Below, in pieces: positions 1-59,882 of a stretch of 59,882 nucleotides of DNA (position 1 is the stretch's first letter; every line of letters begins with the position of its first letter). Below the pieces are notes generated by a model. It was not told where the DNA came from. It did not search any database and was given only the letters and a program-made list of their open reading frames with translations. Source of the DNA: a virus; IMG/VR virus record IMGVR_UViG_3300044451_000166, positions 1 through 59,882 of that record; one strand, written 5' to 3'. Position numbers and translations under genes: made by a program.

Positions 1-44
1 CGTGATTGCCATGGTCGGCGGGATCGGTAGTTATCAACAGCCAT
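1..44 (-). CDS. Start of a hypothetical protein, cut by the window edge
   Basis: Only the first 14 residues are visible (MAVDNYRSRRPWQS). The ATG at 44-42 overlaps the TAA stop of the upstream gene (TAATG), the same coupling seen at many junctions in this operon. No function can be assigned. Confidence 0.5.
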   Translation of the reverse strand, partial: MAVDNYRSRRPWQS

Positions 45-202
45 TACTTTTTCTTTTTGGCAACCGCCATGTTGTCCACGAGGTTGGGGTAGGGGCGGCC
101 CGCCTTCTTTGCACGGGCCTTTGCCTCAGCCTTCTCAGAAGGACTCAACTTCTCTGACTTTTTCTTGGGGTTCTTTTTATCCCAAACTTTTTTCTTTGAC
201 AT
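44..202 (-). CDS. Small basic protein, 52 aa
   Basis: A 52-residue, very lysine-rich protein starting MSKKKVWDKK and containing the segment AKKAGRPYPNLVDNM. The basic N-terminus followed by a GRPYPNLVDN-type segment is a pattern I associate with small conserved proteins of bacteria and phages; that is recollection, not a search. The function is unknown. The stop overlaps the start of the next gene by one base. It follows the DUF6321-like gene directly. The high positive charge would allow nucleic-acid binding, but nothing proves it. Confidence 0.65.
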   Translation of the reverse strand: MSKKKVWDKKNPKKKSEKLSPSEKAEAKARAKKAGRPYPNLVDNMAVAKKKK

Positions 203-475
203 TTAGCAATCCCACTTTCTGAGTGATTTGTTAATACGGCTATTTGGATCACGTGCGGTTTTAGACGACGTGTTTTTCTTTTTCATGCCCTCCATTCGAG
301 CACAAAAAGACTTACGACGCTTTGCTTTTGCGTCAGATTTAGATGCCTCTTCCCTGGACACCGGTGGTTTTAAGTTGTGCCCTTCTTTTTTTGCTGAGGC
401 GCGGCCCTTTGCGTTCAACCCACCTTCAGGGTTTTTACCCTCTTTGCGTTGCCATGCAGGTGATTTTTTAGTCAC
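203..475 (-). CDS. DUF6321-like small basic protein
   Basis: 90 residues. It has the ordered motifs KSPAWQRKEGKNPEGGLNAK near the N-terminus, LKPPVS in the middle, RRKSFCARMEGM and a C-terminal LRKWDC. These match the conserved block pattern of the DUF6321 family, short proteins of unknown function found in bacteria and many phages. One cysteine lies in FCARM and one at the very C-terminus. The gene ends immediately before its downstream neighbour (44-202). Family membership is confident; the role is unknown. Confidence 0.75.
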   Translation of the reverse strand: MTKKSPAWQRKEGKNPEGGLNAKGRASAKKEGHNLKPPVSREEASKSDAKAKRRKSFCARMEGMKKKNTSSKTARDPNSRINKSLRKWDC

Positions 476-859
476 TTATCTTCTCCCAATTCTTCCAACA
501 TACTCTCTTTTTGTTAATAGTTTACCTTCGTTTGCTGTAGCCCCTGCATTAAAGTGGTCATCAATATAACGTACTGCTTGAATTGCTGATGTAAATGGAA
601 AAGTTTTGTAACTATCTACCGTCTTTGGTTGTTCATCAAACTCAAGAGTCACATTATACCCGACAACTTGAAGAGGACCAGCAGTATGTCGTTTTTTGCT
701 GCCCATATTAGTTCTCATTTTTGGACGAACTTCTGGAGAAATTAGCACCTCTCTATGGGTGTAATGGGGCCATGGGTCAAAACCCATTCCTGAAATAGGC
801 CGCATTTCACGCTTTGGTCTCCGATTTTCATTATGGCGCTCGTCGTTACCACGTGTCAT
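476..859 (-). CDS. Hypothetical protein, 127 aa
   Basis: Basic, Arg/Asn-rich N-terminus (about residues 1-20, probably disordered) followed by a mixed segment with VVGYNVTLEFDEQP and a predicted alpha/beta C-terminus. No recognised domain. It sits directly upstream of the DUF6321-like gene and shares its operon. No strong Shine-Dalgarno is visible before the ATG, so an internal start is possible. Confidence 0.5.
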   Translation of the reverse strand: MTRGNDERHNENRRPKREMRPISGMGFDPWPHYTHREVLISPEVRPKMRTNMGSKKRHTAGPLQVVGYNVTLEFDEQPKTVDSYKTFPFTSAIQAVRYIDDHFNAGATANEGKLLTKREYVGRIGRR

Positions 860-882
860 TACTTTTTCGCTTGTTTCTTTAG

Positions 883-2445
883 TTAACTACTTCTAGTTGT
901 GCGTCTGCCGCCTCGTGTGGCATTTTTGGCTCGTGGATGTGCACGAGCAGCTCCACTATTACTAATTGTGGGTCCTTTGCCACCGCCTGTTGCACGACCA
1001 CTGTTGGTAATTGTTGCTGCACCGCCACCGCCGCCGCCAACACCACCGTAGCTTCCGGGGAGATATTGGTTATTAGACGAGAAAGGACTACCACCAGTAA
1101 TATCGCCAGAGTTGTCTCCGCCAATGCGTATGTCTTGAACCGCTCCTACATTGTTAAATGCAGAGTGTCCGCCTTGAAATGCTCGGGATCGGCCACCTGG
1201 GGTGGGGTATCCACCATCCGCAGGAGGTGCTGGATCGGGAGATGCTGGATCGGGAGATGCTGGATCGGGAGATGCTGGAGCAGGAGATGCTGGAGCAGGA
1301 GATTTTGGAACACGTTTCCCACCACCTGACGGAGGAGTAGGCGGCGGTGCTCCACCGCCACCTGCGGCAGGGGGCGTGGGAGGGGTTGGCGGAGGAGAGC
1401 CAGCAGCTGCTGCTTCTCCCTTCTTTCGTGCCTCTTTTTCAGAGCCTTCAAGAAACTTACCAATCTTGGTCAGTGTTCCTCGAAGACGTCCCAGTCCTTT
1501 TTTGTCGGGTTTTGCTGCGTCGGGTTTTGCCGTTGGATTAACAGCCTCAACATTTACACCTTCCGGCTTACGAAATGTGCCCATGTCATCGGAATTGTCT
1601 CGCTTGACTTGATCAAAAGAGCTTTCATCAAAAGAACCTTGCTTTTTCCCTTTTTCGGCTCGGGCGGCAGATGCTTTACGCTCTTCTTCCCAATATCCAC
1701 CATCTCCCCTCTTTTTTGCTCCAAAGTTCTTGGGTTTACCAGTTCCTCCACCCGTTTTTTCATCGCCGGAAAGTTCTCCCCACGACATACCTCCACCAGC
1801 TGCTTTTGCATCGTCCCAAATGGTGCTCTTTTCTTTCTTTGCGCCAAAGTTGCGGGGACCCGACGGTTGGTCTTTATCGTCCTTTTTATTAGCTGTAGGA
1901 GTTTTCTCGCTTGTTGGTTTTTCGGTTTTTGCGGGCTTGTCTTTCTTTGCGGGCGTGTCTTTCTTTGCGGGCTTGTCTTTCTTTGCCATTGATTCAGATG
2001 CTTTCTCAACTGCGGCATCGACAGCTGGGGTGGTCTTTTTGGGGCGACCTGGTCCTTTCTTTTCGGTGGCAGGTTCGGGTGTTGGCTTGCTTTCCTCTTT
2101 TACTGGTTTGCCTTCTCCCTTTGCAGGCTTCTCATTCTTTTTTGCCACGGCCTTTTCCTTTCGCTCGGCTGCTTTGCGCTCTCTTACTTCTCGATCTTCT
2201 TCGTTAAATTCTTCTTCTTTTCCAGGTTTGAGAAGATCATTAAGTTGTTCTTTATGGGAAGCATGTGCTCTTTTGAGAAGTTCTTGATGTGCTTTTGCTT
2301 TCTCACCCGTAAGTCCTTCTCCAGTACCATAGGCCTTACCAACGTCCTTAACAACTCGTTCGTGCGTCCTAATAAGGTGTGCCAGTCGCTTGTTTTTAAC
2401 ACCATCAGCTAACGATGGTTTTTTTGATTTTTTAGTTTCAGCCAT
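883..2445 (-). CDS. Low-complexity Lys/Pro/Gly-rich protein, 520 aa
   Basis: The N-terminus (residues 1-90) is helical and charged. Residues about 90-190 are Lys/Pro/Ala repeats (AKKDKPAKKDTPAKKDKP), which in DNA is three 18-bp units. Residues 190-300 carry repeated NFGAKK motifs. The region about 345-430 is Pro-rich with PASPDPASPDP repeats, and the C-terminus is Gly/Asn/Ser-rich with two T-I-[ST]-N-S-G copies and a basic tail. No enzymatic motif is visible. A good ribosome site (GGAG, 5-base spacer) precedes the ATG. Such a chain is probably largely disordered; a virion-internal or DNA-coating role is only a guess. Confidence 0.65.
   Translation of the reverse strand: MAETKKSKKPSLADGVKNKRLAHLIRTHERVVKDVGKAYGTGEGLTGEKAKAHQELLKRAHASHKEQLNDLLKPGKEEEFNEEDREVRERKAAERKEKAVAKKNEKPAKGEGKPVKEESKPTPEPATEKKGPGRPKKTTPAVDAAVEKASESMAKKDKPAKKDTPAKKDKPAKTEKPTSEKTPTANKKDDKDQPSGPRNFGAKKEKSTIWDDAKAAGGGMSWGELSGDEKTGGGTGKPKNFGAKKRGDGGYWEEERKASAARAEKGKKQGSFDESSFDQVKRDNSDDMGTFRKPEGVNVEAVNPTAKPDAAKPDKKGLGRLRGTLTKIGKFLEGSEKEARKKGEAAAAGSPPPTPPTPPAAGGGGAPPPTPPSGGGKRVPKSPAPASPAPASPDPASPDPASPDPAPPADGGYPTPGGRSRAFQGGHSAFNNVGAVQDIRIGGDNSGDITGGSPFSSNNQYLPGSYGGVGGGGGGAATITNSGRATGGGKGPTISNSGAARAHPRAKNATRGGRRTTRSS
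1231..1305. repeat. Tandem 15-bp repeat, 5 copies
   Basis: Five consecutive 15-bp units: three tggatcgggagatgc, then tggagcaggagatgc and a degenerate last copy. Read on the minus strand they encode the PASPD/PASPA pentapeptide repeats of the surrounding gene. Copy number probably changes by slippage. Confidence 0.9.
1931..1984. repeat. Tandem 18-bp repeat, 3 copies
   Basis: Three 18-bp units (gcgggcttgtctttcttt, with one base difference in the middle copy). On the minus strand they encode the KDKPAK/KDTPAK hexapeptides of the low-complexity protein. Confidence 0.9.
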
Positions 2446-2463
2446 AGATACTCCAGAATATCA

Positions 2464-3444
2464 TTAAAAAAGCTTTAGCTGTTCTGCTCCACGGTCCCCG
2501 CCAAATTGGTTCTTGGACAAGGGTTTTGATGGGGCTTTTGTCTTTTCAGCTTTTGGTTTTTCGGTTTTCGCTGAATTAGACTTTGGCTTCTTTTTTGACT
2601 TAGTGGCATTTTTCTTTTCTACGTTGCGCCGTAGGGCATCATGGTTTGGGACGTGGTTAGTTACGTATTCCTCAATGGTGATTTTAGGTTGTCCAGATTG
2701 AACACGGTCATATTGGTGTTGTATAAACCCTCGGTACTCCGGTGTGTAAGTTGGAAATGGCTCGTACTTGTTTGAAGGAAAACGTTGTGCTGGTAGCGCC
2801 GCAAAACCCTTTTCAAGAACTTCTCCAGTAATTACCTTATGTGCGGTGGTGTCCCAAGAAAGGGTGTCCATTGGATTGTCATCGATTAACTTTATTTTAT
2901 TTTTAGCACCACTTTTGGGGAGTTGATCCTTTGTCATAAAATCTTGCTCGTTGTATCCCCATCGAGCTATTTGATCAATATAAGCTTGGTGGGTGCTTCT
3001 TCTTGGGTAATAATTCTTTCCTACGTGATGTCCACCAGTTTTTTTCCTGTGGTATCGATTGTAGTAATCGTCAGTAGCAGCCTCTTCTATGCCAGAAGAA
3101 TAATAGGCTTGTGTTTGTGGCAACTTTTTTCCTGATAACAATAATTGTGCTTCTTTTTCAAGACTGGGGATATGCCTAGGATTGTCGTCAAGACTTGTAC
3201 CTTTGTAATAGTATTTGGTCATGTCCCATGGTTCACCCCAATTTGGGTTAGCAAAATGATGACGGGATACCCATGTAGCGTCTTCATCTTCAAAGTTTTG
3301 AGAATCTTTGATGTCTTGTTTATAGTTTTCTGCATCCATCAAATAGTGGGCTGCTACAGTCATCGCCGTGTGGCTAACCGGGTAGAGATACTCTGGAGCA
3401 ACGTCAAAACGTTTCAAAGATTTGCTTGTGCCTTTACGAGCCAC
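2464..3444 (-). CDS. Hypothetical protein with C-terminal QLKLF
   Basis: 326 residues from the GTG at 3444, chosen because GGAG lies six bases upstream; a TTG at 3456 is an alternative. There is no recognised domain. The body is rich in Tyr, His, Asn and Pro (YYYKGTSLDD, RYHRKKTGGHH), the last 50 residues are a Lys/Pro/Ala tail, and the extreme C-terminus is EQLKLF. QLxLF resembles the bacterial sliding-clamp-binding pentapeptide (QL[SD]LF). It lies two bases after the stop of the upstream gene, in the block of basic, low-complexity proteins. Confidence 0.6.
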   Translation of the reverse strand: MARKGTSKSLKRFDVAPEYLYPVSHTAMTVAAHYLMDAENYKQDIKDSQNFEDEDATWVSRHHFANPNWGEPWDMTKYYYKGTSLDDNPRHIPSLEKEAQLLLSGKKLPQTQAYYSSGIEEAATDDYYNRYHRKKTGGHHVGKNYYPRRSTHQAYIDQIARWGYNEQDFMTKDQLPKSGAKNKIKLIDDNPMDTLSWDTTAHKVITGEVLEKGFAALPAQRFPSNKYEPFPTYTPEYRGFIQHQYDRVQSGQPKITIEEYVTNHVPNHDALRRNVEKKNATKSKKKPKSNSAKTEKPKAEKTKAPSKPLSKNQFGGDRGAEQLKLF

Positions 3445-3446
3445 AA

Positions 3447-3944
3447 TTATCTCCAAGTGGGTCGTAGCGTTTGTAGTTGCGCACGACGTTGAGCATTGAC
3501 TTCAGCGGGCACTTCCTGATCTGTGGTTCGAGGAAGCCCTTTGGGGCCAACCTTTCCATCGTTGGTTAGACGCACAGGCTCAGCCCCTGGGGGTGAGAAC
3601 TTGATACCTGCTTGTTGGTATTTAAGGCCTGTGTACAAATTAAATTCATCTGGCCATAGGTAATCACCTTGATTAATACGTTCGCCTTTGTGAACACCAC
3701 GCGAATATTGGCGAGCATTCATTCGGCTGAGTGTTCCAAGAATTTTGTCTTGTCGTCGGTTGGACGACATTGTGCCGAGGTATCCGTCTGGATACGTCGT
3801 ATCTTGTAGAGTTCGATACCCGGCTAGTTGATAATCTTTGGCACTACGAAACACCGGGGCCGGACCCATCAAGGGTTGTGATCCGGCATCCGGCGGCATG
3901 CTGGGGTTATTCCAGTTAGCAAACGCTTGGGTTTGTTGACTCAT
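3447..3944 (-). CDS. Hypothetical protein, 165 aa
   Basis: Starts MSQQTQAFANW and is rich in Pro, Gln, Arg and Tyr. No recognised domain, signal peptide or membrane segment. Segments such as RRQDKILGTLSRMNARQ look helical, the rest looks extended. It lies between two unknown genes at the end of the long minus-strand operon, so a minor virion component is plausible but unproven. Confidence 0.55.
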   Translation of the reverse strand: MSQQTQAFANWNNPSMPPDAGSQPLMGPAPVFRSAKDYQLAGYRTLQDTTYPDGYLGTMSSNRRQDKILGTLSRMNARQYSRGVHKGERINQGDYLWPDEFNLYTGLKYQQAGIKFSPPGAEPVRLTNDGKVGPKGLPRTTDQEVPAEVNAQRRAQLQTLRPTWR

Positions 3945-3945
3945 T

Positions 3946-4065
3946 TCATCCCCTACCGCCCATAGATGTCATAAAACCACCGCCAGCCCCGGCAGCAGAA
4001 GAAATTGGCCTGGGCTTGGCTTTCTTTTTTGCAGTTTTCTTTTTTTTAGGCTGCTGGGTAGTCAT
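3946..4065 (-). CDS. Very small basic protein, 39 aa
   Basis: ATG at 4065 (a second ATG at 4068 is equally possible) to TGA at 3946. Predicted start MTTQQPKKKKTAKKKAK, then an Ala/Gly-rich end GAGGGFMTSMGGRG. It overlaps the 3' end of the 190-aa gene by 20 bases and ends one base before the next ATG. A purine-rich AAGGGTGA lies just upstream. It is compact and fits the operon, but its size makes it uncertain. Confidence 0.45.
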   Translation of the reverse strand: MTTQQPKKKKTAKKKAKPRPISSAAGAGGGFMTSMGGRG

Positions 4066-4618
4066 CATCGTCACCCTTGTGCCAATAGGGGTCTTTTTCT
4101 GGATACGGGTCTTTAAAAGTCGGTGGTTTCTTGGGTGGCTTGGGCGGTTTACCAGCGCCTCCCTTTTTCCCCTTCAACCGTCCCTTTAAAGCTTCTGTGT
4201 TCGGGCCCGTGTCTTTTCTGTGATATTCATTTGATCGTGGATTGTGTTGCCAATTTTCTTTTTGACCGGTCCATGCGCCAAACGGCTCATCAGTAAACAA
4301 CGTCTTATCTTCACCCAACAAACCAAGTTTTTTAGCCATCCAATCCATTGTTGCCGTTGAAGATTCTGAGACAAACATTTTAAAGTTTTTGATTGACCTT
4401 GTCGTCGGTCTAGAGGCCGCGCTTGGTCGTTTCATACCTTGTTTTGGCAAATCTACTTGACTTTGATAGTGAGACTCTAATGGATCAATGTCTTTAACGC
4501 GATAATCGGGAGACGGATTGAGAGACGCGTCCTTTGGCGCAGCGGCTTTCCTACCCCGATATTCGTTGATATCGGTGATTTGGCCTTTTGGTTGATCGTG
4601 CTTGCGAATAAAACCCAT
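4046..4618 (-). CDS. Hypothetical protein, 190 aa
   Basis: A basic N-terminus, a central segment with a helix (STATMDWMAKKLGLLGED), then a Gly/Lys/Pro-rich region (KGKKGGAGKPPKPPKKPP) and an acidic end KGDDDDYPAA. No known domain. The charge-block layout resembles that of the other proteins in 883-5190. No strong ribosome site is seen before the ATG. Confidence 0.5.
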   Translation of the reverse strand: MGFIRKHDQPKGQITDINEYRGRKAAAPKDASLNPSPDYRVKDIDPLESHYQSQVDLPKQGMKRPSAASRPTTRSIKNFKMFVSESSTATMDWMAKKLGLLGEDKTLFTDEPFGAWTGQKENWQHNPRSNEYHRKDTGPNTEALKGRLKGKKGGAGKPPKPPKKPPTFKDPYPEKDPYWHKGDDDDYPAA

Positions 4619-4626
4619 GTTAAAAG

Positions 4627-5190
4627 TTAGATTCGAACATCTTTATGATATTCGCCTTGCTTCCTCTTTTCTTCGTGAGCTTCTTTTTCGTCAAGAGCTT
4701 TTATTTGTTCAGGACGCGACTTTTTCCCATAGGTTTTCTTATCGTATTTTTCAACGCCTTTAAACCCACCTTCAATGTACGCCCCAGCAACGCCACCCTT
4801 GGCAACCTTTGTTATACGTCCATCTTTGCCCTCTTTAAGAGTGTTTTGGCCATAAGTGTCAAGTCGACGTTCTTCGTCCGCACGAGCACGATCATATACG
4901 AGACCACGTCGTTGTGATTCGGCGCGTTCCTTGGGCTTGTTAATCTTCTTCATAGCCTTGTCTTTGCGACGTTGTTCTTTTTCGGGCAAGACCCACTTGC
5001 TTGGGGCCGCTTCGGTATCAATTGTTACTTTGTAACCAGTGGTGCCATCAGGCTTGACATACGGTCGGGCATCGCCACGCCTGACTGCGTCATATACTGA
5101 TTCTTTGTTACTAACAGGAGCTGGCTTGGTCACGCCATGCGGATCGTCGTAGCGTCCGCCGTGGTGACCCTTGTGTCGAAACAGCGGCAT
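4627..5190 (-). CDS. Lys/Arg-rich hypothetical protein, 187 aa
   Basis: Highly charged throughout (KEQRRKDKAMKKINKPKERAE) with a His/Gly-rich N-terminus FRHKGHHGGRYDD. Long helices are likely at residues 65-115 and 155-187. No catalytic motif. GAGGT precedes the ATG by about five bases. It directly follows the SpoVS-like gene with a 3-base gap, so the two are probably co-translated. A nucleic-acid-binding role would fit the charge but is inference. Confidence 0.55.
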   Translation of the reverse strand: MPLFRHKGHHGGRYDDPHGVTKPAPVSNKESVYDAVRRGDARPYVKPDGTTGYKVTIDTEAAPSKWVLPEKEQRRKDKAMKKINKPKERAESQRRGLVYDRARADEERRLDTYGQNTLKEGKDGRITKVAKGGVAGAYIEGGFKGVEKYDKKTYGKKSRPEQIKALDEKEAHEEKRKQGEYHKDVRI

Positions 5191-5193
5191 AAA

Positions 5194-5484
5194 TTACCTC
5201 ACAACCGGTTTAAAGGAAATAGCAGAAATGCTTTCCCCGTTCTCTCCAATAATATCATCAAAGCCAATAATGTAAGTTAGGTCAATTCCACGGGGGGCGA
5301 CAAAACCACGTGCAATGGCGGCGGATTTAGCGGCTTGATTAACAGCGCTTGCACCAATGGCTCGCATTTTTGGAAAATGTCCAGCAACAATGGCCCGAGC
5401 CAAAATAGAGCCAACGCTTTGGGGGTTGCTACTTCCTGAAACTTTCAAGACATCTTCAATTTTTGTAACTTGTTGTTCAGCCAC
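5194..5484 (-). CDS. spoVS-like: SpoVS family protein
   Basis: 96 residues from a GTG at 5484, preceded by CAGGAG at five bases; the upstream in-frame residues are therefore left out. The core reads VLKVSGSSNPQSVGSILARA, then MRAIGASAVNQAAKSAAIAR, then GFVAPRGIDL, which is the full SpoVS signature. SpoVS is a small, Alba-related fold implicated in sporulation and in nucleic-acid or regulatory functions in Bacillus; homologues also occur in non-sporulating bacteria. Full-length for the family. In this phage it lies between a resolvase-like nuclease and a basic protein at the end of the replication block, so a nucleoid or RNA-binding role in infection is plausible but inferred. Confidence 0.88.
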   Translation of the reverse strand: MAEQQVTKIEDVLKVSGSSNPQSVGSILARAIVAGHFPKMRAIGASAVNQAAKSAAIARGFVAPRGIDLTYIIGFDDIIGENGESISAISFKPVVR

Positions 5485-5516
5485 GTTGTCTCCTGACAAT
5501 AAACTTAGAAACAAGT

Positions 5517-5903
5517 TTAGCAGAATCCCGCATCTTTTAAAATAGCAATAATGTCAGACAGGCGCATTACGGCATAGGAGTCTCCTAATGCTTTATCACC
5601 TTTTCCGGGTCGTTTGACAACCAATATGGGTAGAGCATCATCTAAACGAGTAGCTTGCTCCACGGTGTCATTAAGCCACTCACTTAACTTAAATGTTTTT
5701 TGGTTCTTGCATTGGATGCAGGCTTTTCGAACAATAGTAACACCGCCGAGACTATGAATGGTCTGCTCTACGCCGTGAATATCCCCTTTGTCTTGACCAC
5801 CCTCTAACGCGGTACGGTGGGCTTTTGCAAAACCGTTGTTGTTAAGGTACTCACGAATGGCAGTCTCAAAAGAAGTACCTTTAGCCTTGTTCTTGTTTCC
5901 CAT
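5517..5903 (-). CDS. Holliday-junction-resolvase-like PD-(D/E)XK nuclease
   Basis: 128 residues from the ATG at 5903 (a TTG two codons upstream is an alternative). Motifs: NKAKGTSFE with Glu13, GGQDKGDIHG with Asp41, then CIQCKNQK with Lys66. This is the E-D-(E/Q)xK layout of Hjc/resolvase-type nucleases, which cut branched DNA. The usual Glu two residues before the lysine is Gln64 here, a variation to note. It overlaps the start of its upstream neighbour by 23 bases and belongs to the recombination cluster with RecA and the Cas4-like exonuclease. Confidence 0.75.
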   Translation of the reverse strand: MGNKNKAKGTSFETAIREYLNNNGFAKAHRTALEGGQDKGDIHGVEQTIHSLGGVTIVRKACIQCKNQKTFKLSEWLNDTVEQATRLDDALPILVVKRPGKGDKALGDSYAVMRLSDIIAILKDAGFC

Positions 5904-6063
5904 CGTCAATCACTTCCCATTTTGCCTGGCTAAATCCGCGAATGCGACCATCAAGTTCAATGTACACCCAAGTGGGGGCGTCTGGGTCGCAACCACAGCC
6001 CATGATTTGCCGTGGTTTATGTTCTACCACTGTCCCGCATGTTAAGCAGCGTGTTTTAATCAT
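5881..6063 (-). CDS. Small zinc-ribbon-like protein, 60 aa
   Basis: Starts MIKTRCLTCGTVVEHKPRQ and has CGCD in the middle, giving a CxxC...CxC metal-binding pattern, followed by an acidic beta-rich end. The layout resembles small phage proteins such as DUF7695, from memory only. The start overlaps the upstream stop as ATGA and the 3' end overlaps the resolvase-like gene. Probably a metal-binding accessory protein; function unknown. Confidence 0.6.
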   Translation of the reverse strand: MIKTRCLTCGTVVEHKPRQIMGCGCDPDAPTWVYIELDGRIRGFSQAKWEVIDDGKQEQG

Positions 6064-6545
6064 GGAATGTATTTGTACAACTTCTTTTCATGCGGGGCAA
6101 TACTAATGCGACGACTCAGCTCTCTTGACAAGAGGTGAGAGCCACGTTCACATCGATCAAATACTGTATCAACAAGTTTGCGATACGCACGAGCCTTGGT
6201 ATGGGCGTTTTGGGCGTTCATCACGATCTCAGACACACTGCTTTTGGCTTTAGCAATAGTAACCAATTCACCTTTAGTTTTGGAATCCCATTGGTTAATC
6301 AACGTAGTTGCTTTTGCAAAATCTAAATCGTTAGAAGCGTTTTCTTCCGCAATCTCTGCCAAAACAAGTTGAGATTTGGAGTAATTGAGCCATGCCGTGT
6401 ATTGGGAATAATAAGACATCAACTGAGAATCGGTCAGATCATCAAGATTAAATGGGATTTCAGGAATCCCATTGCCGGGTCTGGAAGGCAAAGAAAAGTG
6501 TTTGTGAAAATCAGAGTACTCAACTTCAAGGGATTCAATGGACAT
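6060..6545 (-). CDS. Alpha-helical hypothetical protein, possible recombination accessory
   Basis: 161 residues from the ATG at 6545, chosen because AAAGGA lies eight bases upstream. Almost entirely helical, with a DLTDSQLMSYYSQYT helix, an Asp/Glu/Ala-rich middle, and a C-terminal stretch (AYRKLVDTVFDRCERGSHLL) typical of coiled coils. It lies directly after the Cas4-like exonuclease. Phage recombination clusters often hold small helical mediator proteins (UvsY type) beside RecA and nucleases, so that role is possible. No diagnostic motif proves it. Confidence 0.5.
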   Translation of the reverse strand: MSIESLEVEYSDFHKHFSLPSRPGNGIPEIPFNLDDLTDSQLMSYYSQYTAWLNYSKSQLVLAEIAEENASNDLDFAKATTLINQWDSKTKGELVTIAKAKSSVSEIVMNAQNAHTKARAYRKLVDTVFDRCERGSHLLSRELSRRISIAPHEKKLYKYIP

Positions 6546-6550
6546 AATGC

Positions 6551-7420
6551 TTATCCTTTCCAGCATTGTTTGTTGTAATGACAACTTTTGCAGGCCGTGT
6601 GGGTTGGTGTTTCTGCCCACGCCGGGCGTTCTGGTGGAATACCATCCTCAATAGCGTCTCTCACCCTCAAACAATTGTCAAGGATTGGTTTTATCAATTC
6701 TGGCATGTACTCAATTGAGAACTCTTTTATTTCCTGGGATGCTTTCCACTCGTAAATAAAAATCAGCTTATGAATGCCGGTGGCGTGCATGTAGAGCATG
6801 CCTTGTCGAATATGGGTGGCAAATGGATGACGCAAGGCTTTCCACACTCCGTCATATGTCAACTGACCATCAGAATACTGTCTGTGGGTATCTGGTGCTT
6901 CCATGCGAATGGTTCCCATTCCAATGGATTTGATTTCAATTAAAGCCCTTTTCTTACCGGTAGTGAATACGCCGTCGGCATGTCCAAGAATCATGTGTTT
7001 GTCATCATTGATTGGGACTTCGTCATAAACAATATTGTGGGTAAGAGCGCTACAGTCTGGACAACTTTTTGGTGATACATCCCACCATCGATGTCCGCAA
7101 TTTCGGCAATACCATCGGCCCTCTAATACACCCGCCTCCCACATCCATTTTTGCCATTTTGCGTGGATTGCGTGACCTTCAGCAAAAATATTAAGACGCT
7201 GGTATGACATTGGTTTAATAGGCGGCTTTTCATCAGCGGTAATTGTGTACCACGAAGCACGTGGACACCAATCTTTTTTTGACAACTCGCTTGGATGCAG
7301 GTGTTTGAAGTCTCGTTGCTCATCACGCAACTCTTGATTGCGAAGCATTTGAACGGCAACAACAGGAAGAACGTCGCCAGACATCGTAAGAAGTTTTTTA
7401 TAAGATTCGGTGTTACTCAT
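6551..7420 (-). CDS. Cas4-like RecB-family exonuclease with Fe-S cluster
   Basis: 289 residues. Cys52 (WCPR) near the N-terminus and Cys277, Cys280 and Cys286 at the C-terminus form the four-cysteine set that holds a 4Fe-4S cluster in Cas4/AddB-type nucleases. The nuclease motifs are GHADG (Asp149), LIEIKS (Glu162, Lys164) and RQGMLY (Gln206, Tyr210). An additional CRNC...CPDC zinc ribbon sits at 105-123. Such enzymes resect DNA ends to give single strands for recombination, consistent with RecA two genes upstream. It overlaps the upstream nuclease gene by 8 bases. Confidence 0.88.
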   Translation of the reverse strand: MSNTESYKKLLTMSGDVLPVVAVQMLRNQELRDEQRDFKHLHPSELSKKDWCPRASWYTITADEKPPIKPMSYQRLNIFAEGHAIHAKWQKWMWEAGVLEGRWYCRNCGHRWWDVSPKSCPDCSALTHNIVYDEVPINDDKHMILGHADGVFTTGKKRALIEIKSIGMGTIRMEAPDTHRQYSDGQLTYDGVWKALRHPFATHIRQGMLYMHATGIHKLIFIYEWKASQEIKEFSIEYMPELIKPILDNCLRVRDAIEDGIPPERPAWAETPTHTACKSCHYNKQCWKG

Positions 7421-7745
7421 TAATCATTCCTAAAAAATCGTCTTCGGACAAAACAACGTACCGTCTACCGGCACAATCAAACTGTAGTACAGGGGTGCGA
7501 TCCTCTAAGATGGCTCGTTCTCGAAGATCTATTAAATCTGAAGCTTTTAAAGTTATTCCTTTGAGGTTACCGGTCAGTTTATTTTCAATCAGAAAGTTAT
7601 GGCTTCTAACGTCGTTTTTGCGCATCCAACCAGCGCCTGATTGAGCATTACGAGAACCTCTGTAAGTGTCAGCTGTCCTGATTTCTTGTTTCTTGGACTT
7701 CTTTAACAATTTACGGGTTTTGTCGGGATCACGACCTAAAATCAT
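7413..7745 (-). CDS. PD-(D/E)XK endonuclease-like protein
   Basis: 110 residues. The core GSRNAQSGAGWMRKNDVRSH, then FLIENKLT, gives Asp45 and Glu54-x-Lys56 in the order expected of small phage resolvase-type nucleases. The C-terminus (LQFDCAGRRYVVLSEDDF) is typical of the same small family. It overlaps recA by 4 bases on one side and the Cas4-like gene by 8 on the other, so the three form a tight recombination cluster. Substrate unknown; branched DNA is the likely target. Confidence 0.65.
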   Translation of the reverse strand: MILGRDPDKTRKLLKKSKKQEIRTADTYRGSRNAQSGAGWMRKNDVRSHNFLIENKLTGNLKGITLKASDLIDLRERAILEDRTPVLQFDCAGRRYVVLSEDDFLGMINE

Positions 7746-8767
7746 CGTTTAATACCAAAATGTTTCTCAACGTCAGCCTTAAGCTTCTTCTGCATTGTAA
7801 GGTCTTCGCGGAATGCGGCAACCATTTTGTCCTTACCTTGCCAACGTTCTTTGTTGTATGAGTAGTAGGCTCCTGACCTGGTAATGATCTCAACAACAGT
7901 GGCAATATTGACCATGTCTTTAACAACGTCAAAAGAGCCCAAAGAAAAACCTTCGTGGTTGGTGAAATAAAAGTCAACAACTGCAACTTGTGATGGTCGG
8001 TAAGTCTTGTTTTTCAATGTACGCGCTTTAATGCTTTGGCCTACGACCTCGTCTTTGTCTTTAATCCACTCGTCACGCTTAACTTCAACGCGGGTGAAGT
8101 AGTGAAAATTTTTGGCTTTACCACCCGGTGTAGTGCGTGGGTCTCCCCACACAACGCCAATTTTGTCCCGCCATTGATTAATCATAATGCCGACACAAGA
8201 GCGCTCTTTGTGAATCATGGATCGTTTCTGTGCCTCAGATGATTTGCGAAAGAACTTAGAAGTGACTCGAGCACCAAGACCAACTGTGAACTCATCCATT
8301 GACTTTTCTGATTCGGTAGATGGAACCAACGCGGGAAGGGAGTCGATGACTACGCAGTCGGCGGCTCTGTTGGCCATCACATCCAACACGAGGTTGTATG
8401 CGTGTTCCATCAAGTTAGTTTCAACAATCCACAAACGATTCAAATCCACGCCGATGGCGGATGCGTAACTAGGCACAAACTCCTCGGCGGCAACCCATAC
8501 AACGGTCCAATCGGGATCAAGCTGTTGGTTAGCGGCAATCGTACGAAGGGCAACGGCAGTCTTACCTGACGACTCGTCTCCAACGATTTCACTCCACTGG
8601 TTGGTGGGCCAACCACCACCAAGCATCAGGTCGTACGCCAAAATACCCGTGGTGATTCTAGGAAGTGCCGATTGCATCTCGCTTCCAAGAATGATGCACG
8701 ACTCTCCCAGGTTTTTGTTAACACCGGATACAATGTCTTTAAGACTTGCCCACTGTTGTTGATCCAT
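7742..8767 (-). CDS. recA-like: RecA/UvsX-like recombinase
   Basis: 341 residues, close to bacterial RecA length. Walker A is GDESSGKT (63-70), Walker B lies in DCVVIDSL, and the DNA-binding loop 2 region reads NQWRDKIGVVWGDPRTTPGG, close to RecA's NQxRxKIG...TTxGG. The N-terminal linker ITTGILAYDLMLGGGWP also matches RecA. It forms filaments on single-stranded DNA and catalyses strand exchange using ATP. Flanked by nuclease genes and DNA polymerase, it is probably the core of recombination-dependent replication or repair. Confidence 0.93.
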   Translation of the reverse strand: MDQQQWASLKDIVSGVNKNLGESCIILGSEMQSALPRITTGILAYDLMLGGGWPTNQWSEIVGDESSGKTAVALRTIAANQQLDPDWTVVWVAAEEFVPSYASAIGVDLNRLWIVETNLMEHAYNLVLDVMANRAADCVVIDSLPALVPSTESEKSMDEFTVGLGARVTSKFFRKSSEAQKRSMIHKERSCVGIMINQWRDKIGVVWGDPRTTPGGKAKNFHYFTRVEVKRDEWIKDKDEVVGQSIKARTLKNKTYRPSQVAVVDFYFTNHEGFSLGSFDVVKDMVNIATVVEIITRSGAYYSYNKERWQGKDKMVAAFREDLTMQKKLKADVEKHFGIKR

Positions 8768-8776
8768 TTGTGCTCC

Positions 8777-9139
8777 TCATGCTATCCATGCTGATTGATC
8801 TGCTTGTGTATATATTCCATTCCATCCGCATTCAAAGCAACGTGGGGCAGGTGGTTTATTTGTTATCCCCCCATTGGAACGACTGAAGACATTTTTACTA
8901 CCGCATTTAGGACAAGTCAAATGCCCATCCATGCGGTGAGCTTCCCCGCCAGACCACGTGCGGATTGCAGTCCCCATGTCAATTTGTCCACTGGCGTCGG
9001 TGACGGGTCGAGGTTGGGCAACCGTTGTCGTTGCCTGCTGGGTAAACGCAGGAAGAACAGTCCTTTGGGTCGTAGGTGGCAACGACGTTTTCTTTGGCGT
9101 TGTTTCTACACTAAGTTTCCTTTCCCACCAAGAACTCAT
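8777..9139 (-). CDS. Zinc-ribbon protein
   Basis: 120 residues. The N-terminus MSSWWERKL is followed by a Thr/Pro/Gln linker, and the C-terminal 50 residues carry CPKCGSKNVFSRS and CFECGWNG, a four-cysteine zinc ribbon. From memory, this layout (WWxRKL, disordered linker, terminal zinc ribbon) recurs in phages of actinobacteria, of unknown role. ATGA overlap with the upstream gene. It may bind DNA or bridge replication proteins. Confidence 0.7.
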   Translation of the reverse strand: MSSWWERKLSVETTPKKTSLPPTTQRTVLPAFTQQATTTVAQPRPVTDASGQIDMGTAIRTWSGGEAHRMDGHLTCPKCGSKNVFSRSNGGITNKPPAPRCFECGWNGIYTQADQSAWIA

Positions 9140-9501
9140 TCAACTACCACTTCTCCAAGTAATGCAATTTTTTCGTTCATGAGTAATTTTTGAACAAGGG
9201 CAATTCCATAAGCAAGAATGATTGACTTGGTTTGATTAACTATTTCCACTACCTCCGGATTGTCATCGGATAGTTCTTGCATTCCTTTGGTTAACACTTC
9301 AGAAAACCATTCTACAGATTCAACGACTTCATTAAAGATACCAAGTCCATATAACATTTCCCATTGATCAGAAACCCATTCCTGTTCCTTGACTTTAACA
9401 TCCTCTGATGTTCCAGTAAATCCGTGTTGTTTTGCAATATCTTGTCCAAGGTACATGGAAAGCATCAAATAAAAAGTTCTTTTATCAATGATGTGATTCA
9501 T
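9136..9501 (-). CDS. Hypothetical acidic protein, 121 aa
   Basis: Helical, acidic protein (MNHIIDKRTFYLMLSMYLG at the start, many Glu and Val later), with no known domain, cysteine pair or membrane segment. It overlaps the polymerase gene by 4 bases and the zinc-ribbon gene by 4, so translation is probably coupled to DNA polymerase. Function unknown. Confidence 0.6.
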   Translation of the reverse strand: MNHIIDKRTFYLMLSMYLGQDIAKQHGFTGTSEDVKVKEQEWVSDQWEMLYGLGIFNEVVESVEWFSEVLTKGMQELSDDNPEVVEIVNQTKSIILAYGIALVQKLLMNEKIALLGEVVVE

Positions 9502-11540
9502 TTTCCTTTAGCCTCCGACCAGCTATGCGCTGTATGACAAGATACTTTAAGTGATACCCCCATGATAGATCGATTATGGCCCATGGCGTTTACAAAAAGT
9601 TCTTGAACGTCTTCACTTTCGGGAGAAACCGCAACGAGCTCGTCGTGAACCTGCACGACTAACTTAGCATTTGTATCTTTAAAAGCAGAAAAAACTTGAA
9701 TCATGGCATCTTTACAAATATCTGCGGCTGAGCCTTGAATAACCGCGTTAATTGCTTGGCGTTCGGCTCTCGATGCAAGTTCAGGATTGGAAGACGTGAT
9801 GTCAATAAGCCGACGGCGGCGACCACTTAGTGTGGTTACGTACCCTCTTTTTTGAGCAAGCGTAATGGTTTTGTTTTTCCATTGAGTAAGTCCCTTAAAA
9901 CTTTGCTTATAGGCAGTCAAGATGTTATGGGCGTGGGTGTCATCAATGCCGGTTGTTCTAGCAAGCTTTGCGTAACCACCGCCGTATGCCGTAAGAAAGT
10001 TAACACCCTTGCCAATCTGTCGTTCTTCAGAAGTAACTTTCTCCAGTGGTTTTTTAAATACAACTGCGGCGGTTGCGGTGTGAATGTCAATATCTTCATT
10101 AAAAATTCGAAGGAGTTCCTTGTCCTGGCTGAACATGGCCATGACGCGCAACTCAATCTGATCGTAGTCAGCAACAAGCATCTTGTACCCGTCCGGTGGT
10201 ACAAATAGTTTTCTTACTGTTGACTCTCTAGGAATGTTTTGGAGGTTGGGATCAGAAGAGGAAAGGCGGCCTGTGGATGTCCTGTGTAGGTGAAATGACG
10301 GATGGAGTTTCCCCCTATTAAGTTTTGGAATAAGCCCCTCAACATAAGTGGACTTTAATTTTTGCAATTCCTGCCAGTCAAGAAGAAGGGGAATAATAGG
10401 GTGCTTACCCCGGAGCTTTTCCAAAGACTCACTATCCACAGATGGTGCGTTATTTGGTGTTTTCTTGGGTGGCTTGAGACCAAGACCACCCTTTCGCTTT
10501 TTGTTAAAAAGAAACTGTTGTTTCTCCTTATTTGAGTCGGGGTTAAACCCGGGGTAAGCGATCTCTGAAATGGCTAGCAACGTATCTTTAAGCTTATTAT
10601 CAAGTTCTTTGCGCAGGGATTTCAGTGATGAGTAATCAACTGAAATACCTTCTTCTTCCATGTGCATGATGACGTATAGCAAATCCATGTCTTTCTCAAG
10701 CACCGGAATAAGGGGGCAATCAATCTTAATTTTTGCAATAAGTTTCTTATAGGTGAGCCACGCCCACCGGGCATCTAAATGAACATAGCGAGCAGCAACA
10801 TCGAATGGAACATTATCAATGTTCTTTCCAATTTTTCCTTCTCGATAGGCATTGTGGTTGGAAAAATTATGTTGGATGAGACTGACAAGGGAGAAGCTGC
10901 TGATGTTCTCATCACATATATGTTGAAGCACCATGGTGTCGCAGTAGGGCTTTGATGGCAGTTCACCGTAGTACTTTTGAATGGATCTAGCGTCAAACTT
11001 AACGTTGTGGTTTACTTTTACGCAGTCGCTGAAAAATAATGGTCGCAGAGCTTCAAACACTTCAAAACGATCAAGTTGTTGTGGCGGTAATTCAAACGTT
11101 GCTGGAATCACGTACTTTGTTTTAGCAAGAGACTCAGAACCATCTTTTAAAACTTTGCGATATCCGGGTGGTGGGACGGTTGATCCATCACCCCTCACCT
11201 CTGGTGTAATTACTTTGCCAATCTTGTGTCCCATGGGGATTGCCCAGGAGTGTTCTGTCGTAGCAATGCCCATCCAAAACACTTCGTTGCGCTTCGGGTC
11301 GAGGGCCAGCTGAGATAAATATCGTTGTCGTATGACTTCTGTTGATCGAGAAACAATGTCAGCACTGGGGTTCTTGAGTGTTTTGATGTGTTCTGCGCAC
11401 TCTTTTTCAAAAAGCTCTAAAACGTCAGAATGACGCTCAAGAACCCCACGTGACTCAATATCAAACGAGAACGCCCCGGCTGCCTTTACAACAGAAACAA
11501 TTTCGCTGATTTCGGAAACGGTGTGGACCGTTAAGGCCAT
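9498..11540 (-). CDS. polA-like: DNA polymerase I (family A) with 3'-5' exonuclease
   Basis: 680 residues. The exonuclease domain occupies about residues 20-270: FSFDIES (Asp27, Glu29), VNHNVKFDARSI and YVHLDARWAWLTY. The polymerase domain holds motif A LVADYDQIELRV, RTSTGRLSSSDPNLQNIP, finger motif RQIGKGVNFLTAYGGG and motif C VQVHDELV. There is no 5'-3' exonuclease domain, as usual in phages. An insertion-like segment is visible at residues 80-150. It is the replicative polymerase candidate, lying between the SSB-like protein and RecA. Confidence 0.96.
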   Translation of the reverse strand: MALTVHTVSEISEIVSVVKAAGAFSFDIESRGVLERHSDVLELFEKECAEHIKTLKNPSADIVSRSTEVIRQRYLSQLALDPKRNEVFWMGIATTEHSWAIPMGHKIGKVITPEVRGDGSTVPPPGYRKVLKDGSESLAKTKYVIPATFELPPQQLDRFEVFEALRPLFFSDCVKVNHNVKFDARSIQKYYGELPSKPYCDTMVLQHICDENISSFSLVSLIQHNFSNHNAYREGKIGKNIDNVPFDVAARYVHLDARWAWLTYKKLIAKIKIDCPLIPVLEKDMDLLYVIMHMEEEGISVDYSSLKSLRKELDNKLKDTLLAISEIAYPGFNPDSNKEKQQFLFNKKRKGGLGLKPPKKTPNNAPSVDSESLEKLRGKHPIIPLLLDWQELQKLKSTYVEGLIPKLNRGKLHPSFHLHRTSTGRLSSSDPNLQNIPRESTVRKLFVPPDGYKMLVADYDQIELRVMAMFSQDKELLRIFNEDIDIHTATAAVVFKKPLEKVTSEERQIGKGVNFLTAYGGGYAKLARTTGIDDTHAHNILTAYKQSFKGLTQWKNKTITLAQKRGYVTTLSGRRRRLIDITSSNPELASRAERQAINAVIQGSAADICKDAMIQVFSAFKDTNAKLVVQVHDELVAVSPESEDVQELFVNAMGHNRSIMGVSLKVSCHTAHSWSEAKGK

Positions 11541-11543
11541 CAG

Positions 11544-12266
11544 TTAATCCGCTTGGACAATCTCTGAGGCAATTTCCAGGAGGTCGGTGTGCGACGGAAC
11601 CTGAATGATGTCGGAGGAATATGCCTTGTTGCGAAGTGCCGACATGGTTTCATCGGACAACGCCTGCAGGTTGAACTCCGTCAGGTCACGCTCACGCACG
11701 AGTTGAAGCAGGGTTTGGGTCTGAGCGCCCTTGCCAGTGCGGGAAATTGCCCAGTAGTGCTTGGACAACGGGCCCTGTCGTGGGTCGTTGTGATAGTTGC
11801 GAAGCTGGTCGATGAGACGAACCCCAACCTCCAACGAACGGATATCCGGATCCTCGTTGCTGGTCAACAGCGCCACGTTAAACGCAAACTTGCTGTTGGC
11901 ACGAAGGCCTGCCTTGCACAGAGGACAGCCGTTGGGGTGGTTGCTGAGGCAGATGAAAGATTTCTGTCCCTCGCGCTCAACCCAGTGGGTTCGGAATGAT
12001 GCGTACGGCTCATCTTCAATGAACTTGATGATCTGTGCATCTTCAGTGATCTTGAGACGCTGTGCGTATGGCGTGGTTGCCTCTTGCACTTTCTGTGCGG
12101 CTACCCACCCACGCTTGATGACCATCGTTGCTGATGCCGTGGTTGGGGCGGGCTTGTCAACGCGCTCCTTCTTCGTCATTGTCGTGACGTTCTTTGCGGT
12201 GTCGTCAATGGGTTCCATGTCAATGGTGTCATCGACTTCGAACTCTTCACTATATTTGTTTGGCAT
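11544..12266 (-). CDS. gp32-like single-stranded DNA-binding protein
   Basis: 240 residues. After an acidic N-terminus, GWVAAQKVQE starts the core; IKFIEDEPYASFRTHWVER, FICLSNHPNGCPLCKAG and ANSKFAFNVALL follow. These resemble the gp32-like SSB proteins of phages, including the Cys/His zinc-type segment (CLSNHPNGCPLC). It has a good ribosome site (AAAGGA). Base composition is more GC-rich than its neighbours, which could reflect high expression. Role: coating of ssDNA at the fork and in recombination. Assignment rests on pattern memory, not on alignment. Confidence 0.75.
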   Translation of the reverse strand: MPNKYSEEFEVDDTIDMEPIDDTAKNVTTMTKKERVDKPAPTTASATMVIKRGWVAAQKVQEATTPYAQRLKITEDAQIIKFIEDEPYASFRTHWVEREGQKSFICLSNHPNGCPLCKAGLRANSKFAFNVALLTSNEDPDIRSLEVGVRLIDQLRNYHNDPRQGPLSKHYWAISRTGKGAQTQTLLQLVRERDLTEFNLQALSDETMSALRNKAYSSDIIQVPSHTDLLEIASEIVQAD

Positions 12267-12281
12267 GATATTTGTCCTTTG

Positions 12282-12773
12282 TTACTTTGTCCAGTGTTGT
12301 TTGATGTATCTCTTGAATTCACTCCATTTAGCTGAACTCAACCTTGGCTGATCGCCAATGAATCGCTCAACTGCTTGGATAATCAACTCTACCTGTGCGC
12401 GAGTGTAAAGACGACGACCCTTGGACTGTTTTCCAGGAAGTTGTTGTGACTTTGGTATCGCGCTTCGGTAGGTTGCGGGAGGAATCCACCCCCGGCTTTC
12501 CCACATCCGCAGGGTGACCGGCTTCCGGCCCAAAAGCCTGGCCAGTTGCCCTACGGTGTAGAACTCTTGACGCACACCGTTGATGGTGTAAATCGTCGGC
12601 TTTACGTTATCAGAGGGGTCTCCCAAGGTTTCGTACCCTTTTCTATTTTTTGGCTTTTTTGAGCCGGGGTAGTTTGGAAGATCTTTGAAAATGTTATTTA
12701 AACTTTCAGTGCCCAAGATTCTTTCTCCATGTAAAAAGACTTTATTTGTTCTTGCAATTCTGGGTTTTGCCAT
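12282..12773 (-). CDS. MerR-like HTH DNA-binding protein
   Basis: 163 residues. The helix-turn-helix core is FYTVGQLARLLGRKPVTLRM then WESRGWIP, a clear MerR/excisionase-type winged HTH at about residues 70-100, followed by a basic linker and C-terminal helices. The ATG at 12773 would overlap the upstream gene by 76 bases, which is unusual. A TTG at 12716 reduces the overlap and keeps the HTH, so the start is uncertain. It may regulate this block or act in replication. Confidence 0.75.
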   Translation of the reverse strand: MAKPRIARTNKVFLHGERILGTESLNNIFKDLPNYPGSKKPKNRKGYETLGDPSDNVKPTIYTINGVRQEFYTVGQLARLLGRKPVTLRMWESRGWIPPATYRSAIPKSQQLPGKQSKGRRLYTRAQVELIIQAVERFIGDQPRLSSAKWSEFKRYIKQHWTK

Positions 12774-13087
12774 GCTAATCCAAGGATTTTGTCCTCATTT
12801 AACACTTCTACTACTTCTTTAACGACATCCCAATGTCCGTTTTGTTTTGCCCATGCTTCAGCAGCAGATGCGTTAAATACTTTACTAACACGGCGTTCTC
12901 GTTTAATTTCAACATCGTCAATGGTAAGCCAAATGTGTCCGTTGTTATCTGTGGTTCCCAACGTGGTGAGAGCTTCTGTCAACTTGGTTTTCATTTCAGC
13001 GTTGCGCTTCTCAAGAGAGTCGATCATCTCTTTGGCTTTCTTGTACTCACGCACAAGGCCTTTAACGTAGTCTTCATCTAGTGACAT
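12698..13087 (-). CDS. Coiled-coil hypothetical protein, 129 aa
   Basis: The N-terminal half (DYVKGLVREYKKAKEMIDSL) is a coiled coil. The second half has HIWLTIDDVEIKRERRVSK, AEAWAKQNGHWDVVKEVVEV and a conserved-looking end YMEKESWALKV. I remember similar proteins in phage replication clusters, always without a known function. GAGG lies upstream of the ATG. It follows the SNF2-like helicase gene with a one-base gap. Confidence 0.65.
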   Translation of the reverse strand: MSLDEDYVKGLVREYKKAKEMIDSLEKRNAEMKTKLTEALTTLGTTDNNGHIWLTIDDVEIKRERRVSKVFNASAAEAWAKQNGHWDVVKEVVEVLNEDKILGLAWQNPELQEQIKSFYMEKESWALKV

Positions 13088-13088
13088 G

Positions 13089-14630
13089 TCATACCTCGCT
13101 TGTTTTGAGAAAATCGCTTAATGTTCCTAATGTTATTTGATAGCTATTACTGTAGTCGTACTCACCGTCGATAAACGCTTTATTGATATTGCGTTTTTCT
13201 TGAAGCATTTCATATTGGCGTTCTTCTACGCTTCCTTCCATAACTAACGCCACAATGTTAACGTGGGTGTGCTCGGACGACAACCTGATAATGCGAGACT
13301 CTCTCTGGTCGAGTTTTCCGGCACTCCAAGGCAAGTCATACGAAATAAGGTAATTGGCTACCGGCAGGTCCAGACCATAGCCACCGGCATCAGATGACAG
13401 AAACAGCCGTACGGAGGGATCGTTCGTAAACGTTTGTTTGGCAACATCTCGTTGGGCATTGTTCATGGTTCCGTCAAAAATAACGCTTCTGGTCAGGTGG
13501 GCCGTTGCTTTTTGTATCAACTTAAGGTTGTAGGTGTAAAACGAAAACAGGACCACTTTGTTTTTGGGATCTTCATTCAATACCGTTTCAAGATATTCAA
13601 CCAGTGTTTCTTGTTTTGGAGATTTTAGTTTTGAATAAACAATCCCTCGCTTGACAAGTTTGTTGGCGTATTCACTGCCCTGTTTTGTTGTTGTGTTGTG
13701 CAAGTGGGCAGATAAAAGAACAAGCTGTGGGTTATCGCAAAACATTCTAAGTGCGGTGATTTGAGACATGATGAATCCTTGGTCAGAGTTGTCTTGTCTA
13801 CCGTAATAGTGAGTCCAAAGATCAAAACCACGACCAAACGTGCTGATGGCTTTTTGAATTGAATCAAGCAGTTCTCGAGCAATAATCCGATACGCCCTGG
13901 CCCCATCTTTGTCAAACGGAACCGGGATAACGGAGTGAACAATTTTGGGAAGCTGGTCTGCGATGTCTTCTCGACGTTTACGAATCATTACTGGGCGAAG
14001 ACTGTTTTGTAACACGTCAAGGTTTCGATAGCGAAGTGGTCTTCCAAACATCCTGTCACGAACAATAAAAGTACGGTCAAACGTATTGAAGTCTCCCAAG
14101 ATTTTGGAATTGACAAACTCCATGATTGAAAACAATTCTTCGGGTCGGTTTTCAATTGGTTGTCCGGTGAGAGCAAATCGATAATGATATGTTTTGCCAA
14201 TGCGCTTGAGCATCCGCGAACGCTGCGAGCGTGGAGTTTTAATCATGGTTGCTTCATCAATCACCATTGCCCCAAATGCTTGTTCGGAATAATACGAAAA
14301 ATCTCGCTTGAGCGATTCGGGATTCACAATTACATAGCGAGACCCAATAGATTTTCTCCATAAATCAACGCGGGTGTTTTGTGACCCGTCAATTACAGTT
14401 GCATGTGCATCAGTAAACTTTTGTACCTCACGAAGCCACTGGTACTTGAGCGCCGCCGGAACAACAATCAATGCTCGTTCAATTTCTTTGTTTTCGTACA
14501 AGTATTCAAGTGCGGCAAGTGTCGTCACCGTCTTACCGGCGCCCATCACGAGCGCCAGGAGCATCTGTCCGCGTTCGACCATTACATCAACGGCCTCTTG
14601 TTGAAAAGGGTAAAGTTTTCCTTTAAACAT
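13089..14630 (-). CDS. SNF2/DEAD-type helicase
   Basis: 513 residues from ATG 14630 (GGTGGA upstream). Domain 1: Q-like LYPFQQEAVD, Walker A MGAGKT (29-34), motif II VIDEAT, motif III LTGQPIEN. Domain 2: VVLFSFYTYNL, SSDAGGYGLDL and LDQRESRIIRLSS, equivalent to motifs V and VI. This is a two-RecA-fold SF2 translocase of SNF2 type. It may remodel forks or remove bound proteins during replication. Its start overlaps the primase stop by 8 bases. Confidence 0.9.
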   Translation of the reverse strand: MFKGKLYPFQQEAVDVMVERGQMLLALVMGAGKTVTTLAALEYLYENKEIERALIVVPAALKYQWLREVQKFTDAHATVIDGSQNTRVDLWRKSIGSRYVIVNPESLKRDFSYYSEQAFGAMVIDEATMIKTPRSQRSRMLKRIGKTYHYRFALTGQPIENRPEELFSIMEFVNSKILGDFNTFDRTFIVRDRMFGRPLRYRNLDVLQNSLRPVMIRKRREDIADQLPKIVHSVIPVPFDKDGARAYRIIARELLDSIQKAISTFGRGFDLWTHYYGRQDNSDQGFIMSQITALRMFCDNPQLVLLSAHLHNTTTKQGSEYANKLVKRGIVYSKLKSPKQETLVEYLETVLNEDPKNKVVLFSFYTYNLKLIQKATAHLTRSVIFDGTMNNAQRDVAKQTFTNDPSVRLFLSSDAGGYGLDLPVANYLISYDLPWSAGKLDQRESRIIRLSSEHTHVNIVALVMEGSVEERQYEMLQEKRNINKAFIDGEYDYSNSYQITLGTLSDFLKTSEV

Positions 14631-15552
14631 TTGTAATCCACCACGGTAGCACTGACGCTTTAGTAACTGCTTCATAGATCTCAGAGTCTGTCATGTCTCC
14701 AATATCTTTAGCAGATGTATGACGATATCTTAACCATGTAACAGGGTATCTGAACGATGGTAAAAACTTTTTTAATTTCTTTGCCGAATTAATGCCTGCC
14801 TCGTCGTTGTCTAAGGCAACTACAAGCTTATTTACGTACATGGAAAGCAGGGAAATCTGGCTCTTGCTGATGTGAGCACCAAAAGAAGCAAGACCACATA
14901 CTCCGTCCATAACTGTGTTCAGCCGGACTACGTCCAGGGGGGATTCAACAAGCACACATGTACCAGAGTTAATAGAGTCAATGCCAAACAATGTTTTTGA
15001 TTTAGAAACGCCAGTTGGATAGTTTAAAACGCGGGATTTGGATTTAGATTGCCAACCCAGTAGTTCTCCTGTGGGAGCAACAATTGGGATCACCCACGCT
15101 TGAGTTGATGGGTCCCATCGAATACCGTACCGGCGAACTGCTTCCCTGTCGATGTTCTTCTCCTGCAGTCGCGCATCAGATGGAACAGAAAACTTGCTAA
15201 AAATAAGCCAATCAACAGGTACGTTTTTTTCTTCTGATTTTGGTGTTGAAATTCGACCAAGGCTATTGTTAATCAAAAATTTGTGAATCGCAACAATAGA
15301 ATCCGTTTCTCCAGTGATCTCAGAAACAAGCTGAGAAAGCGTGCCACGAGCACCGCACGAGTAACAAATCCACAATCCGGTATTTCCATTCATTGACCAT
15401 GATGGGGACTTGTCTTCTTTGCCAGTACGCGAAAAATGTACTGGGCATCTGGCTGAGATTTCCTTTTCCCCTGCTCTAACAACGTCAACGCCAAGGCGGC
15501 GTAAAACGTCAGCAAGGTCAGTAATACCAGTTGTCTGTGTCATTGTCGTCAT
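14623..15552 (-). CDS. DnaG-type DNA primase
   Basis: 309 residues from ATG 15552, chosen for the GGGAG about 9 bases upstream; ATGs at 15558 and 15543 are alternatives. N-terminal zinc site CPVH...CYSC (Cys36, His39, Cys63, Cys66) and TOPRIM motifs LVESPLDVV (Glu203) and VVALDNDEAG (Asp248, Asp250). It lacks the C-terminal helicase-interaction domain of bacterial DnaG, so it is compact. It overlaps the helicase gene by 35 bases, which suggests tightly coupled expression of primase and helicase. Confidence 0.92.
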   Translation of the reverse strand: MTTMTQTTGITDLADVLRRLGVDVVRAGEKEISARCPVHFSRTGKEDKSPSWSMNGNTGLWICYSCGARGTLSQLVSEITGETDSIVAIHKFLINNSLGRISTPKSEEKNVPVDWLIFSKFSVPSDARLQEKNIDREAVRRYGIRWDPSTQAWVIPIVAPTGELLGWQSKSKSRVLNYPTGVSKSKTLFGIDSINSGTCVLVESPLDVVRLNTVMDGVCGLASFGAHISKSQISLLSMYVNKLVVALDNDEAGINSAKKLKKFLPSFRYPVTWLRYRHTSAKDIGDMTDSEIYEAVTKASVLPWWITNV

Positions 15553-16780
15553 CAGCATCTTCTCCCACTTCGGTAAAATTCATGTTCGCCCAATCCCAGT
15601 TAATACGTATTTCTCCAAGGGGTGCGGACCTGGCTAGAACAACTCTAATGATGGCCTGTTCTTCAATATCGGGATCTGCTTCTACGCCAAGGACAAGGTC
15701 GGAATCCTGAGCAAATGAAGAGGTGTAACCAATCGCATCTGATGTAATTTTTCTTGACTTGCGATTGTTGAGCTTCCACGACAATACTTGGGTAGTTCCA
15801 ACAATTGGGATGTCTTCATTTTGGGCAACTCGTTTTAGGGACCGAGTGATGTTGGTGAGTGCCTGTGGTGATCCCTTTGGTTCTTCGTTCTCGTCATCCA
15901 TCAAGTACACACCGTCAACAAACAAAATATCCGGTTTATATTCTTTAATTTTTGCGGCAAGTGCCCCAACTGTTGTTAGAGCAGATGTGTCTTCAGTAAT
16001 GATAAAGGGGTGCATGTTCTTTCTCATCCTAAGAGTATTAGCAACTTTTTCTAATTCCTTTTCACTCATTGCCCCGCGTAGGATGTTGCTGTAGGGGACG
16101 CCCGCGACGATTGCGTCGTATCGAGCCGCTTGTTCATCTGCCGACATTTCAAACGATACAAACAGGGGCGTTTTTCCGTGCAGGTGAGCTGCATTTGCCA
16201 TGTACAAAGTCATTAATGATTTACCACGCTTTGCCTCACCAACAAAGGTGATTAGCTGCTGTGGACGAAATCCGGATGTAATTCTATCTAGGCCGAGCAA
16301 TCCGGTTGGAATGCCGCGTAAACCGTTGGGTGTTTTCTGCAATTCAATGTATTTCTCAACTCGTTGTTCCCATGTCTCAATAAGGTTTACGTCTCGAAGT
16401 TTGGTTGTATCTGTAGTGGCTTTATTTACGCCTTTTGTAAGCAGTGTAAGTGCGGCATTTACTGCGCCTTGCTCAAGTGCAGGCATCGCCTCCGCAACGG
16501 ACTCAAGTAGACTTCTGTGTTTGTAAGACTTGTAAACCTCGTCAATTAACCCACTAAATGGTTCTTTAGAGGCATCAACAAAGGTAATGTCACCAAATTG
16601 TTGTTTGACTGCTCGAGTGGTTGGTACAGAATTGTGCTCACGCCAATAAATAATGATCCATTCCCAAACATGGCTCCACGCCGATGTGAAATGTATGTTT
16701 TTGATACCAAGCTTTAGGGGGTGCGTAATGTTTTGTTCTTGGATTATCTTGCTAATAAGGAGATGTTCTGCACTAGCCAT
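15518..16780 (-). CDS. dnaB-like: DnaB-like replicative helicase
   Basis: 420 residues. The N-terminal domain (to about 150) is helical, then GIPTGLLGLDRITSGFRPQQ opens the RecA-like ATPase with Walker A GEAKRGKS (181-188), SFEMSADE and Walker B DILFVDGVYL. The end is acidic (GEDADDDNDTDNWYY). Shorter than E. coli DnaB. It unwinds DNA as a hexamer at the fork. The gene sits between the primase and the putative helicase-loader genes; the start overlaps the upstream stop (TAATG). Confidence 0.92.
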   Translation of the reverse strand: MASAEHLLISKIIQEQNITHPLKLGIKNIHFTSAWSHVWEWIIIYWREHNSVPTTRAVKQQFGDITFVDASKEPFSGLIDEVYKSYKHRSLLESVAEAMPALEQGAVNAALTLLTKGVNKATTDTTKLRDVNLIETWEQRVEKYIELQKTPNGLRGIPTGLLGLDRITSGFRPQQLITFVGEAKRGKSLMTLYMANAAHLHGKTPLFVSFEMSADEQAARYDAIVAGVPYSNILRGAMSEKELEKVANTLRMRKNMHPFIITEDTSALTTVGALAAKIKEYKPDILFVDGVYLMDDENEEPKGSPQALTNITRSLKRVAQNEDIPIVGTTQVLSWKLNNRKSRKITSDAIGYTSSFAQDSDLVLGVEADPDIEEQAIIRVVLARSAPLGEIRINWDWANMNFTEVGEDADDDNDTDNWYY

Positions 16781-24546: not shown

Positions 24547-25693
24547 AAGCAAACTCTCGTGAACTTACCCATCTATTATTGCTCAAAATTGACGTTGGCG
24601 GATCCCGATAAATAGAACCAGGGGGCGTTCGTAAACCTTGATCGTTTGTCGCATCCGTTTTTAAGTTTAACGTTGTGACAAAATGCGCGTTATTTACTAG
24701 GTGTCTAACTTCTGAAACAATCCAGTAACCATCAAATTTTGAGTCATATTTGTTTACAAAAGCCAACCTTCCCGGAAGAGCTGTAGAGATTCCAATTACA
24801 GACACTTTCGCGTTCATTGGAAAGTTAAATCGAGTGTACCGATTTACAAACTGTTTTAACCCGTCTTGAGACACAGCATTCATAGAAATTTCGTGCGTAA
24901 ATCTAGGAGTAAGTGTTTTGCCAAGTCCGCTGCTAGAACTGTTTGTTGACGTTACTTCTATCTCTTTTCTAAGAACATCAAACGATTTTAATGACCAATT
25001 TGCGTGGCTTCCATCTGGAGTTACGTCTCCAAACGTACCTTTAAATTCATAAATTGACCCAGGCTGTCTTTGCGCTGTCTCACCAATGCTGACTAATTGG
25101 GTTGGAGGCGTTGACCTAAAGTAAGAAGAAAAAGGATCATAAACATGAATGTGTGTGCCAGAAACCATTACGTAATAGCCAATTGATTCTGCGGTATCTG
25201 ACAGTAGTTCCCAATCACTTTTACCAGACTGTTCAACTACTTTAAATGTGTAATTGTTGTTTGGAACGGAATATGACAACTTATAACGCTTTGCTAGGGA
25301 GGAAACAAGTTTTGGCAAAGTTGTATCAATGTACACTGCGCTTTTTATTTGTTTCATGTCGTAACTTGCCCCAAAACACACTACGCGAGCGGCTTGGATA
25401 AGCGATTCATTAACAATTCCCATTCGAGCGTTGGCTTCAACATCAACATACGCAACATAACCAATAAACGTAACCATATTGCTTTCGTTGTTGCCCAAAG
25501 CGATTGAGACGGGCAAACCAATGTATTCAGTTACAGCAATACCCGGAAAACCCGAATAGGTAATAATGGCCATGTCATGTTTGTTTTCCGACATGATTAA
25601 TTCAACAGAAACGATACGGGTGTCAGGCACAGTGGCCCGATCAATAAACACATTTAAAAGCGGAGCGTCGTTATACGCGTTTCTAAAAATCAT
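24536..25693 (-). CDS. Tail hub protein (gpD/gp27-like)
   Basis: 385 residues with two beta-rich domains: the first includes ELIMSENKHDMAIITYSGF and WELLSDTAESIGYYVMVSG, the second SISLGKTLT-like loops and the end FDGYWIVSEVRHLVNNAHF. The SDWELLSxxAxxxGY block with the WxVxxVxH end identifies late-control D/gp27-type hub proteins. It forms the trimeric hub to which the tube attaches. ATGA-type overlap with the LysM gene. Confidence 0.85.
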   Translation of the reverse strand: MIFRNAYNDAPLLNVFIDRATVPDTRIVSVELIMSENKHDMAIITYSGFPGIAVTEYIGLPVSIALGNNESNMVTFIGYVAYVDVEANARMGIVNESLIQAARVVCFGASYDMKQIKSAVYIDTTLPKLVSSLAKRYKLSYSVPNNNYTFKVVEQSGKSDWELLSDTAESIGYYVMVSGTHIHVYDPFSSYFRSTPPTQLVSIGETAQRQPGSIYEFKGTFGDVTPDGSHANWSLKSFDVLRKEIEVTSTNSSSSGLGKTLTPRFTHEISMNAVSQDGLKQFVNRYTRFNFPMNAKVSVIGISTALPGRLAFVNKYDSKFDGYWIVSEVRHLVNNAHFVTTLNLKTDATNDQGLRTPPGSIYRDPPTSILSNNRWVSSREFAYVY

Positions 25694-25941
25694 TGTGGTA
25701 TTCGAATGACCGTGCCAGGAGTAAGGTCTAGGGGAAATTTAACTTGAGGGTTAATGTCTGCAATACGCCAATATTGTGCGCTGTCTCCGTATAACCGAGC
25801 TGCAATGTTTTCAAAAGTATCTCCAGGACCAACTGTATATGTTTGAACACCAACGGAGTAACCAGGTTTTCTTGTAGCCGTTAGCTTTCCGTCTACTGCT
25901 GAGTTTTCTCCGTACGTGTACCTAGACAATGTGTAAAGCAT
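25690..25941 (-). CDS. LysM-domain tail protein
   Basis: 83 residues from ATG 25941, preceded by GGAG at eight bases and overlapping the upstream stop as TGATG. The C-terminal half is a LysM domain: TYTVGPGDTFENIAARLYGD then YWRIADIN and PGTVIRIPQ. LysM modules bind peptidoglycan; in contractile tails such short proteins (gp53/gpX-like) fasten hub and baseplate. Full-length for this type. Confidence 0.88.
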   Translation of the reverse strand: MLYTLSRYTYGENSAVDGKLTATRKPGYSVGVQTYTVGPGDTFENIAARLYGDSAQYWRIADINPQVKFPLDLTPGTVIRIPQ

Positions 25942-27794
25942 CAAAGATTCTCCGGCCATCCGCTGTTTGAAATTGATAAGTTATTAAACAACTCATCTTT
26001 ATCAGCTCTTAAAGTCCAATTTCCTTTTAGTACTTGTCTAGACTTATAACCTGCTTCAAAACGTCTTGCTTGAATACGCATAGTTAGTTCGACTACAAAT
26101 TCTTCATTTTTGTAAGGAACAACTACTTGTCCTTGATGTCGTGGTCTAACAAATGTCCAACCCTCATTATCCGTAACCCATTTGTCCCTTATGAAACGCA
26201 AGTTAGCATGTCGAATTTCTCCATTACTTGTAATTAAAAATGGATCATCTTTAGTTCCCCACCCCTTTAGATACTCAATTTCAGAAGGAAATGGTTGATC
26301 GTAGTCAACTGGAGTAATTGTGCTTCCTGTTGGAGAATGTCGGTTTTTAGTTACTGTACGCGCTGTATCAGGATTATTTTGATCCGCTCCCTTGGCGTAT
26401 GTATGCCAATACACTTTTATAACTGCCTCATAAAAGAACGTAACTTCTCCACCCGCAGAATTTCCATCTCCTTCATATTGTTTTCTAAATGAAGCACCAG
26501 CTTCTGATTCAAAGAAATCCATTTTAAATTCAAAACGTTGCGTTGAATTAGTAAACACAATATCCTGCAAACTGTCTCGATCACCTTGATTAAACCAGCT
26601 TCCCATTGAAAAGCCCGCTTGATCAACTGCGCCCTTAAAAAACGAATCAACACCTTGTTGAGTTTGTGTGAGAACATTTTGGTTCTCTTCGATTGGACCA
26701 ACTGAATCAGCAACACTTGATGCTGGTGTTTGAGACACTGGAATGGTTGCTGTAAGCATTGTTTGTTTTTTATCAAAGCCAATGTACAACGCCTGCATGC
26801 TTACCTCAACGCTTGCCTGAGACGGAATGTAGTTTTTTGTAAACTTGTGAAAGTTGATGAGCGTTGAAGTAACAAAACCTTCAATAATCATCCATTTAGA
26901 AAACATGACTCTAACAGGAACTGGCGTAATAAACGCAGTATTTCCAAGATTTGGATTTAACGATTGTTCTGACCAGTTCCAAGTCGGTGTAGTCTCTGCT
27001 TCTGTCTTTTCTTTGTCCTGATCGTCGGCTGTACTTGGGTCAGGTGCAGGTGGGTTTGCCGCTCGGGCGATTAGTGTTTGTTTAACCATGTTCAACATTT
27101 CTTGATTAAACCCTTGACCAACGACGGCGTCTAAAACCATGATGTCAGCAAGAACCCCAAGACCACAAACCCAACTTGGATCATATTGGTTGTTGATAAA
27201 GTATTCGGGATCGGTGTTTAAGGTGTTAACAATAAATCCCACGTTCACACTTTTTAGCCCATTTCCAGACCTAAACTTTCGTGAAACCAATTCAGCTTCC
27301 CGATTAAACAGTAATTTAAAACTGTATGAGGCCTGCCCTGGGATTGGAACAGCCAATTGTGATGGTTCTTGATTGAAAAAGAATTGTGTTTCGTATGCAT
27401 TTGCATCCACTGACCGCACAATTGTGTCCGGTTGAAATTGAAAATTGCAGCGACGATTAAAGATTGTTGGGGGATTATCCATTTTTGCGTAAAATTCAGT
27501 TAAGCGTCGAATGTATCCACGTTTTGTTCTTATCCGCTGCGGACGCCTTACCTTTGAACCAAGGTCTATAAAAGTGTCTCCCGGATAAATAAACAACGGG
27601 TTATCTTGCTGGTTGTTTGGGGTGGCCAGAGGAGTTACATTAAAATTAAATCCTTGACTTTTAAGTTTCGCTTGTACAGCAGCAGTTTTTAATTGTGCTT
27701 CTCTTGCGTCCGCTGACCCACTTGTTGCGTTTTGAATAAGTTCGAGATTCTTTTTTTTCGCTGCTCTTTCAACCGCATCTGCTTGTTTTTCCAT
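25941..27794 (-). CDS. Baseplate adaptor protein, contractile-injection tube type
   Basis: 617 residues. Residues about 110-340 show the pattern of CIS-tube/Afp7-type proteins: FQFQPDTIVRSVDANAY, SYSFKLLFNRE, VRVMFSKWMIIEGFVTST and IPSQASVEVSMQALYIG. A Pro/Thr linker at about 255-275 and a beta-rich C-terminus with ELTMRIQARRF complete it. In injection systems this protein, together with LysM, joins tube and hub; here the LysM gene follows at once. Size is larger than typical, so extra domains are present. Confidence 0.65.
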   Translation of the reverse strand: MEKQADAVERAAKKKNLELIQNATSGSADAREAQLKTAAVQAKLKSQGFNFNVTPLATPNNQQDNPLFIYPGDTFIDLGSKVRRPQRIRTKRGYIRRLTEFYAKMDNPPTIFNRRCNFQFQPDTIVRSVDANAYETQFFFNQEPSQLAVPIPGQASYSFKLLFNREAELVSRKFRSGNGLKSVNVGFIVNTLNTDPEYFINNQYDPSWVCGLGVLADIMVLDAVVGQGFNQEMLNMVKQTLIARAANPPAPDPSTADDQDKEKTEAETTPTWNWSEQSLNPNLGNTAFITPVPVRVMFSKWMIIEGFVTSTLINFHKFTKNYIPSQASVEVSMQALYIGFDKKQTMLTATIPVSQTPASSVADSVGPIEENQNVLTQTQQGVDSFFKGAVDQAGFSMGSWFNQGDRDSLQDIVFTNSTQRFEFKMDFFESEAGASFRKQYEGDGNSAGGEVTFFYEAVIKVYWHTYAKGADQNNPDTARTVTKNRHSPTGSTITPVDYDQPFPSEIEYLKGWGTKDDPFLITSNGEIRHANLRFIRDKWVTDNEGWTFVRPRHQGQVVVPYKNEEFVVELTMRIQARRFEAGYKSRQVLKGNWTLRADKDELFNNLSISNSGWPENL

Positions 27795-30649
27795 TACGTT
27801 GTCCTCAACAATTCTCGCTTGATTTCTTGCTGCAAGATCCTAGAAATTTCTTGCGCCACTCGCTGAGCATCTTGTGTGTTGTTACCAGTAGATGTAACGT
27901 AGATGTTTGGAGCAATATTAACACTTGTTCCACCCTGGATGACAACGCCATTACCCTGTTTAGCGGGTGTGTTAATCGTTGAGTCTCCACCACCAAACCC
28001 AAGTGGCATAGTAATTGTTTTTTGTTCAGCTGGTGTGTCGACCACTGGGTCTCCACCACCAAACCCAAGCTCTTTAGTAATTGCTTGGGCCTTTGGCATA
28101 ATAGACTCGGTGTTGGCAAGCGGATTTCCATCAATGTTCCATGGTGAGTAGTTTCCACCGCCAAACAAAATTCGAGCTGCTTTAACGTTTGTTTCTGGGT
28201 CATACAGTTCTTCGTTTTTATCTATCTTAAAATAATTACGTCGCGCAGGACCCATTTTGCCCATCATGTTGATTTGGAACAATCCATATGACAAATCGTC
28301 CTTATCATCCGCCTTTACTCCCGGAATCCATCGAGATTCTCTCCATGAAATAGCAAGCATGTTGGTAATGTCTTTTCCTTTAAAACCACGTTTGTGCAAA
28401 AGCCTGGCAAGGTCATAGGGATCCATCGGCTGTTTAGACCCGGCAAGGTTTGAATAGTTAGTTTCCTCAGTTTTGCTTGAAGAGTTAGTTGCCCCAGTTC
28501 GGTTAGCAACTCCACGAACGGTTGCCGAGCCTCCACCACCATCCATTTTTGCCGCAGTTGCGGCAAACGGTTCCCCAACAATTGACGAAATACTCACTTG
28601 ACTAAAGGTTTCATAGCTGGAACCAAGGGATCCAGAATTCCCAATTACTTTGTCGCCAACAACGGCCCCGCTATGCGGCTTACCCCTAGCGTCAACTTCT
28701 ACGTTTGCAGAATCACGCCTTGTTCCAGCCGGTTGCCCCCAAGGCGAGCCCCGTTTTTCGTACTCGAAACGAGAGTCAGGGAGCTCTGCTGGTTGTACGT
28801 GCCATGGCTCATTATTAACATTAGCAAATGTCTTAAGACCAAACCTTTCTGCATTTTTGACCACCCAATCAAGATCGCCCACAAGGTCCGCCGCCAAACC
28901 AATTTCGTGCATAGAACGACCTGGGGGAGCGGCGGGTGGTCCTGAATGGTGTTTCCAACCTTTTCCATCCCAAGTTAAGTCGGCTTTTTCATTACCTCGC
29001 ACAGGTCGATAACGGTCATGAAACAGCTTTGTCTGTTCAGCTTCAGATCGATGACCAGTACCAAGGCCTACGTTGGGGTTAGCGGCGAACAGGCGCAACA
29101 AACGATCACGGAATTGAGAATTAAGTTTTGCAAAATGCCCAACGTTAGAAAGTTCACCCAGCGTTATTCGCTTAATTGGTTTGTTGTAGCCAATGGGAAT
29201 TTTTGTCGTCTGTGGGCTTCCGGTTTTAGCGGTAGGCACAGGGTCACCAGACATCAGTGTTGCGCCTGTTGCTATTGCCCCAGCTGAAATTGCTAGAGAC
29301 GCTCCTCCTGTAAAGGGTGTAAGGCCAGCACCAACCACAGCCCCACCAACCATTAAAGCACCACCAAGAATCTTGCGTCCAATGCTTCCTTTAGTAGATA
29401 CGCCAGTGCCAACAATTCCAGAAAGTTTGTCTTCAAAAGCTTCAAGTGCCCTGTTTACGCTCTGTATATTTTTTTCCATATCAGCAAAGTTGTCAGCTTG
29501 ACGTTTGTAAAATTGTTCGTCTCGATTCTCTTTTACACGAATGGTTTCCTCAGCTTGAGTAGCAAAGTTTTGCTCAATCCCCATTACCGAACGGTGTTTT
29601 GCGTCTGAAGGGTCGTACATTGTTTTGCTACCAGTTTTTTTCTGATAAGACTGGTTGGCTTCGGCATAATCAAGAACTAGGTCAATCATGTCTGGCGGAA
29701 CGCCGGATGCTTCAAGCATTGCTCTGGTATTTGACCCTTGTTGGCGGGCCCCAGCCAACCGATCAGCATTTGTAAGACCGGTTCTCTGAACAATTTGTTT
29801 AATAACGTTGTCCATTGAGTTTTGCTGACCACCAAAGCCGTACAAACCCGTGCCAAGCATCATGGTCATTCGGTTGTTAACAGCAGCACTTCCCAATGTT
29901 CCAGCCATCTGAGCCATTTGCTCGGTGCTGTATGAGTAGCCAGACAGAGCACGAAGACCAGCAATACCAGCATGGTTTAGTTGGGCATTAATACCTGTAG
30001 ATGCTTGCAAAGAAAGCAACGTATTTATGCCGTTGTAACCAAGTCGAGAACCGCGCATTGGGTCGCGCATATCCTCGATGTATTGCATGTTTGAGATGCC
30101 CTTGTTTTGCTGATAGTAAACCGCAAGCTTGTCAACCGACAAAGAACGCATGTAGTTGTTATCAATGCGGGAATCAAGGGCTTGAATTCCAAGATTTAAT
30201 GCTTGGAACGCAAACATAGCAGCACTAGCTCCACCACCACCACCACCAGGGGCAGCACCACCAGGGGCAGCACCACCAGGAGCACGCGTGTTACCAACAA
30301 ACACTTGTTGGACGTTGGTCACCGTCCCGCTTTGGTTTACCCCAGATCCAGGGGGGCCCATTGGTAGCGAAATACCAGCACCAGTGGGGTTCTGTGCCCC
30401 AGCACCACCACTCTGGGTTCTCTGAATTCCCTGCATCAGTTGCAGGGTCTTATTCAATTTTGTATTGATGTTGGGCAGCGTTTTATTTAAATACTCAAAA
30501 TCTTTTCTAATCTGATTAATTGACGCAGCAACTTTTTCAATAGCTTTAGTGTCAACATTAAACCTGGCGCGCAGATCACCCATCGCTCTGCCGCGACCAC
30601 CACCCTGCGAGGGATTTCCCGCAACGCTCGGTTCGTTAGTTGTTACCAT
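27794..30649 (-). CDS. Tape measure protein with M15 peptidase and lytic transglycosylase domains
   Basis: 951 residues. N-terminus basic with coiled coil (35-75), Pro/Gly repeats (APGGAAPGG, two 15-bp DNA units), helical body, hydrophobic stretch 425-465 (GGALMVGGAVVGAGL). Residues 500-620 are a VanY-like M15 metallopeptidase: TGHRSEAEQ, SMHEIGLAADLV (His581, Asp588) and PWHVQP (His617). Residues 745-840 are a lysozyme-like transglycosylase: ISWRESRW (Glu771), SYGLFQINMMG. It sets tail length and probably locally opens peptidoglycan at injection. It starts by TAATG overlap with the frameshift extension. Confidence 0.9.
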   Translation of the reverse strand: MVTTNEPSVAGNPSQGGGRGRAMGDLRARFNVDTKAIEKVAASINQIRKDFEYLNKTLPNINTKLNKTLQLMQGIQRTQSGGAGAQNPTGAGISLPMGPPGSGVNQSGTVTNVQQVFVGNTRAPGGAAPGGAAPGGGGGGASAAMFAFQALNLGIQALDSRIDNNYMRSLSVDKLAVYYQQNKGISNMQYIEDMRDPMRGSRLGYNGINTLLSLQASTGINAQLNHAGIAGLRALSGYSYSTEQMAQMAGTLGSAAVNNRMTMMLGTGLYGFGGQQNSMDNVIKQIVQRTGLTNADRLAGARQQGSNTRAMLEASGVPPDMIDLVLDYAEANQSYQKKTGSKTMYDPSDAKHRSVMGIEQNFATQAEETIRVKENRDEQFYKRQADNFADMEKNIQSVNRALEAFEDKLSGIVGTGVSTKGSIGRKILGGALMVGGAVVGAGLTPFTGGASLAISAGAIATGATLMSGDPVPTAKTGSPQTTKIPIGYNKPIKRITLGELSNVGHFAKLNSQFRDRLLRLFAANPNVGLGTGHRSEAEQTKLFHDRYRPVRGNEKADLTWDGKGWKHHSGPPAAPPGRSMHEIGLAADLVGDLDWVVKNAERFGLKTFANVNNEPWHVQPAELPDSRFEYEKRGSPWGQPAGTRRDSANVEVDARGKPHSGAVVGDKVIGNSGSLGSSYETFSQVSISSIVGEPFAATAAKMDGGGGSATVRGVANRTGATNSSSKTEETNYSNLAGSKQPMDPYDLARLLHKRGFKGKDITNMLAISWRESRWIPGVKADDKDDLSYGLFQINMMGKMGPARRNYFKIDKNEELYDPETNVKAARILFGGGNYSPWNIDGNPLANTESIMPKAQAITKELGFGGGDPVVDTPAEQKTITMPLGFGGGDSTINTPAKQGNGVVIQGGTSVNIAPNIYVTSTGNNTQDAQRVAQEISRILQQEIKRELLRTT

Positions 30650-30798
30650 TACTCCTGCCTATGCCAGCGACTCATGGCCGCCCAATAAATACGTTGACGC
30701 ACGGTCATCGTTTTAATATCTTTTAGCGAAAAGCCTTTGTAGACAGAAGCAATTGAATCGTAATCCCAATATGTACCTACTAGATTAGCTGAATAAAA
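30649..30798 (-). CDS. Frameshift extension of the tail assembly chaperone
   Basis: An open frame of 49 codons (FYSANLVGTYWDYDSIASVY ... WHRQE) with no proper start codon before codon 31, beginning inside the 3' end of the gp26-like gene in the +1 frame. Near the junction the zero frame reads TCC CTT TTA TTC AGC TAA; CTTT is the same shift site type as in RF2, and slipping of the CTT codon to TTT would yield the fused protein. Its stop overlaps the tape measure ATG (TAATG). Helical, with a composition like other chaperone C-terminal extensions. Confidence 0.6.
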   Translation of the reverse strand, partial: FYSANLVGTYWDYDSIASVYKGFSLKDIKTMTVRQRIYWAAMSRWHRQE

Positions 30799-31579
30799 GG
30801 GAGGCCCAATTCAACATGATTGGAAAGGGCTTTTCACAATGGGCGCAGTGGGCTTCCACCTCCTTGATTTCTGGCCCCGGTTGAGCTTCTACTAATTTAG
30901 AAATAATCAAAGCGCGGTCTTTCATACCAAGGCTCTTTGCCCACTTATTCACATCCTTAGGCTTTTTACCTTCTTCCCATTCCGCACATCGAGCAATCAA
31001 AATGGTGTTTTGTTCAGGAATGTTGTTTGCCTTTTTACTAACTACTTGACTATCCGCACCATTGACCAAACGAAAACGCTGGGTGGTTCCGTTACGCAAT
31101 TTAATTTCAATGGGCTCCTGGGGATTTCCCTTAGGTTTTTTAATTGGAAACTCCGACATTTCAATAAGAACGTCGTTTGACTTTCCACACTGAGGACAAT
31201 TGATTTGGTACTCACGGTTTTCGCCATAGGTTGCACGAACCGTGGTCAAAAACAAAGTGTCACGATCACCAATGATCAGAGCGTCAATAACTTCCGGATG
31301 TTTTTCAATTTGGATGTTTCCAATACAATAAACGCTTCTCTTTAAAAGAGCCGCCATGTACTGCGCATACAACAAATCACCCTTGGCATCCAACGCCGCA
31401 AGGGCCTCCTCGTCTTCGCCAGTCAATTCCCTGACAGTTGCGGTAGTTTCCCACTCATTAGTTTCAGTATTTAGTACACCACGAAACAACTCAACGGTTG
31501 TATTTGGTGTTAATTCAATTTTGGGGACTGGATCTGCAATAGCAGCCTGAACCGCAAGGGCTTCTGATTGTGTTGCCAT
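30785..31579 (-). CDS. gp26-like baseplate/tail assembly chaperone
   Basis: 264 residues in the unshifted form. N-terminus VQAAIADPVPKIELTPNTTV, helical centre (YAQYMAALLKRSVYCIGNI), and two CxxC pairs: NCPQCGKSND and HCAHCEKPF. The layout with a central zinc pair resembles the T4 gp26-type baseplate hub chaperone family. It occupies the position before the tape measure where tail chaperones with frameshifted products are found. AGGAG precedes the ATG. Family call from memory. Confidence 0.7.
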   Translation of the reverse strand: MATQSEALAVQAAIADPVPKIELTPNTTVELFRGVLNTETNEWETTATVRELTGEDEEALAALDAKGDLLYAQYMAALLKRSVYCIGNIQIEKHPEVIDALIIGDRDTLFLTTVRATYGENREYQINCPQCGKSNDVLIEMSEFPIKKPKGNPQEPIEIKLRNGTTQRFRLVNGADSQVVSKKANNIPEQNTILIARCAEWEEGKKPKDVNKWAKSLGMKDRALIISKLVEAQPGPEIKEVEAHCAHCEKPFPIMLNWASLLFS

Positions 31580-31599
31580 ATTATGCTCCTAAGTTGTAA

Positions 31600-32226
31600 T
31601 CAGTTTGCTTCTGCCAGACTATTAATTTCCCCTGCGTTCCACGCCACGAAAAAACCTTCGTGGTGAATGTTTAACTGTTGAATCATAATGCCGTTGTCAC
31701 CAGCATTCAAGTCGCTCAAACCGTAAGCACCGGGCCAGCAGTTAAACAGTTTGAATGCCAATTTGATGTTACCAGGCTTGAGATCAGCTGAAGGATCACT
31801 GCTATCCCAAGCATAACGAGCATCCCCAGCGGTGTAGGGGTGGTCAAAGACTTTAACCAGAACGTTGCAACGGTAATTGGTTGAATCACCTTGGGCGCCA
31901 CCAGGAAAACCACCAGTGCCACCGTTGATCCACGAATGAATGAACTTTTGCCACTTCCACAACTGGTCCTGAGTAGCAAACGCTCCACGAGCAAACGAAA
32001 CTGCTGGGAAGTCTGACTGACCAACCATCTTGTGCGGATGAGTGTTCATACCACCCTCACGATAGGCAATTAGCTCGTTTTGAACTGACAGACCGCCCAT
32101 CTGGGCAAAACCAAGATCGCCAATGCCAGTCAGCAAGTTTCCAAGAACGCCGGTACCGTCAATGGCTTCAAAACGAATCGTAAACTTAAAGTTACGAAGC
32201 GGGTCTGTACGTTGTACTTTAGGCAT
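31600..32226 (-). CDS. Tail tube protein (gp19-like)
   Basis: 208 residues from ATG 32226, with AGGAG five bases upstream (a longer in-frame start lies inside the sheath gene). DPLRNFKFTIRFEAIDGTGV, then FAQMGGLSVQNELIAYREGG and PGNIKLAFKLFNCWPGAYGL. The N-x-F-x-V/F-x-beta pattern, 'GLS...YREGG' and the C-terminal Ala/Gly-rich end mark T4 gp19/Afp-type tube proteins. It stacks as hexamers inside the sheath. It follows the sheath gene as usual. Confidence 0.9.
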   Translation of the reverse strand: MPKVQRTDPLRNFKFTIRFEAIDGTGVLGNLLTGIGDLGFAQMGGLSVQNELIAYREGGMNTHPHKMVGQSDFPAVSFARGAFATQDQLWKWQKFIHSWINGGTGGFPGGAQGDSTNYRCNVLVKVFDHPYTAGDARYAWDSSDPSADLKPGNIKLAFKLFNCWPGAYGLSDLNAGDNGIMIQQLNIHHEGFFVAWNAGEINSLAEAN

Positions 32227-32234
32227 GATATCTC

Positions 32235-33782
32235 CTAGATATTGGTAGTGGCCGTTGATCCACCAGCCCATTGGCTGACGGTAATGACAATGAATTCAGC
32301 AGGATTTTGCAATGCAACACCCACTTCAATATTAACTTGACCGTCTTCTACCGTGGTTGGCGTGTTGTTTGTCGAGTTACAGACGACGTAGAAAGCTTCT
32401 GACGTAGTGTTGCCCTTAAGACCACCGGTTCCCCAGAAAGCCGTAAGAAGTGCTGACACACGGATGGTCAGACCCTCCCACAGACGCACATCGTTCGGCT
32501 CAAAAAGTGCATACGCGGTTGAGTCTTTCAACGTTTGCTTAAGGAAGTTTAACGAACGTCGAACCGTAATAAATTTGTCCGCAGTGTTGCGAGCCAAGGT
32601 TCGAGCACCATTGATGACGACACCAACGCCGGGGACAATCGTGAACAAGTTGAGTTGCTGGTTCTTGTACAAAGATCCCTGCTCAGTCTCAGTCAGCGTT
32701 GCCACCAAACCATAAACATTTCGGATGTCAAGACTGTAGCCAGCTGGTGCTTTTGACACACCACGTGCAATTTCGGAACGAACAAAAGCACCAGCCACAG
32801 CCCCACCAGGAAAAGTAGTGCGAATGGAAGCAGCACCAGTCTTAGTTGGATCAAACATCTTTAATGCCGGACCATAAACCGCACCGTAGCTTGACTGGGC
32901 GTATGTTGAAACAACAGACTCCAATGCCGATTTACTAGTGGCGGTCTTTGATGTGTCAATAATTAAGAATGAGTTACCCCGCTCTTGCATTTTTGCCAAA
33001 CCATCATTGACGATGGTTGACGAGGTTTGACCAACCAGATTAAACAAAAGGGTTTGGGTAACGACATCGTAACTATCAAGAGCGGAGGCCCATTCTGTTG
33101 AATCCACAGCGCCGCTGCCCTCCGACCCGTTGGCAAAGTTTCCAGTAGTCACATAGTCGTTAGCACCAAGTCCGGCAATGGTAAGAGCTGCGCTTGAGCT
33201 AACGGTTGCCACGCTGGCAGTCTTAATGTACGACGAGTACAGATCAAGGACAGAGCCAAGGTAACGGGAATTAGATGGGTCAATTGACAACCCAGACCAA
33301 TTTTCAACTTCGGTCCCATCAAGTTTTACTGTAACAGCAAACAAAGAGTTGTTAGTAAATTTAGGAGTGGTTGTTGGGGTTTGAAGAGTTGTTTCGTCAA
33401 AAGTATAATCAACCGTCAAACTGTTGCCCCAACCTCCGGGAGATTTTGAAACCAATGTCCAAAGATTTGCCGCAGCGCCAACTTCTGGAGTTCCCTGCAA
33501 AGTAGAGGTTGCGGTAACTGCAGTCGAGTCAGCAACGCGGGTCACGTACGCGGTTTGACCACCATTTGCAAAATAGTGGTAAACAGCATAGCCAAGATCG
33601 TAGTCGTTGGTTAATTCACCAAATAATTGACGATACTGATTCCACGACGTAACAGCAGTTGGGGTAACTGGTCCACGCTCAGCCGTACCCAAAAATGCGG
33701 CGGCGGTTACACCACTGTTTGCGTTAATGTTGGTAATAAACGCCGATTCTTTGACGTATACTCCTGGACGCTCGTATGCCAT
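32235..33782 (-). CDS. Tail sheath protein
   Basis: 515 residues. YERPGVYVKESAFITNI at the start, AAFLGTAERGPVTPTAVTSW next, LTNDYDLGYAVYHYFANGG, and C-terminal ARNTADKFITVRRSLNFLKQ and WGTGGLKGNTTSEAFYVVCN. These are the standard sheath family blocks. It polymerises around the tube and contracts at infection. AGGAG lies before the ATG. Confidence 0.96.
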   Translation of the reverse strand: MAYERPGVYVKESAFITNINANSGVTAAAFLGTAERGPVTPTAVTSWNQYRQLFGELTNDYDLGYAVYHYFANGGQTAYVTRVADSTAVTATSTLQGTPEVGAAANLWTLVSKSPGGWGNSLTVDYTFDETTLQTPTTTPKFTNNSLFAVTVKLDGTEVENWSGLSIDPSNSRYLGSVLDLYSSYIKTASVATVSSSAALTIAGLGANDYVTTGNFANGSEGSGAVDSTEWASALDSYDVVTQTLLFNLVGQTSSTIVNDGLAKMQERGNSFLIIDTSKTATSKSALESVVSTYAQSSYGAVYGPALKMFDPTKTGAASIRTTFPGGAVAGAFVRSEIARGVSKAPAGYSLDIRNVYGLVATLTETEQGSLYKNQQLNLFTIVPGVGVVINGARTLARNTADKFITVRRSLNFLKQTLKDSTAYALFEPNDVRLWEGLTIRVSALLTAFWGTGGLKGNTTSEAFYVVCNSTNNTPTTVEDGQVNIEVGVALQNPAEFIVITVSQWAGGSTATTNI

Positions 33783-33820
33783 GATGACTCCTATTACGTA
33801 GTTTTAAAGTGGAAAGATCA

Positions 33821-34486
33821 CTAATTAAAGACCGATAACTGGTGTTTAATTGTACTATTAATTGTGGACACGGGTTTAACAGATGCCAGATATTCATAAT
33901 CTTCATATGCCAATTCCGCAGACATCCGCAAGGTAAGTACCTTACGGAAAATACGCTTACGGAACCCAGACTCCATGTCGAGCAGGTCGGCATTGGTCCA
34001 GTCCAGTAAGTCAAACCTTCGGGTAGTCCCATCTGCTGGGATAGTTATTGAATTAAAGCGCATCGGGACAGTCTTTTGTAGAATGCCAGCCGTTAGCTCA
34101 CGATCATGTAAAGCCGTTCTGGTGTAGGTCGACACCTGATAAAGTAAGTCCATAGGAATAAAATCTTGGGTTTTTTTAAATGAAGTTCGTGACGATCCTG
34201 ACACGCTTGCGCTAGTGCTAGGCCAATAGTCAAAATAGGCAGGGTTTCCGTCCCAGTTATTTGGAGCCCCCGAATAAATCATTAGATCTGAATGCTGACG
34301 GTCTGCGGCATGAAGAACGTCAATTAATTCGACAGTAATAAATGGGTAATCACGTTCGGTTTCTGATTCTGGATAACGAAAGAATATGCGGACTGGGCGG
34401 GTATTATTGCGGTCATCCGTGATTTTTATATTAGAAAAACGTAGTTTAACAGCTTCGTCCTCTGCTAGCAGGAAGCCAATTTTCAT
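33821..34486 (-). CDS. Neck or tail-terminator protein candidate
   Basis: 221 residues with a beta/alpha fold: VRIFFRYPESETERDYPFIT, DLLDWTNADLLDME and a C-terminal LRMSAELAYEDYEYLASVK. No named motif can be given. The place (between capsid-connector genes and the sheath) is that of tail-completion/terminator proteins in myoviruses, so this is a likely role. It overlaps its upstream neighbour by 4 bases. Confidence 0.55.
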   Translation of the reverse strand: MKIGFLLAEDEAVKLRFSNIKITDDRNNTRPVRIFFRYPESETERDYPFITVELIDVLHAADRQHSDLMIYSGAPNNWDGNPAYFDYWPSTSASVSGSSRTSFKKTQDFIPMDLLYQVSTYTRTALHDRELTAGILQKTVPMRFNSITIPADGTTRRFDLLDWTNADLLDMESGFRKRIFRKVLTLRMSAELAYEDYEYLASVKPVSTINSTIKHQLSVFN

Positions 34487-34872
34487 TGCGGCAACCCCAA
34501 AAGCTTGTTTAGATTTTGGTTAATTTTTTTACCCAAGTTTTGGTTAGCAGTAACCACTTCATGTCTAATCAAAGATCTGGCAGGGGGACCGTACTCCAAG
34601 CGAAAGGCTTTTTGTGCCGAGGCGTTGCCCTTAACCCTATATACAAATGCTAAGTCTTTGGAGTCCCACTCAATAGTAAAGTCTTCAGCAATGTCTTCGT
34701 ATTGTGCTTCCTTTTGGGGAAGCTCTTTTTGAATGCGAGAGATCTCTGCATCAAGGGCTGGTTCTACAGCAAGTTTAAGATACTCATTAATGTTTAAAAC
34801 GATGTCCCCCAAGTACAGCAGCGGGGACGGAACTCCAGAAATGAAGTTAGTAGAACTAGAGGACGTAGTCAT
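34483..34872 (-). CDS. Neck or head-tail connector protein candidate
   Basis: 129 residues from ATG 34872 (a GTG at 34890 is an alternative). Helical: YLGDIVLNINEYLKLAVEPA, ISRIQKELPQKEAQYEDIAE, then a basic end. Composition and place next to the portal/capsid-to-sheath genes suggest a connector. No diagnostic motif. Confidence 0.5.
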   Translation of the reverse strand: MTTSSSSTNFISGVPSPLLYLGDIVLNINEYLKLAVEPALDAEISRIQKELPQKEAQYEDIAEDFTIEWDSKDLAFVYRVKGNASAQKAFRLEYGPPARSLIRHEVVTANQNLGKKINQNLNKLLGLPQ

Positions 34873-34914
34873 AGATTGCCACCATGGCACTCCTTAGTTC
34901 TAGGCAGTTGTGAT

Positions 34915-34933
34915 GTGCAACGGCGCGTTGCAC
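34915..34933. other. Perfect 8-bp inverted repeat with 3-base loop
   Basis: gtgcaacg-gcg-cgttgcac in the short gap between two neck genes. It could be an RNA-processing or attenuating hairpin. No U-run follows on the minus strand, so it is not a typical terminator. Confidence 0.6.
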
Positions 34934-34945
34934 GGTTTAATCTTA

Positions 34946-35476
34946 TCAGGAAATTGAAGGCAATGAAGCGGGCCAAGGAAAGTTGTCTACCCTCATTGCC
35001 TCTGGACCGGGATCGTTGGGCATTTCGTCATCTACGTAGACTTCAATGCCTTCAATAACGACTAACACGTCATCTTTTGCTCGACCACGAACGCGATACA
35101 TGGTTACTTGGTAATACCTAGCATCGTAAAAAAACATGTCGTTAAGGTGGCGTTGGTACTCAAAGGTGTCGGGAACTCCCGCATCGCGCATGTCGTCAAT
35201 AGACAAAACAACGTTTACCACTTGGACCGGCTGTCGACCTTCTGGAATAGCTCGCTTAGTGTCTTCAGTTTCAGTTATTTGGATAATAGGTATCGGTATT
35301 CCCTTTTTATACTTTTTCCCACCAGACCCAGCTGGACCTTCATCGTATACATCGTCGTAGGAGCTGCCATTAGCGCCAAACGAAATAAACGAAAACCATG
35401 TAATGAATTCGCCAGTGCGCTTATGGTAATCCCGGTATTGTTTTCGAATTAATGAAAGTTCTCGTCTGGTATCCAT
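34946..35476 (-). CDS. Neck-region hypothetical protein
   Basis: 176 residues. Charged N-terminus RRELSLIRKQYRDYHKRTGE, a Gly/Lys loop SGGKKYKKG, then a beta-rich part (VQVVNVVLSIDDMRDAGVP, YYQVTMYRVRGRA, VVIEGIEVYVDDE). The last section looks like a beta-barrel connector protein. Probably part of the head-tail neck, by position. No recognised family. Confidence 0.5.
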   Translation of the reverse strand: MDTRRELSLIRKQYRDYHKRTGEFITWFSFISFGANGSSYDDVYDEGPAGSGGKKYKKGIPIPIIQITETEDTKRAIPEGRQPVQVVNVVLSIDDMRDAGVPDTFEYQRHLNDMFFYDARYYQVTMYRVRGRAKDDVLVVIEGIEVYVDDEMPNDPGPEAMRVDNFPWPASLPSIS

Positions 35477-35478
35477 AA

Positions 35479-36330
35479 TTAAATACCGTAAATTGCAGAA
35501 GTATTAGACCCAACTCCGGGGGGTGTGTCAATAAAAACGTCGTCAAACAGTTTGTCTTCTGGCTCCTCAATTCCAATAATACCGTCGCTAATTTCTGGAA
35601 AAATTCTTTCAATTGGACCAGTTTCACCAAGTTCACGAGCCTTATACAAGGGAACAAGGCGATTTGTAGTCCTAGACACACGACGAAGATTCATAATTTC
35701 AATACGATCCAAACCAATGTTGAGAGCCTTGGCCTGTTTTTCGTAGGCTTTAGACCAGTAGTCAAGCAAACTTTGCACCATGCGGTAACGCTGACTTGCC
35801 GGGATGTGCACAGACTCAGAAGTCATAACATCAATGTCTCTACTGTATTCCGTCAACAATCCCCACAAAGCATCAACAACTGTTCCCATTCCAATGGTGT
35901 CGACAACAATGTCAGACATATTTTCCAAAGCAATGGGTAAGTTGTAAACATGTTGTTCAATAGAGTGGCGTGCATAGAACTTCAAGTCACTTGGCAAAAC
36001 CCATTCGTAGTAATACCCTTCAACAAGAATTTTGGTTGAAGATGAAAAACTTGTATTAAAACGAATAATTCCATTGCGCTGGTCTAACGAGTAGTACGCG
36101 CTTGCAGTTTTGTCGGTTGTAACGGTTACTGGAGACCCGGTTGTATAGGTTGCAATCCATAGGCTGTCAGCATCAATATTTGGGCTTCCTAGTTCGTAGG
36201 TTCTACCCACCGCATCAAAAGACACTTGAAAGAATTTAGGAAAATCTCGTAAAAAGCCACGTGCTATATACATGACTTGTTTGACAACGTCCTCATCAAA
36301 CCCACTGTTAACTAGATCTTGATGAGCCAT
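35479..36330 (-). CDS. Neck/connector hypothetical protein, 283 aa
   Basis: MAHQDLVNSGFDEDVVKQVM at the start, a beta-sheet region (SLWIATYTTGSPVTVTTDKT, KILVEGYYYEW), then a helical C-terminal half (LDYWSKAYEKQAKALNIGL, RIEIMNLRRVS). Phage connector proteins of this size are common in this place. No specific family; no strong ribosome site visible before the ATG. Confidence 0.5.
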   Translation of the reverse strand: MAHQDLVNSGFDEDVVKQVMYIARGFLRDFPKFFQVSFDAVGRTYELGSPNIDADSLWIATYTTGSPVTVTTDKTASAYYSLDQRNGIIRFNTSFSSSTKILVEGYYYEWVLPSDLKFYARHSIEQHVYNLPIALENMSDIVVDTIGMGTVVDALWGLLTEYSRDIDVMTSESVHIPASQRYRMVQSLLDYWSKAYEKQAKALNIGLDRIEIMNLRRVSRTTNRLVPLYKARELGETGPIERIFPEISDGIIGIEEPEDKLFDDVFIDTPPGVGSNTSAIYGI

Positions 36331-36344
36331 GTAACAAGTTTACT

Positions 36345-36509
36345 TTATGTTGAAGGCTGGTCACCAGAGCCAGCGCCGGGAACGGTGTCTTGCAACTGCT
36401 GACCAATTGCTGGTTGTTGTTCCCTGAATCGTTGCAACGTAAATCGACGTACTTTTGTAATGTCCTGGACACTGCCGGACGGTAACGGAAGTAGTTCTTC
36501 TTCTCTCAC
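36345..36509 (-). CDS. Small hypothetical protein, 54 aa
   Basis: GTG at 36509 overlapping the upstream stop as GTGA, stop TAA at 36345. The sequence has an acidic start (VREEELLPLP), KVRRFTLQRFREQQ and a Gly/Ser/Asp-rich end. Gap-filling position and coupling support a true gene; function unknown. GGA lies just upstream of the GTG. Confidence 0.5.
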   Translation of the reverse strand: MREEELLPLPSGSVQDITKVRRFTLQRFREQQPAIGQQLQDTVPGAGSGDQPST

Positions 36510-37150
36510 AATCCAGCCAAAAAGAACGGATTTAAAGGCTCGTCAAACCCCGGACCAGCGTAAGCAGCAAGGTTTTCCCAAAAAGCTCCTTGTTTTACGT
36601 ACAAAGAAGATTGTCCTGTTGCAGGGGAAAACGCTGTTCGCACGTACAAGTCTCCGGATGAACCAACGTTTCCGGGAACAGCCGCTCCACTTCTAATAAT
36701 GGTTCCAATAAATTTACGCTTATCAACGGAGCTTGTTACCCCAAACGTCTCACCAGACTTTCGATACAACGCGTACAGAAGCATCTGTGTGTCTAATAGT
36801 GTTGGAAATACAGGATTGGTTGCGTCTGTAGTGCCAGCAACAACAGTCAACACAAACAACGCACCACTTTTCTCCGCTACCACCAAGTCAAAGCGGGGGT
36901 CGGAAGCAGCGACAGTAAGTGACAAAGTTGATCCCGAAATGGCTGCGTACTCACCGTTGATAAGAGCCTCACCAGAAGTTAGCGTGATAAGGCCATTACT
37001 AGCAGATGAGTACGTGGCATCAAAGCCAGAAAAAACACCGTACTTGTTATTACCAAGCACTGAGAAATCGAGTGAATCAGGTTCTGCTTGATCAAGGCTC
37101 TGGATTGCTACCCCAAAACTACTTGCGTTGGGTACTGTAAATCCAGACAT
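36506..37150 (-). CDS. Minor virion protein candidate, 214 aa
   Basis: Beta-rich chain full of Ser/Thr/Gly: FGVAIQSLDQAEPDSLDFSV, LITLTSGEALINGEYAAISG, YALYRKSGETFGVTSSVDKR, GDLYVRTAFSPATGQSSLYV. The motif RxGxAVPxNxGxxGDLYV resembles decoration or fibre domains. Placed between capsid and neck genes. GAGGT precedes the ATG. Head decoration or collar protein is the best guess. Confidence 0.55.
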   Translation of the reverse strand: MSGFTVPNASSFGVAIQSLDQAEPDSLDFSVLGNNKYGVFSGFDATYSSASNGLITLTSGEALINGEYAAISGSTLSLTVAASDPRFDLVVAEKSGALFVLTVVAGTTDATNPVFPTLLDTQMLLYALYRKSGETFGVTSSVDKRKFIGTIIRSGAAVPGNVGSSGDLYVRTAFSPATGQSSLYVKQGAFWENLAAYAGPGFDEPLNPFFLAGL

Positions 37151-37157
37151 TTAAACC

Positions 37158-37409
37158 TCAGAGAGTGTCGTAAATATTCCCCGTGCTCTTTAGATAATCA
37201 TACAAACCACGAGGGAGCTTGTATCGGGTTCCGTCTTTAAAATCCCAAGACGATTGACCCCAAAACATTACCCAAGTACCTTTCACGCGTGCAGAAACTG
37301 TCCCATCTGGGTCGCCCCCCGGGACAACCGTTGGTTCAATGATTTCAACAGTGTGAAGATTTTCTTCTTCTTGTTCTACAAACTCTTTAATTATTTTTTT
37401 ACGTGCCAT
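37158..37409 (-). CDS. Hypothetical protein following the major capsid gene
   Basis: 83 residues, with acidic N-terminal part (EFVEQEEENLHTVEIIEP), then VPGGDPDGTVSARVKGTWVM and KLPRGLYDYLKSTG. Reminiscent of small phage proteins with a GTW-type beta hairpin, but no family is certain. AAGGA precedes the ATG. Confidence 0.55.
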   Translation of the reverse strand: MARKKIIKEFVEQEEENLHTVEIIEPTVVPGGDPDGTVSARVKGTWVMFWGQSSWDFKDGTRYKLPRGLYDYLKSTGNIYDTL

Positions 37410-37435
37410 ATCGTGTCCTTATTGTGGGTTGTGTG

Positions 37436-37461
37436 AGGTGGGCAGAATTACCTACCCACCC
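37436..37461. terminator. Hairpin after the major capsid gene
   Basis: aggtgggcag (37436-37445) and ctacccaccc (37452-37461) pair over about ten positions on the minus-strand RNA, with two G-U pairs and a 6-base loop. It lies 15 bases after the capsid stop. No U-run follows, so partial termination or transcript stabilisation is as likely as full termination. Confidence 0.45.
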
Positions 37462-37475
37462 TAACACAAGTTAAA

Positions 37476-38555
37476 TCAGGCAATTGCACCGCCCTTGGTG
37501 TTGATAACGACACGAGACTCGGCGGTAATCATGCCGAAGCCCCAAATCGCGTACCAAGCCAAACCGTGCTCACGACCAAAGTCAATGACACCACCGTCAC
37601 GGAGTTCAACCGGGAGGGCAATGGCGTGACCGAAGGCGTTGTCACCAATCATCAGAGCGCTGTACGACGCGGCAGCAGGCGGTTGCGTACCAGCCGAGCC
37701 GCTGTCGATGTCAGCCGGGCCCTGGCCTTGCTTGACTTGCGTCGTCTCAATGAAGACAACGTCGTACAGGCGGCCAATTTCACCGAGCATGAAGTTGCCC
37801 GGGGCAGCGTACTTGGTGACTTCAATGAATTCCGGCCAGTCACGGAGCGCACGACTCTGCGACGGATGGACGAAGCACACGTAGGTGTCGCCCAGACGCG
37901 GAATGTTCTGACCAGCCAAGATTTCAACTGCGTCCTTGACGGTTGCAGGAGAGAGATAGCCCGGGCTTGCCGCAGTGCCAACAGTGCCTGCATCGTATGG
38001 CGAGATCGTTGTACGAGCACCTTCCGCAACGTTGCGACCAAACACAACTGACGGAGGAACCGCAGCGCCACCAGCAAACGGAACTGCGCTCTGGTACAGC
38101 GTGTTGCGAGCTTGAATGTCCATGGACTGCGCCATGTGACGACCCAGCAGGCGCGAGGCCGAGGCCATCACGTCATCGAACGCCGCGTTCAAGAGCAGTT
38201 CAGTGACTGCAATGGCTTGACCGTGTTCCGAAACGGTGATCTGGATTTGCGAAGCCGAAAGAGCAACCGGCTCAAGACGAACACCCTCAGTGAGTGTTGC
38301 GCCGGTGCTTTCGTTCACGCCAAGATTCGTGTAACGCATAAAGTTAACCGTGAGACCCGGCATGACACCAAGCTCTGTCTTCTTCACTGCGAATTGCTCA
38401 AAGCGCAAAACGGGCATCGCCTGGAACAAAATTTCCTTGCTCCAAATTTGCTGGATTGCGGGTGAAAGCGTTGCATCAGACGAGTAACCCGTTGTCGTTA
38501 CCGACGTAAGTCCCGCGCCTGTGATTGCTCCACCTTGTGGGGCTGGAAGTGCCAT
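37476..38555 (-). CDS. Major capsid protein, N4-gp56 family
   Basis: 359 residues. The N-terminus LSPAIQQIWSKEILFQAMPV, then GVMPGLTVNFMRYTNLG, AIAVTELLLNAAFDDVMASA, HPSQSRALRDWPEFIEV and GEIGRLYDVVFIETTQV. These blocks are typical of the N4-gp56 type HK97-fold capsid proteins. GGAGG lies before the ATG; the gene is more GC-rich than its surroundings, fitting very high expression. Confidence 0.92.
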   Translation of the reverse strand: MALPAPQGGAITGAGLTSVTTTGYSSDATLSPAIQQIWSKEILFQAMPVLRFEQFAVKKTELGVMPGLTVNFMRYTNLGVNESTGATLTEGVRLEPVALSASQIQITVSEHGQAIAVTELLLNAAFDDVMASASRLLGRHMAQSMDIQARNTLYQSAVPFAGGAAVPPSVVFGRNVAEGARTTISPYDAGTVGTAASPGYLSPATVKDAVEILAGQNIPRLGDTYVCFVHPSQSRALRDWPEFIEVTKYAAPGNFMLGEIGRLYDVVFIETTQVKQGQGPADIDSGSAGTQPPAAASYSALMIGDNAFGHAIALPVELRDGGVIDFGREHGLAWYAIWGFGMITAESRVVINTKGGAIA

Positions 38556-38588
38556 GTTAGATTCCTCCGAAAGTTAATGGATGTTTTA

Positions 38589-39377
38589 TTAAAACCGACC
38601 TTTTGAGGATCGAGAGTTAAGTAACCTGTCTCTCATTTTAACATACTGATCCATCGACATGTTACGGATGTCTTCCGCAGTCAACGTTTGGTATTCCGCT
38701 TGGGTTTCCATAGGTCCAACCGGCGGGGCCGTAACCGGCGCACCTTTCACAGTGCGCGGAGTGGTCGCCTGTTGAACACTAGCAAGTATAGCAGCGCTTC
38801 GCTGCTTGAGGATTTCTACTGATGTTTCAATCTCTTCAGGAGACCCACCAGCAATAAGGTCAATAAGTTCCGGAATGATTGTTTCCTGTTCCTCGTGCAT
38901 GCGGCGCTGACGGTAGGTCTCAAGTTCACGCAACAAACGTTCCTTTTCCAACAATGCCTGTTGCGCCTGGCGCTCCCGCTCAATTTGAGCAAAACGGTTC
39001 TGCCACTCAGCGTCGATGTTCTGGATCTTGGCGTTAAACTCGTCCTCTTTTTTGGACAGAAGCTCTTTGGCGCTTAGTTCCTCAAACTCTCGCTTGCGGC
39101 GCTCCTCTTCTTCTTTTCGTGCCGTTTCCTGAGCCTGTTTAATGGCGTCCTCACGATCACGAGCAAGAATAGCAAGTTGTTCTTCAAGAACCTTGGTTCG
39201 ACTATCGGCTTCTTCAAGACGCTTGTACAGTTTGTCTTTTTCTTGCTTACGAATCAGCTCAACGTCTTCTTCAGAAAAGACGCGTTGCTTCTTTCCAGCG
39301 ACCTCGGCGGCCTCTGCATGGAATGTTTCTGTCGCCTCTGCTGGGACGACAATTTCATCTGTTTCTCGCTTGCTCAT
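38589..39377 (-). CDS. Scaffold protein candidate
   Basis: 262 residues, almost wholly coiled coil from about 30 to 170 with Glu/Lys/Arg/Gln repeats (EELSAKELLSKKEDEFNAKI), then a Pro/Val linker and a basic end SRSSKGRF. Position between portal and capsid genes and this composition define capsid scaffolds. AGGAG before the ATG. Confidence 0.8.
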   Translation of the reverse strand: MSKRETDEIVVPAEATETFHAEAAEVAGKKQRVFSEEDVELIRKQEKDKLYKRLEEADSRTKVLEEQLAILARDREDAIKQAQETARKEEEERRKREFEELSAKELLSKKEDEFNAKIQNIDAEWQNRFAQIERERQAQQALLEKERLLRELETYRQRRMHEEQETIIPELIDLIAGGSPEEIETSVEILKQRSAAILASVQQATTPRTVKGAPVTAPPVGPMETQAEYQTLTAEDIRNMSMDQYVKMRDRLLNSRSSKGRF

Positions 39378-39428
39378 AATTTCTCCTATGTGTTGTTAAG
39401 CGATTACTAACTGATATTAAATTACTTT

Positions 39429-41120
39429 TTATTTATCTTCATCAGGTACACGACGTTGGGCGAACCTTGCGCCGTATGCCCTGCTAGTTATTTTGTTCAT
39501 CAAATCCAGTTCAATGGGGTTTACCCCAGTCCCTGGCAGTACACCCCCACCTTGGGGATTTCCTGCAGTATTAACATTAGCACCTCCAGCGGAGGTCGTT
39601 TGCATTCCAGATGCTTCAGGCAACAGGCCGGTAGCAAGCATCACTGCCTGCCCAATTTGAGCACGAACAAGATCAAGCGCACCCTGGTCAACAGCGTCAT
39701 CCATAAGTTCGTCAAAAATTTCAAGCATTTTTTCATTGGGAAACTCTTCGCCAAGGGCTTTAAGAGCACCCTTTTTTGACTCTAGACCAAGAGCCATTTT
39801 TGATTGAACCTCGTTAAGTTTAATTAAAGCATCAACAGGTAGAGGATCCGGCCAGTGGATAGTGGTTTTGTACGTGTTGGGGTCAGCCGGATCAAGTTGC
39901 GGAAGTTGATCGGCCTCTGGTTCTGCCGACTGTGTGGGATCGTAAAGCAACAATTGTGGTTCAAAGATTGCCGCAGTACGAATTACAATTTCATTCAAAC
40001 GTTCGAGGCCTTGAGTAAAGTGGGTTTTTTTCATTTGGTAACGATTCATCAATGGCTGATACTGAATAGCAAGAGCAACACCACTGGTGTTTGAAACTGG
40101 TTGAAATTGTCCAAGTGCTGTTTCAGGAACACCCGTAATTTCATGCATTGCTCTCTTAATCATTTGAATGTATTCAAGGGCGCCAGACATTTCCCCCCGA
40201 GATTCAAGGTTAAAAACCTGTGCATCTTTGGGTAGCCCTGCCCACACTTTTTTAGGACCACGTTCAAGTTGGCTTGCCTTTGCACCGGTGATGATGGTTA
40301 CCGGGGCGGCATGGTAGTTGATGATGTCAGATACTTCCGTCATCTTTTCGTTGAGTTCACGATTCAGTTGGATGATGTCCCAAATGTCCGACTGTCCCCA
40401 AGGCGACGACGTAATTGTTACGTTTGGAATGTGGACAACAGGAACCATTCCTAAAGCATTGGGGTACTCGTCAATGAGCTCATCATTGATGTATTGTTGA
40501 ACAGAACCATCGGTCAGTATTTCTGTAAAAGTGTAAACCTGACGAGTTCCTTCAGGAGAAGTCCCCCAAAAACGATACTTTAATTTAAAGCGGATCAAAC
40601 GTTCACGGTCATGCGGGTGATATTCCGGAAAGCAGTGAGCAGGGTTGAGGGGAAGGATACGAATACGACCAGCTCGCGGCATGCCAGCAACGTCAACGTA
40701 TGGTTCGTCGTAGGCAACTTTTACAAAACAATCACCAGTAACTGACGCAAGTTGGCCCATTTGCCATAGGAGGTAGTGCTTGTTATTGTGGTTGTCCCAC
40801 ACCTCGTGCAGTAGTCGAGGAATGATCGCTTGATTTTGTTCCGGAACTTTAAATTGCACTCCTTTACCAAAACAAAAGTTGGTAATGAAATCTGACATTG
40901 TACGAACGTAATTCATTGTTACGTTGTTGTCTCCCATTTCGCGGCGGTATGACCAGTGGTGTCCGAGATACCACGCCCACGCGGATGAGTAACGGTTTAG
41001 ACGCGGGCCGTGAACTTCAAACTCTTCATCGGCAAGTTCCACCAAACCTAAAGGGCTGATGGCAACAGTCAAGTCGCTAGATGCCGCCCGGTAAGACGGT
41101 GACCAAAAGTCAATGGGCAT
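39429..41120 (-). CDS. Portal protein
   Basis: 563 residues. N-terminal part WAWYLGHHWSYRREMGDNN, NYVRTMSDFITNFCFGKGVQ, DCFVKVAYDEPYVD, helix-turn DIIQLNRELNEKMTEVSDII, SGVALAIQYQPLMNRY. These resemble the SPP1 gp6-type/DUF1073-like portal family; a dodecameric portal on the capsid vertex is the role. GAGGT before the ATG. It directly precedes scaffold and capsid genes in transcription. Confidence 0.88.
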   Translation of the reverse strand: MPIDFWSPSYRAASSDLTVAISPLGLVELADEEFEVHGPRLNRYSSAWAWYLGHHWSYRREMGDNNVTMNYVRTMSDFITNFCFGKGVQFKVPEQNQAIIPRLLHEVWDNHNNKHYLLWQMGQLASVTGDCFVKVAYDEPYVDVAGMPRAGRIRILPLNPAHCFPEYHPHDRERLIRFKLKYRFWGTSPEGTRQVYTFTEILTDGSVQQYINDELIDEYPNALGMVPVVHIPNVTITSSPWGQSDIWDIIQLNRELNEKMTEVSDIINYHAAPVTIITGAKASQLERGPKKVWAGLPKDAQVFNLESRGEMSGALEYIQMIKRAMHEITGVPETALGQFQPVSNTSGVALAIQYQPLMNRYQMKKTHFTQGLERLNEIVIRTAAIFEPQLLLYDPTQSAEPEADQLPQLDPADPNTYKTTIHWPDPLPVDALIKLNEVQSKMALGLESKKGALKALGEEFPNEKMLEIFDELMDDAVDQGALDLVRAQIGQAVMLATGLLPEASGMQTTSAGGANVNTAGNPQGGGVLPGTGVNPIELDLMNKITSRAYGARFAQRRVPDEDK

Positions 41121-41144
41121 TAATTAACCTCGATTGAAAAAGAA

Positions 41145-41411
41145 CTACTTTTTCTTTTTTGCAGGGACTTTTGTAGGTGTTGCGCTCTTCTTTTTGTCCT
41201 GCTCAACAGCGGCAACCGCCAATTTGACAAGCAACGCCGTGTTTTTATCACCAATCTTAGTGGACAGCCACGAAAGGCCCGCCGCAACTGCCGGGATGGC
41301 AAGTGCAACAACTTCAGTAGACACGTTTGCTTTGACAGCAACGTAAGTTAAAACGCCAAGAACAGAGCCCTTAATAACAGCGTCTTGGTGAAACTTTTGT
41401 AAATTGTTCAT
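41145..41411 (-). CDS. Small membrane protein, holin-like
   Basis: 88 residues: hydrophobic segment at about 15-25 (SVLGVLTYVAV) and 32-49 (EVVALAIPAVAAGLSWL), then a Lys/Pro-rich end KVPAKKKK. Fits a class II holin or other small membrane protein. AGGAG before the ATG. It lies between the HslV-like and portal genes, apart from the endolysin. Confidence 0.55.
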   Translation of the reverse strand: MNNLQKFHQDAVIKGSVLGVLTYVAVKANVSTEVVALAIPAVAAGLSWLSTKIGDKNTALLVKLAVAAVEQDKKKSATPTKVPAKKKK

Positions 41412-41434
41412 ATGATCTCCTAATGTTTCTTAAA

Positions 41435-42070
41435 TTATACAGGTTTGGTGGGTTTTTTGGAAATGTCTGATTCTTGTACGTATGTGTGGTATGGAGCACC
41501 AGTATACGGATCAAATTTAGCAGCTGCCGCCAACGCCTTAATTGCATGTTTCTTTGCGGTTCCAAGAGATGTTTTTGTCTTTGTTTGCAATGCATGCAGT
41601 GCCCCCATTGCGTATTGGGCTCCCGTTCCCAGGGCGTAAACACCGTTTAAATCGGAATACCACGAGTAATTGCCTTCAATAGTGTAGAGCGTCCCATTGA
41701 CAGCAACGATGATTGACGAGCCGTGTTCAGCAATGTGTTCTTTTTCGTCGTTGTCTGGGGCGGCATAACCTTGAAGCTCAAAGCACTCCCTCAACGCCGG
41801 AATAAATTTAGTTGTAATGAATTGATCAAGTTTTCGACCACGCGTCTTTGGCGGAGGTGCTGGAGGTTGAAAAGCATGGTGGAGCAAGTTAATAGCTCTT
41901 ACGTCACCGGCGGCCCCCAATAAATATTTACCATTAAACGCAACTTTTCCTGCGTTTTCTTTTAGTGTTACTAATTGAGTGGCATACCCCTCCTCAACAA
42001 AATCAGTAACTTGAGAATCGGTACAGATGAGCGCAAACCCATCTCCTTGAATGCCAATAATAGTTGTCAT
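41435..42070 (-). CDS. HslV/proteasome-like Ntn hydrolase
   Basis: 211 residues starting MTTIIGIQGDG; removal of Met would leave a Thr nucleophile, and counted from it CTDSQVT puts Asp at position 17 as in proteasome beta/HslV. Then KVAFNGKYLLGAAGDV (Lys and the GxxGD turn), SSIIVAVNGTLYTIE, and YALGTGAQYAMGALHAL, matching HslV's GSG-x-YA block. It may cut phage or host proteins; a HslU-type ATPase partner is not in the window. It overlaps the phosphoesterase gene by 4 bases and lies just before portal and capsid genes, where a prohead maturation protease is often found. Confidence 0.85.
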   Translation of the reverse strand: MTTIIGIQGDGFALICTDSQVTDFVEEGYATQLVTLKENAGKVAFNGKYLLGAAGDVRAINLLHHAFQPPAPPPKTRGRKLDQFITTKFIPALRECFELQGYAAPDNDEKEHIAEHGSSIIVAVNGTLYTIEGNYSWYSDLNGVYALGTGAQYAMGALHALQTKTKTSLGTAKKHAIKALAAAAKFDPYTGAPYHTYVQESDISKKPTKPV

Positions 42071-43242
42071 TTTTTATTTTTTGTCTCAATTGTTTTTGCA
42101 AAAAGTTCCGTGTTTTCATATATAGCCCAACCACTATAAATTGGAATTACTTCGTATTTAAATCGGTGTTCTCCGTTTGTTTCGTAAGTAACCACACTAA
42201 AACCTTGTTGCCAATTTTCATAACGTGTAAGCGGCCTTCCATCAAGATCCACACCACCTCTTGTAGACGGTACAGCACCATCAATCCGAGCAAGACAACC
42301 TGGAGACGCAGCCATGATAGTGCGAGGTCCAGAAAAATCTTCACGAGTTTTAAACGCAGTTTCAATTCGATGAATGTGACCATAAATCACGCTCGTTTTT
42401 TCATTGTTAAGGTAAACGTGGGCAGTTGAACCGGATGATTTAACACGATCTCCGTGAATAACGCGAAGTTTTTCGTTAATCCAATAATCTGATGCCGGAT
42501 ATCCAGGCCGGTATTCAACACCATATTCCTCCATCCTGCACAAATACGGAATAGTAAGTACAGGCCACGAGTCAGGGATATTTCCTTTTCGCAACCCATA
42601 CGCTGCTGCCGCATTTGTCAGTAAATATTTTGGCATTCGTTCCTCGTGATTGCCTGCAAGCCAAATGATTTTGGCTTTTGGAGCAGCTGCCCGCATTTGT
42701 GCGCAGAATGTAGTAGCGCGGTCAATAGCCGCTTGGGTAGTTTGTTGATAAGCAGGAGTGGTCAAATACTTGCCCATTTCAGGCAAATCTAAGTTATCTC
42801 CTACGCACACAATAGTTTCTGGCTGAATCATTGTAATAGCTTCCATTACCACCGCAATAGCTTTTTCGTCGTGAGTTTCGTACAACACGCCGTCTCTGCC
42901 GCGATAGTAACCAATTTGTGCGTCTGGAACAATTACGTCTTTTTTAAATGTCCCACGTGTTTTTGTAATTCCTTTTTTCTTTTCAATAATTTGAACGGGA
43001 CCACGTTGGATTACCGGCCACTCAGGTCCCTGCTCCCATTTAGGAGAAAATTGAATTGCCGCAAGGTCCTGTACTTCTGCTTCATTTTGATCGTTTTTAA
43101 ACATTTGTTGATACAAAGAAACTTGTTTAATATCACCAATGTCTTCAAGCGAAATGTTTTTTCGTTCAAGCAGCTCAGCAATTTTTCCAAGCAGTTTTTC
43201 TTTTTGTTGCGTTTTTAAAACGTCATTCACTATGTTCGACAC
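42067..43242 (-). CDS. Calcineurin-like metallophosphoesterase
   Basis: 391 residues from GTG 43242, preceded by AGGAG at seven bases. An N-terminal helical part (IAELLERKNISLEDIGD) looks like a small DNA-binding or accessory region. Catalytic motifs: VPDAQIG, CVGDNLD, LAGNHEE, VIHGDR, YGHIHR; these bind two metal ions. Substrate unknown; phage homologues may act on nucleic acids or on nucleotides. Coupled to the HslV-like gene by ATGA. Confidence 0.9.
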   Translation of the reverse strand: MSNIVNDVLKTQQKEKLLGKIAELLERKNISLEDIGDIKQVSLYQQMFKNDQNEAEVQDLAAIQFSPKWEQGPEWPVIQRGPVQIIEKKKGITKTRGTFKKDVIVPDAQIGYYRGRDGVLYETHDEKAIAVVMEAITMIQPETIVCVGDNLDLPEMGKYLTTPAYQQTTQAAIDRATTFCAQMRAAAPKAKIIWLAGNHEERMPKYLLTNAAAAYGLRKGNIPDSWPVLTIPYLCRMEEYGVEYRPGYPASDYWINEKLRVIHGDRVKSSGSTAHVYLNNEKTSVIYGHIHRIETAFKTREDFSGPRTIMAASPGCLARIDGAVPSTRGGVDLDGRPLTRYENWQQGFSVVTYETNGEHRFKYEVIPIYSGWAIYENTELFAKTIETKNKK

Positions 43243-43507
43243 AAGAGCACTCCTTGTTTACGTGACGTTGAATTGCTGAAACACTAATGTTTAATTTATT
43301 TTTTCGCATGATTCGAGCCAACCACACGGTACTGTACGTTTTACCGTGACCACTTCCAGTGTCTTTTCTAATCAATGAAATTGCGTCGTAAAGAGCTTTT
43401 TGCTCAGATTCGTCCTTCAACGAATTCAGAATTTTTATAAACTTACACTCTCGGTTCAATACCTTTGGTGCGGCTTGTAAATCAGAAATTAAAGAGCTTT
43501 TAGACAT
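43223..43507 (-). CDS. Small HTH-like protein, 94 aa
   Basis: DESEQKALYDAISLIRKDTG then YSTVWLARIMRKNKLNISVS and AIQRHVNKECSC suggest a helix-turn-helix with a final Cys pair. From memory, similar small proteins lie beside phosphoesterase or terminase genes in phages. It overlaps the phosphoesterase by 20 bases. DNA-binding is inferred. Confidence 0.6.
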   Translation of the reverse strand: MSKSSLISDLQAAPKVLNRECKFIKILNSLKDESEQKALYDAISLIRKDTGSGHGKTYSTVWLARIMRKNKLNISVSAIQRHVNKECSCVEHSE

Positions 43508-43646
43508 GGCTCTTCTTCTTTTTGCGGCGATCTACCAGTTCTTTGTCAAGTCGACCAAGAAGAGAAAATAGCAATTCTTCTTCAATTGATCCTGGATAAA
43601 CTTTGCGGAGGAAATAGATGATAAGTTTGAGGTCGTCGGTGCTCAC
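43500..43646 (-). CDS. Small hypothetical protein, 48 aa
   Basis: GTG 43646 to TAA 43500. DLKLIIYFLRKVYPGSIEEE is a likely helix pair, the end is Lys/Arg-rich (DRRKKKKSHV). It overlaps the next gene by 8 bases. It starts at or within a base or two of the predicted transcription start of the promoter just upstream, so leaderless translation is possible. Confidence 0.5.
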   Translation of the reverse strand: MSTDDLKLIIYFLRKVYPGSIEEELLFSLLGRLDKELVDRRKKKKSHV

Positions 43647-43653
43647 GTAATCA

Positions 43654-43682
43654 ACTCTACCCTATTTAAGGTAGAATGTCAA
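43654..43682 (-). promoter_or_regulatory. Promoter candidate with perfect -35 and overlapping inverted repeat
   Basis: On the minus strand TTGACA (43682-43677), 17-base spacer, TAGAGT (43659-43654). -35 is perfect, -10 matches four of six. An inverted repeat (tctacc 43656-43661, ggtaga 43670-43675) covers the spacer and the -10, as an operator would. It lies at the end of the endolysin gene and could serve the HTH/phosphoesterase/HslV-like/portal genes. Confidence 0.5.
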
Positions 43683-44238
43683 CTATGGGAGCAACATTGT
43701 TCTTTTGCATGTATTCCACAACCGCTGGGGGCGGGGTCGAGCCCCTTACGTAGCGCAAGTGCCACGGCTCTTCTGGAACAACTTCCCAGCTAAATCCAAA
43801 CGTGGAAACGTTATCAATAAGCCACTTTAAACGCTTGGGTTCGGCGGCAGTATGCACGTCAACAGCAATACCAAGATTATGTTGAGATGTTCCAGGCGCG
43901 GCAAGGCTGGCAAGTTTGGGGTCTTTTTTATACCATTTGACACCGTTAAACATTCGCGTTGCATTGCCGTTTGGTTTTTTTGTGTAGCGTTGTTTAAACG
44001 CCGCAAGTTGAGCATCATACGTGCGATAGGTATCGCCAGCCGAAACGGGCTTCAGTTCAACACCATCAGCCTTTGCTTTTTCGACCATCGCCGCCCACGC
44101 AGCAGCCGCAATCCAATGCAATTTGCCACCACCAACGGCTGGGCGCAACAGCGAATCGGGAAGTCTGCCCGGCTCAACACCCTTTAGATCATCGGGAAGT
44201 TTTACAGGAACAACGTAGTCCCAAGCAACCTTAGACAT
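43666..44238 (-). CDS. Endolysin, VanY-type M15 peptidase
   Basis: 190 residues from ATG 44238 (GAGGATAACA just upstream). SAGDTYRTYDAQLAAFKQRY, SQHNLGIAVDVH (His120, Asp127) and PWHLRYV (His160) form the zinc-peptidase site of D-Ala-D-Ala carboxypeptidase-like endolysins. No signal peptide, so it relies on a holin. The neighbouring genes encode small membrane proteins and a lipoprotein, a typical lysis region. Overlaps the upstream gene by 8 bases. Confidence 0.85.
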   Translation of the reverse strand: MSKVAWDYVVPVKLPDDLKGVEPGRLPDSLLRPAVGGGKLHWIAAAAWAAMVEKAKADGVELKPVSAGDTYRTYDAQLAAFKQRYTKKPNGNATRMFNGVKWYKKDPKLASLAAPGTSQHNLGIAVDVHTAAEPKRLKWLIDNVSTFGFSWEVVPEEPWHLRYVRGSTPPPAVVEYMQKNNVAPIVDILP

Positions 44239-44512
44239 TGTTATCCTCAGTAGTAGTGCTTTCTTCATCTTCTCGATTGCGGCCAGTAGAAATCATCAAA
44301 CCAGCAAGAGTGCCGGTAATAAAGGTAGCAATTGACGACAAAACGCTAAAAAACATTTTATCATTTTCTGATTGAACCCCAATTGGTTGAGCTACAAACA
44401 CCAATGCATACAAAACCCCTGTGGTAGTAATTAACAACACCCCAGCCAATACACAACCTACGATAAACTTAAGTCGTGCGTCAAGGTCTTCTGAGGTAAG
44501 CTTATCTTTCAT
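44231..44512 (-). CDS. Membrane protein, two TM segments, holin candidate
   Basis: 93 residues from ATG 44512 (GGAG, eight bases). Charged N-terminus KDKLTSEDLDARLKF, TM1 about FIVGCVLAGVLLITTTGVLY, TM2 about FFSVLSSIATFITGTLAGLM, charged acidic C-terminus. Adjacent to the endolysin; thus the best-placed holin candidate, though similar proteins in other phages are only called membrane proteins. Confidence 0.6.
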   Translation of the reverse strand: MKDKLTSEDLDARLKFIVGCVLAGVLLITTTGVLYALVFVAQPIGVQSENDKMFFSVLSSIATFITGTLAGLMISTGRNREDEESTTTEDNNV

Positions 44513-44697
44513 TCTTCTGTCTCCTGTTCCCAATCAAAATCAATGAGGTCTTTTGAACATGCGCCATCTACCTTGCAATAAGGAGGGTTACAAGCCTCTT
44601 CTTCCCATTTCTCAGGATCTTGGCATTCGTATCTATAGTGGCCGTCATATCCGCATCCAGCAAGAAACAGCAGTAAAACGACAACGACATTTTTCAT
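44509..44697 (-). CDS. Small lipoprotein
   Basis: 62 residues. Signal segment MKNVVVVLLLFLAGC ends in the lipobox LAGC; then YDGHYRYECQDPEKWEE, CNPPYCKVDGAC and an acidic end. Mature form has five or more cysteines including the lipidated one. Similar short lipoproteins with GYDGHYRYxCQDP occur widely in aquatic phages, from memory. A spanin-like or superinfection-immunity role is possible. ATGA-type overlap downstream. Confidence 0.75.
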   Translation of the reverse strand: MKNVVVVLLLFLAGCGYDGHYRYECQDPEKWEEEACNPPYCKVDGACSKDLIDFDWEQETEE

Positions 44698-44948
44698 TAA
44701 ACCTCTTCTTTTGGAGCTTTTTTGTCCACCTTTGCAAAAACAGCATTAATTTCATCCGTGTCAAGTTTTCCGTCATCAAGAAATTCTCGAGCCAAACCTT
44801 CGGCCACCGTGGCTACACCAGCAATTCCCGCCATAAACACGGCTTTCCAAACAGGAACTCCGGCAATAGTTCCAGCGCCAATAATCCCAAGGCCGCTTGC
44901 GGCAAATGTCGCAAGCATACGAAGAAGAATATTTTTTAAAACTGACAT
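44697..44948 (-). CDS. Small membrane protein, 83 aa
   Basis: Hydrophobic from residue 8 to about 48 (LLRMLATFAASGLGIIGAGT, KAVFMAGIAGVATVAE) followed by LDDGKLDTDEINAVFAKVDK. This pattern (two TM helices then an EF-hand-like acidic helix) recurs in phages beside lysis genes, from memory. Possible holin or holin partner. Confidence 0.6.
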   Translation of the reverse strand: MSVLKNILLRMLATFAASGLGIIGAGTIAGVPVWKAVFMAGIAGVATVAEGLAREFLDDGKLDTDEINAVFAKVDKKAPKEEV

Positions 44949-44951
44949 AAC

Positions 44952-45167
44952 TTACTTTTTCGTAACATGCCACTCAATGTGGTCATTTAGTCGAGTGCCT
45001 ACTTTGTCAACGCTTCTCTTAACATTTTTTATTTCATTCATTACAACGTCATGGTCAACTTTGTTTTCATGTCTAAAATCAATCACAAACTTAATGAGAT
45101 AACCAATACCTGCACCAAACAATGGAATGGTTGTGCTTACTATTGCAATCCAAATCGCCTCATTCAT
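44952..45167 (-). CDS. Membrane-anchored coiled-coil protein, 71 aa
   Basis: One TM helix at about 5-28 (IWIAIVSTTIPLFGAGIGYL), then a charged coiled coil (RHENKVDHDVVMNEIKNVKR) ending EWHVTKK. This resembles DUF2746-type phage membrane proteins. It completes the set of three small membrane proteins around the endolysin and lipoprotein. Confidence 0.6.
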   Translation of the reverse strand: MNEAIWIAIVSTTIPLFGAGIGYLIKFVIDFRHENKVDHDVVMNEIKNVKRSVDKVGTRLNDHIEWHVTKK

Positions 45168-45169
45168 AA

Positions 45170-46318
45170 TTATGCACGTCGTCCCTTTTTACGAATGTTT
45201 ATTGGAACAGCATTGGAGTATTTAGTGGGAATACCTTCCGCAGATCCAATTGAAGCATCTGGGTTAAGTGGTCGAATAAAACTACTTGGGCCAGCTTTAT
45301 ATCCAGACCGTCTAAACCCAGGGGTAATCTTGTGACGAAGCAACCCAACTTTTCCACCATGACCCATATACTCGTCTAAGAAACGTACATCATGGGTATC
45401 CGAATCGTAAGTAGAAAAAGTTTGGCGGTTACCATGGCGGTCAACCATGTCCCATTGTTTTGGCTTTTTCTGACCATCTTTTGCCCATACAACAGCCTGT
45501 GCTGTTTTACCCGCGTCAACTCGTTGACGCACGCGTTCAACAGGGGTCTGTTCGCTAATACTTCCAGTTAGCCTGTAGTTAGCAGGAACATCGTAGTCAA
45601 ACTCGCGCTCACCGGGGCGCAACACTCTGTTCATTGTTTGTTTTGTGTAGTTTGAATGCGTAAGATACGGGTAAGCTTTAGCCAATCCAATGGCTTCATT
45701 GTCACGAGAACCTTTTATATTAAAGTCGTGAATCCACGGACCAGCCATTGTTGTTTGATGCCACGGAACATCAGACCACATGTTTCCTCGCAAAACAGGA
45801 ATCATTCCAGAAGATCGCGCTAATCTAGCACCTTTGCGAGATTCCATAATTGCCAACGCTCCGGCATATTGTGGATTCTCTGCCCAATATGCAGAACGAA
45901 TCTTTTGCGCTTGGATTACGGCGTTGTTTTCTGGTGACCCTATGCCAGCATGGCCGCTTTCGGCGTTGCATAACGTTGTGCACTCTGGTGTCCTACAACC
46001 AGAGCAGGAGTCAAAAATTCCACTAGTATCTGCATGAGCAAGAGACATTCCCATTTGATGCGTGGCCCTAACTCGAGGGTCTGGGTGCTCTAAATTTTTT
46101 AGAATTTTTGTATTTTGCCAAGCTCTTCTTCTTGGTCCCGGACCTTGAGAACCACTAATCATCTGCAATCCAGCGCCACCACGAGAAGTCTGTGAGCTCT
46201 TAAACAAATCCCAATCGTTTTGAACTTTACGTTGCCCTTCAAAAGTAGAAAGAAGTGCTCGGTATTCAGATTCACTTACAGAGTTGACAATGTCCGTCAA
46301 CGGTTTCTTACGTGCCAT
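45170..46318 (-). CDS. GP88-family protein
   Basis: 382 residues. Cys-rich segment CSGCRTPECTTLCNAESGHA, then IPVLRGNMWSDVPWH, YPYLTHSNYTKQ, ANYRLTGSISEQTPVE and HDVRFLDE. The order and spacing match the gene-product-88 domain known from mycobacteriophages, whose function is undefined; the domain looks related to radical-SAM-like or nucleotide-binding proteins only weakly, so no activity is claimed. Good ribosome site (GGAG). Between small unknown virion-like genes and the lysis region. Confidence 0.7.
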   Translation of the reverse strand: MARKKPLTDIVNSVSESEYRALLSTFEGQRKVQNDWDLFKSSQTSRGGAGLQMISGSQGPGPRRRAWQNTKILKNLEHPDPRVRATHQMGMSLAHADTSGIFDSCSGCRTPECTTLCNAESGHAGIGSPENNAVIQAQKIRSAYWAENPQYAGALAIMESRKGARLARSSGMIPVLRGNMWSDVPWHQTTMAGPWIHDFNIKGSRDNEAIGLAKAYPYLTHSNYTKQTMNRVLRPGEREFDYDVPANYRLTGSISEQTPVERVRQRVDAGKTAQAVVWAKDGQKKPKQWDMVDRHGNRQTFSTYDSDTHDVRFLDEYMGHGGKVGLLRHKITPGFRRSGYKAGPSSFIRPLNPDASIGSAEGIPTKYSNAVPINIRKKGRRA

Positions 46319-46320
46319 AT

Positions 46321-46860
46321 TTATTCTCCTATTGGGTAGTCGTATTTATCTTTTTTACCTTCCGACACATGCATAGAACGACGACGAAGATCGTCTTCCT
46401 GCAACAGTCGGCCAACTTCTTCAGGTTTTGCCACGCTGGATTTCTTTTGATCAAGTATTGGTTTTTGAGGACCAAAAGTATCTATTGGATTTTGAAATTG
46501 CACTGAAGATATGATTTGATTATCATTACCATCTCCGGCAAGGTTTTTTTGCACAGAATACCCGGTTGGCTGATATGTATTTACCCCAAGTACGTTTTTA
46601 AGGAATGTAGTCAAAACAAAAGGATGTCGACGTTCCCGAACCTTGGGCGGCGGGGCAACTTGAAAAACTGCGTTAAATGCATTAATGCGGCTTTGATACA
46701 TCCCAGGACTGTAGACACCCGGGGTGTAATAACCTTGCGGGGATAAACCGTAGCGCTGGGCAATACCCGACTGCAGGTCTTCCGTGTCTGTCAGCCGATC
46801 AGTTGGCTCATCAGCCTCGCTGACACCAATGTCGGCGCCAGTGTCTGCGCCGCCTTCCAT
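46321..46860 (-). CDS. Hypothetical protein, 179 aa
   Basis: Acidic N-terminus (GADTGADIGVSEADEPTDRL), then Tyr/Pro/Gly-rich part GYYTPGVYSPGMYQSR and a helical end (KPEEVGRLLQEDDLRRRS). No family. It lies two bases after the following gene ends and two before GP88; virion-associated role possible. Confidence 0.55.
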   Translation of the reverse strand: MEGGADTGADIGVSEADEPTDRLTDTEDLQSGIAQRYGLSPQGYYTPGVYSPGMYQSRINAFNAVFQVAPPPKVRERRHPFVLTTFLKNVLGVNTYQPTGYSVQKNLAGDGNDNQIISSVQFQNPIDTFGPQKPILDQKKSSVAKPEEVGRLLQEDDLRRRSMHVSEGKKDKYDYPIGE

Positions 46861-46862
46861 AG

Positions 46863-47270
46863 CTAGTCAGAAACAACCGTGGGGTTCGGGCGGTTCATGT
46901 GGCCGCCATCGTTGTAAGAGTACTCCCACTGCGGCATTCCATCGCCAGCCATTGCTCCCTCAACAAACTCGCTAAGCACTGACGGCGCTTCAATCCAGGA
47001 AGCTGAACCTACGTGTGCTCGCTCGCGCATGGTGTCTGCGGCGTGTTTGTAGAACATTTCCGCGTTGTTGTGGTTTTGACGCCTTGGTGATGGGGCAGTG
47101 TCCATGTACGCGCCGACTGCAAAGTCATTTGGAACGTCGGTGTCGGTTGCGACACCCTCCTCAAAGCGGAGGGGACCCTTATTCATCGGGATGCTCGGGG
47201 CCATTGAGCGCTCGAAAAGAATCTCGTCTCGGCTTCGCTCAGGGAACATTGGGGCAGGTGAAACTGTCAT
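46863..47270 (-). CDS. Hypothetical protein, 135 aa
   Basis: MTVSPAPMFPERSRDEILF, NNAEMFYKHAADTMRERAHV and a C-terminal Gly/Tyr/Asn-rich part. More GC-rich than its neighbours. AAGGAG lies seven bases before the ATG, inside a small inverted repeat. It follows the large terminase gene. No function can be named. Confidence 0.55.
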   Translation of the reverse strand: MTVSPAPMFPERSRDEILFERSMAPSIPMNKGPLRFEEGVATDTDVPNDFAVGAYMDTAPSPRRQNHNNAEMFYKHAADTMRERAHVGSASWIEAPSVLSEFVEGAMAGDGMPQWEYSYNDGGHMNRPNPTVVSD

Positions 47271-47297
47271 GTAACACTCCTTAGATTGACGTGTTAC
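47271..47297 (-). promoter_or_regulatory. Inverted repeat presenting a ribosome site
   Basis: gtaacac (47271-47277) and gtgttac (47291-47297) form a 7-bp stem with the Shine-Dalgarno of the 135-aa gene (AAGGAG on the minus strand) at the loop edge. It may modulate translation. The stem is short, so the effect is uncertain. Confidence 0.35.
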
Positions 47298-47309
47298 TCA
47301 AGAATACCA

Positions 47310-48866
47310 TTAATTAAAGAAAGGGTTTTCTGATACCTGGATGGTGGGTAAGGTGTCGTGAATGGTCATGGAACACGCTATTGCTAGTGAATCTGGGTAG
47401 TCGTCAAATGCGCCTTTTTCATCAGGGGCTTCTGCCAACATGTACGGACCTCGATAAATTTTTTCAAGGTCGTTCATTTGTTGATTAAAACGCTTCCACA
47501 TCCTAGAACGCCGCGCTCTAGAGTGACCGGGAATGACCAGCTGTTCTCTTTGAATAAGTTCGGTAAGATGCACCCACCGTTCGTTTTGATTTTTTGAGTC
47601 CGACGCTACGGCAATAATTTCAATTTGGGGCAACAAGATCTGCAGACGCTCGGCAACTGCCCCACCCACTCCTTGGGCATCAACTCCAATTCTTAGTATT
47701 TCGTAATTACGCAAAAACTCAATGATTTGAAAATATTGCTGCTCCCACTCCTCATTATGGATTTCCAGCCAATTAAGGATTCGATGCTCGTAAAAGCCAA
47801 AAGGATCCGGGTGGTCCCAATCAACCCACACAACCGTCACAACTGTTGAGTCGTTAGATCTAGCTACGTCAATACCAACAACAACTTGAGTACGCCACCA
47901 TTGTTTAACCATGGGCATGGAAGGGTCGTACAACCGCTCTAACCGTTCTTCAGTAACAAACATTCCCTTTTCAAGCATCCATCTATTGCAATACGACATT
48001 TGAAATTCGTCAGAATCTTCCCCAATACGCAACTTTTCTTTAGAAATAAACTTGGCATAATTGTTGTTGTACTTAGCAGCAACTTTCCAATCGTATTCAA
48101 AATGACATTCTCTAAAGTTACGAGTTCTGTTGTTGACTCGTCGTTTGTTGTATTGAATCATTTTGTAAAAGTAAGATTTGTTACGAGTTGCGGTCCCAGT
48201 AAGCATGATGCTTCCGTTGTTAAACGCCAACATTGGTTTGATGGATTTGGCGATAACAAATTCGTCTGCTTCTTGAGCCTCGTCAATTAATATAAAGTGA
48301 TAAGTTTTTGATTCAATTTTTGCTTTAGGGTTACAAGTCTGCATGCGGCAAAGTGATCCAGAACGCTTAAGGGAAATGATCTTTCCTTTCCCGCGAGTGC
48401 CCCCCGCCTGAGTCTTGTCGTCAATTTCTGAGTCGAGAAGGAAATTAAGCGCGTGGTCGCTAGTAAGTTTGCTAACAATGCGACTAAAAACGGTGTCAGC
48501 TTGATCTTCAACTGGAGCAAATACCCCACACCAAAAACCTTTACTAAATTTTGACAACCACGTTGGGTATACAGGAGCAAGTTTTGGCAAGATAACCATC
48601 ATTGCCGCTAAAACATTAGAAACTACTTCTGATTTACCACTTTGACGAGTAGCCACTAACGTCATTTCTTCACCATCACCCAAAACAATAGACTCAACCA
48701 TGCGATATGCAATGGGTACTTGGTAAGGAAACAATTCAATATTACAAAATTGTTCCGTAAACAAAACTAATTTAGTGACTAATTGATCAACAAACTCAGC
48801 TGATGTTTCGTCTAATTCTTCAGAAATGTCTTCTGGTAATAGTTCTTCATCCAAAACGTCAGACAT
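47310..48866 (-). CDS. terL: Terminase large subunit
   Basis: 518 residues. ATPase: ATRQSGKS (72-79), Walker B FILIDEAQE (Asp195, Glu196), motif III LTGTATRN. Nuclease: VGIDVARSND (Asp333), IGVDAQGVGG, and FDDYPDSLAIA. It cuts and pumps DNA into the capsid. No small terminase subunit was recognised nearby; one of the small genes just upstream (48873-49335) could fill that role. No strong ribosome site before the ATG. Confidence 0.95.
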   Translation of the reverse strand: MSDVLDEELLPEDISEELDETSAEFVDQLVTKLVLFTEQFCNIELFPYQVPIAYRMVESIVLGDGEEMTLVATRQSGKSEVVSNVLAAMMVILPKLAPVYPTWLSKFSKGFWCGVFAPVEDQADTVFSRIVSKLTSDHALNFLLDSEIDDKTQAGGTRGKGKIISLKRSGSLCRMQTCNPKAKIESKTYHFILIDEAQEADEFVIAKSIKPMLAFNNGSIMLTGTATRNKSYFYKMIQYNKRRVNNRTRNFRECHFEYDWKVAAKYNNNYAKFISKEKLRIGEDSDEFQMSYCNRWMLEKGMFVTEERLERLYDPSMPMVKQWWRTQVVVGIDVARSNDSTVVTVVWVDWDHPDPFGFYEHRILNWLEIHNEEWEQQYFQIIEFLRNYEILRIGVDAQGVGGAVAERLQILLPQIEIIAVASDSKNQNERWVHLTELIQREQLVIPGHSRARRSRMWKRFNQQMNDLEKIYRGPYMLAEAPDEKGAFDDYPDSLAIACSMTIHDTLPTIQVSENPFFN

Positions 48867-48872
48867 AAAACT

Positions 48873-49100
48873 TTAAAATAACGTTAGTTGATCGGGATTT
48901 TCTCTCGGCCTTGGTTTATCAATACTTTCAATAACGTCTCTAACACGCAACAAAAACTCAAGCATTTCTTCAGATTTTACACACTGATACGTCCGCTCGA
49001 TGGTAAACGACTCTTCAAAAAAAGTTTTATTACCAGGCATTCCCACTAGTTGAGCAACGTCTTGTGAAAGTCGTTGTATGTCTTTAAAGTATCTACTCAT
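48873..49100 (-). CDS. Small protein with C-terminal QLTLF
   Basis: 75 residues: helical start MSRYFKDIQRLSQDVAQLVG, then EEMLEFLLRVRDVIESIDK and the extreme C-terminus ENPDQLTLF. QLTLF is similar to the sliding-clamp-binding pentapeptide. Alternatively it is the small terminase partner, as it precedes terL, but it lacks an obvious HTH. GAGGAAACA upstream gives a good ribosome site. Confidence 0.6.
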   Translation of the reverse strand: MSRYFKDIQRLSQDVAQLVGMPGNKTFFEESFTIERTYQCVKSEEMLEFLLRVRDVIESIDKPRPRENPDQLTLF

Positions 49101-49335
49101 TGTTTCCTCGTTTCTTTATCTCATCCCAGATTACCGTAATTGCTTCAATGTGTTGAGTAACTTCTTCCTCCGGACCCCTATGATATCGCCACTTGTCAAA
49201 AGCAGCGCCAAGCCCCATGATGCTTGAATCAATCCAAATTTTTAGAGATGGGCCGTCCAACAACGCTGCCCGTTGCTGTGCCCTAGTTGGTGTTTGATTG
49301 TTAAGTCCAGATTCTTGTTTTTTAAACAATTTCAT
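49093..49335 (-). CDS. Hypothetical protein, 80 aa
   Basis: From ATG 49335 (GGAG at seven bases). MKLFKKQESGLNNQTPTRAQ, then LDGPSLKIWIDSSIMGLGAA and EEEVTQHIEAITVIWDEIKK. Helical and acidic-to-basic mix. Overlaps the next gene by 8 bases. Function unknown. Confidence 0.55.
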   Translation of the reverse strand: MKLFKKQESGLNNQTPTRAQQRAALLDGPSLKIWIDSSIMGLGAAFDKWRYHRGPEEEVTQHIEAITVIWDEIKKRGNNE

Positions 49336-49610
49336 TTCCAATCTCCAATTTCTTGTGATTTAACATCCATCATTCTTCCATTTAAAGCATACAAAAGCCC
49401 ATCTTGCTCATCCATTTTTGTTTGTGATTTTGTACAAATTCCAACCTGAAACACATATTTAAGAACACGTACCTGTAACCCTTTGCCTTTTCTCCAATAT
49501 CCCCCTAATTCGTGAACCCACCCAGAAGATATAACGGGTATTTTTTTAACGCCGTTGTCCCTGATAATCCAATAAAAAGAACCAAACCCATAAACAACAT
49601 TTAACTTCAT
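49332..49610 (-). CDS. Hypothetical protein, 92 aa
   Basis: Beta-rich: NVVYGFGSFYWIIRDNGVKK, ISSGWVHELGGYWRKGKGLQ, then helical end. Aromatic-rich, with no known family. It overlaps the next gene by 4 bases. No strong ribosome site is seen. Confidence 0.5.
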   Translation of the reverse strand: MKLNVVYGFGSFYWIIRDNGVKKIPVISSGWVHELGGYWRKGKGLQVRVLKYVFQVGICTKSQTKMDEQDGLLYALNGRMMDVKSQEIGDWK

Positions 49611-49619
49611 GTGTAGATT

Positions 49620-50291
49620 CTAGTCAAACAGACGTGGCTGTGCTGGACCCTGATCGGACTGTTGTCGTGGTTTAAACTCAGTTGCCCTTTCAACAGCATT
49701 GGCAACGTTTCCAAATGTTCCTCGTTGAATTTTTGCACCAAGCTCAGATGCCGGTATTTTAGAAAAATGTTTTTCATCGTTGTACGGCATGTATCCAAAC
49801 TGTTCTAAACCGTTAAGGGCTCGATTAATACTTTTACCTTTTGACAGGGCGGTGTAAAATCGTTTGGCGGCATACACTGGAACGTTTGTGTACATGTAGC
49901 GGTTTCCGTTTCGCCTTCCCGCTTTTCCGCGAAAATCCACATACATATCGCCCACTAGAGTATTGGGATTAAAGAAATACTGACAATATGAAAGACGGGT
50001 GCTGTCTTGTCCGTTTGTTCGTTCTCCCAACATTTCTTTTCTCGCGTTGTCATATCCAGGAGTAGCTGCTGTCCAAGGATCAAAGTTTTCCTCAATATTA
50101 AACAACGCTTCTCGAGTAGCTTCGTCGGCAAGCGCAAATTGCGCTAAAGAGTCTTTAATCCGTTGCCTGCCCTGCGCCCCAAGTCCGGGTTTAGTTGCAC
50201 CACCTTTTCGTTGTTGCTTTTTAAGGGCAGCCAAATCCGCCCTTACTCGCTGACGACCAAGGTCTCCAAGGCCGGGTTTTCGTCTGGGCAT
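49620..50291 (-). CDS. KTSC-domain-like protein
   Basis: 223 residues. N-terminal repeats of KPGLGDLGRQR and KPGLGAQGRQR, then a C-terminal domain with LSYCQYFFNPNTLVGDMYVD, YMYTNVPVYAAKRFYTALSK and GKSINRALNG, resembling the small KTSC domain found next to phage and bacterial lysyl-tRNA or unknown genes. The extreme C-terminus ends QPRLFD. The N-terminal duplicated repeat is evident in DNA as well. Function unknown. Confidence 0.55.
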   Translation of the reverse strand: MPRRKPGLGDLGRQRVRADLAALKKQQRKGGATKPGLGAQGRQRIKDSLAQFALADEATREALFNIEENFDPWTAATPGYDNARKEMLGERTNGQDSTRLSYCQYFFNPNTLVGDMYVDFRGKAGRRNGNRYMYTNVPVYAAKRFYTALSKGKSINRALNGLEQFGYMPYNDEKHFSKIPASELGAKIQRGTFGNVANAVERATEFKPRQQSDQGPAQPRLFD

Positions 50292-50324
50292 TTAACAATT
50301 ATAGATTATTACTTGTTGGTGCAC

Positions 50325-51413
50325 TTAAGAGCAGTTTAAGATTTGCTCCATTACTTGATTCCAATCTTTGCCCCTAGAAGCCATTGTCAACTTTTCTTTG
50401 ACAATCTCATAATTTAGTTCGATGTCATCTTTTCTTACTTTGGGGTTAAGGAGTTCGTTAAAATGACCAAGCCATTCATCCTTATTATGGGCAACCCTTC
50501 CAACCATTTCTTTTTCTAAATATACGTATTCTTCAGAAGGAGATGCAATAAAAGGAACACCCGCCGCAGCGTACTCAAGTCCTTTGATATATGATTTGGC
50601 CTGGTTAAACGGAATGTTGTTGAGTGGAACAATCCCAATGTCAATATCTTTAAACATTAGAGGATATTCCGCAATTGAACGCATGGGCGAAGTTGAAACA
50701 AAATTTACGTTTACGCCAAGTTGTGTTGCTGCCAACGGCGCATTTACAGTATGTCCAGAGTGGTGAAACTTGAGCCCTTTCTGCTTCAAATATGGTCCTA
50801 AAAACGGGTTGAGCTGCTCAAGGTCTCCGGATCTCCATGGTGTAGCACCGACCCAACCAATCGTTGGAACTCTCATCGCCTTGTCTTTTCTGCGTGTCCA
50901 TCGATCAATGTCAATTCCGTTTCTTACCAAAAAAACGTTTTTACGTTTCTTTGAGTAGTAGTCATACAAAAACGGAGTAGACGTAATAACCGCGTCGGCC
51001 ATCTCAATAGTTCTTAGGTAGTGTTGCCTATTGTTTCTTGAATCCCTTTTGGGATCAGTTGTTTCGTACGCACGGTTTGTAGCTGCCAAATCTTCAAAGA
51101 AGTCGTCTACGTCAACTATTATTTTTTGACCAACTCTTTGTGCAGCAGGAATGGCGTTTGCTACGTCACCAAGCATGATTAGTTTGAGGACAACAATATT
51201 CCACCCGTGCACCGCCTTGTTGTCACTTAGTACGACCCCAAATCCATATTGGTCGTTGATTTGGGGAAACCCCATACCAACTCGCCAACCATATTTTTCA
51301 AGTTCTTTCATGGGCAACAAACAGCGATACCACGCACAGCCATTTGGTTGTAGTGGTTTTGTTCCCCACGCCCAGTCGAGCGTTAAAAATCCAATTGTTT
51401 TACTTTTTGTCAT
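50325..51413 (-). CDS. Glycosyltransferase-like protein (GT4 type)
   Basis: 362 residues. An N-terminal Rossmann-like half with KIIVDVDDFFEDL and MADAVITSTPFL, then FLVRNGIDIDRW, TIGWVGATPWRSGD and, in the C-terminal half, IGIVPLNNIPFNQAKSYIKG, LEYAAAGVPFIAS. NGID and the GLExxAAGVP block identify retaining GT4-like transferases. It could modify virion proteins, phage DNA bases or host surface sugars. It lies next to the fibre locus. Weak ribosome site. Confidence 0.85.
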   Translation of the reverse strand: MTKSKTIGFLTLDWAWGTKPLQPNGCAWYRCLLPMKELEKYGWRVGMGFPQINDQYGFGVVLSDNKAVHGWNIVVLKLIMLGDVANAIPAAQRVGQKIIVDVDDFFEDLAATNRAYETTDPKRDSRNNRQHYLRTIEMADAVITSTPFLYDYYSKKRKNVFLVRNGIDIDRWTRRKDKAMRVPTIGWVGATPWRSGDLEQLNPFLGPYLKQKGLKFHHSGHTVNAPLAATQLGVNVNFVSTSPMRSIAEYPLMFKDIDIGIVPLNNIPFNQAKSYIKGLEYAAAGVPFIASPSEEYVYLEKEMVGRVAHNKDEWLGHFNELLNPKVRKDDIELNYEIVKEKLTMASRGKDWNQVMEQILNCS

Positions 51414-51743
51414 CTAAACCATTCTGTTTACATGTCCCATGGCTTGTGCCAACGAATGCTGGTATCGAGGCCAGTGCTCGTTTTTAAATTGTAGAAATTG
51501 GTGAACTGCCGTGATGTATGCGTGAATGTGCGCCGGTGGGTAAAAAAACCCTTCCGTAGAACTTGAAACAAACACTTCAGTGTGATGCCTAAAACGTTCT
51601 GCAAGAAAATCAGTCATGGTTTTAATAAAAGTTGAATCCATTTCTTGCAAACTAATCAATTCTTGAACTTCAATAAGAGTTATGTACTGATCTCCATTTT
51701 GAATTAATGGACCATTTGCGGTGTCAATAAGTTTGTATTCCAT
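51414..51743 (-). CDS. Hypothetical protein, paralogue of the 53843 gene
   Basis: 109 residues from ATG 51743, coupled to the zinc-protein stop by TGATG. Middle: TMTDFLAERFRHHTEVFVSS; end: YPPAHIHAYITAVHQFLQFK. The 53843-54163 protein ends NPPNAKLYSYISALQQFWIF with the same xPPxxxxYxYIxAxxQFxxF pattern, so the two are homologous copies. Both are paired with a small four-to-six-cysteine protein. Function unknown. Confidence 0.65.
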   Translation of the reverse strand: MEYKLIDTANGPLIQNGDQYITLIEVQELISLQEMDSTFIKTMTDFLAERFRHHTEVFVSSSTEGFFYPPAHIHAYITAVHQFLQFKNEHWPRYQHSLAQAMGHVNRMV

Positions 51744-51904
51744 CACCATTTTCCAATCGGACACTTTTGAGAAGGAATTCTAGCTTTAATACGCATAAAA
51801 CAACCGCATTCTTTGCACTGTCCGGTTGGTTTAAAAAACCTTGGGCAAACTTGACAAATAGAAAAACGTTGTTTAAACCTTGATTCCTCTTGCGTTTCGT
51901 TCAT
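51743..51904 (-). CDS. Small cysteine-rich (zinc-type) protein, DUF6171-like
   Basis: 53 residues: MNETQEESRFKQ, then CQVCPRFFKPTGQCKECGCF, MRIKARI and CPIGKW. Six cysteines suit a zinc site such as a rubredoxin-like knuckle. Start overlaps the tail gene stop (ATGA), stop overlaps the next start (TGATG). A close copy is at 54160-54324 on the opposite strand. Family name from memory. Confidence 0.7.
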   Translation of the reverse strand: MNETQEESRFKQRFSICQVCPRFFKPTGQCKECGCFMRIKARIPSQKCPIGKW

Positions 51905-53058
51905 ACAACCACCGGCTCGTACTCAAAGTTATCAACATTTGATGCAACAGAACCTCCGCTTGTTTCTCCAAAAATAACACCAAACTTTATTCCTCGAGTA
52001 TCAGACGCTGACGCGTTATATGTCATAGTTAAAGTTCCCGATCCGTTGTCCATGGGGGCAGATATAGTTACTGTATTGTCTAATGTGAGTACGTTAACAT
52101 AAGAGGGTCGAGCGTTTTGGGATGTGTTGATTTCAGGACTAGTTCCAATAGTAGTTATCACACCATTTATTGATTTTCTCAAAATTAAGCGGTGAAGGTG
52201 CGCCGTGGAACTACCAGTTTGAAGAGTTGCTTCGTAGTTGCAAGCATAGTAGGTATCTGGGTAGGTTATTTGAACGCAATTTCCATGGTACGTATATGGG
52301 GTAACGTGATAGTTAATGATGTCGAAATTTGCCCAACATATGCCATTGTGATAATGCTGCCCAGGGGGACATAGTCCACCTTGAGAGGGGTCAACAGCAT
52401 TACTAAATATATAGCAACCACAATTATGAAAAAACCTGTCATAACCTTGACAGCCGGGGGCGGTACTAGCGTCGTAAGGACAACCACCAGTATCAAAACA
52501 AGTACAACTTGGGTAAGTTGGTGTGCAATTAAGTGTTTGGTATGGAGGCCTGCAACAGTTACCACCAGAGACTTCGGTACGTCCAGGTATTGTGCACGTT
52601 TTTAAACACGTATTTCCGGAAAGAGTCCCACCGTTTGGGCATGTGTAAAAACTGTAGGATCCGCTTGATGTGTACTGGTCGGTAGTTACAGAAAACCAGT
52701 TATTTTGATCAATTACCCAAAAAGCTGCTCCCCATCCCCAGTTAGAAGAACCTTGTCCAATTCGTACCCTTGCCTTTTTAGTGTTTGTACGAATAGTTGC
52801 GAGGGGATATGAGGAAGGAGATGTATTGCTTAATAATCGGTTTGAGGAAATTTGCCAACTACCGCGCAATTTTTCCCATAGCAAGTTTTCCGTTGATATC
52901 GTTTCGTTGTTTGCTCGATTAAAGTCGTCAGTTCTTGCACTTAAAGGTTTAACGTCTAATCGATATGTTCTCTTACCCTTGTTACCGGTTAGGGAAGAAT
53001 CACGAAATCGTAGTTGAAAAGTTCGTCGGACAGATGCCGACGACGTTGTGTAAATCAC
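51901..53058 (-). CDS. Cysteine-rich tail-fibre/adhesin-like protein
   Basis: 385 residues from a GTG. N-terminal and C-terminal parts form a beta-sandwich/lectin-like chain: DDFNRANNETIS, GWGAAFWVIDQNNWFSVTTD, HLHRLILRKSINGVITTIG, GTLTMTYNASASDTRGIKFG. Inserted in the middle (about 140-275) is a segment with 16 cysteines: CPNGGTLSGNTC, CCRPPY, CTCFDTGGCPYD, CGCYIF. The CPxGG-TLSG-xTC unit also occurs in the 55110 gene. Such a disulphide-rich module is unusual for a phage tail. It may bind host surfaces. Confidence 0.65.
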   Translation of the reverse strand: MIYTTSSASVRRTFQLRFRDSSLTGNKGKRTYRLDVKPLSARTDDFNRANNETISTENLLWEKLRGSWQISSNRLLSNTSPSSYPLATIRTNTKKARVRIGQGSSNWGWGAAFWVIDQNNWFSVTTDQYTSSGSYSFYTCPNGGTLSGNTCLKTCTIPGRTEVSGGNCCRPPYQTLNCTPTYPSCTCFDTGGCPYDASTAPGCQGYDRFFHNCGCYIFSNAVDPSQGGLCPPGQHYHNGICWANFDIINYHVTPYTYHGNCVQITYPDTYYACNYEATLQTGSSTAHLHRLILRKSINGVITTIGTSPEINTSQNARPSYVNVLTLDNTVTISAPMDNGSGTLTMTYNASASDTRGIKFGVIFGETSGGSVASNVDNFEYEPVVV

Positions 53059-53384
53059 GTTATTTCACAACCAAAAATTGTAAATGAAAGATTAGCATTT
53101 GACGCATACACCGTAAAAACATCGTTGGCACTAGAAGTAACACCTAGGGTAAGGGCCACGGTGTCATTAGCTGCCACTGTTGCGTTAAACGCAATGTAGT
53201 GCTGATTAGCAAGGGCCGTTCCGCCGGGTCGCACAGCAAGACGGTATTGCGCATCAGTTGCTCCTCGATTACACACAGTGATTGTAGACGCAACGGACTG
53301 CTTACCAGCCCCTACCGTGTAGATATCGGTATTAACAGTAGATGCCGGTGCGGATTGAGCAAGAACTTTATATGTTTGAGCCAT
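53055..53384 (-). CDS. Beta-sandwich tail-associated protein, 109 aa
   Basis: VLAQSAPASTVNTDIYTVGA, VASTITVCNRGATDAQYRLA, ANDTVALTLGVTSSANDVFT. An all-beta chain of a type found in phage tail-spike/decoration proteins; the 59582 gene encodes a similar chain. GGGGATCC precedes the ATG. It overlaps the cysteine-rich gene by 4 bases. Confidence 0.6.
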   Translation of the reverse strand: MAQTYKVLAQSAPASTVNTDIYTVGAGKQSVASTITVCNRGATDAQYRLAVRPGGTALANQHYIAFNATVAANDTVALTLGVTSSANDVFTVYASNANLSFTIFGCEIT

Positions 53385-53412
53385 AGGATCCCCTGGATTA
53401 TTTTACCCCAAA

Positions 53413-53469
53413 TCACCCGTTGCCGCCAACTCCTGCGCCGCCACCACCTGCGCCGCACGGGTCGGAATG
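53413..53469 (-). pseudogene. Possible remnant of a glycine-rich tail gene
   Basis: An open frame of 18 codons before a TGA, with no start (preceded by an in-frame stop), encodes HSDPCGAGGGGAGVGGNG. It resembles the Gly-rich ends of the fibre genes upstream and lies directly before the next minus-strand gene, where the plus-strand insert begins. It may be the 3' remnant of a gene broken by the insert. Confidence 0.3.
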
Positions 53470-53500
53470 CTACACTCGTTTGATGATGTCGGAGGCAAAA

Positions 53501-53788
53501 ATGATGAAAAATTTTGATGAAATGACTGACGAGGAAAAACAAGATTTTGTAGCCGCAACTGCGGCAAATAGCCCGGCTATGAACCCAAGCGGATTTGAAT
53601 TTTTTGCCTTTGTGGTTGATGGTCAAGTTGCTGCCATGTTCACCCTCACAAAACGGGCAATGGAGAACTACATAGATGCCTTATCGTCAAATCCAACAAT
53701 CGTAAAACTTGCAGTTTCTCAAAAAAACGTAGTTGCCGTTGGCTGGGATTACGACGCAGAAACCGGTTCTTTTTCCAAGCCAGAATAG
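53501..53788 (+). CDS. Hypothetical protein, 95 aa, plus strand
   Basis: From ATG 53501, with GGAGG five bases upstream; a longer in-frame version starting at 53420 is unlikely since its first part mirrors the Gly-rich remnant. FDEMTDEEKQDFVAATAANS, FEFFAFVVDGQVAAMFTLTK, then IVKLAVSQKNVVAVGWDYDA. The GWxY end is a pattern seen in small phage proteins of aquatic origin. First of four plus-strand genes. TGCTACACT upstream is a weak extended -10. Confidence 0.65.
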   Translation: MMKNFDEMTDEEKQDFVAATAANSPAMNPSGFEFFAFVVDGQVAAMFTLTKRAMENYIDALSSNPTIVKLAVSQKNVVAVGWDYDAETGSFSKPE

Positions 53789-53842
53789 GTCTTTTTCCGT
53801 TTTGGAGTTGTATTAGTATGTGTTTTCAAAGAAGGGAAAAAT

Positions 53843-54163
53843 ATGTCATTTGAAATTAAAGCAACCGATATGGGTCCTGTGCTCATTCACAACGGCAATT
53901 TTTTCGCTTTGGCAAGCGATGATGCGATGATTGAATTGTGCTACGACGACCCGACTTGTTTCGCCACCATCTTTGAGCATTTGACTCAAGAAGTGCGCAA
54001 CGCATTTGATGAGTATCTTGAAGGTTTCGGCATGGGAATCAATCCGCCGAATGCAAAACTGTACTCATACATTTCCGCACTTCAGCAATTTTGGATTTTT
54101 AAAAACATCAAATTTGCCCAGTACCTTGATGCAGTCAATCGTGAAGAGGATGAGCGGGGATGA
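53843..54163 (+). CDS. Hypothetical protein, paralogue of the 51414 gene
   Basis: 106 residues. ATDMGPVLIHNGNFFALASD, then TIFEHLTQEVRNAFDEYLEG and the NPPNAKLYSYISALQQFWIF block shared with 51414-51743. AAGGGA precedes the ATG. It overlaps the cysteine-rich small gene by 4 bases (ATGA). Function unknown; the paired arrangement suggests a two-protein unit. Confidence 0.65.
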   Translation: MSFEIKATDMGPVLIHNGNFFALASDDAMIELCYDDPTCFATIFEHLTQEVRNAFDEYLEGFGMGINPPNAKLYSYISALQQFWIFKNIKFAQYLDAVNREEDERG

Positions 54164-54324
54164 ACGAAGAATCAAAAAATTCTCTCTATTATAAGGAGCG
54201 CTTAGAGATTTGCCGACAGTGCCCCCGCTTGTTTAAGCCAACCATGCAATGCAAAGAGTGTGGTTGTTTTATGAGGATAAAGACGCGCTTGAAGTCTGCT
54301 TCTTGTCCGATCAACAAGTGGTAA
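54160..54324 (+). CDS. Small cysteine-rich (zinc-type) protein, DUF6171-like, copy 2
   Basis: 54 residues. ICRQCPRLFKPTMQCKECGC, FMRIKTRLKSASCPINKW. Very close to 51743-51904: the ICxxCPRxFKPTxQCKECGC core is shared. The gene order relative to the partner is reversed (partner first here, cysteine protein first there). Confidence 0.7.
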   Translation: MNEESKNSLYYKERLEICRQCPRLFKPTMQCKECGCFMRIKTRLKSASCPINKW

Positions 54325-54334
54325 CAAGGTCCGA

Positions 54335-55099
54335 ATGCCGAAAAATAAATTCGAAACTATTATTTATTGGGCTCCTGGAAATTTTGCAAGTGAAGTCTAC
54401 GATTTGAATCATTTGTATCCAGAAGTAAAATCCTTATACGAAGAGTGCCTTGGCAAAAAAGCAAATCTCAAGGACAATGACAACAATTTCTTGATGTGTC
54501 CTGCATTTTCGGATTTGACCAAAAACACCTTCGTTCACAGATCGTCAGTAGATACTCATGCCAGGTTGGATTTCGTGAGAAAACGAGTTACCTATCCCAC
54601 GGCAAACCAACTAGACCAGAACATTTACAAAGTTCCCCTTAATTTCAAGCACTTGCCGTCTCTTGAGGGTCATAACTTGATTCAATACACGTGGCCGATT
54701 CTTTTTTTCTCAGAAGAGGACAGCATGATGGCGACCTTGACCGCGCCATATTTTGAGAGAACCATCAGCCAAAATTACGGCGTGGTAGTTCCAGGCAGAT
54801 TTGATATTGGGAAATGGTTTAGGAATATGAATGCAGAATTTCAATTGTGGCCAGGAGTGAATGAATTGAACATTCCAGCCAATGAGGCTCTTTTCTATGT
54901 TCACTTTGAAACGGACAAACAGATAGTTTTCAAGAGATTCATAATGACTCGAGAACTTGAAAGATTGCGAGCCTCAATTGTCAGCGTCTCCCCTTTCAAA
55001 AGATTTGCCAGATTGTCGGAGAGATACAAAGTATTTGAACGGTCTCAGTCAAAACAGAGAATTATAAAATTAATAAAAAAACAACTTGTTGTTGATTGA
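54335..55099 (+). CDS. Hypothetical protein, 254 aa, plus strand
   Basis: Starts MPKNKFETIIYWAPGNFASE. Aromatic- and Asn-rich body (YTWPILFFSEEDSMMATLTA), then a helical basic C-terminus (RFIMTRELERLRASIVSVSP, KQRIIKLIKKQLVVD). Similar proteins occur in T4-like aquatic phages, from memory, without known function. AAGGTCC is upstream. It converges with the minus-strand cysteine-rich gene only 10 bases away, with no evident terminator. Confidence 0.6.
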   Translation: MPKNKFETIIYWAPGNFASEVYDLNHLYPEVKSLYEECLGKKANLKDNDNNFLMCPAFSDLTKNTFVHRSSVDTHARLDFVRKRVTYPTANQLDQNIYKVPLNFKHLPSLEGHNLIQYTWPILFFSEEDSMMATLTAPYFERTISQNYGVVVPGRFDIGKWFRNMNAEFQLWPGVNELNIPANEALFYVHFETDKQIVFKRFIMTRELERLRASIVSVSPFKRFARLSERYKVFERSQSKQRIIKLIKKQLVVD

Positions 55100-55109
55100 G
55101 TAATCTTTT

Positions 55110-55580
55110 CTAAGAGTACATCGTTGCGTTGTAGGTTGCCGGATACACGCATGTCGTTCCGCTCAACGAGGCTGCGCTTGAGTTCACTGGACAAGAGTAC
55201 GACGTGACATTCTGGGTAATGTAATACGGCGCGTAGCAGCCACCACTTGTGTTTCCAAGAGGATGCCAACCGGGGGCATAGCACTGGCAACCAAGACTAA
55301 AGCAGCCAATGCAATTTGAATACGGACAGCCACTACACGAACAACAGCTACTCCAAGTCGATGGGTCGGAGCCCCACGCGCCGCCGCCACTATGGCAACC
55401 CTGGACCTGTTGTTGAGTTGTGGTGGCTGTGGCAGCATAGTTCGCCGGATAATAACATTTTTTGTCGGCATTGTTCAAAACGGCTATTCCAGAATGCGTG
55501 TTGCACAGCCAAAACGTACTTCTTCGAGTCAATCCAAATTTTCTGGACGATCCGCCGCCTATCTTGTTTGTGAATGGCAT
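55110..55580 (-). CDS. Cysteine-rich tail-associated protein, 156 aa
   Basis: 14 cysteines in 156 residues: CCSCSGCPYSNCIGCFSLGC followed by QCYAPGWHPLGNTSGGCYAP, and near the end YSCPVNSSAASLSGTTCVYP. The CPx...SLSGTTC unit matches CPNGGTLSGNTC in the 51901 gene. GAGGTG precedes the ATG. Gly/Ser-rich N-terminus. Likely a fibre-tip or decoration protein stabilised by disulphides or metal; this is inference. Confidence 0.6.
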   Translation of the reverse strand: MPFTNKIGGGSSRKFGLTRRSTFWLCNTHSGIAVLNNADKKCYYPANYAATATTTQQQVQGCHSGGGAWGSDPSTWSSCCSCSGCPYSNCIGCFSLGCQCYAPGWHPLGNTSGGCYAPYYITQNVTSYSCPVNSSAASLSGTTCVYPATYNATMYS

Positions 55581-55592
55581 CGGTTCACCTCA

Positions 55593-56474
55593 TCACGCAA
55601 ATCTCGTCTGTGCGGCAAAGACCGAGAATATACCAGTCCCAGTTTTGACCACGGTAAACGTGTACATGTCAACAGAGTTGGTGTTGCCAGAGGTTGGAGC
55701 CGTGCCGCCCTGCCATTTTGTCGTCACCCCAGATGTCGTTCCGTTGATCTGCACTGAGGTTGCATAGTAGGCCGTCCCCCCATTGGTTACCATCCAAGAG
55801 ACGGTTGCCATTTCTCCGTTTACCAACTTGGAGTCGAGCGTCGTTGAAGAATTCCATCTTAAATTCGGCACGAAGTTGGCTGTGGCGTTGTTCAGGTAGT
55901 AAATGGTTCCGAGTTCCACATCAATCGCAGTGGTCCCCGTAGCGCCAATAGACGAAGCCGCATATGTTTCAATTACGGAAGTTGTTTTGATGCTTGAGAA
56001 TGTGACTGCTGCATTAGTGGCAACGGACTGACCGATGGCGATGGTCGGACTTGAACCCTCGCCTGGCGTGTGTGTTACAGAGACGCCCGTCCCTGCTGTT
56101 ACATCAGAAACATAGTTGCCAGTCGTGTCTGTTCCAAGCGCAACAGAGTTAGCGGCAACAGTGGCAGTAAGCGTGCCGTTGCCCAAGTTCGTAAGAGTCA
56201 CCGAGCCCGTCAAATCTCCAGCAAGGGTGATGACGGGTGAGACGCCAGTAATCGTCGGGCTCGTAAGCGTTTTATTCGTGAGAGTTTGCGTATCAGCGAG
56301 AGTGACATAACCCGTGGTATCGACAATGTACGAAAGGTCATTCCATGCCGTTGCGCCGTTGCCGATTTTCACCTTCAAGGTGTCGGTCTCGAATCCCATC
56401 TCGCCAGCTTGCAGGGCGGGGTTGGACGAAGTCCATTGTGCCGCCGTTCCTCTGCGAATTTGAATAGTTGCCAC
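55593..56474 (-). CDS. Tail fibre, Mtd-N-like
   Basis: 293 residues from GTG 56474 (GGAGG upstream), overlapping the previous stop as TAGTG. N-terminus TIQIRRGTAAQWTSSNPALQ, AGEMGFETDTLKVKIGNGAT, AWNDLSYI is the N-terminal anchor of Mtd/hyaluronidase-type fibres. A Thr-rich repetitive shaft (LADTQTLTNKTLTSPTITGV) follows, then a beta-rich head. It is anchored in the baseplate and would contact the host. No reverse transcriptase or template repeat was seen, so no diversity-generating element. Confidence 0.8.
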   Translation of the reverse strand: MATIQIRRGTAAQWTSSNPALQAGEMGFETDTLKVKIGNGATAWNDLSYIVDTTGYVTLADTQTLTNKTLTSPTITGVSPVITLAGDLTGSVTLTNLGNGTLTATVAANSVALGTDTTGNYVSDVTAGTGVSVTHTPGEGSSPTIAIGQSVATNAAVTFSSIKTTSVIETYAASSIGATGTTAIDVELGTIYYLNNATANFVPNLRWNSSTTLDSKLVNGEMATVSWMVTNGGTAYYATSVQINGTTSGVTTKWQGGTAPTSGNTNSVDMYTFTVVKTGTGIFSVFAAQTRFA

Positions 56475-56695
56475 TACGCCGTGCCTCCGTCAAGTGTTTG
56501 AGAAGAATCCAAGTCAAGTACTTGTGCTTCTACAAGGGTATCATGCAAACCACCGTCAATCTTTGCCTGACTGTAGATCCCCACAAGCGATCCACCGGGA
56601 AGCAACAACCATTTACCATTGTTGTATTCCCAAGCTTTTCCGCCAACATAAAAAATGTTGCCGTTAGTCGGGGAGTCGGGGAAATCAATCGGCAT
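56474..56695 (-). CDS. Small fibre-associated protein, 73 aa
   Basis: MPIDFPDSPTNGNIFYVGGK, AWEYNNGKWLLLPGGSLV, then a helical acidic end. The NxxFYVGGxxWxYxNGKW pattern is the small anchor repeat found at fibre N-termini, here as a separate protein; the 56699 gene has a like N-terminal PTINQTYTEGTRTWRWNGTT. GGTGATGT before the ATG. Confidence 0.65.
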   Translation of the reverse strand: MPIDFPDSPTNGNIFYVGGKAWEYNNGKWLLLPGGSLVGIYSQAKIDGGLHDTLVEAQVLDLDSSQTLDGGTA

Positions 56696-56698
56696 ACA

Positions 56699-58264
56699 TC
56701 ACCACCTAATCGAGCCAGAACCAGTAAAAGTATAAATCCTGTAGCCGCCGCTGGTCACGACCGTCGGAGAACCGGTGGTGGAGGACGCGAGTGGAAACGT
56801 ATCTGCGTAGCGAAGGATGACGATGCCAGAGCCGCCTGCACCACCAGTGCCATTGGCATAGTACCAACCACCCCCGCCGCCACTGCCTGTAAATTGTTGA
56901 CCAGGAAACGCCCCCGCATTATTACCATTACCACCACCGCCAGCGCCCCCACTGCCTGGGTCACCGTGACCACCACCACCACCACCGCCAGCCCTGGCGA
57001 CAGAAGAACCAGTTATTGATGAATTTAGACCTATTCCCCCGTTTCTTCCACTGCCCGCTCCGCCAGCACCACCGCCACCGCCACCGCCGTTGCCCGGAGC
57101 GGTGGCACCGCCATAACCCTGACCAGGCGTTCCCGTACCTGGTTGGCTTATTGGAAACTCGTAATTTGCACCACCACCACCACTACCGCCGCTTGATGCA
57201 TTATTGGTACCTGGGGTATAAGCGCCCCTACCGCCACCAATGGAAGTAATTGACGAAAATACTGAATTTGTACCATTGTTTCCGTAACTTTGAGTACCGC
57301 TGCCAGCACCACCGCCACCAACCGTCACTGTGTATATTGTGTTGGACAATACGGTTATTGCGCTTTCTGCCGCATAGCCACCACCTGACGATTCGCCAGT
57401 TACCGACGAACGATATCCGCCAGCGCCGCCGCCGCCAGCAGTTCCACCACTGCCACTCGCGCCACCAGCAATAACTAGATACTGAATCGGTATTCCGATA
57501 GTGGTGAACGACAGCGCGGAAGATTCGCTGGAACCGGTTCCGAGAGCATTGACCGCCTTCAACTTCACTTGATACGAAGTTCCAAAGGACAACCCAGTAA
57601 TCGTTATCGGGCTTGTGCCGTCCGCTGGCGACAACGCAACATACTCGCTAAACGTTGAACCTCCGTTGGTGGAGAGAGCGTATTGGTAGTTGGTAATCGT
57701 TGAGCCGCCGTCCGCTCCAGCCGAGAAAGAAATCGTCACCGTTGTTAAGGTTGTGCTCACCACCGCAAGACTCGTCGGAGCGGCGGTCGGAACGGTGGTG
57801 ATTACCGAAATCCACGCCGAACCGTTCCATCTTTGCAATGACTGCGTGTCGGTCATGAACGCGAACTGACCGTTGAACGGACTGGTGATGACCGAATCTC
57901 TTAGCGCGGTGGTCGTGACGGTGATACCAGAAAGACCGGAGGCGAGTTTGTTCTGCGTGACGGAGCCGCTGAGTATCTTTGCTTCGGTCACGGCATCGGA
58001 AGCGATTTTCGCTGCCGTTATCGAACCGTCCGCAGGCGTGAGCGAAATGTCGCCTCCCAATTTCGCGGCAGTCACCGCACCGGCGGCGATCTTGGCCGTG
58101 GTGACGGCGTTACTGGCAAGTTCGCTCGAGCCAACTGAACCAGCCACAATTGAGGGCGTTAAGAAAGAGACGACCTTCCAAGTCGTACCGTTCCAGCGCC
58201 ACGTTCGAGTACCCTCAGTGTAGGTCTGGTTGATCGTCGGGTTAGCGGGAAAAGACAGCGGCAC
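56699..58264 (-). CDS. Glycine-rich tail adhesin with fibronectin-III-like domain
   Basis: 521 residues from GTG 58264 (GGAG upstream). Anchor PTINQTYTEGTRTWRWNGTT; helical AITAAKIAxDAVTxAKI-type repeats (residues 35-115), a fibronectin-III domain (VPTAAPTSLAVVSTTLTTVT, SYQVKLKAVNALG), and a glycine-rich C-terminal half (GGGGAGG, GGSGIVILRYAD) ending YRIYTFTGSGSIRW. The last part is shared with the 58647 gene. Polyglycine-rich sandwich adhesins of this kind recognise host receptors in some T4-like phages. Confidence 0.75.
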   Translation of the reverse strand: MPLSFPANPTINQTYTEGTRTWRWNGTTWKVVSFLTPSIVAGSVGSSELASNAVTTAKIAAGAVTAAKLGGDISLTPADGSITAAKIASDAVTEAKILSGSVTQNKLASGLSGITVTTTALRDSVITSPFNGQFAFMTDTQSLQRWNGSAWISVITTVPTAAPTSLAVVSTTLTTVTISFSAGADGGSTITNYQYALSTNGGSTFSEYVALSPADGTSPITITGLSFGTSYQVKLKAVNALGTGSSESSALSFTTIGIPIQYLVIAGGASGSGGTAGGGGAGGYRSSVTGESSGGGYAAESAITVLSNTIYTVTVGGGGAGSGTQSYGNNGTNSVFSSITSIGGGRGAYTPGTNNASSGGSGGGGANYEFPISQPGTGTPGQGYGGATAPGNGGGGGGGAGGAGSGRNGGIGLNSSITGSSVARAGGGGGGGHGDPGSGGAGGGGNGNNAGAFPGQQFTGSGGGGGWYYANGTGGAGGSGIVILRYADTFPLASSTTGSPTVVTSGGYRIYTFTGSGSIRW

Positions 58265-58267
58265 GAA

Positions 58268-58630
58268 TTATTCTCCTTGAACGAATTCGTCCCAGCGTTG
58301 CTCGTCCTCGTTCCACACCCACATGCCTTCAGCTGGTCTGGCAACTGGCGCCTCCCAGTCGGTGGTCTCCTCGTTCAGCGTCCACGACGCGTACGGCTTG
58401 GGAGAGATGAACGCGTCAAGTTCCTCGTCGTACGCGTAGCCGACGCCAGCGTATCGTCCTCTGAAGTTGCCGTTGTAGGAAGTCTGTTTCCAAACGCCGC
58501 CCAGTAGCCCGGTGCAGAATTCCTGACCGAGCGGTTCCTTGGCGGGGAAGTCGCCTCCCTCAATCGCGTCGTTGTTGACGACGATGACTTGGGTGACGAT
58601 TCCGTTTTCTATTTTTGCAAAGTGAGCCAT
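58268..58630 (-). CDS. Tail-fibre-associated protein common to aquatic phages
   Basis: 120 residues. MAHFAKIENGIVTQVIVVNN, then VWKQTSYNGNFRGRYAGVGY, AYDEELDAFISPKPYASWTL and MWVWNEDEQRW. This block order is widely seen in T4-like cyanophage and pelagiphage proteins, from memory; function unknown. GGAGG before the ATG. Lies between the two glycine-rich fibre genes. Confidence 0.7.
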   Translation of the reverse strand: MAHFAKIENGIVTQVIVVNNDAIEGGDFPAKEPLGQEFCTGLLGGVWKQTSYNGNFRGRYAGVGYAYDEELDAFISPKPYASWTLNEETTDWEAPVARPAEGMWVWNEDEQRWDEFVQGE

Positions 58631-58646
58631 GTTATTCCTCCTGTGT

Positions 58647-59582
58647 TCACAGTGTTATGGAGCCTAAGCCTGTAAATGTATAAACGTGATAACCGCTGGT
58701 ATTTAAGTAACTCGGGTTACCTGTCGTAGTTGCAAGCGAGAAGGATGTTGGATAGCGGACAATTATAACTCCCGAGCCTCCGGCTGTACCGCCGACTCCA
58801 CCGTGATTGTGGTTTTGCGTTCCACCACCACCGCCACCACCAGTATTGATACCTCCGCCTGGACCGCCGTATCCGTCCTCGGCTCCAGAACCACCACCTT
58901 CTACATTGGCGTTATTACCGCCACCACCGCCGCCCGCTCGCTTGGTTGCAGTGCCATTTATAATTGACGATACCGCTCTGCCACCAGAACCCGCACTTAC
59001 GCTGTTACCAGCACTAGCACTACCGCCGCCACCGCCAGGAAAGCTATTGATTTGAGGACCCCCATTGAACCCCTGACCCAATTGTCCAGTTCCTCCCACG
59101 GCTCCACTTCCGCCTCCGCCGTTGCCGCCACCAGAGCCGCCGCTGTTGCCATTATTACTGCTGTATCCTGCGCCACCTCCACCAAGTGAGGTAATCGTCG
59201 TTATATTGCTTCCGCTTATTGAACTATTCACACCATTTGTTCCACCGGAACCCCCAGCGCCGCCACCACCAACCGTGAGCGTGTATGTAACGCCAGGGAG
59301 TGCTTGTATACGTGATTCTGCGGGTAATCCGCCACCAGTATTTTCAGTACCAACCGATGAGCGATAACCACCACCACCGCCACCGCCGCCATTTGGACCG
59401 AAGTAATGCCCCCTTGCGCCACCACCGCCGCCAGCAACACAAAGCCATTCTAATTCGATTGAACTCCCCGACCAGTTGTTTTGTCCTCGCTCCTGTTGAA
59501 TGGTATTGAGGTCCCAAAATCCAGAGGCAGAAGAAACGGTTACCAATTGGCGCGGACCGATACGCCCACCACGCTTACGCAT
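58647..59582 (-). CDS. Glycine-rich tail adhesin
   Basis: 311 residues from ATG 59582 (GGAG, eight bases; TGATG overlap upstream). A short Ser/Trp-rich N-terminus (SASGFWDLNTIQQERGQNNW), then long runs of glycine (GGGGARGHYFGPNGGGGGGG) with Asn/Ser, and the end SGVIIVRYPTSF, YHVYTFTGLGSITL. The same C-terminal pattern ends the 56699 gene, so the two are paralogous in this part. Probably a surface-binding polyglycine-type adhesin. Confidence 0.7.
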   Translation of the reverse strand: MRKRGGRIGPRQLVTVSSASGFWDLNTIQQERGQNNWSGSSIELEWLCVAGGGGGARGHYFGPNGGGGGGGGYRSSVGTENTGGGLPAESRIQALPGVTYTLTVGGGGAGGSGGTNGVNSSISGSNITTITSLGGGGAGYSSNNGNSGGSGGGNGGGGSGAVGGTGQLGQGFNGGPQINSFPGGGGGSASAGNSVSAGSGGRAVSSIINGTATKRAGGGGGGNNANVEGGGSGAEDGYGGPGGGINTGGGGGGGTQNHNHGGVGGTAGGSGVIIVRYPTSFSLATTTGNPSYLNTSGYHVYTFTGLGSITL

Positions 59583-59872
59583 CAACTAATCTCCTCGTAC
59601 GAGCAAACAGCCTCAAGGTCGGAGTTTGCCGAAGCGGTGACGCGCAGCGCGTCACCTTCCTCCAAATAGATGGACTTGGAGATGATGTCCAACGTCGCGT
59701 CCGCTGGGACGGCGATGGTGTGGGCGATTTTGTACGCGGTGGACGACCTGAAGATGTCCACGGTCACGTCGCAGGCATTTGTTCCGTCGACGTTCGCCAC
59801 ATAAAGGGCGTTCACCTTCAACACCTTGTTGGAGTTGCTCGCCGTACCCGTAATGTTGATTGTGCCAACCAT
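59582..59872 (-). CDS. Beta-rich tail-associated protein, 96 aa
   Basis: VGTINITGTASNSNKVLKVN, ALYVANVDGTNACDVTVDIF, AVPADATLDIISKSIYLEEG, ALRVTASANSDLEAVCSYEE. A small beta-sandwich chain reminiscent of the 53055 gene and of phage spike/attachment modules. It is the first complete gene of the fibre cassette in this window; its promoter, if any, lies outside. Confidence 0.6.
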   Translation of the reverse strand: MVGTINITGTASNSNKVLKVNALYVANVDGTNACDVTVDIFRSSTAYKIAHTIAVPADATLDIISKSIYLEEGDALRVTASANSDLEAVCSYEEIS

Positions 59873-59882
59873 GGTCGCATGG

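Follow-up and report, generated by a model that had tools for sequence, protein, structure and literature searches.

The window analysed here, 59,882 nucleotides of viral DNA, carries beside its head genes a gene whose product, judged from its sequence, is an N-terminal threonine peptidase with the proteasome fold. It has no propeptide, keeps a catalytically competent set of residues and probably belongs to the AAH type (PHROG 1040). We consider it rather likely that the product is a mobile accessory peptidase, which would work as a BPH-like barrel without an ATPase of its own in infected Actinobacteria, and that it does not serve capsid maturation. We count as observed the fold prediction, the invariant catalytic residues, the purifying selection, the accessory distribution and the movement of the gene.

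Results

As shown in Table 1, the peptidase gene lies among head genes. Its open reading frame matches the bounds 41435-42070 of the first-pass annotation exactly and has the MTTIIG start claimed there; the strand, which had not been stated, is minus, with the start at 42070 (sequence MTTIIGIQGDGFALICTDSQVTD...). The neighbours were also as described, with the phosphoesterase upstream, and the SPP1-type portal and a small membrane-like ORF, previously called holin-like, downstream. A PHROG search with the latter returned no match. The start of the peptidase overlaps the stop codon of the phosphoesterase by 4 nt (ATGA), and the two genes are therefore probably translationally coupled; their adjacency is retained in most relatives, though not in all. 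The transcript runs from the terminase through a GP88-like protein, a holin-like ORF, the VanY endopeptidase and the metallophosphoesterase to the peptidase, and then through the small ORF, the portal, the scaffold and the N4-gp56-type major capsid protein (MCP) to contractile tail genes. The scaffold relative BRock gp148 occupies the same position as the protein called scaffolding protein in LuckySocke. Because the alignment with the BRock MCP begins at residue 10, the window MCP has no long N-terminal scaffold domain.

Table 1. Positions of the peptidase gene and other features in the window and in related contigs (contig before the colon)
Feature	Position	Strand	Details
AAH-like proteasome-homologue peptidase gene	41435..42070	minus	211 aa; starts MTTIIG
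Metallophosphoesterase	42067..43242	minus	phrog_20266, E=8e-80; directly upstream of peptidase
Small membrane-like ORF	41145..41411	minus	88 aa; downstream of peptidase
Portal protein, SPP1 gp6-like	39429..41120	minus	PF05133, E=1.7e-33
Scaffold protein, separate from MCP	38589..39377	minus	29% identity to BRock gp148
N4-gp56-family MCP	37476..38555	minus	TIGR04387, 126.9 bits (cut-off 60); phrog_1357
VanY endopeptidase	43666-44268	minus	PF02557
Tape-measure-sized protein	27794-30649	minus	
SpoVS-like protein	5194-5514	minus	PF04232, E=8e-19
WhiB-like gene	L011:1545-1877		directly downstream of peptidase
Single-module ClpB/ClpA-D2-like AAA+ ORF	L198:1171-2598, L199:1174-2238 (minus)		170-216 kb phages with peptidase, without ClpP
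Slot protein of peptidase-less relatives	L093:7156-7452		also in L079, L086, L096 and L118

Three other proteins of the window deserve mention. The VanY endopeptidase also matches a tape-measure PHROG, phrog_16823, which suggests an exchange of the VanY domain between lysis gene and tape measure. Inspected by eye, the tape-measure-sized protein seems to combine a segment resembling VanY/M15 with one resembling lysozyme (ISWRESRW ... YGLFQINM). The SpoVS-like protein is a phage-borne regulator of the sporulation type.

The proposal of a proteasome/HslV-like threonine peptidase was borne out by profile and structure comparison alike, with the catalytic set intact. The protein matched Pfam Proteasome PF00227 (E=1.2e-7, 32 bits against a gathering cut-off of 22.4) and, over its full length, phrog_1040 "peptidase HslV family" (E=2.2e-26). 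An AlphaFold2 model built from 34 sequences (pLDDT 84.6, pTM 0.82) has the strand and helix order of Ntn hydrolases, and the alpha-beta-beta-alpha Ntn fold is present in the predicted structure according to both the model and Foldseek. The top Foldseek match in the PDB was BPH (5ovs, E=9.8e-12, TM 0.66/0.73; also 5ovt), followed by HslV (E about 1e-10) and then by proteasome beta subunits, with a probability of 1.00 for all three; with an rmsd of about 5 A to both BPH and HslV, these matches do not allow quaternary structure to be inferred. Among viral proteins, 37 matched at E<=0.001, and the best one is named HslV. Matches to AlphaRep in PDB sequence searches were rejected as repeat-driven chance, no single stretch being significant.

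Across 88 distinct sequences, Thr2, Asp18, Lys42, Gly55, Gly148, Gly150, Asp187 and Thr190 are invariant, and position 52 is Gly in 79; the conserved residues thus include a glycine of the oxyanion region and the second-shell Asp/Thr pair. Counted from Thr1 (residue 2), Asp18 is the Asp17 noted at first pass, and the lysine region noted there contains Lys42 (the catalytic Lys41), which lies about 8 residues later than Lys33 of HslV because of an insertion of about 8 residues. The GTG-x-QYA block was found as GTGAQYA at residues 148-154. Translation begins just before Thr-Thr in all 88 sequences, at a Met codon in 84 and at an alternative start codon in 4, and the peptidase is a compact subunit without propeptide. 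The model predicts a helix at residues 78-99, and the loop after helix 2 (residues about 100-117, QGYAAPDNDEKEHIAEHGS) is acidic, with five acidic residues against one basic residue. Invariant blocks specific to the family are AGD-RAIN, F-PP and Y-W. Values of dN/dS among close pairs were 0.017-0.089, and the gene is therefore under strong purifying selection. The enzyme is real and conserved, and it is probably active.

Removal of Met1 would expose Thr2, which would act as nucleophile in a triad with Asp18 and Lys42. The subunits may assemble into a closed ring barrel like that of BPH or HslV, to which the acidic loop would restrict entry. In the infected cell, probably an actinobacterial one, this barrel would break down proteins that are small or unfolded, and no phage ATPase would be dedicated to it. 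It seems quite unlikely that the protein is a specific Ntn enzyme and not a general protease, i.e. a connectase-like ligase, an amidase or a processing peptidase with a single target. The ligase connectase does belong to the superfamily (PMC8665760), and the family's own invariant blocks may be a substrate or partner site; however, the second-shell Asp/Thr pair of protease type and the GTG block are kept, and the closest solved folds, BPH and HslV, are those of barrel proteases.

Among known systems, sequence comparison places the peptidase nearest to the phage and bacterial AAH proteasome homologues (Fuchs et al. 2021), an assignment for which the resemblance to plasmid proteins and the distribution of the family are the grounds. 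AAH is named for its alpha-proteobacterial and actinobacterial distribution; the survey reported no function for it and no actinobacterial phage carrying it (PMC8665760). Relatives of the window's peptidase are likewise found on plasmids of Rhizobium, Sinorhizobium and Streptomyces as well as in phages, and an hhalign comparison of the peptidase family with the Streptomyces plasmid protein gave a probability of 98.7. Like AAH, the window's protein has no propeptide, no AAA+ partner, the Thr1/Asp/Lys set and a related H1/H2 region (F-PP ... F-----R-C----GY). In contrast to AAH, it has residues inserted between Asp17 and the lysine and also in the loop that follows helix 2, it is about 29-34% identical to the plasmid proteins, and its family occurs in phages of actinobacterial type, where the 2021 paper reported none. 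A scan of bacterial genome contigs for the close subfamily returned a single match, on a gammaproteobacterial MAG contig, and this copy groups with the phage copies; hence none of the contigs scanned is clearly a bacterial chromosome that carries this subfamily. On the viral side, the family is well conserved and extends over at least 486 stretches from environmental phages.

The DSL-LC01 protein WJZ48484.1, annotated "ATP-dependent protease subunit" (OQ999401), is about 49% identical to the window's peptidase, but its gene neighbours WhiB at a place upstream of the terminase, whereas that of the window adjoins the small ORF and the portal. Homologues also occur in cultured phages of Microbacterium or Arthrobacter; in LeeroyJenkins, where the homologue is gene 16, the genome has in addition an annotated capsid maturation protease of its own. 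BPH, the best Foldseek match (5ovs, 5ovt; E=1e-11, TM 0.66-0.76), has a long acidic loop and no unfoldase (PMC8665760). The window's peptidase shares the acidic loop after helix 2 and the lack of a dedicated unfoldase, but the two are 18-19% identical in structural alignment and the window protein is known as a single-chain prediction. With HslV (ClpQ) it shares the fold, Thr1, Asp17, Lys and the G[ST]G block, and it differs in its longer loop after helix 2 and in having no HslU. An HslV equivalog was rejected on NCBIfam scores (31.8 bits where the cut-off is 137, and 28.3 where it is 157.75). PPH was rejected as well, since it has about 140 residues and no helix H2, compared with 211 residues and a helix at 78-99 here (PMC8665760). 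The literature on experimental function of phage HslV/AAH proteins yielded annotations only.

The first-pass annotation had left two roles open, prohead protease or independent peptidase, and we compared head modules with and without the gene. The sample consisted of 78 fetched loci holding phosphoesterase, portal and MCP, some of them near-duplicates. The peptidase is present in 63 and missing from 15, and the MCPs of the peptidase-less loci are 82-86% identical to that of the window. Twelve of the peptidase-less contigs were also searched with a profile and gave no copy, with a positive control contig scoring 2.7e-113. BRock and LuckySocke, complete genomes of cultured Streptomyces phages, also gave no copy when searched; their portal-scaffold-MCP order is identical to that of the window, and their MCPs are 59-60% identical to its own (for BRock, MCP 60% and scaffold 29%). 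Of the linkage to N4-gp56-type capsids, it thus holds that the gene adjoins such head genes, with an MCP match well above the cut-off, but not that the linkage is obligate, as the 15 loci, with the 12 contigs searched among them, and both cultured phages demonstrate. In peptidase-less relatives the slot between phosphoesterase and portal is filled by a protein of 98-148 aa that is not recognised as a protease, with other small ORFs besides in some; from this gene content, the slot is one that swaps cargo genes. The slot protein has a conserved pattern, W-DAF-G--GW ... HIP-GMV-SIT, and a weak match to phrog_25889.

Since the same module exists without the peptidase in close relatives and in complete phages, the peptidase is most likely not part of head assembly. 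A prohead maturation protease of the N4-gp56-type head, one that removes the scaffold or trims the capsid protein, is accordingly very unlikely. Its position between terminase and portal, near scaffold and MCP, in 63 of the 78 relatives would fit such a role, as would the finding that, in agreement with the first-pass annotation, the scan of head-cluster proteins brought up no further protease. A Pfam scan of 20 further window proteins, with the tail region partly covered, likewise recognised no protease family. Against this stand the peptidase-less relatives, the slot protein that takes its place, and the architecture of the head itself: in scaffolded heads such as that of P22 the scaffold is separate and no protease is needed in principle, and in the window, too, the scaffold is a protein of its own and the MCP lacks a long N-terminal extension. 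The position and movement of the gene in other phages, given below, also speak against a prohead protease. An independent peptidase is the better reading of the natural-deletion comparison, the other contexts and the gene movement, and the gene would be cargo beside the head cluster.

In phages of 100-216 kb that carry the peptidase there is at most a remote relative of the window MCP, tens of kilobases away where found, and in 200-kb phages the peptidase is far from the capsid gene. Of the 56 loci that gave no portal match, 25 have a WhiB-like gene just downstream of the peptidase. Many large phages share this arrangement, as seen in L011, and so does DSL-LC01; co-regulation of the two genes is possible. 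On the peptidase tree a single head-context clade was rejected (AU p=0.0075), and the copy of the window is placed, with those nearest to it, among the copies of large phages (support 95). Compared with L013, where no portal match lies nearby, the window is 69% identical in the peptidase and 43% in the phosphoesterase; with L019 the values are 62% and 74%, and 89% for the portal. The topology of the tree and these discordant identities therefore demonstrate that the peptidase gene has been exchanged independently of its neighbours, like cargo.

No HslU-type AAA_2 ATPase was found in a near-identical contig of 73.6 kb (an incomplete record), in line with the earlier remark that none is seen, and a search of related contigs for the ClpP family found none. 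Of 12 contigs tested, 5 carry a ClpA/B-D2-like AAA+ ORF, and these 5 measure 169-216 kb; the ORF does not adjoin the peptidase, and it is found neither in the near-identical 73.6-kb contig nor in DSL-LC01. From its sequence, this ORF is possibly a partner or a disaggregase. An HslUV-like operon was rejected, as searches with the AAA_2 and ClpP families found no HslU and no ClpP, and the lone ClpA/B-D2-like ATPase is non-adjacent. It is unlikely that the peptidase is the proteolytic part of an energy-dependent machine whose AAA+ unfoldase is borrowed, either a Clp/Mpa-type one from the host or the ClpA/B-D2-like one of the phage. The established paradigm of HslV and the AAA+ ORF of the five large contigs are in favour of such a machine; against it are the distribution and position of that ORF, the lack of an HslU-like ATPase in our searches, and the survey, which found no AAA+ partner co-occurring with AAH (PMC8665760).

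WhiB is typical of Actinobacteria and their phages. We found it in 16 of 17 related contigs, and in the control, among 14 genomes, in Corynebacterium alone. The near-identical contig of the window has no WhiB, and the assignment of an actinobacterial host to the window therefore rests on the kinship of its MCP to those of Streptomyces phages. DSL-LC01 was argued to be an actinobacteriophage likewise on WhiB (PMC10611076). The window belongs to a freshwater phage whose host is probably one of the Actinobacteria. That the protein interferes with the proteasome of such a host, as a decoy or as an incorporated beta-like subunit, is highly improbable. The relatives resemble actinobacterial phages, and 20S proteasomes are frequent in Actinobacteria (PMC8665760); however, the peptidase is closer to HslV and BPH than to bacterial beta subunits (TIGR03690, 13 bits against a cut-off of 191.9), and it retains a full active site, which a decoy does not need.

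Discussion

Phage proteasome homologues were already known to exist, without an assigned function. What is new is the wide spread of the AAH-like peptidase in actinobacterial phages, DSL-LC01 among them, of which the 2021 survey had none. The natural deletion speaks against a part of the peptidase in head assembly, and the question moves to host-directed proteolysis, for which the proteins of DSL-LC01-like phages and of Microbacterium and Arthrobacter phages offer test material. We tentatively speculate, as a doubtful idea, that a horizontally exchanged, ATPase-independent proteasome-like barrel common in phages of aquatic Actinobacteria may, during infection, reshape the proteome of the host or break down particular regulators. 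If true, either use of a phage barrel, in hosts that perhaps have a 20S proteasome of their own, would be a new infection strategy.
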